From Kangiella sp. (GTDB lineage: Bacteria > Pseudomonadota > Gammaproteobacteria > Enterobacterales > Kangiellaceae): a stretch of 53,897 nucleotides of DNA. This document shows, piece by piece, positions 1 to 53,897 of this stretch. How positions within the stretch are numbered: position 1 is the stretch's first letter; each line of letters opens with the position of its first letter. The stretch spans positions 1 to 53,897 of the forward strand of contig NZ_JABURJ010000146.1 in the NCBI RefSeq assembly GCF_014762745.1, read 5' to 3'. The translations under genes and the position numbers were made by a program. The notes under the pieces are model-generated. The model worked only from the letters and a program-made list of their open reading frames with translations, made no database searches and had not been told where the DNA came from.

Positions 1-352
1 AAACTGTTACCCATGTTTGTGGACTAAAGTGTTACCTATGTTTATAACTCATACCGACGCCCGAGATTGAGGTTTCGCTTTGCTCAACTACCTTCGTCTC
101 CGCCAAGTCACTTAACGCAGGGTCTGCCCCCTTGGGTACCGTAAAATACGTTCCATCCTTGGCCCGAATTTTACTATTCAAAACGTCCTGTTTTGAATTG
201 CTATGTCTTGGCTACGACTTAGCTCAATCTAAGGGGGGATTGGTGCAAGCTTGTAAGTAACGATATATTTAATAGGATCCAACTTGAGTTGTAATGATGA
301 AGCCTTAGGTTTAAACAGATTTGATGATGATATTAACTAGGACTGTGTTCAG
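1..352. repeat. Gene-free left edge with hairpins and a possible mobile-element remnant
   Basis: No intact gene is seen. Two near-identical short direct repeats (TGTTACCCATGTTT at 5-18 and TGTTACCTATGTTT at 31-44) recall the terminal sequences of IS481-type elements; that resemblance is from memory and weak. A perfect 9-bp hairpin lies at 176-198 (arms 176-184/190-198, loop GTCCT, read as AGGAC on the minus strand). Beside it is a 7-bp outer stem 141-147/168-174 enclosing CCATCCTTGG, again an AGGAT loop on the minus strand. A minus-strand frame is open from about 214 to the stop at 32-34 but has no convincing start. It may be a gene remnant or simply the repeat read through. Confidence 0.4.
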
Positions 353-643
353 ATGTTTGTTGTGATTTTTAAAGCAAAAGTGCGTCAATTTGATGACCAG
401 TACTCACAAACTGCCCAACGGATGCGTGAATTGGCTTTAACAGAATTTGGCTGTCTTGAATTTAATGCAGTAACCGAAGGTGATCAGGAAATAGCACTTT
501 CCTACTGGCCATCAGAAGAACATATCAAAGCCTGGAAGCAACACCCCGAACATTTAGCCGCGCAACAACTCGGCAAACAACGCTGGTATGAGTTTTACTC
601 AGTGGAAATTGTAGAAGTAAAAAGGTCTTATAAGTCAGCGTGA
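353..643 (+). CDS. Antibiotic biosynthesis monooxygenase (ABM) domain protein
   Basis: A 96-residue single-domain protein of the ABM dimeric alpha/beta-barrel family. It starts with a beta strand (FVVIFKAKV) and contains the typical block of an acidic-rich strand followed by SYWPSEEHIKAWKQHPEH. That run, with a Trp, a helix and a His, is characteristic of YgiN/ABM-like proteins. Family members are small cytoplasmic oxygenases or unknown-function proteins; the substrate cannot be inferred here. It stands alone between two intergenic hairpin arrays with no operon partner. No strong ribosome binding site is visible before the ATG, so the start is chosen from domain length. No signal peptide or membrane segment is present. 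Confidence 0.75.
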   Translation: MFVVIFKAKVRQFDDQYSQTAQRMRELALTEFGCLEFNAVTEGDQEIALSYWPSEEHIKAWKQHPEHLAAQQLGKQRWYEFYSVEIVEVKRSYKSA

Positions 644-723
644 AAGTTGCCTCTAGGCGTAAATTGGTTTAGAAAATTTGATGTCTTGCACCTAGAAGTC
701 CCCTTAGAGTTAGCTGAGTGAAG

Positions 724-892
724 AAAAGTTATAGGGCAAATTGGGCAGGACGCCCAATTTAGCCACTTCGAAACAGGACGTTTCGTATTGGCGGCACGTT
801 TATAACTTTTGTGAGCGAGGGTAGTCCGAAGGACCTAACGATTGGGGCGTCTTTTCTTTTCGCCCTTTTCTTTGGACGAGCAAAGAAAAGGG
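724..892. repeat. Structured intergenic element with AGGAC-loop hairpins
   Basis: This fills the gap between the ABM gene and the iron transporter (644-1066). An outer perfect 10-bp stem (724-733 with 801-810) encloses two hairpins. One has perfect 9-bp arms at 738-746/752-760; the other has perfect 6-bp arms at 769-774/780-785 plus a 4-bp outer helix 762-765/789-792. Both have exactly the loop AGGAC. Downstream a perfect 12-bp hairpin (863-874/881-892, loop GACGAG) closes the element. The arm sequences differ but pair perfectly while the loops are identical, so this looks like a structured repeat family and not a random inverted repeat. Confidence 0.7.
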
Positions 893-1004
893 TAATAAAA
901 ATAAGCCAGAGCCTTATGTGCGAAGGAATGGAATAATACTAAGTGAAATCCTTGATCCACATCACCCCCGCACACCCTAAATCTGAAATAATACACTTCC
1001 CCTA

Positions 1005-1033
1005 TTGCAATACTTAATGATAATAATTATCAT
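1005..1033 (+). promoter_or_regulatory. Promoter of the iron transporter overlapped by a Fur box
   Basis: TTGCAA at 1005-1010 and TATCAT at 1028-1033 are separated by 17 bp and form a plausible sigma-70 promoter. The 15-bp sequence TGATAATAATTATCA at 1018-1032 is a perfect match to the 7-1-7 Fur box consensus and covers the spacer and -10 element, so bound Fur would block transcription. The downstream gene encodes an iron(III)-binding protein and fur is in the same window (48441-48842), which supports the assignment. Confidence 0.85.
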
Positions 1034-1066
1034 TTGCGAACTTCTCACGAATTTCTAATTGGTGTT

Positions 1067-2152
1067 ATGACTATGATGAAAACATGGCTTACTGGCTTGT
1101 CTGCAACCGCTCTTTTAGTTTTGAGCGCCTGTTCTGACGAGTCAGCTCAATCGAATGAATTAACAGCGCAATCTCAGGATGCTCAAGTCAAAGCGCAAGC
1201 TCAGGACAATAACAAAGAGATTGTGGTCTATACTTCGCGCAAAGAGCATCTGGTAAAGCCTTTCTTTGAGCAATTCACAGCGGAAACTGGTATTGAAATC
1301 AATTACATCACCGATAGCGAAGCTGCTTTGATCAGCCGCCTGAAAGCTGAAGGTGAGCGTACCCCTGCCGATGTGTTTATCACTGTGGATGCCGGAAATC
1401 TATGGTTAGCCACTCAGGAAGGTGTTTTGCAACCAATCGAATCGGATGCTCTGGAAGCCTCTATCCCTGAAAGCTTGCAGGATCCAGAAAACCATTGGTT
1501 TGGGTTAACTGTTCGCGCACGCACCATCGTCTATAGTACAGAGCGTGTTAAGCCTGAAGAGTTGAGCACTTATGAAGCCTTGGGTGAAGAGCAGTGGAAT
1601 GGTCGTCTATGCCTGCGTACCTCGAAAAAAGTCTATAACCAGTCATTGGTCGCTATGATGATTGCCCGTTATGGCGAAGAAAAGACACAGCAAATTGTCG
1701 AAAGCTGGGTGGGTAATCTTGCTACTGACCCATTCTCGAACGATACCAAGGTGATGAATGCCATAACTGCAGGTGAATGTGATGTGGGTATAGTAAACAC
1801 TTACTACTTTGGTCGCTTGCAGAAAGAAACACCGGATATCCCATTGGCACTATTCTGGCCTGATCAATCGGAAGAAGGGTACGGTGTGCATGTCAATGTT
1901 TCTGGTGCAGGTATTACCAAGCATTCTGATAACAAGGAAAATGCGTTAAAATTGATCGAGTGGTTGGCGAGCGAAGAAGCACAGCAAATGTTTGCCGGTC
2001 TGAATATGGAATATCCGGCCAATAAAAATGTTGAGCCAACCGAAGAAGTCGCAGCCTGGGGTGAGTTTAAAGCAGATAGCACAAACTTATCCAAAGCTGG
2101 TGAATTGCAGCCTGCTGCGGTGAAATTGATGGATCGCGCAGGTTATCGATAA
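1067..2152 (+). CDS. fbpA: Iron(III) ABC transporter substrate-binding lipoprotein (FbpA/FutA type)
   Basis: Periplasmic ferric-iron binding protein of the extracellular solute-binding family that delivers Fe(III) to an ABC permease. The N-terminus has a short hydrophobic segment ending in the lipobox LSAC, so it is probably a lipoprotein; an acidic/Gln-rich linker follows. The mature domain begins around VVYTSRKEHLVKPFF, typical of the family. The adjacent Tyr pair in NTYYFG, about residues 246-247, matches the iron-coordinating tyrosines of FbpA. In-frame ATGs lie at 1067, 1073 and 1076. An upstream TTG at 1034 is rejected because it abuts the Fur box and promoter. The permease gene follows after 20 bp. 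Confidence 0.9.
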   Translation: MTMMKTWLTGLSATALLVLSACSDESAQSNELTAQSQDAQVKAQAQDNNKEIVVYTSRKEHLVKPFFEQFTAETGIEINYITDSEAALISRLKAEGERTPADVFITVDAGNLWLATQEGVLQPIESDALEASIPESLQDPENHWFGLTVRARTIVYSTERVKPEELSTYEALGEEQWNGRLCLRTSKKVYNQSLVAMMIARYGEEKTQQIVESWVGNLATDPFSNDTKVMNAITAGECDVGIVNTYYFGRLQKETPDIPLALFWPDQSEEGYGVHVNVSGAGITKHSDNKENALKLIEWLASEEAQQMFAGLNMEYPANKNVEPTEEVAAWGEFKADSTNLSKAGELQPAAVKLMDRAGYR

Positions 2153-2172
2153 AACAATTTAAGCAAATCATA

Positions 2173-3819
2173 TTGACTGATACTACTGAGCAACAGCAAG
2201 CACAGAACGCCAGCAAGAAAAGCTGGCGTTTTGGCGTTTTAAAGAAAGTGGATGGCTTCTTGCTATGGGCCATTCTGTTGATCTGTCTTTTACCCCTGTT
2301 ACCGTTGCTGTTTTCCTGGTTCGATCTTGAGCCGGAACTGTGGCAACACCTGTGGAATACTCAAATCCCGCAACTTCTGAGCAATACCTTCTGGCTGGTG
2401 TTGCTAGTGGGCACTGGTAGCTTTTTGATCGGAGTATCACTGGCCTGGCTGATTGTGATGCACGATTTTCCGGGACGCTCGATTTTACAATGGGGCCTGA
2501 TGCTGCCACTGGCCATTCCGCCTTACATTCTTGCTTTTACCTTACTGGGTTTTACCGATTACGAAGGTCCTTTGCAGTATTTGCTGGAATCGGTCGGTCT
2601 TGGCATTGCCTGGTTGCCGGATACACGCAATGTATTTGGCGTGGCGCTAATCTTTACTCTATCGTTATATCCTTATGTTTATCTGCTGATGCGCAGCGCC
2701 TTGCAACGTAAGGGCCGCACCAGTTATGAAAGTGCCAGAACTCTTGGCTACAGCCGTACAAAAGCCTTCTGGCGTCTAGTCATACCATTGACTCGTCCAG
2801 CCTGGATCGCAGGCTTGGGCCTGGTACTGATGGAAACTCTGGCTGATTTTGGCGCGGTTGCGATTTTTAACTTTGATACCTTCACTACGGCAATTTATAA
2901 GTCCTGGTATGGTTTTTTCAGCGCCAGCACAGCGGCGCAACTGGCCTGTATTTTGCTATTGTTTGTTGCTTTGTCGGTGTTGGTCGAAAAGTGGGGGCGG
3001 GGTCAGAGTCGCTATGAACAGACCGGTATTGCGCTGAAAGAATACCGTCAGCCGCTTACTGGCTGGTGGGGTGCTCTGGTGCAGATCTTTGCCTGGGGCG
3101 TCTTTGCATTAGGTTTTATGTTGCCAGTTATTCAATTATTGGTGTGGGCGATTAAAACCTATGAGCGCCACACAGACGGCACATTGGTATTATTGAGCCA
3201 CACCATGATTCTGGCCACGGTTGCTGCACTGATAACCTTGGTGGTAGCGGGCATTATGGTATGGGCAAAGCGTAACAAGGGATCAACCAGTCGTAATTTA
3301 GCCATAGAATTTTCGCAGTTGGGCTATGCCTTGCCAGGTACGGTTTTGGCAGTCGGTATCATGATGGCGCTTAACTGGATTGATGGCGGCATTGCCAGCT
3401 TATTTGGCCTTAAAGGGCAATGGCTGGCTAGCGGGCTGTTTGCTTTGATTCTTGCCTATATCATACGGTTCTTGCGTATCGGCTATGGCCCAGTGGCCAG
3501 CTCCATGTCGCAGATTAAGCCGAGTGTTGTAGAGGCGGCGGCCAGTCTCGGTGCTGATCAGAAAGAGCGCCTGTGGCGGGTATATATCCCACTGCTGCGC
3601 CCAGGTGTTTTTACAGCACTATTACTAATGTTTGTGGAAGTGATGAAGGAACTGCCTGCGACTCTGATGTTGCGTCCTTTTGGCTGGGATACACTTGCCG
3701 TTAGAATTTACGAATTAACGTCCGAAGGTGAATGGGAAGTTGCCGCCTTGCCGGCTGTGTTACTGGTTGCTGTTGGAATTTTACCAGTGATATATCTGAT
3801 CAGAAAAAGCGAAGCTTAA
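2173..3819 (+). CDS. fbpB: Iron(III) ABC transporter permease (FbpB type)
   Basis: A 548-residue inner-membrane permease made of two fused six-helix halves, the usual architecture of FbpB/SfuB. Each half has an EAA-type loop for contact with the ATPase: SARTLGYSRTKAFWRLVIPL near residues 185-205 and EAAASLGADQKERLWRVYIP near 453-472. Membrane segments run from about residue 30 to the end. The start is a TTG at 2173 with no ATG nearby in frame, so the exact start is uncertain. It is probably cotranscribed with the binding protein from the Fur-controlled promoter. The ATPase (FbpC) expected in such operons is not next to it; an unrelated acetyltransferase follows. Confidence 0.9.
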   Translation: MTDTTEQQQAQNASKKSWRFGVLKKVDGFLLWAILLICLLPLLPLLFSWFDLEPELWQHLWNTQIPQLLSNTFWLVLLVGTGSFLIGVSLAWLIVMHDFPGRSILQWGLMLPLAIPPYILAFTLLGFTDYEGPLQYLLESVGLGIAWLPDTRNVFGVALIFTLSLYPYVYLLMRSALQRKGRTSYESARTLGYSRTKAFWRLVIPLTRPAWIAGLGLVLMETLADFGAVAIFNFDTFTTAIYKSWYGFFSASTAAQLACILLLFVALSVLVEKWGRGQSRYEQTGIALKEYRQPLTGWWGALVQIFAWGVFALGFMLPVIQLLVWAIKTYERHTDGTLVLLSHTMILATVAALITLVVAGIMVWAKRNKGSTSRNLAIEFSQLGYALPGTVLAVGIMMALNWIDGGIASLFGLKGQWLASGLFALILAYIIRFLRIGYGPVASSMSQIKPSVVEAAASLGADQKERLWRVYIPLLRPGVFTALLLMFVEVMKELPATLMLRPFGWDTLAVRIYELTSEGEWEVAALPAVLLVAVGILPVIYLIRKSEA

Positions 3820-3909
3820 TGGTATCAAGCTGTAAAAACCGTATCTAAAAACAAAAGACAGGCGTAAAATTATCTAAGTCCTTTCTTTTTTGCACGGCAG
3901 TCACACACC

Positions 3910-4371
3910 ATGTATAAACTCTCTTCTGGCCCTGTGGCCTATAATTCTGCGGTCGAAACATTACTTAAAGCAACTCAATTACCGACCGATGATTTACAGG
4001 ATAATGAATATATTAATGGGATTAAGTTATTTACATTGGAGCTTGACGAACAGACGGTCGGTGTTGTTGGTTTGGAGCTGCATGGTGATAGCGCTTTGGT
4101 GCGCTCTTTAGCAGTTGCCGAAAGTGAGCGTGGGCAGGGGCTGGGTGTTCTTCTTTTGAAACATGCAGAAGAAGCAGCACAGATAATGGGCGTTAAGGAA
4201 CTTTATTTACTAACTACTACTGCATCTGACTTTTTCCGTAGAATGGGCTACGAAGTTGCAGACAGAGCAGCCGCCCCACCATCCATCGCACAGTCAAAGC
4301 AATTTACCGGTATTTGTCCAGCTTCAGCGGCCTTTATGGTTAAACGATTAGCTGATTCTATCAACGCATAA
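3910..4371 (+). CDS. GNAT acetyltransferase, ArsN2-like
   Basis: A 153-residue GNAT-fold N-acetyltransferase. The acetyl-CoA binding loop RGQGLGVLL (motif A, R/Q-x-x-G-x-G/A) lies at about residues 77-85. The C-terminal stretch with APPSI, a spacer, and CPASAAFM resembles the signature of ArsN2-type acetyltransferases found in arsenic-resistance loci; this recognition is from memory. The ATG at 3910 gives the family's usual length. It sits 90 bp after the iron permease and just before gcvT, so it is probably transcribed alone. Its acceptor substrate cannot be read from the sequence. An arsR-arsI pair exists at 35586-36322 but is 31 kb away. Confidence 0.75.
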   Translation: MYKLSSGPVAYNSAVETLLKATQLPTDDLQDNEYINGIKLFTLELDEQTVGVVGLELHGDSALVRSLAVAESERGQGLGVLLLKHAEEAAQIMGVKELYLLTTTASDFFRRMGYEVADRAAAPPSIAQSKQFTGICPASAAFMVKRLADSINA

Positions 4372-4404
4372 TCAAAGGTTATTTAGCCCTATAATTCTAG
4401 CGGC

Positions 4405-4440
4405 ACAGGGTTCTTTTAAGCCCTTTTCCCCTGTATAATC
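4405..4440 (+). promoter_or_regulatory. Probable gcvT promoter
   Basis: A perfect TATAAT lies at 4434-4439, about 36 bp before the gcvT ATG. The -35 element is weak (TTCTTT at 4411-4416 with a 17-bp spacer). A 6-bp inverted repeat (ACAGGG 4405-4410 with CCCTGT 4429-4434) brackets the core promoter and could be an operator. I see no glycine riboswitch here. Confidence 0.45.
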
Positions 4441-4474
4441 GCTGGCCATTAAATGAACGACTGGACACATCTTA

Positions 4475-5563
4475 ATGGCCAACAAAACCCCTCTTTACCA
4501 AGCTCATGTCGACGCCAATGCGCGTATCGTTGATTTCGGTGGCTGGGATATGCCGCTTAACTATGGCTCGCAGATTGATGAACACCACGCGGTGCGTCAG
4601 GATGCCGGCATGTTTGACGTTTCTCACATGACGGTTGTCGAAGTTACGGGAAGCGAAGCCAAAGCCTATTTGCGCTATTTGCTGGCCAATGACGTAGACA
4701 AGCTGAAAGAGTCGGGCAAAGCGCTCTATAGCGGCATGTTGAACGAAGAAGGCGGTGTTATCGACGATCTTATCGTTTATTACCTGACTGATACTCACTA
4801 TCGTGTGGTAGTAAACGCCTCTACTCGTGATAAAGATCTGGCCTGGATGGAAAACGTTGCCCAGCAATTCGATGTTGCTATTGCAGAGCGTGTAGATGTG
4901 GCCATGATTGCGGTTCAGGGTCCTAACGCCATTGAAAAAGCGCAAAGCGTCATGAGCGATGAGCAAAAAAATGCAGTGGCAGGGCTTAAGCCATTTGTCG
5001 CTGCCCAGGCAGGTGATTTGTTTGTAGCCCGTACGGGTTATACCGGTGAAGACGGCTATGAAATCATGGTTCCTGACTCAAAAGGCATCGAATTCTGGAA
5101 TCAGCTGGCAGCAGCAGGCGTTAAGCCATGTGGTCTGGCAGCGCGTGATACCTTGCGTTTAGAGGCCGGTATGAATCTTTATGGTCATGATATGGACGAG
5201 ACGGTATCGCCACTGGAAGCCAACATGGGCTGGACCATCGCCTGGGAACCAGAAGATCGCGATTTCGTGGGCCGTAAAGCACTCGCTGAGCAGAAGGCAC
5301 AAGGCGCACCACGCAAAATGATTGGTCTGGTGCTGGAAGATAAAGGCATCATGCGTGAAGGCCAGGAAGTGGTGGTCAATGATGAAGTAGTTGGCGTCGT
5401 CACCTCTGGCACCATGTCACCAACCACCGGCAAGAGTATTGCCATGGCGCGCGTTAATCGTGAGCTGAACGAAGAACAGGTTTTGGTGCAGGTGCGTAAA
5501 AAGCAATTATCAGCCAAAGTGGTTAAGCCCAGTTTCGTACGCCAGGGCAAGTCACTCATATAG
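4475..5563 (+). CDS. gcvT: Aminomethyltransferase, glycine cleavage T protein
   Basis: T protein of the glycine cleavage system: it takes the aminomethyl group from lipoylated H protein, releases ammonia and forms 5,10-methylenetetrahydrofolate. The 362-residue length matches the family. Recognisable blocks are [20 protein letters not shown] at the N-terminus, GMFDVSHM near residue 47, [12 protein letters not shown] near residue 188 and the C-terminal GCV_T beta-barrel with [14 protein letters not shown] 4475 is the only start giving the conserved N-terminus. gcvH follows after 137 bp and gcvP further on, the standard order. No gcvR or gcvA regulator is nearby. Confidence 0.97.
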
Positions 5564-5575
5564 TTTATTCAACAA

Positions 5576-5680
5576 GCCTAAGCAGTGGTTTCTGCTTGGG
5601 CAGACGAAAAGTTTCATATACAATACGCTTACTTTTTGAGCGACAATTGACAGTCAATTAACATCAGCCGACAGTCGGCT
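5576..5680 (+). promoter_or_regulatory. Hairpins between gcvT and gcvH
   Basis: The gcvT-gcvH spacer holds a 10-bp hairpin (5576-5585/5592-5601, one G-U pair) without a U-run, a TTGACAGTCAA inverted repeat at 5647-5657, and a perfect 6-bp hairpin AGCCGA-CAG-TCGGCT at 5666-5680, just before the gcvH ribosome binding site (GAGGAA near 5688). These may adjust translation or transcript stability of gcvH. No typical intrinsic terminator separates the two genes. Confidence 0.4.
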
Positions 5681-5700
5681 AATCATTGAGGAATGTTTAA

Positions 5701-6090
5701 ATGAGCCAGATTCCAGCAGAATTAAAATATGTATCTAGCCATGAGTGGATTCGTGACGAAGGTGATGGGGTTGTTACAGTAGGTATCACAGATCACGCAC
5801 AAGAATTATTGGGTGACGTTGTCTTTGTTGACGCACCAGAAGTCGACAGCGAAGTTGAAGCCGAAGACGAAATCGCAGTGGTTGAGTCGGTTAAAGCTGC
5901 TTCAGACATCTATGCGCCACTAGCCGGCACTATTCTTGAAATCAATGAAGAGTTGGAAGATTCACCAGAATTGATTAACAGCGATCCTTATGGCGATGGC
6001 TGGATGTTCAAGATGAAGTTGGCTGATGCGGGTGATATGGACAGTCTATTATCAGCCGAAGAATACGCTGACGAGATCGCTGAAGACTAA
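5701..6090 (+). CDS. gcvH: Glycine cleavage system H protein
   Basis: A 129-residue lipoyl carrier that shuttles the aminomethyl intermediate between P, T and L proteins. The lipoylation site is the Lys in VVESVKAAS, residue 65, one position from the E. coli Lys64. The hammerhead biotinyl/lipoyl fold is evident from [20 protein letters not shown]. The C-terminus [12 protein letters not shown] is normal. A GAGGAA Shine-Dalgarno sequence about 8 bp before ATG 5701 supports the start. It lies between gcvT and gcvP on the same strand. Confidence 0.97.
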
Positions 6091-6574
6091 AAAACGTATT
6101 AAAATTTCCTTAGGCGGTGTTAAAGGCTTTCTTCAGAGAAGTCACTTAACTTAAGTAAGCTCCTTCTCTTCATCAAGCCTTTGCCTAGCCTAAGAAAATT
6201 TTTCTAAAGTTTTTTCGTGATGAGTTGTTAGGCAGTTTGGGTTAGAAGCTCGTTTACCTAAGTAAACAACGCCTCGTAATTAATACATTTGCCTAGCATC
6301 AGAAACTTAAATAATTTTTGGGTTAGTTCTTAGTCTAGCCTAAGAGAATTTTTCTAAAGTTTTTTGCGCAGCATCGAAAGTTAGAAACTTGAAAGCGAAT
6401 GTCATTGCGAGGGCTTTAGCCCGCGGCAATCTGGTAAATTCAGAGAGCAAACTTTAGGTTTATCACTGAATAAAGTATTAGCAAGATTTAAGGCCTCGAA
6501 TTATTATCGGGGCTTTTTCTGTTTTAATTAGTGGCTGATTTTGGCCGTTTAACCAAAGTAGGTATTTGAAAGCT
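6091..6574. repeat. Repeat-filled gap between gcvH and gcvP
   Basis: No gene is seen. A long imperfect inverted repeat pairs about 6101-6128 (TTAGGCGGTGTTAAAGGCTT) with about 6175-6205 (AAGCCTTTGCCTAGCCTAAG) and encloses a smaller AGAGAAG/CTTCTCT stem; it may terminate gcvH transcripts. The unit around TAGCCTAAGAAAATTTTTCT (6186-6205) recurs almost unchanged near 6334-6353 and is followed both times by AAAGTTTTTT. A second hairpin GTTTAC-CTAA-GTAAAC is near 6253-6268. A GTCATTGCGA...GCAATCTGG repeat is at 6401-6434. A terminator-like hairpin (6493-6498/6508-6513, one G-U pair) with TTTTT stands 55 bp before gcvP. Confidence 0.6.
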
Positions 6575-9460
6575 ATGGCTGACACATTGAGTTTGAAAGG
6601 GGCACCTTTGCAGCAGTTGCAACAGTCTGATGACTTTATTCGTCGTCACTTAGGCCCTCGTGAGGACGAAATCCAGGAGATGTTACAAGAGCTGAACTTA
6701 AGCTCGCTGGATGATTTGGTGGATAAGGCTGTCCCGCACAAAATTCAAATTGATTCGCCTTTGGCGGTTGAAGAGTCGCGCTCAGAAGCGGAGACTTTGA
6801 AATACCTTAAGTCGTTAGCCGATAAAAACGTTATTGCCAAATCCTACATTGGTATGGGCTATTACGACACCATTACGCCAACCGTGATTTTGCGTAACGT
6901 ATTGGAAAATCCAGGTTGGTATACCGCCTATACGCCGTACCAGCCTGAGATCGCACAAGGCCGTCTGGAAGCGATATTGAACTTCCAGCAAATGACCATG
7001 GATTTAACCGGTATGGAATTGGCCAGTGCTTCATTGCTGGACGAAGCTACTGCGGCTGCGGAAGCGATGGCTTTGGCCAAGCGTTCGTCAAAGAACAAAA
7101 AATCTAACAGCTTCTTTGTGGATGAAAAAGTATTCCCACAAACGCTGGACGTAGTCCAAACCCGCGCCGAGCATTATGGTTGGGATGTGATTGTTGGCCC
7201 TGTGACCGAAGCAACTAACCACGATGTGTTTGGTGCCTTGTTGCAATACACCGACGCCAACGGACAGGTAACCGACTTAGAGCCTATCATCAGCAAATTG
7301 CACGATAACAAGGCGATTGCCTGTGTTGGCGCGGACATCATGAGTCTTGTATTGTTGAAAGCGCCGGGTGAAATGGGCGCAGACGTGGTCTTCGGTTCTG
7401 CGCAACGTTTTGGTGTGCCAATGGGCTTTGGTGGTCCACACGCTGCATTCTTTGCAACGCGCGATGCGTTCAAGCGTTCACTGCCTGGCCGTATTATCGG
7501 CGTATCAGTGGATACTCGCGGCAATCAGGCCATGCGTATGGCGATGCAGACCCGTGAACAGCATATTCGCCGCGAAAAAGCGACTTCAAACATCTGTACT
7601 GCGCAGGTACTGCTAGCAAACATTGCTGGTTTCTACGCGGTTTACCACGGCAAGAAAGGCTTAACCACCATTGCTAACCGCATTCACCGTTATGCCACAA
7701 TCGTGGCCAAAGCACTGCAAAATGCTGGCTTAGAACTGGTTAACGATAGCTGGTTCGATACGGTAACTTTTAAAGCCAAAAATGTGGATGCGGTGCAGGC
7801 ACGCGCTAAAGCTGCTTTGATTAACTTGCGCTATAACGGTGATCAGGTCAGTTTCTCAATTGACGAAGCGAAAAACCAGACCGACATTGAAGAGCTGATT
7901 GAAGTATTAACTGGCAATAAAGCGGATGTATTTGCTTTGGATTCTGAAGCAAAGAGCAGTATTCCTGCCAGTCTTGAGCGCACTTCAGATTTCTTGACGC
8001 ACCCGACTTTCAAGAAGTATTACTCTGAAACCGACATGCTGCGTTATTTAAAGCGTCTGGAAAATAAAGATTTTTCATTGGCGCACGGCATGATCCCATT
8101 GGGTTCCTGCACCATGAAGTTGAACGCGACCAGTGAAATGATTCCGATTACCTGGCCTCAGTTCGCCAATATCCATCCGTTTGCCCCAGAAGAGCAGACC
8201 GTTGGCTACATCGACATGATTAAAGAGCTGGAAGCTGACCTGGTTGAAATTACCGGTTATGATTTTGTTTCCATGCAGCCTAACTCAGGTGCGCAGGGTG
8301 AATATGCTGGTTTATTGGCGATCAAAAAATACTTTGAAAGTATTGGCGAAGATCACCGCAATATCTGCTTGATCCCAAGTTCTGCACACGGCACCAACCC
8401 TGCTTCTGCGCAGATGGCTGGCATGAAAGTTGTTATCGTTAAGTGTGACGATAAAGGCAACGTAGATGTAGAAGATCTGGAAGCCAAAGCGGTTGAGCTG
8501 AAAGATAATCTGGCAGCCTTGATGGTGACTTACCCATCAACACATGGTGTATTTGAGGAAGAAATTAAGCACATCTGTCAGATCATTCATGACAATGGCG
8601 GTCAGGTGTATATGGACGGTGCCAACATGAATGCGCAGGTTGGTATTTCTAAGCCAGGCGAAATTGGCTCTGACGTATCGCACTTGAATCTGCATAAAAC
8701 CTTCGCCATCCCACATGGTGGTGGTGGCCCAGGTATGGGACCGATTGGTGTTAAAAAGCATTTGGCACCCTTTGTGTCTGGTCATGCAGTACGTAAAGTT
8801 CATAGCGTCGAAGCGCGCGATGGTGCCGTTTCAGCTGCTCCTTATGGTAGCGGTATGATCCTACCAATTTCATGGGCTTACATTAAAATGCTAGGTCGTG
8901 AAGGTTTGCGTAAATCTACTGAAGTGGCCTTGTTGAACGCTAACTACCTGAAAAATAAGTTGGCACCTCATTACCCAGTGTTATACATGGGTCGTAACGA
9001 CAAGGTTGCCCACGAGTGCATCATCGACCTGCGTCAGATTAAAGCTGAGACAGGTATCAGCGAAGTAGACTTTGCAAAACGTTTGATGGATTATGGATTC
9101 CACGCGCCAACCATGAGCTTCCCGGTAGCCGGTACCTTCATGATTGAGCCAACTGAAAGTGAATCGAAATACGAACTGGATCGCTTCATTGACGCCATGA
9201 TCAGTATTCGTCAGGAAGTTGAGAAAGTACGCTCAGGCGAGTGGGATGCGGAAAACAACCCGTTGAAAAATGCACCTCATACACAAGCAGATGTGCGTCA
9301 CTGGGATAAGCCTTATTCAATTGCTGAAGCGGTATATCCATCAGAGTCGACCATCGACGCTAAATTCTGGCCAACCGTCAATCGAATCGATGATGTCTAT
9401 GGCGACAGAAACCTGATCTGCAGCTGCCCAAGTATCGAAAGCTATCAGGATCAGGATTAA
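6575..9460 (+). CDS. gcvP: Glycine dehydrogenase (decarboxylating), P protein
   Basis: PLP-dependent P protein: it decarboxylates glycine and transfers the aminomethyl group to lipoyl-GcvH. The 961-residue single-chain form carries both the P1-like N-terminal half ([15 protein letters not shown] at the start) and the catalytic C-terminal half. The PLP lysine is in [18 protein letters not shown], about residue 708. ATG 6575 is preferred over TTG 6566 because it begins the conserved MADTLS-type N-terminus. The gene is separated from gcvH by a 484-bp repeat region, so it may need its own promoter; a stem-loop with a U-run precedes it and a strong terminator follows. Confidence 0.97.
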
Positions 9461-9470
9461 CTAGAAGTAT

Positions 9471-9496
9471 AAAAAGCCAGCGTTTGCTGGCTTTTT
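9471..9496 (+). terminator. Rho-independent terminator after gcvP
   Basis: Perfect hairpin AAAAGCCAGC-GTTT-GCTGGCTTTTT directly after the gcvP stop codon. It separates the gcv genes from the borosin block, whose first gene starts only 34 bp later, leaving very little room for a separate promoter. Confidence 0.9.
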
Positions 9497-9529
9497 GCTA
9501 TTAAAAAGAAAAAGAAGGAAGTTAAATAA

Positions 9530-10330
9530 ATGGCAGAATCAAAAGGCGAATTTATTGCAGTCAGTACCGGGATGAATTTAGGGGGGCAGATTTCGGTAAT
9601 TGCAAAAGACTACATTCAGAAAGCGGATGTTGTTTTCGCACTGATGCCTCATACGTTGGCTGAACGCTGGCTAGAAAGACTCAACCCAAATGTAAAAAGT
9701 TTGCAGCCATTTTACGGTATAGGAAAATATCGCATGCAGTCATATGAAGAGATGATTGAAGCGATGATGGTAGAGGTCAGGAGAGGTAAAAAGGTGTGTG
9801 GTGCTTTTTACGGCCATGCTGGTGTGTTTGCCTGTGTACCTCGTTTAACCATTGATAAAGCCAGAGAAGAAGGTTTCCGAGCGCTAATGGAGCCGGGTAT
9901 TTCAGCTGAGGCGTGTCTTTATGCAGATCTTGGTATCGACCCCGGTGTACACGGTATTCAGGGATACGAGGCTTCACAATTTTTATTTTATAATCAATCG
10001 CTTAACAACGCTGCTTACGCCATTATGTGGCAGATTGGGATAGTTGGTGAACATACTGCAACTCAGTTTGAAACCAAGCCAGAATGGGTTGAAGTGTTTG
10101 TTGAAAGATTAGCGGAATGGTATCCAGTTACTCACGAAGTGATTTTATATGAAGCAGCTGTTTTGCCGATTGAAGTACCGAGGACCGAACGCCTCCAACT
10201 AAAAGATTTAACCCTAGCGGAAATGTCTACAAAAACCACGCTAGTAATACCGCCAGTAAGAAATCTTGAGCTTAATATTGATGTTCTGGAAAGAATGGGT
10301 TTGAAGCCAGAAGATATAACCCACGGGTAG
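9530..10330 (+). CDS. Split-borosin peptide backbone N-methyltransferase (OphMA/SonM type)
   Basis: A 266-residue SAM-dependent enzyme of the tetrapyrrole-methylase fold. It is not a cobalamin enzyme: the whole chain follows the OphMA/SonM borosin methyltransferases that N-methylate peptide backbone amides. The active-site residues Tyr62, Arg68 and Tyr72 in FYGIGKYRMQSYEEM keep the 6- and 4-residue spacing of OphMA Tyr66/Arg72/Tyr76. The FYGHAGVF block (93-100), the AREEGFRALMEPGISAE block, ADLGIDPG and IMWQIGIVG follow in family order, and STKTTLVIPPV ends the methylase domain. Unlike fungal OphMA no core peptide is fused at the C-terminus; the probable substrate is the 73-residue protein 70 bp downstream. 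A purine-rich site (AAGGAAG) precedes ATG 9530. Assignment by recognition of the family, not by search. Confidence 0.85.
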   Translation: MAESKGEFIAVSTGMNLGGQISVIAKDYIQKADVVFALMPHTLAERWLERLNPNVKSLQPFYGIGKYRMQSYEEMIEAMMVEVRRGKKVCGAFYGHAGVFACVPRLTIDKAREEGFRALMEPGISAEACLYADLGIDPGVHGIQGYEASQFLFYNQSLNNAAYAIMWQIGIVGEHTATQFETKPEWVEVFVERLAEWYPVTHEVILYEAAVLPIEVPRTERLQLKDLTLAEMSTKTTLVIPPVRNLELNIDVLERMGLKPEDITHG

Positions 10331-10352
10331 CGAGTTGGAAGTTAGTAAAAAA

Positions 10353-10368
10353 TACTGTATAAACAGTA
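10353..10368 (+). promoter_or_regulatory. Small hairpin between the borosin methyltransferase and precursor genes
   Basis: Perfect 6-bp stem TACTGT-ATAA-ACAGTA followed by the T-rich stretch TTATTATTTT. It could be a weak attenuator or processing site that sets the ratio of precursor to enzyme, or a dyad operator. It is placed 32 bp before the precursor ATG. Confidence 0.35.
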
Positions 10369-10400
10369 GCTTATTATTTTAATAAAAGAGGGAGTGCGCT

Positions 10401-10622
10401 ATGTCAAAGCAAAAATTAGAAGAGTTCATTATTCAGTTGAGTGAAGACTCGGACCTAAAGCAGTCGTATATCGAAAATCCGATGGCGGTTATGCAAAAGA
10501 TTGGCTTGGAAGAGCAAGAAATCAAGGCGATTATGTCCGGGGATAAGAGGCAAATATCAGCAATGCTTGGACAGGATGCTGAGCTGATCGTTACAGGAAT
10601 AATACACTTGGTTAAAAAGTAA
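10401..10622 (+). CDS. Split-borosin precursor peptide
   Basis: A 73-residue protein. Residues about 6-55 form an all-helical leader of the borosin-binding-domain kind (LigA-like fold), with the typical stretch ENPMAVMQKIGL (25-36) followed by EEQEIKAIMSGDKRQI. The remaining C-terminal tail from about residue 57 (GQDAELIVTGIIHLVKK) is short, hydrophobic and beta-branched, as expected for a core whose backbone amides are methylated; Ile63, Val64, Ile67 and Ile68 are candidates. No Cys is present, arguing against lanthipeptide or thiopeptide chemistry, and there is no double-Gly leader. A strong GAGGGA ribosome site precedes ATG 10401. It is located 70 bp after the matching methyltransferase. 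The methylation sites and any proteolytic release are inferred. Confidence 0.8.
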   Translation: MSKQKLEEFIIQLSEDSDLKQSYIENPMAVMQKIGLEEQEIKAIMSGDKRQISAMLGQDAELIVTGIIHLVKK

Positions 10623-10651
10623 AATCTTTTACTTGATAGACTAAATAACGT

Positions 10652-10668
10652 ACAGCCGGGCAGGCTGT
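10652..10668 (+). terminator. Hairpin after the precursor gene
   Basis: ACAGCC-GGGCA-GGCTGT, a perfect 6-bp stem 30 bp past the precursor stop. No U-run follows, so it may protect the short precursor mRNA instead of terminating, leaving readthrough into the TPR genes possible. Confidence 0.4.
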
Positions 10669-10735
10669 GTGGTAAGCTCGTCATGCAGCTTGTTATTCAG
10701 GAAATAATAGATAAGGATGTTTGGACTCTCACTGT

Positions 10736-11800
10736 ATGAAACCATTCATAATAAAACTTTGCATTACATTGGCGCTACTATTGTTTGCGTCATTGGCTAT
10801 TTCTGTTCAAAGTTTAGAAGATAAACTTAATGAAGCACATCGACTATTAACCTCAAACCCGGAAGTGAGCGGAAAACACCTTAAGGAACTAGAGTCTGAG
10901 CAATCAAATTTTAATGAGGTACAAAAAGAAAGGTTCTTATTATATAAAAGTCATAACTTACTCCTAGAAGGTAAGCACAGCGAATCAATTCTATATTTAA
11001 ATAGATTATTAGAAGGAAGTAATAACAAAGCTACAAAAGCACAAGCCTATTCTATGTTGGCGGTGGTGTACACCAACACCTCTGAGTTTATGAATGCTTT
11101 TGTAAGTATAGAAAAGGCAAGGTTGATGTTAGATGGTTTAACAGATGAAAAAGCAATTAAAACTGTATTAGCAAATGCCGCCACAATCTATACAGAAGTA
11201 GGGTTCGTGGATAAGGCTTACGAGTTCTCAAATAGCTATCTCAAAGAAGTAAGCAAAGCTGGAATAGCAAAGGAGCTATGTTACGCATATTTTAATTCGG
11301 CATATATAGAAATACAGCTTCAAAATTATGAAAAGGCTCAGGAATATTTTTCAATAGCTCTAAATAATTGTGAAAAATCAAAGCAAGAACTTTTTTTTAC
11401 AGTGGCGTCACAGGAAATCGCTTCTATATTATTAATGAAGGAAAATGATATTAATCATTTAAATAAACTCAAAGAATTACAGGACAAAATCAAAGATATA
11501 AATTGGGATATTGCCGAGGTGGGTGGTTTAATTAAAATTGCAGAGGCAAATTTAAGGTTAAAGAAAAATAAAGAAGCGATAAAATATGCGGAAAAGGCAT
11601 TCAGTGCTGAAACGACTGACAACTACCTGCCCCATAAAAAAGAAGCCACTAGAATATTAGCAACCGGATATTCTAATCTGGGGGATAACGATAAAGCAAT
11701 TGAGTATTATCAATTGTATATCGACACGGAAAGACAAATTCAGTTGCAATTAAAACAGCGTAAAATGGCTTATTTTATTGCAATGCAGAGTATGGAATAA
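10736..11800 (+). CDS. Exported TPR-repeat protein, first of a tandem pair
   Basis: A protein of 354 residues with an N-terminal signal peptide (MKPFIIKLCITLALLLFASL, probable cleavage near SVQS) followed by helical tetratricopeptide-like repeats across the rest. Clear repeat units include KAQAYSMLAVVYTNTSEFMN, AYFNSAYIEIQLQNYEKAQE and ATGYSNLGDNDKAIEYYQLY. The C-terminus QRKMAYFIAMQ is shared with the next gene. TPRs are protein-binding scaffolds, here probably periplasmic; no enzymatic domain is present. ATG 10736 is chosen because it begins the signal peptide; an in-frame TTG at 10721 has AAGGA three bases before it and is the alternative. The gene is AT-rich and follows the borosin precursor on the same strand. 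Confidence 0.7.
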   Translation: MKPFIIKLCITLALLLFASLAISVQSLEDKLNEAHRLLTSNPEVSGKHLKELESEQSNFNEVQKERFLLYKSHNLLLEGKHSESILYLNRLLEGSNNKATKAQAYSMLAVVYTNTSEFMNAFVSIEKARLMLDGLTDEKAIKTVLANAATIYTEVGFVDKAYEFSNSYLKEVSKAGIAKELCYAYFNSAYIEIQLQNYEKAQEYFSIALNNCEKSKQELFFTVASQEIASILLMKENDINHLNKLKELQDKIKDINWDIAEVGGLIKIAEANLRLKKNKEAIKYAEKAFSAETTDNYLPHKKEATRILATGYSNLGDNDKAIEYYQLYIDTERQIQLQLKQRKMAYFIAMQSME

Positions 11801-11809
11801 GGCTGGAAC

Positions 11810-12916
11810 ATGAGTAAATCTTATTTTGAAAAAGCAATGAAAACTACCGTCACTATAATCTATGGCATGTTAATGCTGATAGGGTTTAACAATGTTGCGC
11901 AGTCTGAAGAAAATCTAGAGCCTCATGGTTATTCCAATATTCTAGAAGCAATTGAAATTGATAAGACATCAAATATTGAGTCGGCAAAGAAATATATAGA
12001 GCTGCTTGAGAAAGACTACGAAAAATTAAATCCAGATGAAAAAGAGTTGTTCACACTCTTCAAAGGACATGCATTAGCACTTGAAGGTAAATTTGATGAC
12101 TCAACAAAGAAACTTGAAGAACTGATCCGGAATTCAAAAAATGAAACGCTTGTCACTAGAGCTCACGCATTAATTTCAAATATCTATTTATTTGCTGGAA
12201 ACTATGAACAGGCATACCAGCATGCTTCTGATGCAATTGAGGGGCTGGATTCTATGGATTCTCACCCTTGGCATAAGTATGCCGCACTACAGAATTTAAC
12301 AAGTTTATTTAGACAGTCAGGAATGACAAACACGGCTATTGGCTATGCAAGACAAATGCTAAAGGTTGTCAGCCAGAACAAACATCCGTTACAACTGTGT
12401 GGTAGTTATTTTGAGTTGGCAGATTTGGAGTTGAGCATAAAAAGTGTAGATATGGCACGTATTCATAGTGAAGAAGCTATGCTGCATTGCAACGAAGCCA
12501 ATGATCCTATTTATTACACTTTGGCTTTAGATTTACAAACAAAGTTAATGGCTCAGGCTAATAAAAGTGATAAAGCACTTGAACTACTCAAAGAGCATTA
12601 CCCTGTAGTGAAGTCAGTGGACTATAAAACAATGACCAATGTGTTTGAGATTAGACTTGCTTCAACATATCTTGAATTAAAAGATTTTACTAATGCTCAG
12701 ACAATTGCTGAATTGGCTTATCAAAGAGCAGAAGAGTTAAACGATAAAGTTCGTCTAATGGAGCTCTCGAAGATTCTGGCCAGTGTTTACTCCGAAACGG
12801 GTGAGTTGAAGAAAGCCGTAGAATATTATCGTCAATACATCGACCTCGAAAAAGAAATTGATATTATGACCAACAAACGCAAAATGGCGTACTATATGGT
12901 CAGTCGTAGGAAGTAA
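11810..12916 (+). CDS. Exported TPR-repeat protein, second of a tandem pair
   Basis: A 368-residue paralogue of the preceding protein. It has a hydrophobic signal segment (about residues 10-30, ending near VAQSEEN) and TPR-like repeats such as ALISNIYLFAGNYEQAYQHA and LASVYSETGELKKAVEYYRQ. Its C-terminus (YIDLEKEIDIMTNKRKMAYY) aligns with YIDTERQIQLQLKQRKMAYF of the first copy, so the pair arose by duplication and then diverged. It starts 9 bp after the first gene with AAGGCTGG as ribosome site, so the two are cotranscribed. The helix before the end resembles the linker preceding membrane-signalling domains in TPR sensor proteins, but no such domain follows. It meets mutH tail to tail (4-bp gap). 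Confidence 0.7.
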   Translation: MSKSYFEKAMKTTVTIIYGMLMLIGFNNVAQSEENLEPHGYSNILEAIEIDKTSNIESAKKYIELLEKDYEKLNPDEKELFTLFKGHALALEGKFDDSTKKLEELIRNSKNETLVTRAHALISNIYLFAGNYEQAYQHASDAIEGLDSMDSHPWHKYAALQNLTSLFRQSGMTNTAIGYARQMLKVVSQNKHPLQLCGSYFELADLELSIKSVDMARIHSEEAMLHCNEANDPIYYTLALDLQTKLMAQANKSDKALELLKEHYPVVKSVDYKTMTNVFEIRLASTYLELKDFTNAQTIAELAYQRAEELNDKVRLMELSKILASVYSETGELKKAVEYYRQYIDLEKEIDIMTNKRKMAYYMVSRRK

Positions 12917-12920
12917 TACG

Positions 12921-13595
12921 TTATTGTTGAGCGAAAGTATCTTCCAGTATTTGACGCGTAAATGACGGTCTTAAATAAAACCCTCTTGGTAATGTTTTAA
13001 TCATTTCTCCTTCTGGGCCTATCGCTTCGGTTAAAGCTTTGGCGTTTGCCGCTTTGGGCCTGACCTGCATCACTTCTCCAAAGCGGGCATCAATTTGTTC
13101 TATCTGGCCCATTGCAACCGTATCTATCGTATCCTCAAAATCCTTTCGTAATAGGCTTTCCTGCTGTGCATTTGGCTGCCAGATAAAGGGCATGGCAACC
13201 TGGCGTTGTTCAACGGGAATGGTTCGTTCGGCGAGGATTGGAATCCACAAAACTTGCATGAGCTTATGACGCACTACGGAATTGTGCCAGTTGAGGCCAT
13301 GCAGATCCTTGAGCGGAACCACGCTGACATAGGTCGATTCAAGCGGGCGGCCAGCGCTATCAATTGGCAATGTTTTGAGTTCAACACCAAGCTCTACAAA
13401 GTCAGGTTGAGCGAGTGAACCAGAAGTAGCGCCGAGCAGGTATTCGAAGAATTGACCAATGCGACCTTTCTCGCGCAACAGGTGTTGCGGTAGCTCTGAG
13501 TGGTATCGCTCTGCCAGTTCGCCGAGAGTAAAACCTGCCAGCGATTGGGCTTTGGCGAGCAGTTCCTGTTTAGTGCTATAGGTCGGATGCGTCAT
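12921..13595 (-). CDS. mutH: DNA mismatch repair endonuclease MutH
   Basis: Nicks the unmethylated strand at hemimethylated GATC sites after MutS/MutL activation. The 224-residue length is normal. The catalytic residues are all in place with the E. coli spacing: Glu51, Asp65, Glu72 and Lys74, in PDFVELGVELKTLP (E. coli 56, 70, 77, 79). MutH implies Dam-directed repair in this organism, a trait restricted to a part of the gammaproteobacteria. The gene is divergent from rppH, whose start is 78 bp away, and these two are also neighbours in E. coli. Confidence 0.97.
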   Translation of the reverse strand: MTHPTYSTKQELLAKAQSLAGFTLGELAERYHSELPQHLLREKGRIGQFFEYLLGATSGSLAQPDFVELGVELKTLPIDSAGRPLESTYVSVVPLKDLHGLNWHNSVVRHKLMQVLWIPILAERTIPVEQRQVAMPFIWQPNAQQESLLRKDFEDTIDTVAMGQIEQIDARFGEVMQVRPKAANAKALTEAIGPEGEMIKTLPRGFYLRPSFTRQILEDTFAQQ

Positions 13596-13673
13596 AGGGC
13601 GTAGATTTTTTTATTGTCGAAAATCGAAGTCTGTGGAACAATGATAACAAAGTTTTATGATTTGGATAGATCG

Positions 13674-14345
13674 ATGATCGACGCAGAAGGCTTTAGAGCC
13701 AACGTCGGCATCATCATTTGTAACGACCAGGGCCAGTTGCTCTGGACACGCCGCTTCGGACAAACATCATGGCAGTTCCCTCAAGGAGGAGTACATCCCG
13801 GCGAAAGCGCGGAACAGACCATGTACCGAGAATTATATGAAGAAGTCGGCCTTGAAAAAGATGATGTCCGTATTCTAGGGAGTACGCAGCATTGGTATAA
13901 ATACCGATTGCCCCAGCGTTTAGTTAGACAAAATTCGCAGCCGTTGTGCATTGGACAGAAGCAAAAATGGTTCCTGCTTCAGCTATTAGCTGATGAAAGT
14001 AAAATCGATTTTGCGGCTACCGACCATCCGGAGTTTGATGGCTTTATCTGGGTTAATTACTGGTATCCAGTGCGTAATGTGGTGAATTTCAAGCGTGATG
14101 TTTATCGTGCAGCCTTGTCTGAGTTGATGGCAAGTATGTTTCGCTTTCAGTTTAAAGGCAAACCTTCTAAGCATTATCGCTCGGAAAAAAATGATGCCAA
14201 TCAGCGCGGAGTAACTCCACCCAGCGAGGAATCAAGACCTCGTTCTAACCATCAGCATCGTAATGATGGTGGCAACAAACAAGGTAAGCGCAAGCGGCGT
14301 CCTCGCCATCCTTACCGGGGTAACAAAGACCAACAGAGCAGCTAA
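13674..14345 (+). CDS. rppH: RNA pyrophosphohydrolase RppH (Nudix)
   Basis: Removes pyrophosphate from the 5' end of transcripts and so triggers RNase E decay. The chain begins [17 protein letters not shown], matching E. coli RppH; hence ATG 13674 (GGA 8 bp upstream) is chosen over an upstream TTG at 13614. The Nudix box runs from [11 protein letters not shown] to [10 protein letters not shown] (about residues 37-59). [20 protein letters not shown] is a family block. It is 223 residues, longer than the 176 of E. coli, because of a hydrophilic, basic, Asn/Arg/Gln-rich C-terminal tail of about 45 residues that could bind RNA. Ends in a strong terminator. Confidence 0.95.
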
Positions 14346-14360
14346 TCAGCTGCTCTTTTT
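14334..14360 (+). terminator. Terminator at the end of rppH
   Basis: Perfect 9-bp hairpin AGAGCAGCT-AATC-AGCTGCTCT followed by TTTTT; the rppH stop codon lies inside the stem. It is between convergent genes. Confidence 0.9.
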
Positions 14361-14369
14361 TATGGGAAG

Positions 14370-14969
14370 TTAAAAAGCCGAATCTTTCTGATAAGCCAAT
14401 AGCATATTATTGGCGGGCATTTCGTGGCGCTGAATCAGCGAGAAGCCATTATGGCGTGCCACTCGGTTCATATCATCATAATCACGTATGCCACTTTCGG
14501 GATCGCGTTGCTTTAAAGAAGCGTCAAACTCTTTATTAGACTCTGAAGTATAGTCTCCATTGACGTTGAAGGGGCCATAGATCAGCAAGTGCCCGCCAGG
14601 CTTGAGCACACGATTGGCACCTTGAAACATATCGCGCACGCGCTCCCAGGACATGATATGACAGGTATTGGCGGTGTAAATGGCATCGACCTGATTCACC
14701 GGCCAGACGCCTTGTCCAACATTGAGGGTGCGCGGCTTTCTCAGGTTTGGGAGTTCACTGGACTCAATCCAGGCGATGATTGAAGGATGATTTTCACGCA
14801 GATCGCTGGTGTGCCAGGTAAGATGTGGCATGGCGCCAGCAAACCAGACCGCATGCTGACCGGTGCCTGAGCCGATTTCCAGAACTTCTTTGCTGTGTTG
14901 CAGATAAGGTTTGATGACATCCAGAATAGGCCCTTTATTGCGTTCGCAGGCTTCGCTGAATTGGCGCAT
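14370..14969 (-). CDS. DUF938 family SAM-dependent methyltransferase
   Basis: A 199-residue class I methyltransferase-fold protein of the DUF938 family. Motif I EIGSGTGQHAVWFA is at about residues 36-49; NTCHIMSW and KPGGHLLIYGPFNVNGDYTS are family blocks. The N-terminus RQFSEACERNKGPI is also typical. Substrate unknown; such proteins are cytoplasmic. The gene is convergent with rppH and divergent from the TauE-type exporter gene, so it is probably monocistronic. Confidence 0.85.
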   Translation of the reverse strand: MRQFSEACERNKGPILDVIKPYLQHSKEVLEIGSGTGQHAVWFAGAMPHLTWHTSDLRENHPSIIAWIESSELPNLRKPRTLNVGQGVWPVNQVDAIYTANTCHIMSWERVRDMFQGANRVLKPGGHLLIYGPFNVNGDYTSESNKEFDASLKQRDPESGIRDYDDMNRVARHNGFSLIQRHEMPANNMLLAYQKDSAF

Positions 14970-15154
14970 AGTAATCCTTTTAATAAAACTGATATCGCTT
15001 CATATTAACTGATCATAATGAAACAGAACAAGCCAACGGTTAGCAGTATGTAGGTTGGAGATGAGCGCGACCATTCTAAAAAACTGGCTTTTGCCTATCC
15101 AGGCATCATTGGTCATAATGCCATGCAACGATATGACTTTATAAACTGGCTTGC

Positions 15155-15961
15155 ATGGCGATTGAACCCTATATTTTACTTTCATTAGTAGCGCTTGGTC
15201 TGTTGAACGGTATTCTGGCCGGTTTGTTTGGTATTGGTGGCGGTCTGGTAATTGTTCCGGCCATGGTCTGGCTGTTACCACAAATCGGCGTGCCAGAAGA
15301 GCATATCATGCATATGGCGCTCGCCACCTCGATGGCGACTATCTGTTTTATCGCGGTATCTTCAGCGCTATCACATTACCGTCGCGGCTCGGTCTCAGTG
15401 CGCTTATTCAAATTATTGGTACCGGGCATTATGATCGGCGCACTACTGGGTTCTTATCTGGCAAAACTGATGAATACCGAGTGGCTGGCCTGGATTTTTG
15501 GCTTCTTCTCGATATTGATGGGCTTACGCATGATGACCGATAAGTTGCCAGTTGCCAAAGGCGAAAGATTGCACTGGCAGCAGGCAGCTCCGAGTGCGGT
15601 AGTCATGGGGGCATTATCATCGCTGGTTGGAATCGGTGGCGGCAGTCTGGTGGTGCCTTATTTATTGTTCCATAAGGAAAAATTGGTGCTGTCCATTGGC
15701 ACGGCAGCGGCCTGTGGCCTGCCTCTGGCGGTCATGGCAGCGGTTGGCTATATGGTATTGGGCTGGAATGTGGCAGAGTTGCCTGATTATCATTTGGGAT
15801 ATGTCTATCTGCCTGCTATGATTGCGATTGCTGTCGGCTCAATCGTCACCGCGCCTTTTGGTGCCTATCTGGCGCACCGCTTACCAACCAAGGTCATAAA
15901 GCGATTCTTTGCAGTTTTGCTTATGGTAGTCGGCATAAAAATTATCACAGAATACTTATAA
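15155..15961 (+). CDS. TauE/SafE family membrane exporter
   Basis: A 268-residue inner-membrane protein with about eight hydrophobic segments and two copies of the family motif: FGIGGGLVIVPAM near residue 27 and VGIGGGSLVVPYL near 157. Members export sulfite, sulfoacetate or other small organosulfur anions; the substrate here is unknown. ATG 15155 begins directly with the first helix. It is 16 bp before lgt, and rppH-TauE-lgt-thyA is a common order in gammaproteobacteria, so this may be the first gene of an operon with lgt. Confidence 0.85.
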   Translation: MAIEPYILLSLVALGLLNGILAGLFGIGGGLVIVPAMVWLLPQIGVPEEHIMHMALATSMATICFIAVSSALSHYRRGSVSVRLFKLLVPGIMIGALLGSYLAKLMNTEWLAWIFGFFSILMGLRMMTDKLPVAKGERLHWQQAAPSAVVMGALSSLVGIGGGSLVVPYLLFHKEKLVLSIGTAAACGLPLAVMAAVGYMVLGWNVAELPDYHLGYVYLPAMIAIAVGSIVTAPFGAYLAHRLPTKVIKRFFAVLLMVVGIKIITEYL

Positions 15962-15977
15962 GACATTAGAGAGATAG

Positions 15978-16766
15978 ATGAACTTCCCGAAAATTGATCC
16001 GATTATCTTTGAGGTGGGCCCGATTGCTCTGCGCTGGTATGGTCTGATGTACTTGCTGGGCTTTATTGCAGCCTGGATGCTGGGTAACTATCGAGCCAAA
16101 CAGCCGAACTCCGGCTGGACTAAAGATCAGGTAGCGGACTTTCTGTTTTATGCCTTTATCGGTGTCATCATCGGTGGCCGTGTCGGCTATGTGTTGTTTT
16201 ATGGCTTCGAATGGTGGAAGCAGGACTTTTGGTATCTATTTAAGATCTGGGAAGGTGGTATGTCTTTTCATGGCGGTATGCTCGGGGTTGCGGGCGGTGC
16301 CTGGTATTTTGCTCGAAAAAGCAAAAAGTCCTTCTTTGAAGTAACCGATTTTATTATTCCTCTGGTACCGCTGGGCTTAATGTTTGGCCGTATTGGTAAC
16401 TTTATCAATGGCGAATTATGGGGACGCGAAGCAAGCGCTGACTTCTTCCTGGCCATGCGCTTCCCGGGCGACCAGCTGGGTTTATTGCGTCACCCATCGC
16501 AACTGTATGAAGCGGTGTTTGAGGGCTTGGTATTATTTATCGTACTCTGGTTCTATTCAGCCAAACCACGTCCACGCATGGCGGTTTCAGGTTTATTCCT
16601 GCTGGGTTACGGCTCGGCACGTTTTGGTGTAGAGTTTTTCCGCGAGCCGGATGCGCATCTGGGTGAAATCATTTCCTGGCTGACCATGGGGCAGGTGCTG
16701 AGCGCACCGATGATAATTATAGGTTTAGGCTTGATGATCATGGCCTACAGCAAAAAGACAAAATAG
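15978..16766 (+). CDS. lgt: Prolipoprotein diacylglyceryl transferase
   Basis: Attaches diacylglycerol from phosphatidylglycerol to the lipobox Cys of prolipoproteins, the first step of lipoprotein maturation. The 262-residue chain has the expected hydrophobic helices, the GGMSFHGGMLG block with the essential His, and the GRIGNFINGELWGR signature (about residues 138-151). An AGAGAG purine stretch precedes ATG 15978. It is cotranscribed with the TauE-type gene and probably thyA. Probable clients in this window are the FbpA-like protein, the DUF4382 pair and BamE. Confidence 0.97.
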   Translation: MNFPKIDPIIFEVGPIALRWYGLMYLLGFIAAWMLGNYRAKQPNSGWTKDQVADFLFYAFIGVIIGGRVGYVLFYGFEWWKQDFWYLFKIWEGGMSFHGGMLGVAGGAWYFARKSKKSFFEVTDFIIPLVPLGLMFGRIGNFINGELWGREASADFFLAMRFPGDQLGLLRHPSQLYEAVFEGLVLFIVLWFYSAKPRPRMAVSGLFLLGYGSARFGVEFFREPDAHLGEIISWLTMGQVLSAPMIIIGLGLMIMAYSKKTK

Positions 16767-16808
16767 TTTTAATTTGAGTGTAATTGACAGGGTAGAACGG
16801 TAGTCACT

Positions 16809-17603
16809 ATGAAACAGTATCTCGATATGATGCGCCATGTACTGGAAAATGGCGAAGATAAAGGCGATAGAACCGGAACCGGAACGCGCAGCGTATTTGG
16901 CTATCAGATGCGCTTCAATCTGCAGGATGGTTTCCCACTAGTTACCACGAAAAAATTACACCTTCGCTCGATCATTTATGAATTATTGTGGTTCCTAAAT
17001 GGCGACACCAACATCAAGTACCTGAAAGACAATGGCGTTTCTATCTGGGACGAGTGGGCCGATGAAAATGGCGATCTTGGTCCTGTGTATGGTGAGCAGT
17101 GGCGTTCCTGGAAAAAGCCAGACGGCACCACCATCGATCAAATTTCTAACGTCTTGCAGCAAATCAAAGCCAATCCTGACAGTCGCCGCCTGATGGTGGT
17201 GGCCTACAACCCAGGCGTTGCCGATCAAATGGCTTTACCGCCATGCCACTCTTTGTTCCAGTTCTATGTGGCCAACGGTAGGTTATCCTGCCAGCTGTAC
17301 CAACGTAGCGCAGATATTTTTTTGGGCGTGCCATTCAATGTTGCGTCCTATGCCTTGCTGACACACATGATGGCTCAACAGACGGGTCTTGATGTTGGCG
17401 AATTTATCTGGACCGGCGGCGATACTCACTTGTATAGCAACCACTTTGAGCAGGCCAAAGAACAACTGTCACGCGAAACATTACCGTTGCCGAAATTGAA
17501 TATCAAACGTAAGCCAGATTCATTGTTTGATTATCAGTTTGAAGACTTTGAAATCGTCGGTTATGAAAGCCATCCGCACATTAAAGCGCCAGTAGCCGTT
17601 TAG
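16809..17603 (+). CDS. thyA: Thymidylate synthase
   Basis: Converts dUMP and 5,10-methylene-THF to dTMP and dihydrofolate. It has exactly 264 residues, as in E. coli. The catalytic nucleophile is Cys146 in [12 protein letters not shown]; the dUMP-phosphate-binding [10 protein letters not shown] and the [13 protein letters not shown] blocks are intact. The dihydrofolate reductase gene starts 9 bp downstream, so both halves of the thymidylate cycle are co-expressed. Confidence 0.98.
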
Positions 17604-17612
17604 GATTGTGAT

Positions 17613-18125
17613 ATGAGCAAGCCGATCATTAGTCTTATTGTTGCCATGGCCAAAGGTCGTGTTATTGGCAAAGATAATGAAATGCCGTGGCACCTTCCTG
17701 CTGACTTGAAGCACTTTAAAGCAGTAACACTTGGCAAGCCGGTCATTATGGGCCGCAAAACCCATGAATCGATTGGTATGGTCTTGCCGGGCCGCGACAA
17801 TATTATTATCAGTCGTAATCCTGACTATCGATCAGCATTCCATAACGAGCGCTGCCAGGTCGTCACCAGTTTAGAAGCCGCGTTCGAAGCAGCAGGCGAT
17901 GCGAAAGAAGTCATGATCATCGGTGGCTCAAACATCTATCACCAGATGATCAATGATGCCGACAAACTGTATCTCACCTTCATCGACCTGGATGCAGATG
18001 GCGATGCCCACTTCCCCGACTGGGCCCATTTAGAATGGCAAGAAGTTTCTCGCGAGGAGCATCAGCCGGATGACAAAAATCCTTATTATTATCAGTTTGT
18101 GGAGTTGCAAAGAGTTAGAGCATAA
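17613..18125 (+). CDS. folA: Dihydrofolate reductase
   Basis: Reduces the dihydrofolate made by ThyA back to tetrahydrofolate with NADPH. A chain of 170 residues. Key blocks are ISLIVAMAKGRVIGKDNEMPWHLP with the substrate-binding Trp and following loop, the NADPH-binding GRKTHESIG, and IIGGSNIYHQM. The acidic residue expected at the Asp27 position is in LPADLKHFK. It is the last gene of the lgt-thyA-folA run, with a terminator 17 bp downstream. Confidence 0.96.
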   Translation: MSKPIISLIVAMAKGRVIGKDNEMPWHLPADLKHFKAVTLGKPVIMGRKTHESIGMVLPGRDNIIISRNPDYRSAFHNERCQVVTSLEAAFEAAGDAKEVMIIGGSNIYHQMINDADKLYLTFIDLDADGDAHFPDWAHLEWQEVSREEHQPDDKNPYYYQFVELQRVRA

Positions 18126-18141
18126 GTTTCAAATTAGGTAG

Positions 18142-18168
18142 GGGCAGGCCAGTGTGCCTGCCCTTTTT
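18142..18168 (+). terminator. Terminator after folA, made from a GTAGGGGC repeat
   Basis: GGGCAGGC-CAGTGT-GCCTGCCC followed by TTTTT. The preceding GTA makes this a member of the GTAGGGGC repeat family that recurs in this window, here apparently serving as a terminator. Confidence 0.85.
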
Positions 18169-18183
18169 CGTAATTGCATCTAA

Positions 18184-18255
18184 TTACCGCAACAACAAAA
18201 TCACAATTCCCACCAACATCAACACCAATAAAATCCCTTGAATTAAACGTTTCAT
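18184..18255 (-). CDS. Predicted 23-residue single-span membrane protein
   Basis: A short reading frame starting MKRLIQGILL, then an unbroken hydrophobic helix, ending LLLR before TAA. The layout is a basic N-terminus (Lys2, Arg3), about 18 hydrophobic residues and a C-terminal Arg: a textbook small membrane protein. A strong Shine-Dalgarno sequence, GGGAG, lies 6 bp before the ATG, which is the main argument that it is translated. It is on the minus strand between the folA terminator and yccF, in an otherwise gene-free 450-bp gap. Its function is unknown; such peptides often bind and modulate a larger membrane protein. Confidence 0.55.
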   Translation of the reverse strand: MKRLIQGILLVLMLVGIVILLLR

Positions 18256-18512
18256 TCATAACTCCCGTCTTTGAATATAATCACTTAACGGTGAGCGGAG
18301 GGATTTATTCCATTATTTATTGTGGTTGGTCGAATGCTCAACGATGACAAATGTTGGGATTCGCAGGCTCATCCCAACCTACGGTTGCTGCAGTTAAGAT
18401 CAATTTAGAAGCCTGGAGGGTGGCTTTCAATCTTCTACACCAAGTAGACATTTAAATAGGTAAGAGCAGATTCTGACTTTCGTCAGAATGACATGACTTT
18501 GGGATTTGTAAT
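18256..18512. repeat. Remainder of the folA-yccF gap
   Basis: No further gene seen. At 18466-18485 the inverted repeat ATTCTGA-CTTTCG-TCAGAAT, followed by GACA, belongs to the common 'TTCTG...CAGAATGAC' class of dispersed bacterial repeats; a related copy is at 21024-21055. The stretch 18340-18400 contains a CCCAACCTACGG motif without evident structure. Confidence 0.4.
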
Positions 18513-18536
18513 AAAAAAGGCCTGCCGAAGCAGGCC
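18513..18536 (-). terminator. Terminator of yccF
   Basis: Read on the minus strand: a perfect 7-bp stem GGCCTGC-TTCG-GCAGGCC with a UUCG-type tetraloop, followed by TTTTTT. It lies 39 bp after the yccF stop. Confidence 0.88.
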
Positions 18537-18574
18537 GAACAGTCTCTTTGGGTAGAGAGGTTATGAAACCTTCT

Positions 18575-18973
18575 TTAGGCTGGCTGTAATGATTTTAAAT
18601 CAACTATGACGCGCCCGAAGGGCCATACCGCCAGTTTAACCATCTTGAAGTGCTGGATACCAAATGGGATGCCGATAATGGTCAGGCACAGGAATAAGCC
18701 CCAGAACAGGTGATTAAGTACTACCCAGACGCCACCAAAAATTAGCCAGATAATGTTAAGGAGAACATTGGGTACTCCGGCAAAAGGCTGGTCATTTCGC
18801 ATACGGGTGTCTTGCCCGAATGGAAATAGCGAGAAGATGGCCAGCTTAAACAGCTGCACGCCCCATGGAATTCCAATCAAGGTTAAGCAGAGCGCAATAC
18901 CGCCTGCGATATAGCCAAGAAAGACGAAAATACCGCCAAACAATAGCCATAAGATGTTAAATAGTAGGGACAT
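18575..18973 (-). CDS. yccF: YccF family membrane protein
   Basis: A 132-residue inner-membrane protein with duplicated halves. The motif ILWLLFGGIFVFLGY... CLTLIGIPWGVQLFK reappears as IIWLIFGGVWVVLNH... CLTIIGIPFGIQHFK, the hallmark of the YccF (DUF307) family. About four membrane segments are visible, with FPFGQDT and WPFGRVI after each half. Function is unknown in the family. It is monocistronic with its own terminator. A possible ribosome site (GAGCAAC) precedes the ATG at 18973. Confidence 0.9.
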   Translation of the reverse strand: MSLLFNILWLLFGGIFVFLGYIAGGIALCLTLIGIPWGVQLFKLAIFSLFPFGQDTRMRNDQPFAGVPNVLLNIIWLIFGGVWVVLNHLFWGLFLCLTIIGIPFGIQHFKMVKLAVWPFGRVIVDLKSLQPA

Positions 18974-19091
18974 AGTGTTGCTCCTCGCGATGTCTATAGC
19001 CTTATTTAATCTTAAGCTGTCCTTTGTTAAAAGTGATTAAACGCAACAAAGTTGCCTGAAATGTTAACAGTTGTTGCATTTGCAACAGACG

Positions 19092-19598
19092 CTACTTAAG
19101 GAGTAATCGAAATAGATTAATTGGCGAAGTGCTGTTGTCGAAATAATCCTGACGCTGGAATTCGAAGCCAAGCTTTTTAAGAAGGTGTTCAGAAACGTGA
19201 TTATCAGGCGAGGTGATGGCGTAAAGGTGAGCAAGCCCGAGCTGTTTACTGTGTTGCAGAATGGCCTGTGAAGATTCTTTAGCAAAGCCCTGACCGCATG
19301 ATTGTGTCATAAAAGCAAAACCGATATCCGGCGCTTCAAGATAGTCACGCTGAATCAGACCATTGACACCAACTGCCTGACCATTATCTTTTCGCTCAAC
19401 CAGATAAAGCCAGAAGCCATATTGTTGGTAGTTGTCCTGTACTTTTTGAATAAACACTTCAGCGTCCTGCGGTGAGTGGACACCGCGATCGCCGATATAT
19501 TTTATAAAGCTGGGCTGGTTGTAGAGTTGATAAATAAAGTTAGCATCGGATTTTTGTAGGTGACGAATACGTAGGCGTTCGGTTTCGGCGATGAGCAT
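19092..19598 (-). CDS. GNAT N-acetyltransferase (RimJ/RimL-like)
   Basis: A 168-residue acetyltransferase of the GNAT family, RimJ/RimL subgroup by its N-terminus ETERLRIRHLQKSDANFIYQ. The acetyl-CoA loop region is FMTQSCGQGFAKESSQAIL, and the C-terminal SPDNHVSEHLLKKLGFEF motif is typical of this subgroup, which acetylates ribosomal-protein N-termini or other amines. The substrate here is unknown. The gene stands alone, flanked by repeat-rich gaps. Confidence 0.85.
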   Translation of the reverse strand: MLIAETERLRIRHLQKSDANFIYQLYNQPSFIKYIGDRGVHSPQDAEVFIQKVQDNYQQYGFWLYLVERKDNGQAVGVNGLIQRDYLEAPDIGFAFMTQSCGQGFAKESSQAILQHSKQLGLAHLYAITSPDNHVSEHLLKKLGFEFQRQDYFDNSTSPINLFRLLLK

Positions 19599-19909
19599 GG
19601 TGATTAGTTATTAATTGGTATCTAGTAACTTTGCCACAAAGCCAAGGATAAAAGAAATACTATAAATCTAAATAATACGTCATACCGCGGTACCAATGGC
19701 ACTCCATCCTGTCGCTTACCGCGGTATGACAGTGTTGGTCGAATAGTGTATGCATCAATGGGCGGGCACACCGGCTCCGCCCCTACTCAGAAACGGAGGG
19801 GTAGGGACAAGTCATGACTTGTCCGTACAAGAGAGCCTGGTTAAAGGAAAGTATCAGGCATAAAAAAACCGGCTACTTGAGCCGGTTTTTTGAACTGCTT
19901 AAAGACTGA
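19599..19909. repeat. Gap with long inverted repeat, palindrome and the mdh terminator
   Basis: No gene seen. Perfect 14-bp inverted repeats at 19679-19692 and 19717-19730 (GTCATACCGCGGTA and its complement) flank 24 bp. A perfect 20-bp palindrome GGACAAGTCATGACTTGTCC lies at 19805-19824. The GCCCCTAC/GTAGGG modules around 19755-19806 belong to the GTAGGGGC repeat family. A strong hairpin at 19862-19891 with T-runs on both strands terminates mdh (minus strand). Confidence 0.65.
19862..19891 (-). terminator. Terminator of mdh
   Basis: Stem AAAAAACCGGCT/AGCCGGTTTTTT with a short loop, A/T-flanked on both sides so it can act on either strand. It sits just downstream of the mdh stop on the minus strand. 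Confidence 0.88.
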
Positions 19910-20887
19910 TTAGAACAAGTCTTTGCACGTTTCTGCTTCTTCTTGCAATTCTTTTTGTGACTCGATCATCTTGTCTTTGATGAAGTCTGATACTTCTAGA
20001 CCTTGAACAATTTCGTAGTCACCGTTTTTGCAAACTACCGGGTAAGAGTAGATTAAGCCTTCTTCGATGCCGTAGCTGCCATCTGAAGGAACGGCCATGC
20101 TAACCCAGTCGCCCTCTGCTGAACCTAGTACCCAATCATGCATGTGGTCAAGGATTGCGTTAGCAGCTGAAGCTGCTGATGAAGCACCACGTGCTGCGAT
20201 TACGGCTGCGCCACGCTTAGCAACGATTGGCATGAACTCTTCTTTAGCCCAGGTTGCATCAACTTTATCCGCTGCTTTGTCGCCATTAACAGTCGCAAAA
20301 GAAATGTCTGGAACCTGAGTGACTGAGTGGTTACCCCAGATGATCATTTTCTTGATGGCAGCAATTTCTGCGTCTGCTTTTTCAGCAAGCTGATAAATTG
20401 CGCGGTTATGGTCAAGACGAGTCAATGCAGTGATGTTGCGCTGGTTAATGCTTGGTGCATTTTTGGCAAGGATGTAAGCATTGGTGTTAGCAGGGTTACC
20501 TACCACTAAAATTTTGATGTTCTTGTCAGCAACTTGATCGATTACTTTACCTAAGGCGCTGAAGATTTTTCCGTTATCAGTCAACAGGTCCTTACGCTCC
20601 ATGCCTGGGCCACGCGGCTTAGCACCAACCATCAGGCCGATGTTAGCGTCTTTAAAAGCAACCGCAGGGTCGTCAGTAACAACGATGTCTTTCACTAATG
20701 GGAAAGCGCAGTCATTCAATTCCATAGCAACCGCTTCACACACTTTAAGCGCAGGAGTGATTTCTAGAAGGTTAAGAATTACTGGTTGATCTTTGCCTAG
20801 CATTTCACCGCTGGCGATACGGAACAATAGAGAGTAACAAATTTGGCCGGCTGCACCGGTAACTGTAACGCGAACAGGCTGTTTCAT
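19910..20887 (-). CDS. mdh: Malate dehydrogenase
   Basis: NAD-dependent malate/oxaloacetate interconversion in the TCA cycle. The 325-residue chain is of the cytosolic-type MDH subgroup, as in many environmental proteobacteria, and not the 312-residue E. coli type. The Rossmann motif is [13 protein letters not shown] at residues 9-21; the active-site loop is [11 protein letters not shown], the substrate Asp/Arg region is near LTRLDHNRA, and the catalytic His is in [13 protein letters not shown]. It is monocistronic with its own terminator; the other malate enzyme of the window (43428) is unlinked. Confidence 0.95.
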
Positions 20888-21095
20888 TCCTGAATCCTCA
20901 GTTGATTGAGATGATGAAATTAAGGGCGCAACTTTACCATAAACAAAGGCTAAATCCTATGATCGACGGGCTATAAAGCGGGGTTTTAAGGGAAAATCTG
21001 GCTGGATTTTACATCTGATAAGAGCAGATCCTGAATCCAGTTCAGGATGACAGGATTGTTAGCTATTTATCCACCCAGCGAACTTACTCTATGCT
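20888..21095. other. mdh upstream region with a dispersed repeat
   Basis: No gene. It contains TCCTGAATCCAGTTCAGGA (about 21024-21042) followed by TGACA, a short dispersed-repeat hairpin similar to the one at 18466. The mdh promoter must lie here on the minus strand, but I cannot place it with confidence. Confidence 0.35.
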
Positions 21096-23198
21096 TTAAA
21101 CGTCAGCAAATTCCTGACGGGAGCCGAGCCAGCGCTGACAGATTTTATGAGATAACTCATTATTTTCGGCAATTAAATCATGTGCTTGTTGCTGAATGGC
21201 TGGAATCAGCTCGGCATCGCGTACCAGGTTGGCAAAGCGCAGGCTGACTTCACCGGTCTGGCGAGTACCCAGCATTTCGCCTGGACCGCGCAAGCGCAGG
21301 TCTTCTTCGGCGATGACAAAGCCGTCATTGGTTTCGCGCATGACCTGAATACGTGCCTTGGCGTTATCGGATAGCGGGTGCTGATAGAGCAGTACGCAGT
21401 GGCTTTCAACCGAGCCACGGCCAACTCGGCCACGTAGCTGATGCAGTTGTGACAAACCAAGCCGTTCAGGGTTTTCGATGACCATCAGACTGGCATTAGG
21501 CACATCCACGCCGACTTCGATAACGGTGGTGGCGACCAGAATATCCAGCTCACCTTGCTTGAACTTATCCATGACCATCTGTTTTTGCTCAGGCTTTAAG
21601 CGGCCATGCAATAAACCGACACGGCAATTGGGCAGCTGCTGGGTCAGCAGGTTGGCGGCAGATTCGGCTGCCTGGCATTGAATCTCTTCTGATTCATCGA
21701 TCAGGGTACAGACCCAGTAAACCTGCCGATTTTCTTCGCGACAGGCCGTTTCGATACGCTTGATGACCTGATCGCGCTTTTGATCGGCAAGCGCAACAGT
21801 CTGCACGGGTGTTCGGCCTGGTGGCAGTTCATCAATAATCGACACATCCATATCGGCATAGACGGTCATGGCCAAGGTGCGCGGAATCGGTGTCGCCGTC
21901 ATCATCAGCTGATGTAGCTGCATGCCTTCCGGGGCTTTCTGTTTGAGCATCAGGCGTTGATTAACACCGAAACGATGTTGTTCATCAATAATCGCCAGGC
22001 CGAGCTTGTGATACTCAACACCTTTCTGGAACAGTGCATGGGTGCCGACAATCAGTTTGGATTCTCCGCTGGCGATTGCTTCAAGTGCAGCTTTACGTTG
22101 GCTGGCGGTGAGCTTACTGGCTAGAAACACGCAGGGAATATTCATGGCCTCAAACCACTGACTAAAGGATTGATAATGCTGATCGGCCAGTAGTTCGGTT
22201 GGCGCCATGACTGCCACCTGATAGCCCGCTTCAATCGCTTGCAGAGCGGCTTGTGCCGCGACCAGGGTTTTACCAGCCCCTACATCGCCCTGCAATAAGC
22301 GGAGCATGGGGTGCGGTTGTTCCAGATCAGCAATGATTTCCTGTACGACTCTCTGTTGCGCGCCCGTTGGTGTAAAGGGAAGCTGTTGTAATAGTTGCCC
22401 CTGCAACTTGCCTGAATGTTTCAGAACCGGGGCTGTGTAATCTTTTTGCTGATTTCGTTGTAATAACAGGCTCAGTTGCTGTGCCAATAATTCTTCACTG
22501 ATCAGGCGGCGCACCGCAGGAGTCTGGTTGGATTCAAGTTGCGCTAAATCGGCATCTTTGGGTGGTGAATGAATCCAGGCCAATGAGGCATTGATATCGG
22601 GTAATTTGAGCGACTGCATGATTGATGCAGGCAACAGGTTTTCAATCGGGTGCTTTTTAAGAAGGGTAACCGCCTGGCGCATCATGTGGCGAAAGCTGGC
22701 CTGATGCAGACCTTCGGTAGTTGGATAAATCGGCGTTAAGGATTCCAGCAAAGGTGCAGCGGTGTTTGGGTTAATCGCGGTCAACTCAGGATGCACCATG
22801 GAAAATTGAAAGCCGAATCGACGGACTTCCCCAAAGGCATAAAATTCGGCACCGCGTTGCAGACGTTGTTGCTGGCCTTTGTTGAAATAGAAGAATCGAA
22901 AATCAATGCTGGCGCTTTCATCGCTTGCGCGACAGACCAGGGAGCGACGTTTGCCAAATTTCACCTGGGCTAACTCGACCGTGACCTTTATAAGTGCACG
23001 CTCGCCATCTTTTAAGGAAGCAATGGTGCGCACCCGAGTTCGATCTTCGTAGCGCAAAGGCAGGTGGAATAATAAATCGAGAACCGACTGGATATGTAAC
23101 TTTTCAAGCTTCTCAGCCACTTTCGGCCCTACCCCTTTGAGGCTGGTGCAGGGCAGTTTTTCCAGATTAATGTCAGCTGCGAGTTTGGAAATGGCCAT
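21096..23198 (-). CDS. recG: ATP-dependent DNA helicase RecG
   Basis: Branch-migrating helicase that remodels stalled replication forks and Holliday junctions. It has 700 residues, close to the family norm. Domain order is an N-terminal wedge/OB region (about 1-240), then the helicase core with Walker A LQGDVGAGKT near 302 and the Walker B-like DEQHRFG near 403, and the helicase C-terminal motifs ATTVIEVGVDVPNAS and HQLRGRVGRG. The start codon overlaps the oxyR stop by one base (TGATG), so the two are translationally coupled. It is the end of the gmk-rpoZ-spoT-trmH-recG gene order seen in E. coli. Confidence 0.97.
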   Translation of the reverse strand: MAISKLAADINLEKLPCTSLKGVGPKVAEKLEKLHIQSVLDLLFHLPLRYEDRTRVRTIASLKDGERALIKVTVELAQVKFGKRRSLVCRASDESASIDFRFFYFNKGQQQRLQRGAEFYAFGEVRRFGFQFSMVHPELTAINPNTAAPLLESLTPIYPTTEGLHQASFRHMMRQAVTLLKKHPIENLLPASIMQSLKLPDINASLAWIHSPPKDADLAQLESNQTPAVRRLISEELLAQQLSLLLQRNQQKDYTAPVLKHSGKLQGQLLQQLPFTPTGAQQRVVQEIIADLEQPHPMLRLLQGDVGAGKTLVAAQAALQAIEAGYQVAVMAPTELLADQHYQSFSQWFEAMNIPCVFLASKLTASQRKAALEAIASGESKLIVGTHALFQKGVEYHKLGLAIIDEQHRFGVNQRLMLKQKAPEGMQLHQLMMTATPIPRTLAMTVYADMDVSIIDELPPGRTPVQTVALADQKRDQVIKRIETACREENRQVYWVCTLIDESEEIQCQAAESAANLLTQQLPNCRVGLLHGRLKPEQKQMVMDKFKQGELDILVATTVIEVGVDVPNASLMVIENPERLGLSQLHQLRGRVGRGSVESHCVLLYQHPLSDNAKARIQVMRETNDGFVIAEEDLRLRGPGEMLGTRQTGEVSLRFANLVRDAELIPAIQQQAHDLIAENNELSHKICQRWLGSRQEFADV

Positions 23199-24115
23199 CA
23201 GTCGAGTGGTTTTGCACCCTCAATGGTAATTTGCGAGAGCGCATTATTGATAATTTCCAAAGCTTTTTTACGCGGGAAGCTACGACGAAATGCCAGCGCC
23301 ACTTTGCGGCTCGGCTTGGGATTATCAAATTCTCGCGTGACCAGGCCCAGTTTTTCATTATGGAAATTGGCAGCCGAACGTGGAATGACGCTGATCCCCA
23401 AACCGCTGGCGACCATCTGGCGAATGGTTTCTATGGAGCTGCCGGTGATCCAGTCTTTCTGTGGGTTCAGGCTGGAATCTTTGCATTGCGGGCAGGCCTC
23501 AATAACCTGATCGCGGAAACAGTGGCCAGCGCCCAGCATAATCATGACTTCATCGGCGATATCGACGATATGCAATTTATCGCGTTTCACCCAGGGGTGT
23601 TTTTCAGGAAGTAGCGCGATGAACTCTTCCTCATATAAAGGAACAACATCGACTTCGGGCTCTTCAAAAGGCAGGGCCACGAAAATCACATCCAGTTCAC
23701 CGTTACGAAGCTTGGTGCGTAGATTGTGGGTGTAATCCTCATCAATATGCAATGGCATTTTGGGTGCCAGTTTTTTAAGCATGGGGATGAGCGAAGGAAG
23801 AAGATAAGGGCCAATGGTAAAGATGGCGCCAATTTTGAGCGGGCCATCGAGCTGATCGGAATTTTGCTTAGCCATCTGTTTCAACTGGCTAACCTGCTCA
23901 AGAATATGCTGAGCCTGCTCGATAATCGGTTTGCCTTCCGGGGTTACCTTAACGTCAGATTTACTGCGCTCGAACAGGGTCACGCCGAGCTGTTCTTCCA
24001 GCTTGCGCACGCCAACGCTTAGAGTGGGTTGGCTGACAAAGCAGGCCTCTGCCGCACGGCCAAAATGGCGTTCGCGAGCCACTGCAACAATATATCTAAA
24101 CTCTGTTAATGTCAT
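23198..24115 (-). CDS. oxyR: Hydrogen peroxide regulator OxyR (LysR family)
   Basis: LysR-type activator of catalase and peroxidase genes, switched on by disulfide formation. It has an N-terminal winged helix (FGRAAEACFVSQPTLSVGVRKLE, residues about 18-40) and a periplasmic-binding-like regulatory domain. The peroxidatic and resolving cysteines fall exactly at the E. coli numbers, Cys199 and Cys208, in GHCFRDQVIEAC; an extra Cys211 follows (PQC). The gene is placed between the DUF418/methyltransferase genes and recG. No catalase gene is in the window. Autoregulation is common in the family, but no operator is recognised here. Confidence 0.93.
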   Translation of the reverse strand: MTLTEFRYIVAVARERHFGRAAEACFVSQPTLSVGVRKLEEQLGVTLFERSKSDVKVTPEGKPIIEQAQHILEQVSQLKQMAKQNSDQLDGPLKIGAIFTIGPYLLPSLIPMLKKLAPKMPLHIDEDYTHNLRTKLRNGELDVIFVALPFEEPEVDVVPLYEEEFIALLPEKHPWVKRDKLHIVDIADEVMIMLGAGHCFRDQVIEACPQCKDSSLNPQKDWITGSSIETIRQMVASGLGISVIPRSAANFHNEKLGLVTREFDNPKPSRKVALAFRRSFPRKKALEIINNALSQITIEGAKPLD

Positions 24116-24190
24116 ATTTGATAGCCTCTGCCTATCTATGATCAGGAAGTGACGCTAAGAAGTCAATGACTATCAGGCCTATCGCGTCAT

Positions 24191-25039
24191 TTAAATGTGA
24201 AGATCTAAAGGCTTGCGAGCGATAAACAAGGATAGCGGCCGCTTGTCGCGAAGTACATGGATTTGGTCCAGCAGTATGTCCCAGTCGGCAAACTTTTCGG
24301 CCAGCTCACCAGGTTGCAGAAGGAAAGCTGGCTTTTTAGGGCTGCCGTACTTGGCTGCGTCTTTCATGAAGGTATGAATGGCCACCATACTGCCGGCAGG
24401 TAAATGCTGGTGATAAAGATCCAGTAACGGACGATGCAAGTAACGGCATTGTAAAACCAGTGACGGCTTCTGTAGATGAATCAGCTGAATCAACTGGTCA
24501 TACTCTTCTTCACAATTGAGTTTGATTGGGGTGACATCAACCTGCCAACGCTCAATAAAGTTACTGATACGCTCAATTGCCATCGGATTGCGATCTATCG
24601 CCATGACCTGAAAGCCATGTAACCCCAAAAAGATACTATCCCGGCCAGAACCACAGCCGATATCAAAGGCCAGCGGGTCGCTGGTGGGTAGGTGTTGTTC
24701 GATAAGTTCGATGTATTCTTCAAGCAAAGGACTGGCTCGCCACAGGCGGCGACTGTTGTAATCGGCAACTAACTCTTCGCGCTGAAAATCCTCTGCCAGA
24801 AAAATTGCTTCAATGGGGTAATGTTGACGCTCGAACAGATCGTTAACTGCTTCTTGTTGAGCATGAGTGGTAAAAAGAATCAGTGGTGAACCTTTGGGTG
24901 GAAGTTCATACCAGCAGTCTTCAATTTCTGATAAGGGAAGATTGGTGGCGCCTTGTAAATGGCCCTGCCGATATTGCTCGACAGGGCGCAGATCGATGAT
25001 TGGTAAATCAGTGTTTTCTAAAAGCTTGGATTTTGCCAT
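24191..25039 (-). CDS. Rhodanese-like domain fused to a SAM methyltransferase
   Basis: A 282-residue two-domain protein. Residues about 8-100 form a rhodanese-like domain (PIIDLRPVEQYRQGHLQGATNLPLS), but at the site where active rhodaneses carry the catalytic Cys the sequence is LILFTTHAQQ, with Thr57 in its place. Residues about 105-275 are a class I methyltransferase with motif I LAFDIGCGSGRDSIFLG and the acidic residue in MAID. The C-terminal domain resembles TehB-like methylases. The inactive rhodanese may serve as a binding or dimerisation module. The start codon lies 32 bp inside the upstream DUF418 gene, so expression is coupled. Confidence 0.75.
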   Translation of the reverse strand: MAKSKLLENTDLPIIDLRPVEQYRQGHLQGATNLPLSEIEDCWYELPPKGSPLILFTTHAQQEAVNDLFERQHYPIEAIFLAEDFQREELVADYNSRRLWRASPLLEEYIELIEQHLPTSDPLAFDIGCGSGRDSIFLGLHGFQVMAIDRNPMAIERISNFIERWQVDVTPIKLNCEEEYDQLIQLIHLQKPSLVLQCRYLHRPLLDLYHQHLPAGSMVAIHTFMKDAAKYGSPKKPAFLLQPGELAEKFADWDILLDQIHVLRDKRPLSLFIARKPLDLHI

Positions 25040-26231
25040 AGGTTAAACTTCGCCACATCCACTCGAATGGGCCATACTGAAAGCGCTTGAGCCACCAGGA
25101 TGACCAGAAAAGTTGTAATAAAAACACTATCGCAACAATGCCCATTAACTGCAAGCGGGAAAGCTCGGTAAATAAACCTAGGCCGAAGCTATAGAAGATG
25201 GTGGTACAAATAATGCTTTGCATTAGGTAATTGGTGAAGGCCATTCGTCCAACAGCTTCCAGCGCATTTCGTAATTTGATTGCTGCCGAGGATTTGATCC
25301 ATAAAGCAAATAAGGCAATATAGCCAATCGCAATAAAGACGGCTGCGATATTGGTCAGTGTCATATAAGAAAACATCAACGACTCAAAGCTGAAACCGTG
25401 AGTAAACAGCTGCTTCATATCCCAGGCGGATAAACCAAAGCCAATTAACAGGCAGATGATAGCCAGCTTGATATAAAAAGAACGCGAGCGAGCGGCTGTC
25501 AGAACCCCGTATTGATAAAGTGCCATACCCAATAGCATGGAGCCGCCTATTCTAAAAATACCAAAGGTTAACCCCATCGAGAAAACATTCTCCACAAAGA
25601 AATCAATTCGGTCACTCACTTGAGCTGCGTAAGAAGTAATATAAGGCAAAGTCTCTTCATCAATGGTTGCCTGATCGGGATAGAACATCGAGAACATAAA
25701 TTCGAGATCTTCTGCTGGAATTTTATCAAGATGAAAAGAGACCATTGCCATATAGAGGGAATACAGAGCAATTAAAACGATACCGGTAATGAGTTTGGTT
25801 TTAGCGCTGGTATCGGTAAAAAGGAAAACCCAAAGACCCATGCAGGCGTAGATAAATAAAATATCGCCAAGCCAGATCAGAAGCGCATGAATCAGGCCAA
25901 AAACAATGAGCCAGAACATTCGGAAATAATGATACCTGGCGGCAGAAACGCCTTTCTCCCTGGCTCTATCCGCCATCAGTAAAATACCGGCGCCAAACAG
26001 CATGGAGAAGATGGTATAGAACTTCTGATCGGCAAAGATATGCGTAAAAGACCAAACCCAAACATCTGAAGAGGAAGGTTCACCTAATGCATGGGGATTC
26101 ATGTAGTAAGCAAAAATATTAGAAAAGCCGTAGATATTCATAATCAGAATACCAAGAACGGCAATACCGCGAATTAAATCAAGCGAGTGAAATCGCTTTT
26201 CACTGGAAGTGGGTAGCAAAGCAGTTGTCAT
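25008..26231 (-). CDS. DUF418/YeiB family membrane protein
   Basis: A 407-residue polytopic inner-membrane protein, about ten hydrophobic segments. It opens with RFHSLDLIRGIAVLGILIMNI, the characteristic first helix of the DUF1624/DUF418 family, and the C-terminal half holds EAVGRMAFTNYLMQSI and the closing GPFEWMWRSLTY, both hallmarks of DUF418. Function is unknown in the family; acyltransferase-like or transport roles have been proposed. It shares a 32-bp overlap with the following rhodanese/methyltransferase gene. Confidence 0.88.
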   Translation of the reverse strand: MTTALLPTSSEKRFHSLDLIRGIAVLGILIMNIYGFSNIFAYYMNPHALGEPSSSDVWVWSFTHIFADQKFYTIFSMLFGAGILLMADRAREKGVSAARYHYFRMFWLIVFGLIHALLIWLGDILFIYACMGLWVFLFTDTSAKTKLITGIVLIALYSLYMAMVSFHLDKIPAEDLEFMFSMFYPDQATIDEETLPYITSYAAQVSDRIDFFVENVFSMGLTFGIFRIGGSMLLGMALYQYGVLTAARSRSFYIKLAIICLLIGFGLSAWDMKQLFTHGFSFESLMFSYMTLTNIAAVFIAIGYIALFALWIKSSAAIKLRNALEAVGRMAFTNYLMQSIICTTIFYSFGLGLFTELSRLQLMGIVAIVFLLQLFWSSWWLKRFQYGPFEWMWRSLTYGKIQAFRKH

Positions 26232-26337
26232 GACTAATCCCTTAGCGAGAATAATTAGATAGTTGTTTTATCTTATTCTTACCATGAAAACACTGAATTA
26301 CCAACAAATGCTTGTAGCAAAATGTAACTAATGGGGT

Positions 26338-27033
26338 CTATTTTGCGCTTATTGATTTCCGTAATTTATTCCATTCAGGATCATCAATGTCGCCAAACTC
26401 ATCCATCTTGGGATAACGGATTTGGTGCTTGTCGCAAAACTTGGTAATGGTCGGATGCAGGGCTTTGAAGCAGATTTCATCGACTTCTGCCTGTGGGATT
26501 TTGCATTCGCCATACATCTTGGCATTGGAGCGTTGACGTTGTGCTTCGTAAAGAATCAGCGCGGTTGCAACGGAAACATTAAGTGACTGAACCATGCCGA
26601 CCATTGGAATGATAACGTGTTCATCGGCAAGATCGGCAGCTTCATCTGAAACTCCGACCAACTCGGAGCCAACCAGAATACAGGTCGGTTTGGTGTAGTC
26701 GATGGAGCGAAAATCTACCGCTTTATCAGACAGATGGGCAGCCAGAACCTGCATGCCCTGCGCCTTCATTTCTGCAATGCCAGACATTAGAGTCTCATGC
26801 TTGTGGGTGGTGACCCAACGTTTGCTGCCGCTAGAAGTGTGATGACCAGAATAGCGCACGCCTTCAGGGAAAACCGCATGGACGTGACCAATGCCAACCG
26901 CATCAGCGGTGCGAACGATAGCAGCAAGGTTATGGGGTTTATGGACCTCATCCATGAAAACCGTCAGGTCGGGCTGACGGTTGGATAATAGAGTTAGAAT
27001 TTTCTGTAAACGCTCAGGACTACGCGGTTGCAC
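26338..27033 (-). CDS. trmH: tRNA (guanosine(18)-2'-O)-methyltransferase
   Basis: SPOUT-class enzyme that 2'-O-methylates G18 of the tRNA D-loop. It is 231 residues, matching E. coli TrmH/SpoU almost throughout: RQPDLTVFMDEVHKPHNLAAIVRTADAVG near the N-terminus, ILVGSELVGVSDEA and the knot motif IIPMVGMVQSLNVSVATALILYE. The catalytic Arg is in IVRTADA. The start is 3 bp from the ridA stop; the run spoT-ridA-trmH is an operon. Confidence 0.95.
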   Translation of the reverse strand: MQPRSPERLQKILTLLSNRQPDLTVFMDEVHKPHNLAAIVRTADAVGIGHVHAVFPEGVRYSGHHTSSGSKRWVTTHKHETLMSGIAEMKAQGMQVLAAHLSDKAVDFRSIDYTKPTCILVGSELVGVSDEAADLADEHVIIPMVGMVQSLNVSVATALILYEAQRQRSNAKMYGECKIPQAEVDEICFKALHPTITKFCDKHQIRYPKMDEFGDIDDPEWNKLRKSISAK

Positions 27034-27036
27034 ACT

Positions 27037-27423
27037 TTAGTCCTCATCTAAACTTACAATAGCATCCATTTCAATTTGCGCACCTTTCGGTAATTCTTTA
27101 ACACCGATGGCTGCGCGAGCTGGATAAGGCTGCTCAAAATATTGCGCCATGATTTCGTTGACGGTAGCAAAGTGACCAAGATCGATCATGAAGATATTTA
27201 ACTTAGAAATATGATTTAAAGTGGCGCCAGCTGCTTCACAAACTGCGCTCAAATTTTTGAAAACCTGATGGACTTGATCTTCAAATGACTCAACTAGCTC
27301 CATGGTTTCTGGAATCAATGGGATCTGGCCCGAAAGATAAACTGTATTACCTGCTTTGACAGCTTGTGAATAAGTGCCAATCGCGGCAGGTGCTTTATCA
27401 GTTTGAATAATGGTTTTGCTCAC
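27037..27423 (-). CDS. ridA: RidA family imine/enamine deaminase
   Basis: A 128-residue YjgF/YER057c/UK114 protein that hydrolyses reactive 2-aminoacrylate formed by PLP enzymes. Typical blocks are [28 protein letters not shown] and the C-terminal [24 protein letters not shown], which includes the catalytic Arg in PARAA. A trimer is expected. It lies between spoT and trmH, a common arrangement in gammaproteobacteria. Confidence 0.93.
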
Positions 27424-27458
27424 AGCAGTTTCCTTAAAGAGGTTGTATAAAGTTCTAA

Positions 27459-29576
27459 TTAAGGGTGACGATGAACTTTGTTGACGAAAGGAATGACCCT
27501 TAATTTTTTGATGATATTTGCCAGATGGACACGATTGCGAACGCCCATCTGGAAGGTAAGAATATTGGTAGAACCATCCAGTTCATTAATATCGACGTTA
27601 ACGATATTGGCTTCCTGGTTAGAAATAATATTAGTAATTTGTGCCAGTACACCGCGTTGATTGAATACTTCGATTCGAAGCTCGGCTATAAAGTCACCCT
27701 GCACATCATCTGACCACTGCACAGGAACGTAACGATCATTGTGCTTGTGGGCACGCTGCACATTAGGACAGGTTTCGCGATGAATGGTAAAGCCTTTGCC
27801 TGCGCTGACATAGGCCAGAATTGGGTCGCCAGGAATTGGGCGGCAGCAACGGGCGTATTTGACCACCAGACCTTCAGTACCTTTAATGGCTAAAGGAGCC
27901 TGATCCTTCTGAGGCATATCGACGACTGTATCGTCGCTTTCTTCTTTATCGCTGGTCAGGCGATGGGCCACCAATACGCTGGCAATTTTGCCAAGTCCAA
28001 TGCCGGCCAGCATGTCATCCACAGTGTCGTGGTGAGTAATTTTAGCCACGGACTCTAACTGTTCAGGCGGGAAATCTTCAAGCGGTGATTTGAGCACCTG
28101 CTCAAGCAGGCGGCGACCAAGATGAACCGCTTCATCCTGGCGAATATTTTTCACGAAATTACGGATATTGGAACGCGCTTTACCGGTCACCACATAACTG
28201 AGCCAGGCCGGATTGGGTTTGGCTCCTGGAGCCGTGATAATCTCGACGGTTTTACCATTGGTTAAAGGCGTGCTTAAAGGTGAAAACTGCTTATCAATTT
28301 TGCAGGCGATGCAGCTGTTGCCGACGTCGGTGTGAATCGCATAGGCGAAATCAACAGGCGTTGCGCCTTTTGGCAGTTCAATAATTTTACCTTTCGGTGT
28401 AAAAACATAAACCTCGTCTGGGTAGAGATCAATCTTGACGTTTTCTACGAACTCAATGGAGTCGCCTGCGTTCTGCTGTAACTCAATCAGACTCTGCAGC
28501 CATTCACGCGCTTTAGTTTCTGCCGGATGGGCGCTACCCGTTTTATACAGCCAGTGCGCTGCAACGCCGTGTTCCGCCATCTGGTTCATCAGCTCAGTGC
28601 GAATCTGCACTTCAATATGCATACCGGTTTTGTTGCGAAGCACAGTGTGCAATGATTGATAGCCGTTGGCTTTGGGAATGGCGATGTAGTCTTTGAAGCG
28701 ACCGGGGATGGGTTTGAAAAGGTTGTGAATTTGACCAAGAATGCGGTAACAGGAATCTTCGCTATCGGTGATGACTCGGAAGGCGTAAATGTCCATCACC
28801 TCATTAAATGTCCCCACCTTGTCACGCATCTTTTTGTAAATACTATAAACGCTTTTTTCGCGACCAATGACCTTGCAGGTAATGCGGGCATCTTTCAGGC
28901 GCGTTCGTAACTGTTCGGTAATGCGCTCAACAACTTCCTTTCGATGGCCGCGTACTTTTTTTACCGAGTGCTGCAGAATCCGATAACGCAAGGGATACAT
29001 ATTGGCAAAGCCTAATAGTTCCAGCTGTTCCTTTAGGCGATAGATACCAAGGCGATTGGCAATCGGTGCATAAATCTCAAGGGTTTCGCGAGCAATACGG
29101 CGACGCTTATCGGGACGCAAGGCACCAAGCGTCTGCATGTTATGCAAACGATCCGCCAGCTTGATCAGAATGACGCGAATATCCTGCGTCATGGCCATCA
29201 TCATTTTACGGAAGTTTTCCGCCTGAGCCTGTTCTTTGGATTGGAAATCAATCTGAGTCAGCTTACTGACACCTTCCACCAGATCGGCAACCGTTTCACC
29301 AAACTCAGCCGTTAAATCCTGTTTGGTCACATCGCAGTCTTCGATCACATCATGCATCAAAGCTGCCATGATGGTCTGATGATCAAGGTGCAAGTCAGCA
29401 AGGATATGTGCAGCGGCGACAGGGTGAGTAATATAGGGATCGCCGCTGGAGCGCATCTGCCCTTCATGCGCACGTTCTGCCAGCTGGTAGGCGCGCTCAA
29501 TATCAGCTATCTGGTTCTGTTCCAGATAACCGCTGAGCACATCCCGCAAGCTTTCGAAATGCGACATATCGGACAT
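27459..29576 (-). CDS. spoT: Bifunctional (p)ppGpp synthase/hydrolase SpoT
   Basis: Controls the stringent-response alarmone. A 705-residue chain with an HD hydrolase domain ([10 protein letters not shown] and LADRLHNM, about residues 75-150), a RelA/SpoT synthetase domain (about 240-350), a TGS domain near 390-450 ([20 protein letters not shown]) and a C-terminal ACT domain ([19 protein letters not shown]). The intact HD motif makes it the hydrolase-competent type. ATG 29576 is chosen; a TTG at 29579 just precedes it. It lies 29 bp after rpoZ. Confidence 0.97.
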
Positions 29577-29604
29577 CAATAATAAACCTTAAGTTACGGG
29601 CTTA

Positions 29605-29853
29605 TTAAAATAGAACCGGTCTTTGCTCACGCTCACGTTTGGCAGCGCGTTCTTCCGCTTCAACCGTTTCGCGTGTAGTCAAACCTTCTTCAATCTCACG
29701 CAAAGCAACAACGGTTGGTTTATCATTGTCCCAATCCACTTTAGGATCGTGACCACCGGTAGCGATTTGACGTGCGCGTTTTGCAGCTAACATGATCAAA
29801 TCAAAACGATTACCAACTTTCTCAACAGCATCTTGTACCGTTACACGTGCCAT
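29605..29853 (-). CDS. rpoZ: RNA polymerase omega subunit
   Basis: An 82-residue small subunit that folds onto beta-prime and contributes to the ppGpp binding site, fitting its place directly before spoT. The N-terminus [20 protein letters not shown] and [12 protein letters not shown] are strongly conserved; the acidic/basic C-terminus is normal. The purine-rich AGAGGTAAATT precedes ATG 29853. Confidence 0.97.
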
Positions 29854-29988
29854 AATTTACCTCTTACATACATAATGTGGCGAAAGCGCCAATTGTTAAA
29901 TTCAGTGCTTTAAAGGGTTTCTAGCAGAAAACCAGTGAATAAAGCGTTAAAAAAGACTGTATAGAATAAGTGTACCGTAAAAAACCGC

Positions 29989-30861
<873 letters not shown>

Positions 30862-31728
30862 TTATTCGATATTTTGTACCTGCTCGCGCATCTGTTCGAT
30901 TAGTACTTTGATTTCCACTGCGCTGGCGGTGATATCTGCATTGATCGATTTTGAGCCGAGTGTATTGGCTTCACGGTTAAATTCCTGCATCAGGAAATCG
31001 AGACGTCGACCGATTGGGCCACCTTTTTTTAGCATGCGCTGAGCTTCTATTACGTGAGTTTTAAGGCGGTCGAGTTCTTCGGCCACATCGAGCTTTTGCG
31101 CCAAAAAGACCAGCTCCTGTTCGAGACGCTCTGGGTCAAGCTCAACTTCGGCTTCTTTAAAACGATTGAGCAATTTATCGCGCTGCCATTGCATGACCTG
31201 CGGCATTTGCTCGGATACTTTGTCCACTTCGACGCCAATGGCGGTTAAGCGTTGCTCGATCATCTCGCCCAAGGCTGAACCTTCGCGTTCGCGCACGGTG
31301 ATCAGCTGGGTAACTGCTTCGGCAAAGGCATTTCTAACATCCTGTTCCATGGTGTCGGTATCGGCTTCTTCCTGCTGTAGGATGCCTGGCCAGCGCAACA
31401 GTTGTGTCAGATCAGGCGATTGATTGTCCTGAGCCAGCACTTGCAGTTCTTCATGGGCAGTGAGCAATTGTTGGGCCATTTCCTGATCGAGTTTGATCTT
31501 GCCAGCGCTTTTCGAATCCATTTCAACGCGCAGAGTGCAGTCCAGTTTGCCGCGGCTGAGCTGCTTGCGCAGAACTTCGCGAAGAGAGAACTCGAGGTGA
31601 CGGAAGGTTTCCGGCATTCTGAAATTAGGTTCAAGGAATCGCTGGTTTACGGATTTGATTTCCCAGGTTACGTTGCCCCACTCGGTCGCCACTTGCTGGC
31701 GAGCGAAGGCTGTCATGCTTCTAACCAT
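30862..31728 (-). CDS. yicC: YicC family endoribonuclease-like protein
   Basis: A protein of 288 residues, matching YicC (E. coli 287). The N-terminus MVRSMTAFARQQVATEWGNV corresponds to E. coli MIRSMTAYARREIKGEWG, so ATG 31728 is the start; the reading frame continues 50 codons upstream without similarity. The C-terminal DUF1732 part includes LDFLMQEFNREANTLGSKS. E. coli YicC is reported to act on small RNA decay; that role is transferred by family only. It lies before gmk, as in many genomes. Confidence 0.93.
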   Translation of the reverse strand: MVRSMTAFARQQVATEWGNVTWEIKSVNQRFLEPNFRMPETFRHLEFSLREVLRKQLSRGKLDCTLRVEMDSKSAGKIKLDQEMAQQLLTAHEELQVLAQDNQSPDLTQLLRWPGILQQEEADTDTMEQDVRNAFAEAVTQLITVREREGSALGEMIEQRLTAIGVEVDKVSEQMPQVMQWQRDKLLNRFKEAEVELDPERLEQELVFLAQKLDVAEELDRLKTHVIEAQRMLKKGGPIGRRLDFLMQEFNREANTLGSKSINADITASAVEIKVLIEQMREQVQNIE

Positions 31729-32254
31729 GTATCTTAATGACCTTTTGCAGTGTGTTCGGCTCAATTGCGAGCGAATGCCCTGTGTTTCGGGCGAAAAGGG
31801 CAATTGTACCGATCTTTGGAGGGAATGGCGATAGGGGGTAATTGCATCTAAGGAGTAGGGACAAGAGTCTGCCCCCACAAAGTAGATAATTTATTGAAAA
31901 GGTTAGTGAATGACATCGTCAAAATAGACTTAATTATTAGTTAATAGCACGTCATTGCGAACGACTGAAAGGAGTGCCCGTGGTGCGACTGAAAGGAGTG
32001 TGGCAATCTGGTAATAAAGACTGCCTTTAGTCCTGTTCACGAGATTGCACCCGAGGGCATTTCCGTTGGTCACCACGTCATTCGGTCAAGAAAACGACCT
32101 CATGACTCGCAATGACTGAGTCAGAGCTTGACTTGAGCTTTGACCAAAGTTCGTGGGGACCTATCTGGGGCTGCCCCATTGGGTACTCATGAGTTGTCCG
32201 TGCAGATTCAAGGGCGGACACATAGGTACCGCCCCTACCCGAATCTAAAAAGGG
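31729..32254. repeat. Repeat-filled gap between apaH and yicC
   Basis: No gene. A GTCATTGCGAACGACTGAAAGGAGTG...GTGGCAATCTGGT repeat (31951-32012) contains an internal direct repeat GCGACTGAAAGGAGTG/ACGACTGAAAGGAGTG. An inverted relative GAGATTGCAC...CTCGCAATGAC follows at 32041-32116, making the pair look like a small inverted-repeat element of about 165 bp. GTAGGGACAAG (31856) and GGTACCGCCCCTACC (32225-32239) are GTAGGGGC-family pieces, and CTCATGAGTTGTCCG at 32187 resembles half of the palindrome at 19805. Confidence 0.6.
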
Positions 32255-33064
32255 TTATATGGCCTTAACACTAAAACGCTTTTCGTCTTCAAGGCGCAGG
32301 GCGGTAAGTTTGTTGCCCCACACGCAGCCGGTATCCAGGGCGTGCAGATTTGGAATGGGGCATTTGCCATTGAGGGCGGCCCAGTGGCCAAAGACAAGAC
32401 GTGTCTGGTGACCAATTTCGGTCATTTCGTACCAGGGGAATAGTCCTTTGGCCTGTTTGCCGGGTGATGATTTACTTTTAAAGTCCAAGGTTCCGTCATG
32501 ATGCACAAAACGCATCCGGGTCAGGGCATTGGTGATGTAGCGCAGGCGTTCAATACCTTCCAGCTTGTTGCTCCATAAGGCGGGTTTGTTGCCATACATG
32601 TGCCTGAAAAAGTCCTTGGCAGTTTCCTTCTTGCTCAATACTTCTTCGAGCTCAAAAGCACAGGCCAGGGTGGTTTTAAGCCCCCATTGTGGCGGTACGC
32701 CAGCGTGGGTCATCAGCACATTTAGGCTTTTATCGTAAATGGCCATGGGCTGTTTGCGCAGCCATTTCATCAGTTTCTTGATGTTGTCAGCGGCAAAGAT
32801 GGTATGCAGGTCGCTTTTCTTGGGTAGCTTGGCTTTGGTGTAATAACTGGCCAGCATGCTTAAATCATGGTTGCCGAGCACCAGTTGGCAAACATCCTGA
32901 TGCTCATAGGCAAATTGCAGTACTTCCAGTGATTTGGGACCGCGATTAACCAGATCGCCCGCTAACCACAGGGTGTCGTGTGCTGGATTAAATTGAATTT
33001 TTTTCAGGAGCAGGCGAAATTCATCATAACAGCCTTGAATATCGCCGATTGCATAAGTCGCCAT
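32255..33064 (-). CDS. apaH: Diadenosine tetraphosphatase ApaH
   Basis: Symmetrical Ap4A hydrolase, which also removes Np4 caps from RNA 5' ends. A 269-residue calcineurin-like phosphoesterase with all metal-binding motifs: GDIQGCYDEF (residues 7-16), GDLVNRGPKSL near 36, LGNHD near 65, and LMTHAGVPP near 115. It starts 5 bp after the apaG stop, the usual apaG-apaH order. Confidence 0.96.
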   Translation of the reverse strand: MATYAIGDIQGCYDEFRLLLKKIQFNPAHDTLWLAGDLVNRGPKSLEVLQFAYEHQDVCQLVLGNHDLSMLASYYTKAKLPKKSDLHTIFAADNIKKLMKWLRKQPMAIYDKSLNVLMTHAGVPPQWGLKTTLACAFELEEVLSKKETAKDFFRHMYGNKPALWSNKLEGIERLRYITNALTRMRFVHHDGTLDFKSKSSPGKQAKGLFPWYEMTEIGHQTRLVFGHWAALNGKCPIPNLHALDTGCVWGNKLTALRLEDEKRFSVKAI

Positions 33065-33069
33065 AAATT

Positions 33070-33447
33070 CTAATGAAGTGCTCCTGGGGCAGCCAAGCTA
33101 AATACTGGAATTGGTGCGTCAAATTGGGTGCCGCTATCGGTTTCCATCTGATAACTACCCTGCATGGTGCCGATAGGTGTATTAAGCACGGCACCGCTGG
33201 AGTATTCATAGCTTTTACCGGGCGCAATATAGGGTTGCTCGCCAACCACCCCCTGCCCTTTGACTTCAGTCACTTCGCCATTGGCATCGGTAATAACCCA
33301 GTGGCGGGCGCTTAAGGTTGCACCATGAGAACCAGTATTAGTGATTTTGATGGTGTAGGCAAACACGTAGCGTTCGTTCTCAGGCTCGGATTGCTCTTCG
33401 ATGTATTGAGTCTGTACGTTAATCTGAAACTGATACTCTTGGGTCAT
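33070..33447 (-). CDS. apaG: ApaG (Co2+/Mg2+ efflux-associated) protein
   Basis: A 125-residue immunoglobulin-like fold protein of the ApaG/DUF525 family. Recognisable from YVFAYTIKITNTGSHGATLSARHW, the GQGVVGEQPYIAPGKSYEYSSGA block and GTMQGSYQM near the C-terminus. Its biochemical role is unsettled. It is the first gene of the apaG-apaH pair, divergent from the SDR gene 203 bp away. Confidence 0.95.
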   Translation of the reverse strand: MTQEYQFQINVQTQYIEEQSEPENERYVFAYTIKITNTGSHGATLSARHWVITDANGEVTEVKGQGVVGEQPYIAPGKSYEYSSGAVLNTPIGTMQGSYQMETDSGTQFDAPIPVFSLAAPGALH

Positions 33448-33650
33448 TGTTTATTCTGTGTCTTTGGTTTGTGGGAGTTTGAGCAAGCAAAGAAAGCTTT
33501 GCACTATTAGCTGCATTGTCTATGGTTCATGGGGATGGCGCAACCCTCGTTCAATTGTGTTGCGGGCAATGGAGCGTGGATTTGCCGATGTGAAACCTAT
33601 AAGCCTGTGCTAATATTCGAGCAGTTTATTGTGACATTAGAGAATAAATT

Positions 33651-34433
33651 ATGAGTCATCTAAAAGATAAAACCGTTATGGTTACTGGTGCCAGCTCGGG
33701 ATTTGGTCTGGCTTGCGCTAAGGCTTTTGCACAAAAGGGCTGCAAGGTGATTGCCGCAGCTCGCCGCCAAGAGCGATTGGAAGCCCTGAAACAAGACTTG
33801 ATGCAGGAGCTGGGTGAAGACCGAGTATTTGTTCTGCCTTTGGATGTGACCTCCGAAGAGCAGGTTAACTCCATGTTTGATGCCATCCCGGACGAGTATT
33901 CTAAAATTGATATTCTGGTCAATAACGCAGGTCTGGCCCTGGGCCTTGAGCCGGCGCATCAGGCTGATCTGACTGATTGGCATCGTATGGTGGATACCAA
34001 CATCAAAGGCCTGTACCTAATGACTCGAAAAGTCTTGCCCAGTATGGTCGAGCGTAAGTCGGGACATATCATTAATATTGGTTCGATTGCGGGCAATTAC
34101 GCCTATCCCGGAGGCAATGCTTACGGTGCGACCAAGGCTTTCGTGAAGCAGTTCAGCCGCAATCTGCGCGCTGACTTACTAGGCACTCAGGTGCGGGTCA
34201 CCAATATTGAGCCAGGCTTGGCCGAGACCGAGTTTTCCCTGGTGCGCTTTCACGGCGACAAAGACAAGGCCGATAATATTTATAAAGGTGCTAACCCATT
34301 AACAGCAGAGGATATCGCCGAGTCGGTACTGTGGGCGGCGGAACAACCACAGCATGTTAATATCAATAGCATAGAGCTGATGCCAACCTCGCAGGCCTGG
34401 GCCGCGCTGGCGATTGATAAAGTACTCGGTTAA
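33651..34433 (+). CDS. SDR oxidoreductase, YdfG-like
   Basis: A 260-residue short-chain dehydrogenase. The NADP-binding motif is TGASSGFGLACAK near residue 13, with AARRQERL (the Arg pair favours NADPH), NNAGLALG near 91, catalytic Ser in INIGSIAGNYAYPGGNAYGATK with Tyr and Lys in YxxxK, and the IEPGLAETEFSLVRF segment typical of the YdfG (3-hydroxy acid/serine dehydrogenase) subgroup. It is cotranscribed with the MAPEG and SlyD-like genes just downstream (21- and 2-bp gaps). Confidence 0.9.
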   Translation: MSHLKDKTVMVTGASSGFGLACAKAFAQKGCKVIAAARRQERLEALKQDLMQELGEDRVFVLPLDVTSEEQVNSMFDAIPDEYSKIDILVNNAGLALGLEPAHQADLTDWHRMVDTNIKGLYLMTRKVLPSMVERKSGHIINIGSIAGNYAYPGGNAYGATKAFVKQFSRNLRADLLGTQVRVTNIEPGLAETEFSLVRFHGDKDKADNIYKGANPLTAEDIAESVLWAAEQPQHVNINSIELMPTSQAWAALAIDKVLG

Positions 34434-34454
34434 AAGACCCCTTAAGGAATTATT

Positions 34455-34883
34455 ATGACCCAACCCATTATTTTGCCGTTAGTTGCAATGGTCTTTTTGA
34501 CTATCATTGTTGCGATTGTCATGTATCGACGCCGTGTCAGTTACATGAAGGCAGAGCGTATTCATCCGCAGAAAGTTCATTCCAGAAAAGGTGGACTTGA
34601 GCACTTTGTTGATACCCGCGCGTCTGATAATTACATGAACCTGTTTGAGCTGCCGGTGCTTTTCTATGCCGCTGTGTTTACCATCATGCTGACCAATAAC
34701 AGCTCAGATTTGATGGTCGCCCTGGCCTGGGCATTTGTGGCTTTTCGTGTGGCTCATAGTTTTATTCACTGCACATATAATAAAGTGATGCACCGATTTA
34801 CCTCCTTTATATTAAGCTTTATCACACTAACCGCATTGTGGCTGGTGTTGGCTTCTAACTTGATTTTAGGAACTCAACTTTAA
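34455..34883 (+). CDS. MAPEG family membrane protein
   Basis: A 142-residue protein with about four transmembrane segments of the MAPEG family (membrane-associated, eicosanoid and glutathione metabolism). Blocks are NYMNLFELPVLFYAAV and AFVAFRVAHSFIHC(T)YN, which hold the family's conserved Asn/Glu/Arg residues. Bacterial members are often glutathione-transferase-like; the function here is unknown. AAGGAATT precedes ATG 34455. Confidence 0.88.
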   Translation: MTQPIILPLVAMVFLTIIVAIVMYRRRVSYMKAERIHPQKVHSRKGGLEHFVDTRASDNYMNLFELPVLFYAAVFTIMLTNNSSDLMVALAWAFVAFRVAHSFIHCTYNKVMHRFTSFILSFITLTALWLVLASNLILGTQL

Positions 34884-34885
34884 CT

Positions 34886-35368
34886 ATGAATATTGAAAAA
34901 GATACCGTTGTTGAACTGGATTACAAATTAATGGATCAGGACGGTCAGGTCTGGGAAAGCTCCGCAGAAGGTGGTCCTTGGGTGTATTTACACGGTTACG
35001 GCGAAGTCATGCCCGGGCTGGAAAAGGAGTTAACCGGCAAAGCGATTGGGCAAAAGGTTAAAGTCGAGTTGCCGCCGAATGAAGCCTATGGTGAATATGA
35101 AGATGACCTGCGCACCGAAGTACCCAGAGAAGCATTTGCCGGAGTAGAGAATTTATGCGAGGGCATGCGCTTGGCAGCCGAAAGCAGCGATGGAGTGCAC
35201 GCGGTGGTAGTTCGAGAAATTCACGACGACAAAGTGGTGATTGATGCCAATCATCCATTGGCGGGTCAAACCGTAAAAGTTGAAGTAAAGATCTTATCAG
35301 TACGCAAAGCCGAAGATGATGAAGTGGCACATGGACATGTGCATCAGCATGGAAAGTGTGGGGAGTAG
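34886..35368 (+). CDS. slyD: FKBP-type peptidyl-prolyl isomerase, SlyD-like
   Basis: A 160-residue cytoplasmic prolyl isomerase/chaperone. The FKBP domain flanks an insert-in-flap chaperone domain: VVELDYKLMDQDGQVWESS, then WVYLHGYGEVMPGLEKELTG, PPNEAYGEYEDDLR and DANHPLAGQTVKVEVKI. The C-terminal His-rich tail HGHVHQHGKCGE could bind nickel, though it is much shorter than in E. coli SlyD. The ATG is 2 bp after the MAPEG stop, so coupling is likely. Confidence 0.9.
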   Translation: MNIEKDTVVELDYKLMDQDGQVWESSAEGGPWVYLHGYGEVMPGLEKELTGKAIGQKVKVELPPNEAYGEYEDDLRTEVPREAFAGVENLCEGMRLAAESSDGVHAVVVREIHDDKVVIDANHPLAGQTVKVEVKILSVRKAEDDEVAHGHVHQHGKCGE

Positions 35369-35404
35369 GCTTAGGCACCCCTGGAATTACAGAAACTTAT
35401 TGAT

Positions 35405-35585
35405 GGGCGGTACACTTCCGCCCTATGCCGTACCATCTCACTAACCCCTTTCTATATATAACCAATTAATCTAGATGGAATTCCATAGACCCGGCTCATA
35501 AGAAGTATGAACCGGAGAAAATAATGTTGACTTTCGATGAGCAATATATAAATATTCGAATATGCAGATATGAATATATAAGATT
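35405..35585 (+). promoter_or_regulatory. arsR upstream region with hairpins and operator-like repeats
   Basis: A hairpin GGGCGG/CCGCCC at 35405-35423 ends the slyD transcript region without a U-run. Further on are the palindrome TGGAATTCCA (about 35475-35484) and CCGG-x-TCATA-AGAAG-TATGA-x-CCGG at 35491-35514. TTGACT at 35527-35532 is a good -35 element, followed by an AT-rich tract. The dyad TATTCGAATATGCAGATATG followed by AATA, about 35553-35576, is a plausible ArsR operator between promoter and start. The operator is an inference. Confidence 0.5.
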
Positions 35586-35891
35586 ATGACCCCAGAAATA
35601 TTATTCAAGTGTTTGTCAGACGAGACTCGATTAAAAAGCGTTATTTTAATAGCACACTATGGTGAGTTATGTGTTTGCGACCTTATCGAAATGTTGCAAC
35701 TGCCTCAGCCTAAAATCAGCCGTCATCTAGCGATGTTAAGAATGAATGACTTGTTGGTAACCGAAAGAAGAGAAAATTGGGTGTACTACAGTTTGAACCC
35801 AAATTTAGAGCCATGGGCCCTAGAGTTGATAAAGCTTACTCTGGAAAAAGCCAAGGTTTTTTCCGGCAAAATACCCGTTAAATCCTGTTAA
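35586..35891 (+). CDS. arsR: ArsR family arsenite-responsive repressor
   Basis: A 101-residue winged-helix repressor. The motif ELCVCDLIEML near residues 23-33 carries the two arsenite-binding cysteines in the same CVC arrangement as E. coli plasmid R773 ArsR, followed by the DNA-recognition helix QPKISRHLAMLR. It should release DNA on binding As(III) or Sb(III). No clear Shine-Dalgarno sequence precedes ATG 35586. The ArsI-like gene follows after 11 bp and is presumably the regulated gene. Confidence 0.92.
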   Translation: MTPEILFKCLSDETRLKSVILIAHYGELCVCDLIEMLQLPQPKISRHLAMLRMNDLLVTERRENWVYYSLNPNLEPWALELIKLTLEKAKVFSGKIPVKSC

Positions 35892-35902
35892 GGAGAAGTT
35901 TG

Positions 35903-36322
35903 ATGAAACGATTACATGTTCACGTTACTGTCGAAAATTTAGAAAAGACAATTCATTTTTATTCAAAAATGTTTGGGCAGGAACCCACTGTATTGAAGAA
36001 AGATTATGCGAAATGGATGCTTGAAGACCCATTAGTAAATTTCGCAGTTTCTAATCGCTCTAAGCAAAAAGGAGTTGATCACTTAGGCATTCAAGTTGAA
36101 TCAGAAGAGGAGTTAAAGGCAGTTCAGAAAGCTCTGTTAGAAGCAGAAAGTCCTATTAAAGAAGAGGTCTGTACTTCATGTTGTTATGCAAAATCTGACA
36201 AATATTGGGTGGAGGATCCTGATGGCGTGGTATGGGAGGCATTCCATAGTCTCGAAACAATCCCAACTTATGCTGAGCCTTTGTTAAATGTCATCGAAAG
36301 TCAGCAAGCCTGCTGTGCTTAA
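35903..36322 (+). CDS. arsI: ArsI/CadI family glyoxalase-fold lyase
   Basis: A 139-residue vicinal-oxygen-chelate protein of the ArsI/CadI group. ArsI is a dioxygenase that cleaves the C-As bond of methyl- or aryl-As(III). N-terminal KRLHVHVTVENLEKTIHFYSK is typical; DHLGIQVESEEEL, the CTSCCYAKSDKYWVEDPDG block with vicinal cysteines that bind trivalent arsenicals, and EAFHSLE supply the expected metal residues His and Glu. The C-terminus ends in CC, another possible metal site. ATG 35903 follows AAGGAG by 7 bp. It is paired with arsR. Confidence 0.88.
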   Translation: MKRLHVHVTVENLEKTIHFYSKMFGQEPTVLKKDYAKWMLEDPLVNFAVSNRSKQKGVDHLGIQVESEEELKAVQKALLEAESPIKEEVCTSCCYAKSDKYWVEDPDGVVWEAFHSLETIPTYAEPLLNVIESQQACCA

Positions 36323-36344
36323 TGAGCTATAGCTCCTAATCATG

Positions 36345-36374
36345 AAAAAAGGGCGGTTACAATCGCCCCTTTTT
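36345..36374. terminator. Bidirectional terminator between arsI and rph
   Basis: AAAAAAGGGCG-GTTACAAT-CGCCCCTTTTT; A-run and T-run on the two sides let it serve both convergent genes. Confidence 0.85.
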
Positions 36375-36387
36375 CATTATCAGCACT

Positions 36388-37104
36388 TTAAACCGCTACG
36401 GCCTTTCTTTGCAGGTCAAAAATTTCGCGAATACCCTGTTTTCCTAGTTCCAGCATTTGCATTAACTCATCGCCAGAGAAGGTTTCGCCTTCGGCTGTGC
36501 CCTGAATTTCAATAAAACCGCCGTTTTCATCCATCACCAGGTTCATGTCGGTTTCAGCGGATGAGTCTTCGATGTAGTCGAGGTCGAGAATTGGGGTGCC
36601 TTTGTAGATGCCAACTGATACTGAGCCAACCATGTGTCTTAATGGGTTGGTTTTGATCATGTTGGTTTTACGCATGTGGAACAGGGCGTCATGCAACGCG
36701 ATGCTGGCACCGGAAATAGAGGCCGTGCGGGTGCCGCCGTCTGCCTGCAACACATCGCAGTCGACGTAAATGGTATTCTCACCGAGCTGGCCCAGGTCCA
36801 CTGCTGCGCGTAATGAGCGGCCAATTAAGCGTTGAATCTCAAGTGTGCGACCACCCTGTTTGCCGCGAGAAGCCTCTCGGTCCATACGAGAGTGGGTGGA
36901 GCGTGGCAGCATACCGTATTCGGCAGTAACCCAGCCCTGGCCTTTGCCTTTCAGGAAGCGCGGAACGCCTTCGACCACACTGGCGTTGCAGAGCACTTTG
37001 GTCTCGCCGAACTCAATCAGTACAGAACCTTCTGCATGTTTGGTAAATTGGCGTGTAATGGTGATTGGGCGAAGTTGATTACTGCTACGGCCACTCGGTC
37101 TCAT
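36388..37104 (-). CDS. rph: Ribonuclease PH
   Basis: Phosphorolytic 3'-5' exoribonuclease that trims tRNA 3' ends. The 238-residue chain is full length, unlike the frameshifted K-12 gene. It opens [20 protein letters not shown] and includes [38 protein letters not shown] and [17 protein letters not shown], all diagnostic. It is separated from yicC by the apaGH and ars genes; these are adjacent in E. coli. Confidence 0.97.
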
Positions 37105-37377
37105 GGTGATCCCTTTGTCTGGATGGAGTTAAGTGGCGCAATTATACGAAAAAGCCGGCCATATTCCTATGGGTAAGCGCCGTCTCGGAGATCTAACAAA
37201 TTGCGACAAGCTGCAATTAAGTCTTTGTTTTGTGATGTCTGTTGTCAGTATTTTTGACATTGTTCACAAAAGGAGGTGATGGAAACACCTGTATCATTTT
37301 CTTTGCGATTTGTATCACAATGTATCTAGTGTGACTGGAGTAATCTAGCGCCACTATAAGTTCGGAGGTACATAATT

Positions 37378-38250
37378 ATGAAATTGAAACATGGCTTAGT
37401 GCTAGCCAGTGTTTTACTCGCATTGGCTGGTTGTAAATCAGATGACGATCCAGAGAGCGGTAAATTAGCGTTAGCGATTACCGACGCACCGGTTGATGGC
37501 GCTGAAGCGGTTGTGGTTGAGTTTACCGGTATTGAGGTACAAGGCCCTGGCGAGCGCTTAAACTTTGATTTCGACACACCGAAAACCATTGATTTGTTAC
37601 AATTGACTGGTGATGAGTCACTCGAGCTGTTGCCCGAAACGACGGTTACTGCCGGGCAATATCAATGGATTCGTTTGAAGGTGAATGCTGAGCAGGGTGT
37701 CACTGATTCTTATATTGATATTGATGGTGCTCGCTACTCATTATATGTCCCAAGCGGTGCGCAGACTGGACTGAAATTAAACCGTCCGTTTACCATTGCT
37801 GCTGGTGGCATTACCGATTTCACCATTGATTTTGACTTAAGAAAATCTGTGCATGAGCCTCAGAATGGTAGCGGCGATTACTTCTTGCGTCCAACATTGC
37901 GAATTGTTGATAACCTGGAAGTCGGTCATATCAACGGTTTAGTTGAGGAAACCTTGCTTAATGCGGAAGGTTGTTCGGAAACTAGCGGTGTTTATCTGTT
38001 CGCAGGCTATGACGCGGAAACTGATGACATTGATGCTAATGAGCCAGAGCCAATTACTACCACAACGGTAGAAATGAACACTGATGGCTTCTATGGGTAT
38101 GAAATTGGTTTCGTGCAGGCGGGTGATTACACTTTAGCCTTTACCTGTGAAGCGGCAAATGATGATCCTGAAACGGATGATGCTATTACGTTCAGCGCAA
38201 CGCAGAATGTTACGGTCAGTGCTGGCGAAACAGCCACAGTAGATTTTTAA
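37378..38250 (+). CDS. DUF4382 domain lipoprotein, first of a tandem pair
   Basis: A 290-residue exported lipoprotein: signal segment LVLASVLLALAGC with the lipobox Cys near residue 19, then an acidic linker. The DUF4382 domain begins LALAITDAPVDGAEAVVVEF and includes TIDLLQLTGDESLELLPE and DGARYSLYVPSGAQTGLKL. A C-terminal beta-rich domain (GHINGLVEETLLNAEGC...TLAFTCEA) has two Cys pairs and may be a carboxypeptidase-regulatory-like fold. Function is unknown. CGGAGG, 9 bp before ATG 37378, is a strong ribosome site. It has its own terminator. Confidence 0.8.
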   Translation: MKLKHGLVLASVLLALAGCKSDDDPESGKLALAITDAPVDGAEAVVVEFTGIEVQGPGERLNFDFDTPKTIDLLQLTGDESLELLPETTVTAGQYQWIRLKVNAEQGVTDSYIDIDGARYSLYVPSGAQTGLKLNRPFTIAAGGITDFTIDFDLRKSVHEPQNGSGDYFLRPTLRIVDNLEVGHINGLVEETLLNAEGCSETSGVYLFAGYDAETDDIDANEPEPITTTTVEMNTDGFYGYEIGFVQAGDYTLAFTCEAANDDPETDDAITFSATQNVTVSAGETATVDF

Positions 38251-38268
38251 TAATTCCCCTAACTAAAG

Positions 38269-38297
38269 AAGGTCAGCTTATGCTGGCCTTTTTTTTA
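38269..38297 (+). terminator. Terminator after the first DUF4382 gene
   Basis: AAGGTCAGC-TTAT-GCTGGCCTT with one G-U pair, followed by eight T, between the two paralogues, so each is probably a separate unit. Confidence 0.85.
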
Positions 38298-38390
38298 AAT
38301 GCGATGGAATAAAACCGTAACTTGAAACGTCTCCATTAAGAGACATTGCAAAAATGAATGAGTAATTACTTAACCTGGAGGTAGTCTCTT

Positions 38391-39266
38391 ATGAATGCGA
38401 AATTAAAAGCCAGTTTAGTTGCGGCCATTGCTGCTATGACCGTTATGGCATGTAATGATAATGATCCAGACAGTGGCACGTTATCAGTCGCGGTAACTGA
38501 TGCGCCGGTTGACGGTGCTGAGGCAGTAGTTGTCGAGTTTACCGGTATTGAGATTCAGGGCAGTGGTCAGCCTCAGAGTTTTGATTTTGATACACCTAAA
38601 TCCATCGACTTATTGCAGTTAACGGGTTCTGACTCGCTTGAGTTATTGCCTGATACCGAACTTGCAGCAGGCCAGTACCAATGGCTTCGTTTGAAAGTGA
38701 ATGCCAATCGTGGTGTGACCGATTCCTATATTGATATTGATGGGGCGCGTTATTCATTGTTTATCCCAAGTGGCAGTGAAACTGGCTTGAAATTAATCCG
38801 CCCATTTGTCATTGCAGCAGGTGGTTCAGCTGATTTTACCATTGATTTTGACTTGAGAAAATCAGTTGTTGATCCTCAAGATGCTGCTCAGGATTATTAC
38901 TTAGTCCCTGCATTGCGTATTGTTGATAACCTGGAAGTGGGTCATATCAATGGTCTGGTTGATGAAACTCTGGTAAATGCCGCAGGCTGCTCTGAAAGTA
39001 GTGGTGTCTACTTGTTTGCTGGCGCAGACGCAGAGCTAAGTGATATTAATGGCTCTGAATCTGATCCGATTACCAGCACGCTGGTAGAAATGAACAGTGA
39101 TGGTTTATATGAGTATGAAATCGGTTTTGTTCAAACCGGTGACTACACTCTGGCTTTTACCTGTGAAGCCGGTTTTGATGACCCTGCTACAGCGGATCAA
39201 ATTAACTTTAGTGCAACAACTAATGTCACGGTGGAAGTTGATCAAACAGTAACTGTTGATTTCTAA
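38391..39266 (+). CDS. DUF4382 domain lipoprotein, second of a tandem pair
   Basis: A 291-residue paralogue of the preceding protein, very similar from VTDAPVDGAEAVVVEFTGIE to the C-terminus TVTVDF. The lipobox is MAC (AAMTVMAC, Cys near residue 21). The spacing of the domain, the Cys residues (AAGCSE and FTCEA) and the linker DNDPDSGTL are conserved. TGGAGG precedes the ATG. Divergence is highest in the signal peptide, consistent with an older duplication under selection. It ends with its own terminator. Confidence 0.8.
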   Translation: MNAKLKASLVAAIAAMTVMACNDNDPDSGTLSVAVTDAPVDGAEAVVVEFTGIEIQGSGQPQSFDFDTPKSIDLLQLTGSDSLELLPDTELAAGQYQWLRLKVNANRGVTDSYIDIDGARYSLFIPSGSETGLKLIRPFVIAAGGSADFTIDFDLRKSVVDPQDAAQDYYLVPALRIVDNLEVGHINGLVDETLVNAAGCSESSGVYLFAGADAELSDINGSESDPITSTLVEMNSDGLYEYEIGFVQTGDYTLAFTCEAGFDDPATADQINFSATTNVTVEVDQTVTVDF

Positions 39267-39284
39267 CTTGGCGTCGTAGAAGGA

Positions 39285-39312
39285 AAAGGTCGGTGTTGCC
39301 GACCTTTTTTTT
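39285..39312 (+). terminator. Terminator after the second DUF4382 gene
   Basis: AAAGGTCGG-TGTTG-CCGACCTTT followed by a run of T; faces the convergent membrane-protein gene. Confidence 0.85.
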
Positions 39313-39332
39313 ATGGCTAAGTAGTTGTCAGA

Positions 39333-40181
39333 TTAAACGTTGCTGGTGGCTTGGGAGCTGCGCATCAGGCCACGCCCCGAACGATAAATGAGCCACAGGA
39401 AAAAAACAGGGAACAAAATAGTTTGCACGATAAAAACCGTGATCAGTTCAATCACATTTTTACTGGCCCTCTCTGCGGCTTGCTGATAGGTCTGCACCTG
39501 TTTTTCAATATCCAGCTGACTGATGGCGTTATCAAACCATTCCTTGGCACCTTGGTAAGCTGATTTCTCTTGCTGAGGCACAACTCCTTCTTCGGGGGTA
39601 TTACGCTCAATGGTCTGGCTTACACCCTCCAGTTCCTGTGTCGCTTCCTGGTAATTTGGTGCCAGAAACAGGTTGTAAAGCCCCTCATTTGCCAGCGCCA
39701 TGGCCGGTGTGGCAAAACGTACCAGAACTAGAAAGATCACTGTTTTATGCCACAAGGGATGCAGTCCTTTTGCGCTGTTGCGTCTTACAATTAACACAAT
39801 TCCATAGATGAGCCAAAAGCCGATGACCAGATAATTGAAAGCATCCCAGGCAGAAATGGACAATAGCAGCTTTTGCACACCAATGGCTGATGCTGCAATC
39901 AACATCACCATCGAAAAGCGTTCCACCAGATCATTGATAGGGTCGAGAATTTCCCCGGGTGATAAGTTGACGCCGAGCCCCGCTGGCTGCATTGCAACTT
40001 CGGCTTCCTGCGCTACTGAAATTAGGCCGTTGAGAGTTCTAGATACGGCAAAAGAAATTAAAGCGCGTTTAAGAGCCTGATCAGTATATTCTTCGCCAAA
40101 ATGATCCAGCGCCTTGCTGCCTGCCAATAATGAAGCCAGCAGCAAACCTAAAATATAAATCCAAAGGTTGATTTTTTTCAT
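39333..40181 (-). CDS. Uncharacterised multi-span membrane protein
   Basis: A 282-residue protein that I do not recognise. Visible: a signal-like or first helix (LWIYILGLLLASLLAGSKAL), three further hydrophobic segments (about residues 93-112, 115-132 and 150-167), then a long hydrophilic, helical loop with Glu/Gln-rich coiled-coil character (about 180-240), and a last hydrophobic segment (VFIVQTILFPVFFLWLIY) near the C-terminus. A periplasmic loop of about 60-70 residues is likely. It is monocistronic and convergent with the DUF4382 pair; no partner gene suggests a role. Confidence 0.7.
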   Translation of the reverse strand: MKKINLWIYILGLLLASLLAGSKALDHFGEEYTDQALKRALISFAVSRTLNGLISVAQEAEVAMQPAGLGVNLSPGEILDPINDLVERFSMVMLIAASAIGVQKLLLSISAWDAFNYLVIGFWLIYGIVLIVRRNSAKGLHPLWHKTVIFLVLVRFATPAMALANEGLYNLFLAPNYQEATQELEGVSQTIERNTPEEGVVPQQEKSAYQGAKEWFDNAISQLDIEKQVQTYQQAAERASKNVIELITVFIVQTILFPVFFLWLIYRSGRGLMRSSQATSNV

Positions 40182-40416
40182 GGAGTTACCTCGCTATAAC
40201 AGGAATATCCTAGCAAGAGGTTATAGAGAAATCTCGAAAAGCTTTAGGGATTGAGCAGTAGTTAGGGTTTGTCACTTGTTCCAGAGACGGAGAAAAAAGA
40301 GCAACTGGGGCCGCGCTGCTACCCATCCTGCCAGAGGTTTGGAGGGGTAGGATTTCCAGCAATGGATAGCAGCTTAATGCGGCGCTTCCCAGACTTGCTC
40401 CTCCTTGAGGAGTCGT

Positions 40417-42219
40417 TTACTGCGGCATAAGTTTTCGTCTGATGCCGAACAGTGTTAAACCTAATAATAGCCATAAAGGTGTGGAGCCTCCGCCACCACC
40501 GCCTGAATCAGGCTCGGGCTGAGGAGTCGGTGGTGGTGCAGGTGGTTCTGCATCGCCAATCTGACTATTATCTTTTAATACGAACAACCCATTGGAAATA
40601 TCGCTGACCAGGATATTGCCACTGGGTAAATAAGGATAGGCGCCCCAGGCACCATCAAATTGTGGGTCATTGGCTTCCGGAATCGGGTAGGTATCAAAAA
40701 AGCCAATTTCTTTCGGTGTTGCCGGGTTTGACACGTCGAGTACGGTTAACCCACGTTTATAGTTGGACATGTAGTACTTGTCGCCCAGGGTGAAACCATT
40801 ATGATCGATAGCTGGCGTAGAGCCGACATAGGAGCCGACGACGCGAGGCGAGGTAAGATCCTGAATATCCATCACGTAAAGCGTTGTGTTGACGCCACGA
40901 TTACGCTCATCCAGTTCGTCCTGAATAAAGACATAGTTTTTATCATCAGAATACCAGCCGGAGTGAGTATAGCTGGCTCCGGCATAACTGGTGCTGCTAA
41001 TTTTGAATGGATTGGCCTTGTCGGTGGTATCCCAGATATCAACGGTATTCTCATTAAAGTCAACGAAAATCTCGCAGGGGTTATGGCCATCGGCACATTG
41101 AGCCGTGCGAGCATCATCAATAATCAGGTTCGTGGCATCATGGACATAGCCGGCTGAACTTGGCGTGGTAACCAGCGCTGGATTAACTGGATCGGTCAGG
41201 TCAAATACGCGGTAGGAGCCATTGTCGAGGTTCGAGCCTGCGATATATAAATAGGCCTCATGCCCTTCGAGTGCCGTGCCATCAGCATAGTTGATGTTGC
41301 CCAGGTAAACGTTATGCGCAGTCTGGAACACATTGATGGTATTGACCAGCTCAATGGACTCAGGAGCATTGCTCAGGTCGATAATTTGCAGGCCGCCCTG
41401 TCCTTCGGTGGTCACATAAGCATAAGCTTTATATTGCTGCGCGGCATCATCAAAATACTGATACACCTTAACGTCGCGCCAGGTGCTGTTTACGCCAGTT
41501 ATCGAATCAACCTCGACCGGATTAACCGGATCGGTTACATCGATCAATACGGTGCCGTTATAAAGCCCCATCACCGCATATTCGCGGTTATTGTTTAAAT
41601 CCACATAACCCCAGATATCATTAGCACTGGATGGGCTGGAGCTTAATTGGCTTAAGGGCAGGTGTGATTCGAGATCAACATTATGACAGGGATACTCGCC
41701 GGCCTGGCCATTGGAGCAGGTCAGTTGCTTTTCGACGCTTGTAGTAATCTTTTGATAGCGCTCAAGAAGTTTAAGATATTCGGGTTTCAGTCGTTGTTCG
41801 GGAAGCCCTTTGGCATCCTGCAAAAGACGGAAGCCTTTGTTGTCCAGTTTTGCGCGGTACTCAGCAGGAATACCAGTAATGGTCGTCAGGTTTTGGTCAG
41901 GGTTCTGTTTGGCGAACTGGTCTTTGGTAGAAAAGCCACCTTTCACCGCCACCATATCATTTAATAAATAGAAGATGTCCATTTCACCTGCATGGTAAGT
42001 GCCTGACGCCACATAGATTTTATCGCCCTTGCTCGATTGGTTGACTGCATAGGCAATGCTGGCGCAAGGTGCAGAAGGTTTGGAACAGTCACCCTGATCG
42101 GTGCCGGTGTCTGCAACATAACGCACCGGGTGCGAGCCACTGTGGGCCGAAACTGATGAATGCAGTAAAGAGATGAGTACTAACCCAAGACTTCCTGTGA
42201 CTGTAATTATTGATTTCAT
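40417..42219 (-). CDS. Choice-of-anchor B family protein with GlyGly-CTERM-like tail
   Basis: A 600-residue exported protein. After a signal peptide (VLISLLHSSVSAHSG) comes a parallel-beta-helix-like stretch with ADTGTDQGDCSKPSAPCASI, then tandem LVIVP-type beta-propeller repeats (VLIDVTDPVNPVEVDSI, LQIIDLSNAPESIELV, VFDLTDPVNPALVTTP, TVLDVSNPATPKEIGF) in the order used in choice-of-anchor B proteins. The C-terminus has Pro-rich linker, six Gly, a hydrophobic helix (PLWLLLGLTLFGI) and RRK, the architecture of GlyGly-CTERM anchors cut by rhombosortase. Likely surface bound or secreted by type II secretion. No rhombosortase gene is in the window. Confidence 0.82.
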   Translation of the reverse strand: MKSIITVTGSLGLVLISLLHSSVSAHSGSHPVRYVADTGTDQGDCSKPSAPCASIAYAVNQSSKGDKIYVASGTYHAGEMDIFYLLNDMVAVKGGFSTKDQFAKQNPDQNLTTITGIPAEYRAKLDNKGFRLLQDAKGLPEQRLKPEYLKLLERYQKITTSVEKQLTCSNGQAGEYPCHNVDLESHLPLSQLSSSPSSANDIWGYVDLNNNREYAVMGLYNGTVLIDVTDPVNPVEVDSITGVNSTWRDVKVYQYFDDAAQQYKAYAYVTTEGQGGLQIIDLSNAPESIELVNTINVFQTAHNVYLGNINYADGTALEGHEAYLYIAGSNLDNGSYRVFDLTDPVNPALVTTPSSAGYVHDATNLIIDDARTAQCADGHNPCEIFVDFNENTVDIWDTTDKANPFKISSTSYAGASYTHSGWYSDDKNYVFIQDELDERNRGVNTTLYVMDIQDLTSPRVVGSYVGSTPAIDHNGFTLGDKYYMSNYKRGLTVLDVSNPATPKEIGFFDTYPIPEANDPQFDGAWGAYPYLPSGNILVSDISNGLFVLKDNSQIGDAEPPAPPPTPQPEPDSGGGGGGSTPLWLLLGLTLFGIRRKLMPQ

Positions 42220-42394
42220 GTGAGCTACCCCGTTTCTATAGTGCCAATCTATCGGAGAAACTTTCTCCGAACTTACGACAATATCACATTAAAACAATTA
42301 GACGCTGAACAGTTACAATCTGTTACAGAAATCTGCATTAAATCAGAGGCTTAGTACATAGAATGATGACTGGTTCAGAAGTTCGGAGTTACCC

Positions 42395-43423
42395 ATGGTG
42401 CGCGTCATATTTTTTGTTGTGTTTTTACAGTTAGCAGGACCGGTTGTAGCAGCAAATCAATCAACGGATAAAGCAGAGATGTTACCTCAAGGCAGTGAAC
42501 TGATAAATCTTAATGGCCGCAGTCTGCACATTCGAAAATTAGGAAAACCTGAAATTTCAGAGCCTTACCTATTATTATTGTCGGGTCCTACCGATAACTG
42601 GCATAGCGACACTGGCTGGTGGGCGTTAGCACAAAACGTATTGGCCGAAGATCATCTTACGATTGCCATTGACCGTGCTGGACATGCCTGGTCAGAATCT
42701 ATTGCTGAACCTTCTTACCATCAGTTTGGACAGGACTTGGCGAGTTTTATACGCCGACAACAAAGCCCTGTCATATTGGTGGCCTTTGCCAGCTCAAACC
42801 TATCACTGCATACGCTGATAAATGATCAGGAGGCTGCTCCCTTTATTCAAGGTGCCGTGTTAATCGATCCTGATGTTTTAACGGACCATTCGATAAAGCA
42901 TTACACCACTGAAACTGAAAAATATCGCCAAGGCTGGAAGGGAATCGAAGAGTTTATATTATCGGGAAAATATGATGAGAATATGCAGCGAAAAATTGAT
43001 GACGAGAGAGCGCATTTAAAGTCGATCATACCCGCAGCGTTTGCAAGCTATATGGACTGGAATTATTACTCTGCAATTGAGGCGATCAGAAACACCAGAG
43101 AGTATCAGGTGGAAAAGTTTCGTGAAGTGACTCATTACCGTGAGGACTTGCTGGAAGCGAAAAGGAATCCATTGCCGACAAACTTGCCTCTGGTGATTAT
43201 CGATAGTGATTTTGAGACCGGATATTTACCCAAGATCGAGGATGAACTAATTAAAGCATCTATTGTTCAATGGCGAGATGAAGGGCGGGACTGGTTTTTT
43301 GAGTTAGCACAGCGTAGCAAGTGTGGAGCTTACTGGCCATTAGAGAGTCAGGAGCATCTGATTATGATGGAACAGCCCGAGTTGATTGCTCGGGCTGTTG
43401 AGAAATTACTGCAATGTGAATAA
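42395..43423 (+). CDS. Exported alpha/beta-hydrolase-like protein with altered nucleophile site
   Basis: A 342-residue protein with a signal peptide (VRVIFFVVFLQLAGPVVAAN) and an alpha/beta-hydrolase fold: oxyanion-region LLLSGPTDNWHSD, strand TIAIDRAGHAWSES, and a C-terminal PLESQEHLIMMEQPELI with a His in the position of the catalytic His. The nucleophile elbow, normally G-x-S-x-G, reads AFASSNL at residues 130-136, so that Ser is replaced by Ala132 or shifted to Ser133/134. It may be a non-catalytic relative. It stands alone with its ATG 175 bp from the divergent neighbour. Confidence 0.65.
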   Translation: MVRVIFFVVFLQLAGPVVAANQSTDKAEMLPQGSELINLNGRSLHIRKLGKPEISEPYLLLLSGPTDNWHSDTGWWALAQNVLAEDHLTIAIDRAGHAWSESIAEPSYHQFGQDLASFIRRQQSPVILVAFASSNLSLHTLINDQEAAPFIQGAVLIDPDVLTDHSIKHYTTETEKYRQGWKGIEEFILSGKYDENMQRKIDDERAHLKSIIPAAFASYMDWNYYSAIEAIRNTREYQVEKFREVTHYREDLLEAKRNPLPTNLPLVIIDSDFETGYLPKIEDELIKASIVQWRDEGRDWFFELAQRSKCGAYWPLESQEHLIMMEQPELIARAVEKLLQCE

Positions 43424-43427
43424 CGGA

Positions 43428-44621
43428 TTAAAGCGGACGCTGTACGCCGTCTTTTATAGCCTGTTCTTTTACTGCTTCGGCAATTTTTTGCGCCACATTA
43501 CGGTTTAGCGGGTCAGGTAATACATGATCTGCTGCCAGGTGATTGACCGCATCGGCAAGCGCATAAGCAGCGGCAATTTTCATGGCCTCGGTAATGCGGG
43601 TTGCTCTTGCCTCAAGTGCTCCTCGGAAAATGCCCGGGAAAGCTAGAACATTGTTAACCTGATTCGGGAAATCGCTTCGGCCAGTGCCCACAACCGCTGC
43701 ACCTGCAGCGATGGCTTCATCCGGCATGATTTCTGGAATAGGGTTGGCCATTGCCAGAATGATCGGAGCCTTATTCATCATCTTGATGTTTTCGCCTGTC
43801 AGCAGATTGCCTTTAGAAACACCGATAAAGACATCAGAATTTGTTAATGCATCCAGCAGCTTGCCGTTACGATTATGGCGGTTGGTGTAAGCCAATAGCT
43901 TTTGCTTTTCCTCATTCAGATCCGAACGGTCAGGAGAAATAATGCCTTGCGAGTCACAGACCAGAACGTCTTCAACAGGGATACAGGCAGCTTCGTCATG
44001 ACCGACGCAGCGAAGGAGTTTTGCAATCGCGGTACCGGCAGCGCCCGCACCATTGATAACCACTTTCAGTTCCTTGATATCTTTGCCTGTGACTTTGCAG
44101 GCATTAATTAAAGCGGCTAATAGGACAATGGCTGTACCATGCTGGTCATCGTGAAAAACAGGAATGCCAATATCCTGTAGCGCTTCTTCAATTTCAAAGC
44201 ATTTTGGTGCAGCAATATCTTCCAGATTGATGCCGCCAAATGTTGGTGCAATGGCTTTGACTGCGGTAATAATTTCTGCAGCACTTTTTGTGTCTAGCAC
44301 TAATGGCACGCCATCAATATCCGCAAATTCTTTAAACAGAATGGCTTTACCTTCCATCACTGGTAAGGCAGCCTCTGGCCCTATATTGCCAAGACCCAAT
44401 ACCGCAGAGCCATCAGACACGATAGCAACCGAATTACCTTTCATGGTGTAAAGGTAGCTGGAGTTTTTATCTTTGGCGATATGGTTAGAAACGGCGGCTA
44501 CGCCAGGAGTGTAGGCAATGGACAGGTCTTCACGATTTTGCAAAGGGACTTTGCTTTTAATGGCCCATTTGCCACGTAAGTAACGATGAATATCTAGAGA
44601 TTTTTTGAAATAGTCGCTCAT
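43428..44621 (-). CDS. Malic enzyme (short form)
   Basis: Oxidative decarboxylation of malate to pyruvate. A 397-residue chain lacking the phosphotransacetylase-like tail of E. coli MaeB. N-terminal catalytic domain with AYTPGVAAVS and GLGNIGPEAALPVMEGKA, the metal-binding VFHDDQHGTAIV near residue 157, and the Rossmann domain motif VVINGAGAAGTAI near 188. The cofactor (NAD or NADP) cannot be read off safely. It is convergent with the hydrolase gene (4-bp gap). Confidence 0.93.
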   Translation of the reverse strand: MSDYFKKSLDIHRYLRGKWAIKSKVPLQNREDLSIAYTPGVAAVSNHIAKDKNSSYLYTMKGNSVAIVSDGSAVLGLGNIGPEAALPVMEGKAILFKEFADIDGVPLVLDTKSAAEIITAVKAIAPTFGGINLEDIAAPKCFEIEEALQDIGIPVFHDDQHGTAIVLLAALINACKVTGKDIKELKVVINGAGAAGTAIAKLLRCVGHDEAACIPVEDVLVCDSQGIISPDRSDLNEEKQKLLAYTNRHNRNGKLLDALTNSDVFIGVSKGNLLTGENIKMMNKAPIILAMANPIPEIMPDEAIAAGAAVVGTGRSDFPNQVNNVLAFPGIFRGALEARATRITEAMKIAAAYALADAVNHLAADHVLPDPLNRNVAQKIAEAVKEQAIKDGVQRPL

Positions 44622-44723
44622 AAGTTTGCTTGGTTCGCGATAAATGGCTGCAATGATACGCTTATTGTAAGGGATTTGTGGTCGGATTAGCAGGGAATCG
44701 TCGAGATTGTAGCTAATTAATTG

Positions 44724-44757
44724 GGCCAGCTGAAGGTGGCTTCACCTTGCGCTGGCC
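44724..44757. terminator. Large hairpin between the malic enzyme and DoxX genes
   Basis: GGCCAGC (44724-44730) with GCTGGCC (44751-44757) enclosing AAGGTG-GCTT-CACCTT. It is a long stable stem downstream of the DoxX gene on the minus strand and upstream of the malic enzyme gene. No clear U-run, so its terminator role is uncertain. Confidence 0.5.
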
Positions 44758-44772
44758 ACTATAAACACAGTT

Positions 44773-45363
44773 TTATTTTTTGTTAGGAAAAGCTTTGCTT
44801 AACCAGTAGTCAGCAGAAAAATAGCGCCCGGCGCCGGTAAAGAATAAGGATAGCAGCACAATGAAGTAAGTTGCTGCAAATTCGATACCGTTTTGCAGAA
44901 TGACGATATTGCCTTTGCCAGTCAGCCAGCTGTAATCACCATGATCTTGCAGAATGGTTCTCGCTCTTGCAAGGCGCTCAGAAATTTCAGGATCGGTTGA
45001 TTGGGCAATCGCAAACCAGCCGTTATCCCAGTGAACTGCAAAAATGGCGACCAGCATGGTAATCATCAGTGGAATCGTGATCCAGCGAACGGCAAGACCT
45101 ATCAGCAATAACACTGCGCCGACGCTTTCGGCACTGGCTGCCAGAAAAGTCATAACTTCTGGAAATGGCAGCCCAAGCCCCCATTCGCTATTACCAAACC
45201 AGTTGGCGGTGCTTTCAAAGTTGGCAAATTTGCGCGTGCCCGCTTCCCAGAATGGAAAGAACAATAACAGGCGAAATAATAGAGGGGGCAGTCCGTCAAG
45301 GTGTTTGACTGAGTTACAGACTGCTCCGGTAAAGCTGTAATACTTATCTGTTAAAGTTGGCAT
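44773..45363 (-). CDS. DoxX family membrane protein
   Basis: A 196-residue inner-membrane protein with four hydrophobic segments (about residues 25-42, 65-90, 95-112 and 155-175). LFRLLLFFPFWEAGTRKFANFE and FPEVMTFLAASAESVGAVLLLIGL are typical of DoxX. Family members take part in quinol or thiosulfate redox reactions in some species and in oxidative-stress membrane complexes in others. It is 13 bp downstream of the FMN-binding glutamate synthase-like gene, so probably cotranscribed. Confidence 0.85.
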   Translation of the reverse strand: MPTLTDKYYSFTGAVCNSVKHLDGLPPLLFRLLLFFPFWEAGTRKFANFESTANWFGNSEWGLGLPFPEVMTFLAASAESVGAVLLLIGLAVRWITIPLMITMLVAIFAVHWDNGWFAIAQSTDPEISERLARARTILQDHGDYSWLTGKGNIVILQNGIEFAATYFIVLLSLFFTGAGRYFSADYWLSKAFPNKK

Positions 45364-45376
45364 GAATAGCTCCTAT

Positions 45377-46897
45377 TTATAGATTCTTGGTCGGAATCTT
45401 GTTTTCTTGATAAGGGTGAACTTTATCTATTGGAGTCGAAAGGCCGGTTTCTGTTACAACCCGCATGTGATGGCGCTTGAGTTGGCGTGGTTCCTTGACT
45501 CCGCAGGAGTGCGCAATCATGCCCACGGCTTTGACCATATTCTTGTGATAATGATAGACACGAACGGATTTGTCTGTGATGTCGAGCCCCTTTTGCAGAT
45601 CCGGATCATGGGTGGTGACACCCGTTGGGCAAGTATTTTTATTGCACTGCATGGCCTGAATGCAACCCAGCGCAAACATAAAGCCGCGGGCGGAAAGCGC
45701 AAAGTCAGCACCCATGGCTAAAGCCCAGGCAACCATCGAGGGATTAATCATTTTGCCGGAGCCAATCACCTTGATGCGATCGCGAAGTCCCTGCTGCTGA
45801 AGAATATCAATAGCCATTGGCAGGCTTTCTTTTAAGGTCAGGCCGACGTAGTCAAATAAAGGCTGAGGTGCTGCACCAGAGCCGCCGTCGGCGCTATCAA
45901 TAGTAATGAAGTCGGGCGCAAACTCGATGCCGCGCTTATGGATTTCTGCGCAGAGTTCATACAGGAAGTGTTCGCCACCGAGTACCGTTTTAAAGCCTAC
46001 CGGCTTTCCGGTGACTTCGCGAATATGATTAATCATATCCAGTAGATCGCTGACATTGTGGATTTCGGGGTGACCATTAGGGCTGATCGAAGCTTTTCCT
46101 TCGGGAATGCCGCGAATCCTCGCAATTTCTGCGTTGACCTTTGCAGCAGGAAGGATACCCCCTTTGCCTGGCTTAGCCCCTTGCGCCAGCTTAAGTTCAA
46201 TCATCTTAACCTGTGGGTGCTCGGCAACCTGTTCGAGCTTTTCGTCACTCAGTTTGCCTTCTGCATCTCGAACACCATACTTGGCGGTTCCAATCTGAAA
46301 AACTACATCTCCGCCGCCAGTCAGGTGATAGGGTGACAAACCGCCTTCGCCAGTATTGATCCAGCAACCGGCACGAGCCGCACCGCGTGATAATGCTTCG
46401 ACCGCCACTTTTGACAATGCGCCATAACTCATGCCTGAAATATTGAAAAAACTGCGGGCAAGGTAAGGTGTACGACAATAGGGACCAATCATTACAGGCG
46501 GTGCTTCAACTGCATCTTCCTCCTGAGTCGGGAACTGATCATTCATGAATAGAACTGTGCCCACCTGATTCAGGTTGCGGGTTGAGCCAAAAGCCTGAGT
46601 GCGGCTGATGTTCTTGGCCGCGCGATAGACCCAGCTACGCTCGGCACGATTAAAGGGCAGCTCTTCGCGATCCATCGAGAAAAAGTACTGACGGAAAAAT
46701 TCGCCGAGATGTTCAAACCAATACCGAAAGCGCCCAATCACCGGAAAATTATGGCGAATGGCGTGTTTTTTCTGAGTAGAGTCAATGACATAAAAGACAA
46801 TAGTAGTCAGCAACAATAGAATGATGGCGACCACAAAAAAGCCCGCTATCCACTCCATTGTGGTCTTAACAAACGACATAAAGCCTTCTGATTTCAT
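45377..46897 (-). CDS. FMN-binding glutamate synthase-like protein, membrane-anchored
   Basis: A 506-residue protein with one N-terminal membrane helix (IAGFFVVAIILLLLTTIVF) followed by the FMN/iron-sulfur synthase domain of GltB-like proteins. FMN-binding and catalytic blocks are FNISGMSYGALSK, NTGEGGLSPYH, KLAQGAKPGKGG, DSADGGSGAAPQP and GADFALSARGFMFALGCIQA. The cluster motif C-x5-C-x4-C (CIQAMQCNKNTC) follows. No glutaminase domain is present, so it is an archaeal-type or stand-alone relative. ATG 46897 is chosen because AAGGA stands 8 bp upstream; longer frames to 46957 exist. It leads the DoxX operon. Confidence 0.88.
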   Translation of the reverse strand: MKSEGFMSFVKTTMEWIAGFFVVAIILLLLTTIVFYVIDSTQKKHAIRHNFPVIGRFRYWFEHLGEFFRQYFFSMDREELPFNRAERSWVYRAAKNISRTQAFGSTRNLNQVGTVLFMNDQFPTQEEDAVEAPPVMIGPYCRTPYLARSFFNISGMSYGALSKVAVEALSRGAARAGCWINTGEGGLSPYHLTGGGDVVFQIGTAKYGVRDAEGKLSDEKLEQVAEHPQVKMIELKLAQGAKPGKGGILPAAKVNAEIARIRGIPEGKASISPNGHPEIHNVSDLLDMINHIREVTGKPVGFKTVLGGEHFLYELCAEIHKRGIEFAPDFITIDSADGGSGAAPQPLFDYVGLTLKESLPMAIDILQQQGLRDRIKVIGSGKMINPSMVAWALAMGADFALSARGFMFALGCIQAMQCNKNTCPTGVTTHDPDLQKGLDITDKSVRVYHYHKNMVKAVGMIAHSCGVKEPRQLKRHHMRVVTETGLSTPIDKVHPYQENKIPTKNL

Positions 46898-47091
46898 TAT
46901 CTGGTTCCTTAACCCTGTTTCTGAATTGAGAGTTGAGACAAGCGCTGACATCGTCAAACATTCAATATACTATTGATATCGAAAACTGCAATTGTGAGCT
47001 TAGGTGTAATATTACTACTCAATGCTACTCTAATGCCGTTATTCTTATGTGAAAGCTGCTAGAGAACTAACTTATTGATACAAGGCGACTG

Positions 47092-47742
47092 ATGAATAAG
47101 ACTGGAGTGTCCACAGAAGAAGCTCTACCCGATGAGCGCGAATTGACTCAAAGGCTTATCAGCAATGACCAACAGCTGTTTATGACTGTGGTAAAAGCCT
47201 GGCATCCCTCTCTTTATAGCGTTGCAGCAGCAATTGTTGGCCATTCCATTGCCGACGAAGTGGTGCAGGAAGCCTGGGTCTCGGTAATCAAGGCACTTCC
47301 TAAATTCGAGGGGCGATCTGCCCTTAAAACCTGGGTCACACGAATTGTCGCTAATGAAGCCAAGAATCGCTATCGCAAAGAGTCGCGTTCAGTGTCTCTG
47401 GAGTCAGTGGACGAGAACTGGGCAACAGATTCAAGACTGGTCAGCGATCCGCGCTTTGATAGTAGTGGTCATTGGAATCAGCGCAATCCAGCCTGGGATA
47501 TGGGTTCTCCGGATGAACTCTTGTCTGCTCAAGAATTGCAGGACTGCGTGGATAAACATCTTGCCCGATTGCCGGAGCAACAAAGATACATCATGGAACT
47601 GCGTGATGCAGGCGGTATGGATATGGAAGAAATTTGTAACATTCTGGAAGTTAGTTCATCCAATGCCAGAGTGCTGCTGCATCGTGCCAGAGATAGAATT
47701 CAGCAGGTGGTAGCCAAATTTCAGAGGACAGGCGAATGTTAA
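47092..47742 (+). CDS. RNA polymerase ECF sigma factor
   Basis: A 216-residue sigma-70 family protein with only regions 2 and 4. Region 2 includes VVQEAWVSVIKALPKFEGRS (-10 recognition, DExxQEAW-like) near residues 66-85, with FEGRSALKTWVTRIVANEAKNRYR. Region 4 has QRYIMELRDAGGMDMEEICN and LEVSSSNARVLLHRARDRI near 180-205, the -35-recognition helix. The linker between them is long and variable. Targets are unknown. The anti-sigma gene overlaps its end by 7 bases, the classic sigma/anti-sigma pair. Confidence 0.93.
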   Translation: MNKTGVSTEEALPDERELTQRLISNDQQLFMTVVKAWHPSLYSVAAAIVGHSIADEVVQEAWVSVIKALPKFEGRSALKTWVTRIVANEAKNRYRKESRSVSLESVDENWATDSRLVSDPRFDSSGHWNQRNPAWDMGSPDELLSAQELQDCVDKHLARLPEQQRYIMELRDAGGMDMEEICNILEVSSSNARVLLHRARDRIQQVVAKFQRTGEC

Positions 47743-47978
47743 GTTGCAAGCATCTGGTCGAGCAGGCCAGTGATTATATTGATGATGAAATGAGCATGAG
47801 AAAACGAGTTCAGGTCAAACTGCATCTCTTCATGTGCGTCAGCTGTCGCCGATATTTAAAGCAATTGAAACTGACCATCGCCATGTTACACTGTAAAAAT
47901 CAGCACCAGGCACCAGAAGCTATGTGCCATCACCTGCTAAAAGAGTATCAAAAAAACCTGCCGAAGCAGGGTTCATAA
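47736..47978 (+). CDS. Soluble zinc-finger anti-sigma factor (zf-HC2)
   Basis: An 80-residue protein with the ZAS/zf-HC2 motif H-x3-C-x2-C (HLFMCVSC, about residues 31-38) plus the preceding CKHLVEQASDYIDDEMS helix. There is no transmembrane segment, so it is cytoplasmic like RsrA and ChrR-type factors, some of which release sigma on oxidation. Two later cysteines (HCK and MCHH) could add redox or metal sensitivity. It overlaps the sigma gene end. Confidence 0.85.
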   Translation: MLSCKHLVEQASDYIDDEMSMRKRVQVKLHLFMCVSCRRYLKQLKLTIAMLHCKNQHQAPEAMCHHLLKEYQKNLPKQGS

Positions 47979-47996
47979 ATCATCGAATATATCGGC

Positions 47997-48317
47997 TTAC
48001 TCTTCAGCTTCAGGCTTAATAGTACCTTCCATCGACTGCAATACATCGCCATTAAAGTGCAGAATTAAACGCTCTTCACGCTTATCACCACTCGATGGCA
48101 CCATATAATACAGGTAATACCAGGTGTCTGAATCAAGGTTGGTATTAAGAGCCGGGTTGCCCAGCACATAAGAAACCTGATCCTTAGTCATGCCAGGTTT
48201 AATCTTGTTCACTTCAGATTGCTCAAGGATATTACCCTGCTGAATGGTTGGTTTATAGACGCAAGCGCTCAACAAGCTGAAACAAATCAAAAGCGCAGAA
48301 AGAAAAATAGTTTTCAT
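47997..48317 (-). CDS. bamE: Outer membrane assembly lipoprotein BamE
   Basis: A 106-residue BAM-complex lipoprotein (SmpA/OmlA). Lipobox LLSAC at residues 15-19 after a hydrophobic signal; the SmpA domain reads QQGNILEQSEVNKIKPGMTKDQV, then YVLGNPALNTNLDSDTWYYLYY. It is convergent with the anti-sigma gene and divergent from fur, as in many gammaproteobacteria where bamE adjoins fur. Confidence 0.93.
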   Translation of the reverse strand: MKTIFLSALLICFSLLSACVYKPTIQQGNILEQSEVNKIKPGMTKDQVSYVLGNPALNTNLDSDTWYYLYYMVPSSGDKREERLILHFNGDVLQSMEGTIKPEAEE

Positions 48318-48363
48318 GAAAATCCTGATAGTTAGTGTTTTTTGCTGAAATCGCCATTCACAA

Positions 48364-48405
48364 GTATACTGAATGGCTTTTCATAAATTCTTGGCATAGT
48401 ATAAT
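48364..48405. promoter_or_regulatory. Divergent promoter region of bamE and fur
   Basis: For fur: TTTTCA at 48378-48383 and a perfect TATAAT at 48400-48405, 16-bp spacer, 36 bp before the TTG start. For bamE on the minus strand, TATACT lies at 48364-48369. Whether Fur regulates itself cannot be read with certainty; no clear Fur box is present. Confidence 0.6.
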
Positions 48406-48440
48406 CATTTTGCCGCGCAAATCTATTGGAGGATGAGTTT

Positions 48441-48842
48441 TTGGAAAATCAGCAACTGAAAAAAGCCGGATTAAAGGTCACCCTGCCGAGGGTTAAGATA
48501 TTACAAATCCTGGAAAGTTCCGATGATCGTCACCTTAGCGCGGAAGACGTCTATAAGCTATTGCTCGAGGCCGGCGACGATGTAGGTCTGGCTACAGTCT
48601 ATCGGGTTTTAACCCAGTTCGAGTCAGCAGGACTTGTCACCCGCCACAACTTCGAAGGTGGCCACTCCGTATTTGAAATCGACGATGGCGAGCATCACGA
48701 CCACATGGTTAACGTCGATGACGGCACAGTCATAGAATTCTTCAGCGAAGAGATTGAAGAGTTACAGCACAGGATTGCTGAGAAGCATGGTGTTGAGATT
48801 GTGGATCATAGTTTGGTACTCTACGTAAAAAACAAGAAATAA
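48441..48842 (+). CDS. fur: Ferric uptake regulator Fur
   Basis: Fe(II)-dependent repressor of iron uptake. The sequence from QQLKKAGLKVTLPRVKILQIL matches E. coli Fur. The metal-binding residues are present in HSVFEIDDGEHHDHMVNVDDG (about residues 80-100). The TTG at 48441 gives 133 residues and has GGAGGA 7 bp upstream; an earlier TTG at 48426 is upstream of that ribosome site and rejected. The CXXC motif usual in many Fur proteins is absent. Its likely target in this window is the Fur box at 1018-1032. Confidence 0.95.
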   Translation: MENQQLKKAGLKVTLPRVKILQILESSDDRHLSAEDVYKLLLEAGDDVGLATVYRVLTQFESAGLVTRHNFEGGHSVFEIDDGEHHDHMVNVDDGTVIEFFSEEIEELQHRIAEKHGVEIVDHSLVLYVKNKK

Positions 48843-49465
48843 CCTTAAACTTGTCTTTTCTTCCGATAACTTTGTTAAAATTCTCTTCGAGGCTAGTCAT
48901 TTACAGATTGTAAACTCCTAGCCTCTCATCAATTTTTGTCTCGTTCTCGAAAGAAAATCCTGCGTTTAACTCGTATGAATTAAATGGTCGCCTCCGTTTT
49001 TTCGCCAGCTTGCGCCTTGCTCTTGAGCGAAAATTCACATTTTAAGTAGTTATATGCATTACTTATATTTTTCGTAGGGGCGGTTTATGAATCGCCCGTT
49101 CTTAGATTAAGCTCAACTGTTTAACAGATTGTAAACTCCTAGTCTCTCATCAATTTTTGCCGCGTTCTCGAAAGAAAATCCTGCGTTTAAGACTTTGAGC
49201 TAGAGGTCGCCTCCGCTTTTTCACCACTTGCGCCTTGCTCTTGGGTTAAATCAACATTTTAAAATCATAACGTCATTGCGATGAGCGCAGCGAAGAAGCA
49301 ATCTCGTTGATGGCTAACTGCTACTGAGTCCGAATGTAAAATCTACTTTAATTGATTGAATTTTGTACAGTTGTGAGTATGCTTATGGCTAATTTGGTGT
49401 CGAATTGATACCTGTAGCTTGTGCTTGTCTGGGGATGGACTTAACTACTAACAAGGAGTTTTACC
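48843..49465. repeat. Gene-free gap with a duplicated 140-bp sequence
   Basis: No gene. About 140 bp at 48903-49045 recur at 49124-49263, 221 bp further on, with a common core ACAGATTGTAAACTCCTAG...TCTCATCAATTTTTG...CTCGAAAGAAAATCCTGCG. The second half of both contains GGTCGCCTCCG and GCGCCTTGCTCTTG. A fragment resembling the 3' part recurs near 50269 (TTGCTCTTGGGCGAAAAA). Between them lies a GTAGGGGCGG repeat (about 49075). A GTCATTGCGATGAG...GCAATCTCGT repeat is at 49272-49307. Confidence 0.7.
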
Positions 49466-50236
49466 ATGTACAAGCAGTCTCTCATAATGCTCGCGGCTCT
49501 CGCGTTCTTCACTATTCTATTTAACCCATTGGCAGTCTCTGCTGCGGAAGAAAAGCCTCCCGCTTTGGTCAATATGTGGGTGATGGAAGTGGACTCTGAT
49601 AACTGGGAAAAGTTTGAAAAGGAGTTCAAAGAGCATATCAAGGATAGGGTCAAGGCCGGCGATAAATTCAACTGGCAGGTCTACACACCTCATACTGGTT
49701 CAGATCTTAATAGCTACATTATTCGTGCCTGTTGCTTTAAGTGGGCAGAGTTGGATGATTATGCCAAATGGGCGAATGACTCCAAGATTATGGATAGCTG
49801 GGATAAAGGTCCTGACCGGTATGTTGAAAAGTATCACCATCAATACAGTTGGATTGATATGGAAAACAGTCACTGGAAAGAGGATGTGATGCACAAATAT
49901 GTTGGTGTGACCAAGTATTACCTCAAACCCGATGCAAAGGATGTTGATAAGTCAGTAAAGGAAATTAGCGACCTGGCTAAGGCCATTAAATGGGACATGA
50001 GCTGGAGCTGGGAAGTGGATGTCACTGGAAAGGGTGACAGTCTGTATGCCGCTTTTGGATTTGAAAATTTCGCAGCAATGGATCCGCCGGGTCCAAGCTT
50101 TAGTGAGCTAGCGGAAAAGCACCTTGGGTCAAAAGAAAAGGTTGATGAAATTTTTGACCGCTTCGGTGAAAAATATAAAGGCACTCACTACGAGATTTAT
50201 CGTCATAGACCTGATTTGTCGATGCCATCTAAGTAA
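49466..50236 (+). CDS. Secreted protein of unknown function with two similar halves
   Basis: A 256-residue protein with a signal peptide (MYKQSLIMLAALAFFTILF, cleavage near VSAAEE). The mature part seems to contain two repeats of an ABM-like ferredoxin fold: VNMWVMEVDSDNWEKFEKEF (about 35-54) and VGVTKYYLKPDAKDVDKSVK (about 140-160), each followed by a Trp/Tyr-rich block. An RACC pair, three Trp and many aromatic residues stand out. No catalytic motif is recognised. AAGGAG 8 bp before the ATG is a good ribosome site. The neighbours give no hint. Confidence 0.65.
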   Translation: MYKQSLIMLAALAFFTILFNPLAVSAAEEKPPALVNMWVMEVDSDNWEKFEKEFKEHIKDRVKAGDKFNWQVYTPHTGSDLNSYIIRACCFKWAELDDYAKWANDSKIMDSWDKGPDRYVEKYHHQYSWIDMENSHWKEDVMHKYVGVTKYYLKPDAKDVDKSVKEISDLAKAIKWDMSWSWEVDVTGKGDSLYAAFGFENFAAMDPPGPSFSELAEKHLGSKEKVDEIFDRFGEKYKGTHYEIYRHRPDLSMPSK

Positions 50237-50455
50237 ATAAGTAAGAAGAGCTTTTCGCTCAACAGCTGTGTTGCTCTTGGGCGAAAAAACGAAACTGTAT
50301 TTACTCTTCTCATCCCGCGGCTCTGACTGCGGGATCCAGTGGAAATCAATGTTCTGAGATTTATTTGAAAATTGTTATTTGCGATTTGTTTCTCATTTTG
50401 CGTTCGGGCACTTCCTTACAATCCTCCATGTTCATAGTAAACATGGAGAAAAGGA
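50237..50455. other. Gap before an unknown gene
   Basis: No gene seen. It contains TTGCTCTTGGGCGAAAAA (50269-50286), like part of the 140-bp repeat, and CCCGCGGCTCTGACTGCGGG (about 50315-50334), an inverted repeat CCCGC/GCGGG followed by ATCCAG, another short dispersed-repeat type. Confidence 0.35.
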
Positions 50456-51121
50456 ATGCAAAACCTACCTATCAGGATTAAAAGAGCCAAAGAGCTCTGC
50501 AACCGTGCAATCAATTATTCAGATTTTGGTCACTGGCAGGGCTCTGGAAAAGAACCTAATTGTAAGCTGGAAGAAAGAAGAAGCAGAACTACAGTACTTG
50601 AAATTCACTGGCCTACTGATGAATCGGTAAGACAGTGGAATAGCTTTATAGAACGGAACAAGCGAGCAACTGGTTATCTTATTACTGGGGTAACTTCGCT
50701 TGGGCTAGCTGTTGGTGGTGTAGTTCTATTGGGTGCTAAAGGTGCTGGTGGAATGGGATCGGCACTTGGAGTTTGGGGAGCTGATTATATTCATGACATT
50801 AGTCTCAGCGAAATATTGTCTAAGGTGGAACTACCTTGGGCGACTCGTGGTGGTTACCTGTCAATAACTGTTAATAAACAATTCCGATACGCAGTCCAAG
50901 ATTGGAAAAATGAATATATAGTTGAAAATTATACGGAAAGGTTTGATCACAATGGTCAGCCAGATGGCTATACTGACTACCAGCGACAAAAGTATAGAAT
51001 GCGTAGCGAGCAAGAAGTCGAACTGTTCAGAACTTTTGTAATTGGGAAAAGCGAAAAGGTTGTGATGGATTATGGAGTATCGGACTCTATAAAAAAATAT
51101 CCTTACTATGTGGGAAAATAG
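50456..51121 (+). CDS. Unknown protein with a glycine-rich membrane-like segment
   Basis: A 221-residue protein that I do not recognise. The N-terminal 70 residues are hydrophilic and Arg/Lys/Glu-rich; residues about 73-108 (GYLITGVTSLGLAVGGVVLL, GAKGAGGMGSALGVWG) are an extended Gly/Ala/Val stretch like a glycine zipper or a pore-forming helix. The C-terminal half is soluble, with many Tyr and charged residues (VENYTERFDHNGQPDGYTDY). There is no signal peptide. The ATG follows GGAGAAAAGGA. The next small gene overlaps directly (0-bp gap). It is AT-rich compared with recN. Could be a toxin-like protein; not supported by homology. Confidence 0.5.
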   Translation: MQNLPIRIKRAKELCNRAINYSDFGHWQGSGKEPNCKLEERRSRTTVLEIHWPTDESVRQWNSFIERNKRATGYLITGVTSLGLAVGGVVLLGAKGAGGMGSALGVWGADYIHDISLSEILSKVELPWATRGGYLSITVNKQFRYAVQDWKNEYIVENYTERFDHNGQPDGYTDYQRQKYRMRSEQEVELFRTFVIGKSEKVVMDYGVSDSIKKYPYYVGK

Positions 51122-51298
51122 ATGAGCTTAAGTGAAACTGCAAAAGACCTAATCTTTTATGTCGGTCTTATATTATCTTTAATTGTGTTTTTAACTTTCA
51201 TGCTGTTTGATACACCTCCTTTCTGGTTGAAGGTGAGTCTTGGAATTTGTATGGGGGCAACCTGTTATTTTGCCCCTCTTGCAAGAAAGAAAGGTTGA
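51122..51298 (+). CDS. Predicted 58-residue two-helix membrane protein
   Basis: A short gene whose ATG directly follows the stop of the previous gene (TAGATG). It encodes 58 residues with two hydrophobic helices, LIFYVGLILSLIVFLTFML (about 10-28) and WLKVSLGIC...CYFAPL (about 35-53), a Pro-Pro turn between them, and a basic end RKKG. Positive-inside rule puts both ends in the cytoplasm. The tight coupling suggests it acts with the glycine-rich protein before it, perhaps as an immunity or stabilising partner; no homologue is recalled. Confidence 0.5.
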   Translation: MSLSETAKDLIFYVGLILSLIVFLTFMLFDTPPFWLKVSLGICMGATCYFAPLARKKG

Positions 51299-51303
51299 AA
51301 AGC

Positions 51304-51323
51304 GAGCGGACTGCCGCTCTTTT
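51304..51323. terminator. Terminator between the small gene and recN
   Basis: GAGCGG-ACTG-CCGCTC followed by T6, with an A-rich preceding side; on the other strand recN's end is at 51324, so the hairpin serves both convergent genes. Confidence 0.8.
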
Positions 51324-52982
51324 TTATGCTGTTTTGAGAAGTTCTTTAGCGTGCTGTCTTATAGTTTCAGTGATTTCGACGCCGCCTATCATGCGGGCGA
51401 TTTCTTCAATCCGTTGAGTTTCGGTGATCTCAAGCAGTTGGGTTTGAGTAGCCTTTTTATCCTGTGACTTGCTGACCTGCAGGTGGTGGTGGCCTTGGGC
51501 GGCAACCTGTGCCTGGTGGGTAACGCAAAGGATTTGTGCTTTTTTACCAAGCTCTGCCAATAGCTTGCCGACGATTTCGGCGGTTCCGCCACCAATGCCA
51601 ACATCCACTTCGTCGAATATCAACGTTGGCAATTGTGTGGTTTGAGCATTGATAACCTGTAGCGCAAGACTGATGCGCGACAATTCACCGCCGGATGCTA
51701 CTTTGCGTAAAGGCATCGGCTTTTGGCCTGGATTGGTGCTGACCATAAACTCGGCGCTTTCTAATCCAGTGCTGCGGTAAGCATCTGCATCCTGTTCATT
51801 AAAGGCGACTTCAAACACGCCATTGCCGAGGCCCAGTTGTTGCATTAATTTAACCACTTCCTGGTTCAGCTTTTTGGCGGCAGAGTGACGTTTGTTGCTG
51901 ATGGCCTTGGCCAGTTCCAGATATTGCTCCTCGAGTTTGGCGAGTTCCTTTTCGAGATCATCAAAAGTCTGTTCATCACCTTCCAGGTTTTCGAGTTCTT
52001 GCTGCAACTCCTGTAAGGTCTGCGGCAATTCTTCCATGCTGACCTGATGCTTGCGCGCCAAGTCATGTAAGGCTGATATTTGTTGATCCAGTTCCTGATA
52101 CGCTTGAGGATCGATATCCAGTCCTTCCAGATAATCGCGCAGTTCATGGCTGGCTTCGTCAATCTCTACAAGGGCGGACTGCAATAGGTCATGAGTGTTT
52201 TGTAGACCTTCATCTACTGCCAGCATGTCACTGATCTGATGCACGATTCGACCAAGGTTGGATGAAATATTGTCATCATCCTCGCTGAGTGCCGCAAGGC
52301 TTTGCTGGCCTTTCTCAAGCAGACGACTGGCGTTAGCTGCTCGCTTATGTTCCAGCTCAATGTCGTTAGCTTTATCAATCGGAGCCTGCTCCAGTTCCTG
52401 CAACTGAAAGCTGATCAGATCTTTTCGATCATTCTTGTCTTTTAAAGCACTTTGAAAGGCTTTCAATTTGCCAGAAATGCTACCAATTTTGCTGGCAACT
52501 TTGGCCAGTTCCGCACTTTGCTCGGTCAGTCCCGCGTAACGATCCAGCAATTGCAGATGTACTTGCGGTTTAAACAGCGATTGATGCTCATGCTGTCCGT
52601 GGATATCGACCAGAAAATCGCCGAGCTCCGAAACCTGTGCCAGATTAACCGGCTGGCCATTGACGAAGGCCTTGGAACGACCATCATGATTAATAACGCG
52701 CCGCAAAATACAATGGTCGTCATCATCCAGCATCTGTTCGTCTAACCAGTCTTTGACGTGTGGCAATTGCCTGATATCAAAGTAGGCGCTGATTTCCGCA
52801 CGTTTGGCGCCGTTACGCACCACGCTACTGTCGGCGCGCTCGCCCAGGGCATAAGACAGGGCATCAACCATAATCGATTTACCGGCACCGGTTTCACCAG
52901 TGATCACGGTCATGCCGGATTTCAGGTCGAGATCCAGTTGGTCAATAATGGCGAAGTCTTTGATATGAATACTGGTTAGCAT
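51324..52982 (-). CDS. recN: DNA repair protein RecN
   Basis: SMC-like ATPase in double-strand-break repair. A 552-residue chain with Walker A GETGAGKSIMV near residue 29, a coiled-coil centre (LEHKRAANASRLLEKGQQSL through QELEQAP-type heptads, about 170-380), and the C-terminal ABC signature ASGGELSRISLALQ near 430 with LIFDEVDVGIGGGTA (Walker B). It is normally induced by the SOS system; no LexA box is evident in the 40-bp gap to nadK. recN-nadK is a conserved neighbourhood. Confidence 0.96.
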   Translation of the reverse strand: MLTSIHIKDFAIIDQLDLDLKSGMTVITGETGAGKSIMVDALSYALGERADSSVVRNGAKRAEISAYFDIRQLPHVKDWLDEQMLDDDDHCILRRVINHDGRSKAFVNGQPVNLAQVSELGDFLVDIHGQHEHQSLFKPQVHLQLLDRYAGLTEQSAELAKVASKIGSISGKLKAFQSALKDKNDRKDLISFQLQELEQAPIDKANDIELEHKRAANASRLLEKGQQSLAALSEDDDNISSNLGRIVHQISDMLAVDEGLQNTHDLLQSALVEIDEASHELRDYLEGLDIDPQAYQELDQQISALHDLARKHQVSMEELPQTLQELQQELENLEGDEQTFDDLEKELAKLEEQYLELAKAISNKRHSAAKKLNQEVVKLMQQLGLGNGVFEVAFNEQDADAYRSTGLESAEFMVSTNPGQKPMPLRKVASGGELSRISLALQVINAQTTQLPTLIFDEVDVGIGGGTAEIVGKLLAELGKKAQILCVTHQAQVAAQGHHHLQVSKSQDKKATQTQLLEITETQRIEEIARMIGGVEITETIRQHAKELLKTA

Positions 52983-53022
52983 AGCGTGTTATCAGTTGTT
53001 GTCGCTGGCCTGAAAGCGTAGC

Positions 53023-53897
53023 TTAGAGCTTTGAGCCCCAGCCGAGTTTGGTTCTTAATAAGCGGAAGTAATCATAATCTTTTGGGTGCAACAACCACAA
53101 GTCTTCTTTACGTTTGCGCACGCAGATTTTCTCTCCGGGCTGAACCGGGAAGCGCACCTGACCGTCACAGCTTAAACGTGCTTCGTGAGGGTTGGTTCTA
53201 CTGAATACAATTTCAACCTTGCTGTCTGCGTCAATCGCAATCGGGCGACTGGACAAAGTATGCGGGAACATGGGCACCAATGTGATGGCATTGATAGAAG
53301 GTGAAAGAATCGGTCCGCCTGCGGATAAAGAGTAGGCGGTAGAGCCGGTCGGGGTTGAAATGATCAGACCATCGCCACGGGCGCTATACACAAATGAGTC
53401 GTCAATATAGACCTCAAACTCAATCATGCGCGAAATTTCACCGGGATAGAGCACAATGTCATTCAGCGCATCACTGTAGCGATCATCACCATCAATGTTA
53501 GCTTCCAGTAGAAAGCGCCTTTCTTCGGTGTAGTCACCGGCCAGAATTTCGCTGACTTTTTCGGTTACCTGTTGCGGCTGAATATCGGTCAGGAAACCCA
53601 GATAACCGCGATTCACGCCCAATAGAGGAATATTGTAGGCTGCCATCAGGCGGGCGGCATAGAGCATGCTGCCATCACCACCAACTACGATAATCAGATC
53701 GCACTGTTCGCCGAGGGTTTGCCAGTCGCACTGGAATTCCTGCGGTATTGATAAGTCTTTAGCAACTGCCGTTTCGACCAACACCGAATGCCCTTCCTGC
53801 TGCAGAAAGGAAAATAAGGTGACAATGGTTTCGCCAACTTCATGATGTTTTGGCTTGCCCATGATGCCAATGGTTGCAAAATTCAGGTGTGACGGCA
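53023..53897 (-). CDS. nadK: NAD kinase, truncated at the window edge
   Basis: Phosphorylates NAD to NADP. The GGDGS motif (VVGGDGSMLYAA), the NRGYLGFLTDI block, DGLIISTPTGSTAYSLSAGGPI and the C-terminal FSRTNPHEARLSCDGQ are all present. The frame continues upstream past the ATG at 53862: the codons there give FATIGIMGKPKHHE, matching the E. coli start region IGIVGHPRHPT, so 53862 is internal. The frame runs off the right edge 11 codons upstream; the two final bases (read TG on the minus strand, before CCGTCACACCTG) may be the last two bases of an ATG start whose first base is outside the window. Confidence 0.95.
   Translation of the reverse strand, partial: PSHLNFATIGIMGKPKHHEVGETIVTLFSFLQQEGHSVLVETAVAKDLSIPQEFQCDWQTLGEQCDLIIVVGGDGSMLYAARLMAAYNIPLLGVNRGYLGFLTDIQPQQVTEKVSEILAGDYTEERRFLLEANIDGDDRYSDALNDIVLYPGEISRMIEFEVYIDDSFVYSARGDGLIISTPTGSTAYSLSAGGPILSPSINAITLVPMFPHTLSSRPIAIDADSKVEIVFSRTNPHEARLSCDGQVRFPVQPGEKICVRKRKEDLWLLHPKDYDYFRLLRTKLGWGSKL

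Follow-up and report, generated by a model that had tools for sequence, protein, structure and literature searches.

A predicted type IV split borosin pair in Kangiella sp. and its conserved association with TPR proteins

The methyltransferase and the small protein encoded side by side in the window (here, the whole analysed stretch of 53,897 nucleotides from Kangiella sp., contig NZ_JABURJ010000146.1) are supported as a type IV split borosin, with N-methylation of the core inferred by homology with SonM/SonA. The pair very probably makes a backbone-methylated peptide, methylation being inferred without direct evidence. The preferred reading, to which a probability of roughly 0.55 was assigned, is that the locus is part of a conserved precursor/methyltransferase/TPR module whose peptide acts on the TPR protein. 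It is supported by computed homologies, module conservation, co-inheritance, gene fusions and predicted topology; methylation, release, location and binding are inferred. According to PMC8429565, no final natural product had been assigned to any type IV pathway as of 2021, which left the role of bacterial split borosins open at that time. The near-constant TPR partner and, in one family, the fusion of sensor to methyltransferase described below give reason to seek peptide signals in Gram-negative bacteria. A literature search returned no paper tying borosins to diguanylate, tetratricopeptide or Kangiella; the main borosin surveys lay outside its reach, and the TPR link could have been published before.

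The enzyme and its precursor

Both open reading frames (ORFs) reported by the first-pass annotation were recovered, each on the plus strand with an ATG start and with 70 bp between them (Table 1). The pair sits between gcvP and mutH. The nearest named relative locus, that of Kangiella aquimarina DSM 16071 (enzyme identity 92%), has the same neighbours, with gcvT-gcvH-gcvP upstream and mutH-rppH downstream. The hairpin read in the gap after gcvP was not flagged by the consensus terminator scan, and the promoter/terminator scan of the window gave a signal no better than that of shuffles. Within the window family, a borosin-type enzyme match was found in 38 of 40 genomes (the window genome counted) and a precursor match in 27 of 40. 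A second borosin module is present in the window's own genome (L067, 6367-9694), composed of a GNAT gene, an enzyme, an 82-aa precursor with an acidic PAEDDE-type tail end, and TPR-GGDEF. At the same gcvP site of another genome (L071, 1578-3800), the order is precursor-enzyme-enzyme-precursor, and the enzyme-precursor order of the window may have arisen from such a tandem through loss.

Table 1. Positions of the features recognised in the window and the basis of each assignment.
Feature	Position	Strand	Basis
Terminator-like hairpin GCCAGC-GTTT-GCTGGC, then T5	9471..9496	+	gcvP/methyltransferase gap; read from sequence
Predicted alpha-N-methyltransferase, SonM-like, 266 aa	9530..10330	+	phmmer to SonM 7ltc_A and OphMA 5n0o; Pfam TP_methylase
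Side-clamp/active-site stretch Tyr62...Arg68...Tyr72	9713..9745	+	alignment to SonM Tyr58/Arg67/Tyr71, 3-residue gap
Predicted RiPP precursor, SonA-like, 73 aa	10401..10622	+	phmmer to SonA 8t1s_B; AlphaFold model; Foldseek
Borosin-binding-domain leader, about residues 1-57	10401..10571	+	five short helices in model; SonA alignment
Putative core peptide LIVTGIIHLVKK, residues 62-73	10584..10619	+	ungapped alignment to 8t1s_B; inference
TPR1, secreted-type TPR-only protein	10721..11800	+	Pfam TPR matches; TTG ORF start, ATG 10736 likelier
TPR2, TPR-only, TPR1 paralogue (27% identity)	11810..12916	+	Pfam TPR_12 2.6e-14; model; Foldseek

By phmmer, the enzyme matched SonM with an E-value of 3.1e-88 (52% identity, alignment covering SonM residues 2-262) and OphMA with 1.1e-41, and the small protein matched SonA with 1.8e-9, in agreement with the borosin-binding-type leader claimed for it; these values exclude chance similarity. 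All 25 distinct solved (PDB) sequences that matched the enzyme at E ≤ 0.001 were borosin enzymes by name or entry. A tetrapyrrole methylase of the Cob/Cbi/CysG type was rejected because none of the 25 is a corrin or porphyrin methylase. The clustering with such methylases that would have refuted the first-pass annotation is thereby contradicted; no such enzyme was placed in the tree.

The predicted Tyr62, Arg68 and Tyr72 are present in the enzyme, and the FYGHxGVF block reads FYGHAGVF and contains Tyr94. These four residues align with the core-binding Tyr58, Arg67, Tyr71 and Tyr93 of SonM, for which mutants and structures have been described (PMC8429565). The Tyr62-Arg68 distance is three residues less than that of the SonM equivalent, owing to an alignment gap. 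The Tyr/Arg/Tyr set of OphMA includes Tyr66. As regards the claimed OphMA-type spacing, the Arg-to-Tyr distance of 4 matches R72/Y76 of OphMA, residues named in PDB titles. The length of 266 aa, without a C-terminal clasp or core, fits the type IV enzyme, described as having about 263 aa and neither of these elements (PMC8429565). Compared with K. aquimarina, the enzyme gene showed a pN of 0.052 and a pS of 0.786 (dS saturated), indicating purifying selection.

The AlphaFold model of the precursor (pLDDT 79.9) is a short-helix bundle plus a helical tail. In the Foldseek search with this model, the best 13 of 29 matches were SonA chains (E 0.03-0.5, TMq up to 0.70), 12 of the 13 superposing with an rmsd of 1.0-1.8 Å; E-values of 0.03 and above are expected for so small a protein. 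If the register of the ungapped alignment holds, Leu62 and Val64 of the putative core would correspond to Leu63 and Ile65, the methylated positions of SonA (PMC8429565). The precursor is 99% identical to that of K. aquimarina (dN/dS 0.004); across the comparisons with K. aquimarina and with two sister genomes, dN/dS was 0.004 and 0.024 (third pair saturated), which corresponds to strong purifying selection.

The database labels foreseen in the first-pass annotation were both obtained: Pfam named the enzyme TP_methylase (8.1e-15) and gave the small protein a weak LigA-like match (20.3 bits, not reaching the cut-off of 25.3), and the first non-SonA Foldseek match of the precursor model was LigAB (TMq 0.75). 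Matches of the small protein to IniB, NHLP, Nif11 and YopX were weak, all below cut-offs. These labels could suggest a tetrapyrrole methylase next to an unrelated LigA-like protein, a reading that retains virtually no credibility against the 25 borosin enzymes among 25 PDB matches, the match to SonA, and the occurrence of a precursor beside 171 of 186 enzymes and in none of 6014 distant small ORFs.

A type IV split borosin is defined by a separately encoded alpha-N-methyltransferase and precursor (PMC8429565). The window pair meets this definition, its enzyme and precursor being encoded separately and homologous to SonM and SonA, respectively, and it has the helical borosin-binding-domain leader, as judged from the phmmer match to SonA and the five-helix model. 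Reading the locus as a split borosin pair is thus upheld by its sequence, the residues of the active site, the architecture of the gene pair and the predicted fold of the leader, and methylation itself remains inferred.

Conservation of the TPR neighbour

The comparative analysis drew on 140 further stretches surrounding matches within the family and the order, plus 40 surrounding matches from other families, and the methyltransferase, TPR, GGDEF, histidine kinase (HK), GNAT and aspartyl protease genes were tagged by profiles built for this purpose. Pfam confirmed the tagged domains on sampled proteins (ten, then eight). The first set covered 147 of the 150 listed methyltransferase matches, three contig-end fragments being omitted; the second comprised 19 of the 45 listed matches in family f32, 20 of the 84 in f42 and one other. 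Gene and small-ORF orders were obtained with a simple ORF picker, with approximate starts, and the loci of related genomes are not independent samples.

Across the first set, a same-strand TPR gene lay within two large genes for 134 of the 147 methyltransferase genes (88 TPR-GGDEF, 24 TPR-HK, and 22 TPR-only), and the TPR tag occurred in 2 of 412 slots at the control gene offsets 4-6. The full set gave a TPR protein within 2.5 kb of 170 of the 186 borosin methyltransferase genes: 118 TPR-GGDEF, 24 TPR-HK, 22 TPR-only as in the window, and 6 fused TPR-GGDEF-methyltransferase proteins. A SonA-like leader-type precursor was encoded within 3 kb of 171 of the 186 enzymes and was not recognised for 15; the precursor profile yielded 188 matches in the 5968 small ORFs within 3 kb and none in the 6014 situated further away. 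TPR-positive families amounted to 10 of the 12 sampled, the two negatives being single genomes with long enzymes (L213 and L260). No same-strand TPR gene was found within 2.5 kb of 16 of the 186 enzymes; four of these are near another enzyme that has a TPR gene, one has it on the opposite strand, five are in stretches shorter than 10 kb at contig ends, and six are plain absences. The gene orders differ (MAT in 102 of 171, ATM in 15, AMTT/AMTTT in 8, and others), so the linkage survives rearrangement. GGDEF genes are common, with 16-57 per genome in nine genomes; chance adjacency of the TPR genes was ruled out by the positional profile, with GGDEF density in these nine genomes as an extra check.

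Three loci with enzymes 92, 98 and 99% identical to SonM have the order methyltransferase, precursor (two precursors in L138) and TPR-GGDEF (595-596 aa). In the SonM-type loci, the TPR-GGDEF ORF at its longest begins with the base that immediately follows the precursor stop codon, which makes a coupled operon likely. In L150 (6342-7184 and downstream), of the SonM-type family f6, TPR and GGDEF are in separate ORFs of 413 and 154 aa; this locus, one of the 22 TPR-only cases, probably represents a split TPR-GGDEF gene.

Other genes were also observed around the modules. A same-strand GNAT gene was located at offset -1 in 39 of 143 loci and a gene for a pepsin-like aspartyl protease at offset -2 in 20 of 138 loci (e.g., L100, 8852-10132; L161; L177; L184). 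By eye, both accompany PAEDD-type precursors, for which they are possible maturation enzymes. Multi-core-looking precursors were seen in L259 (5902-6336), L085 (7340-7774), L272 (7497-7922) and L090 (9034-9237), with repeat units such as YFCxVxTPE, KALIITPK/KALIIAPK, EEEIRxxA and KLLLLEP/KLLLLTPEA.

Co-inheritance, topology and the window TPR proteins

The enzyme tree was calculated with FastTree only and is unrooted; the short match L256 was dropped and L272 was retained. The output type of the TPR partner clustered on this tree, with 6 changes over 170 labelled rows; when "none" was treated as a state, there were 18 changes, compared with a mean of 64.7 after shuffling. Window-type enzymes, whose partners are TPR-only, formed a group of 17 rows (support 99). 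Next to it lay a 39-row group (support 80) of mostly TPR-GGDEF loci, SonM-type included, and the two were joined at support 92, so that the window enzyme groups in a 56-row set with enzymes 92-99% identical to SonM. The Mantel correlation between methyltransferase and TPR similarity was 0.70 over 160 loci and 0.76 within 37 loci of the genus Kangiella; none of 999 permutations was as high, relatedness being ignored. Most genomes of this genus have two modules, each keeping its own TPR type. A further TPR-only branch (L232, L233, L234 and L236) adjoins the HK-type loci on the enzyme tree, and the TPR protein of L232 keeps a C-terminal hydrophobic segment without an output domain.

By HMM tags, seven loci of f32 (L252-L258) encode a TPR-GGDEF-methyltransferase fusion of about 840 aa where complete, with a precursor just upstream in four of the seven stretches. 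Pfam found GGDEF and TP_methylase in all five fusions tested and TPR_12 at E < 0.001 in four of them, above the cut-off in two. Since seven of the nine long-frame matches in this family were chosen deliberately for fusions, their frequency is not estimated here. According to hydropathy, 151 of the 162 output-bearing TPR proteins encoded near an enzyme have a transmembrane (TM) segment immediately ahead of the output domain, and an N-terminal hydrophobic segment is present in 120 of these 162 and in 30 of 38 TPR-only proteins. Such positions assign TPR to the periplasm, with GGDEF, HK and methyltransferase on the cytoplasmic side; the TPR domain is therefore predicted to be outside the cytoplasm in most relatives. 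In the fusions, the methyltransferase occupies the sensor's cytoplasmic end, an arrangement that would suit a TPR protein sensing some other envelope signal, with the output or direct contact regulating the methyltransferase and hence the peptide. This direction of control is considered improbable, as the window lineage keeps TPR without an output domain while purifying selection still acts on the enzyme and the precursor, a pattern in favour of the TPR part having a role of its own.

The two TPR genes of the window are located 3' of the pair, at 10721-12916, outside the region 9530-10622 covered by the first-pass annotation. TPR1 has an N-terminal hydrophobic segment and no internal TM segment by hydropathy; the corresponding stretch of TPR2 was below the threshold, and no segment of this protein exceeded it. 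Neither has an output domain. The TPR2 model is a helical solenoid of confident quality (pLDDT 86.6), for which Foldseek returned the eukaryotic LGN first, followed by Rap and NprR chains (TMq about 0.6); on this model the fold would allow peptide binding but is common to TPR proteins in general, and no binding data exist. Comparisons with K. aquimarina and with two sister genomes gave a dN/dS of 0.03-0.07 for TPR2 (constrained) and 0.09-0.16 for TPR1 (less so). TPR1 and its orthologue end just beyond the junction motif KMAY, which is common to TPR-GGDEF proteins, and the end of TPR2 is similar. The motif (L/M/F/I)A(Y/F) was found at the junction in 18 of 22 TPR-only and 77 of 118 TPR-GGDEF proteins and in 19% of shuffles; in HK-type sensors (3 of 24) it was not above chance and so links the TPR-only form with the GGDEF type alone. 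An end at the GGDEF-type junction suggests, at the level of sequence, that the window TPR-only proteins are truncated descendants of a TPR-GGDEF ancestor.

Under the preferred reading, and by analogy with SonM/SonA, the helical leader would dock the precursor on the enzyme, and the hydrophobic tail would be N-methylated iteratively from SAM. It is hypothesised that the methylated tail is then released and enters the periplasm, where the TPR protein would bind it. Release and export have no explanation as yet, since neither an exporter nor a dedicated protease was recognised next to the window pair. In most relatives, TPR would serve as the sensing domain of a membrane-bound diguanylate cyclase or histidine kinase, through which the peptide would set the level of c-di-GMP or the state of a phosphorelay; the mostly sensor-type nature of the TPR neighbours suggests that the peptides may be signals. 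The window lineage would be a derived form without an output domain, in which the two secreted-type TPR proteins would function as binders, carriers or decoys. The peptide thus probably acts on the TPR domain, a functional step that is an inference without evidence of binding or signalling.

Comparison with known systems

The window pair resembles SonM/SonA of Shewanella oneidensis (PMC8429565; PDB 7LTC) in its separate enzyme, precursor of about 70 residues, helical leader, active-site Tyr/Arg/Tyr and hydrophobic C-terminal core, and SonM-type loci likewise have a TPR gene, TPR-GGDEF, after the precursor. The window differs in a side clamp shorter by three residues, a different core, the gcvP/mutH location, and a TPR partner that lacks GGDEF and is duplicated. 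The words GGDEF, tetratricopeptide and diguanylate are absent from the main text of PMC8429565. With the fused fungal borosins (OphMA, dbOphMA and MroMA), the window enzyme shares a homologous catalytic domain, the Tyr/Arg/Tyr set and the Arg-Tyr spacing, whereas in the fungal proteins the core is part of the enzyme itself, at the C terminus (PMC11285071). The serine peptidase OphP cyclises omphalotin (PMC12235650).

Of the 12 plasmid records matched, five were inspected (Streptomyces, Bradyrhizobium, Azospirillum, Burkholderia and Haloarcula). Enzymes were found in all five and leader-like small ORFs in three. An HMM scan of all five, two of which have no gene annotation, gave no TPR, GGDEF or HK tags. 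A prolyl oligopeptidase gene occurs in two of the three annotated loci, those of Bradyrhizobium (with a dioxygenase) and Haloarcula (with an ABC transporter ATPase). The TPR link as a general borosin trait was rejected on account of these plasmids and the long enzymes L213 and L260, all without TPR; the association looks like a trait of one branch.

Omphalotin, the founding borosin, is a bioactive natural product (PMC11285071), and the window pair could be an ordinary split borosin whose secreted product is bound by the TPR proteins for self-protection or as chaperones, with no signalling. Sequestration would suit the output-less TPR-only form, and the TPR1 dN/dS of 0.09-0.16 exceeds the 0.004-0.024 of the enzyme and precursor, where dS was usable. 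Sequestration would have no need, however, of the GGDEF or HK output that most relatives carry behind a TM segment, and neither an exporter nor a prolyl oligopeptidase was recognised at the window pair, unlike the Bradyrhizobium and Haloarcula loci; we hold this explanation to be unlikely.

In the RRNPP type of peptide-TPR quorum sensing (Rap, NprR, and PlcR), the TPR receptor is cytoplasmic and the peptide is imported. An extension of the preferred reading, in which gammaproteobacterial split borosins, SonM/SonA included, would be N-methylated peptide signals for periplasmic TPR receptors driving c-di-GMP or HK in an RRNPP-like manner, with Kangiella as a derived TPR-only branch, is offered only tentatively and may well not hold. 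The module departs from RRNPP in a TPR domain predicted outside the cytoplasm (on the above counts of 151 and 120 of 162, a prediction only, the cytoplasmic receptor of RRNPP is not matched), in the proposed N-methylation of the peptide, in GGDEF, HK or absent outputs, and in the lack of sequence membership. What it has in common with RRNPP is the proposed logic of a small encoded peptide with a TPR receptor, together with the similarity, at the level of the generic TPR fold, of the TPR2 model to Rap and NprR.
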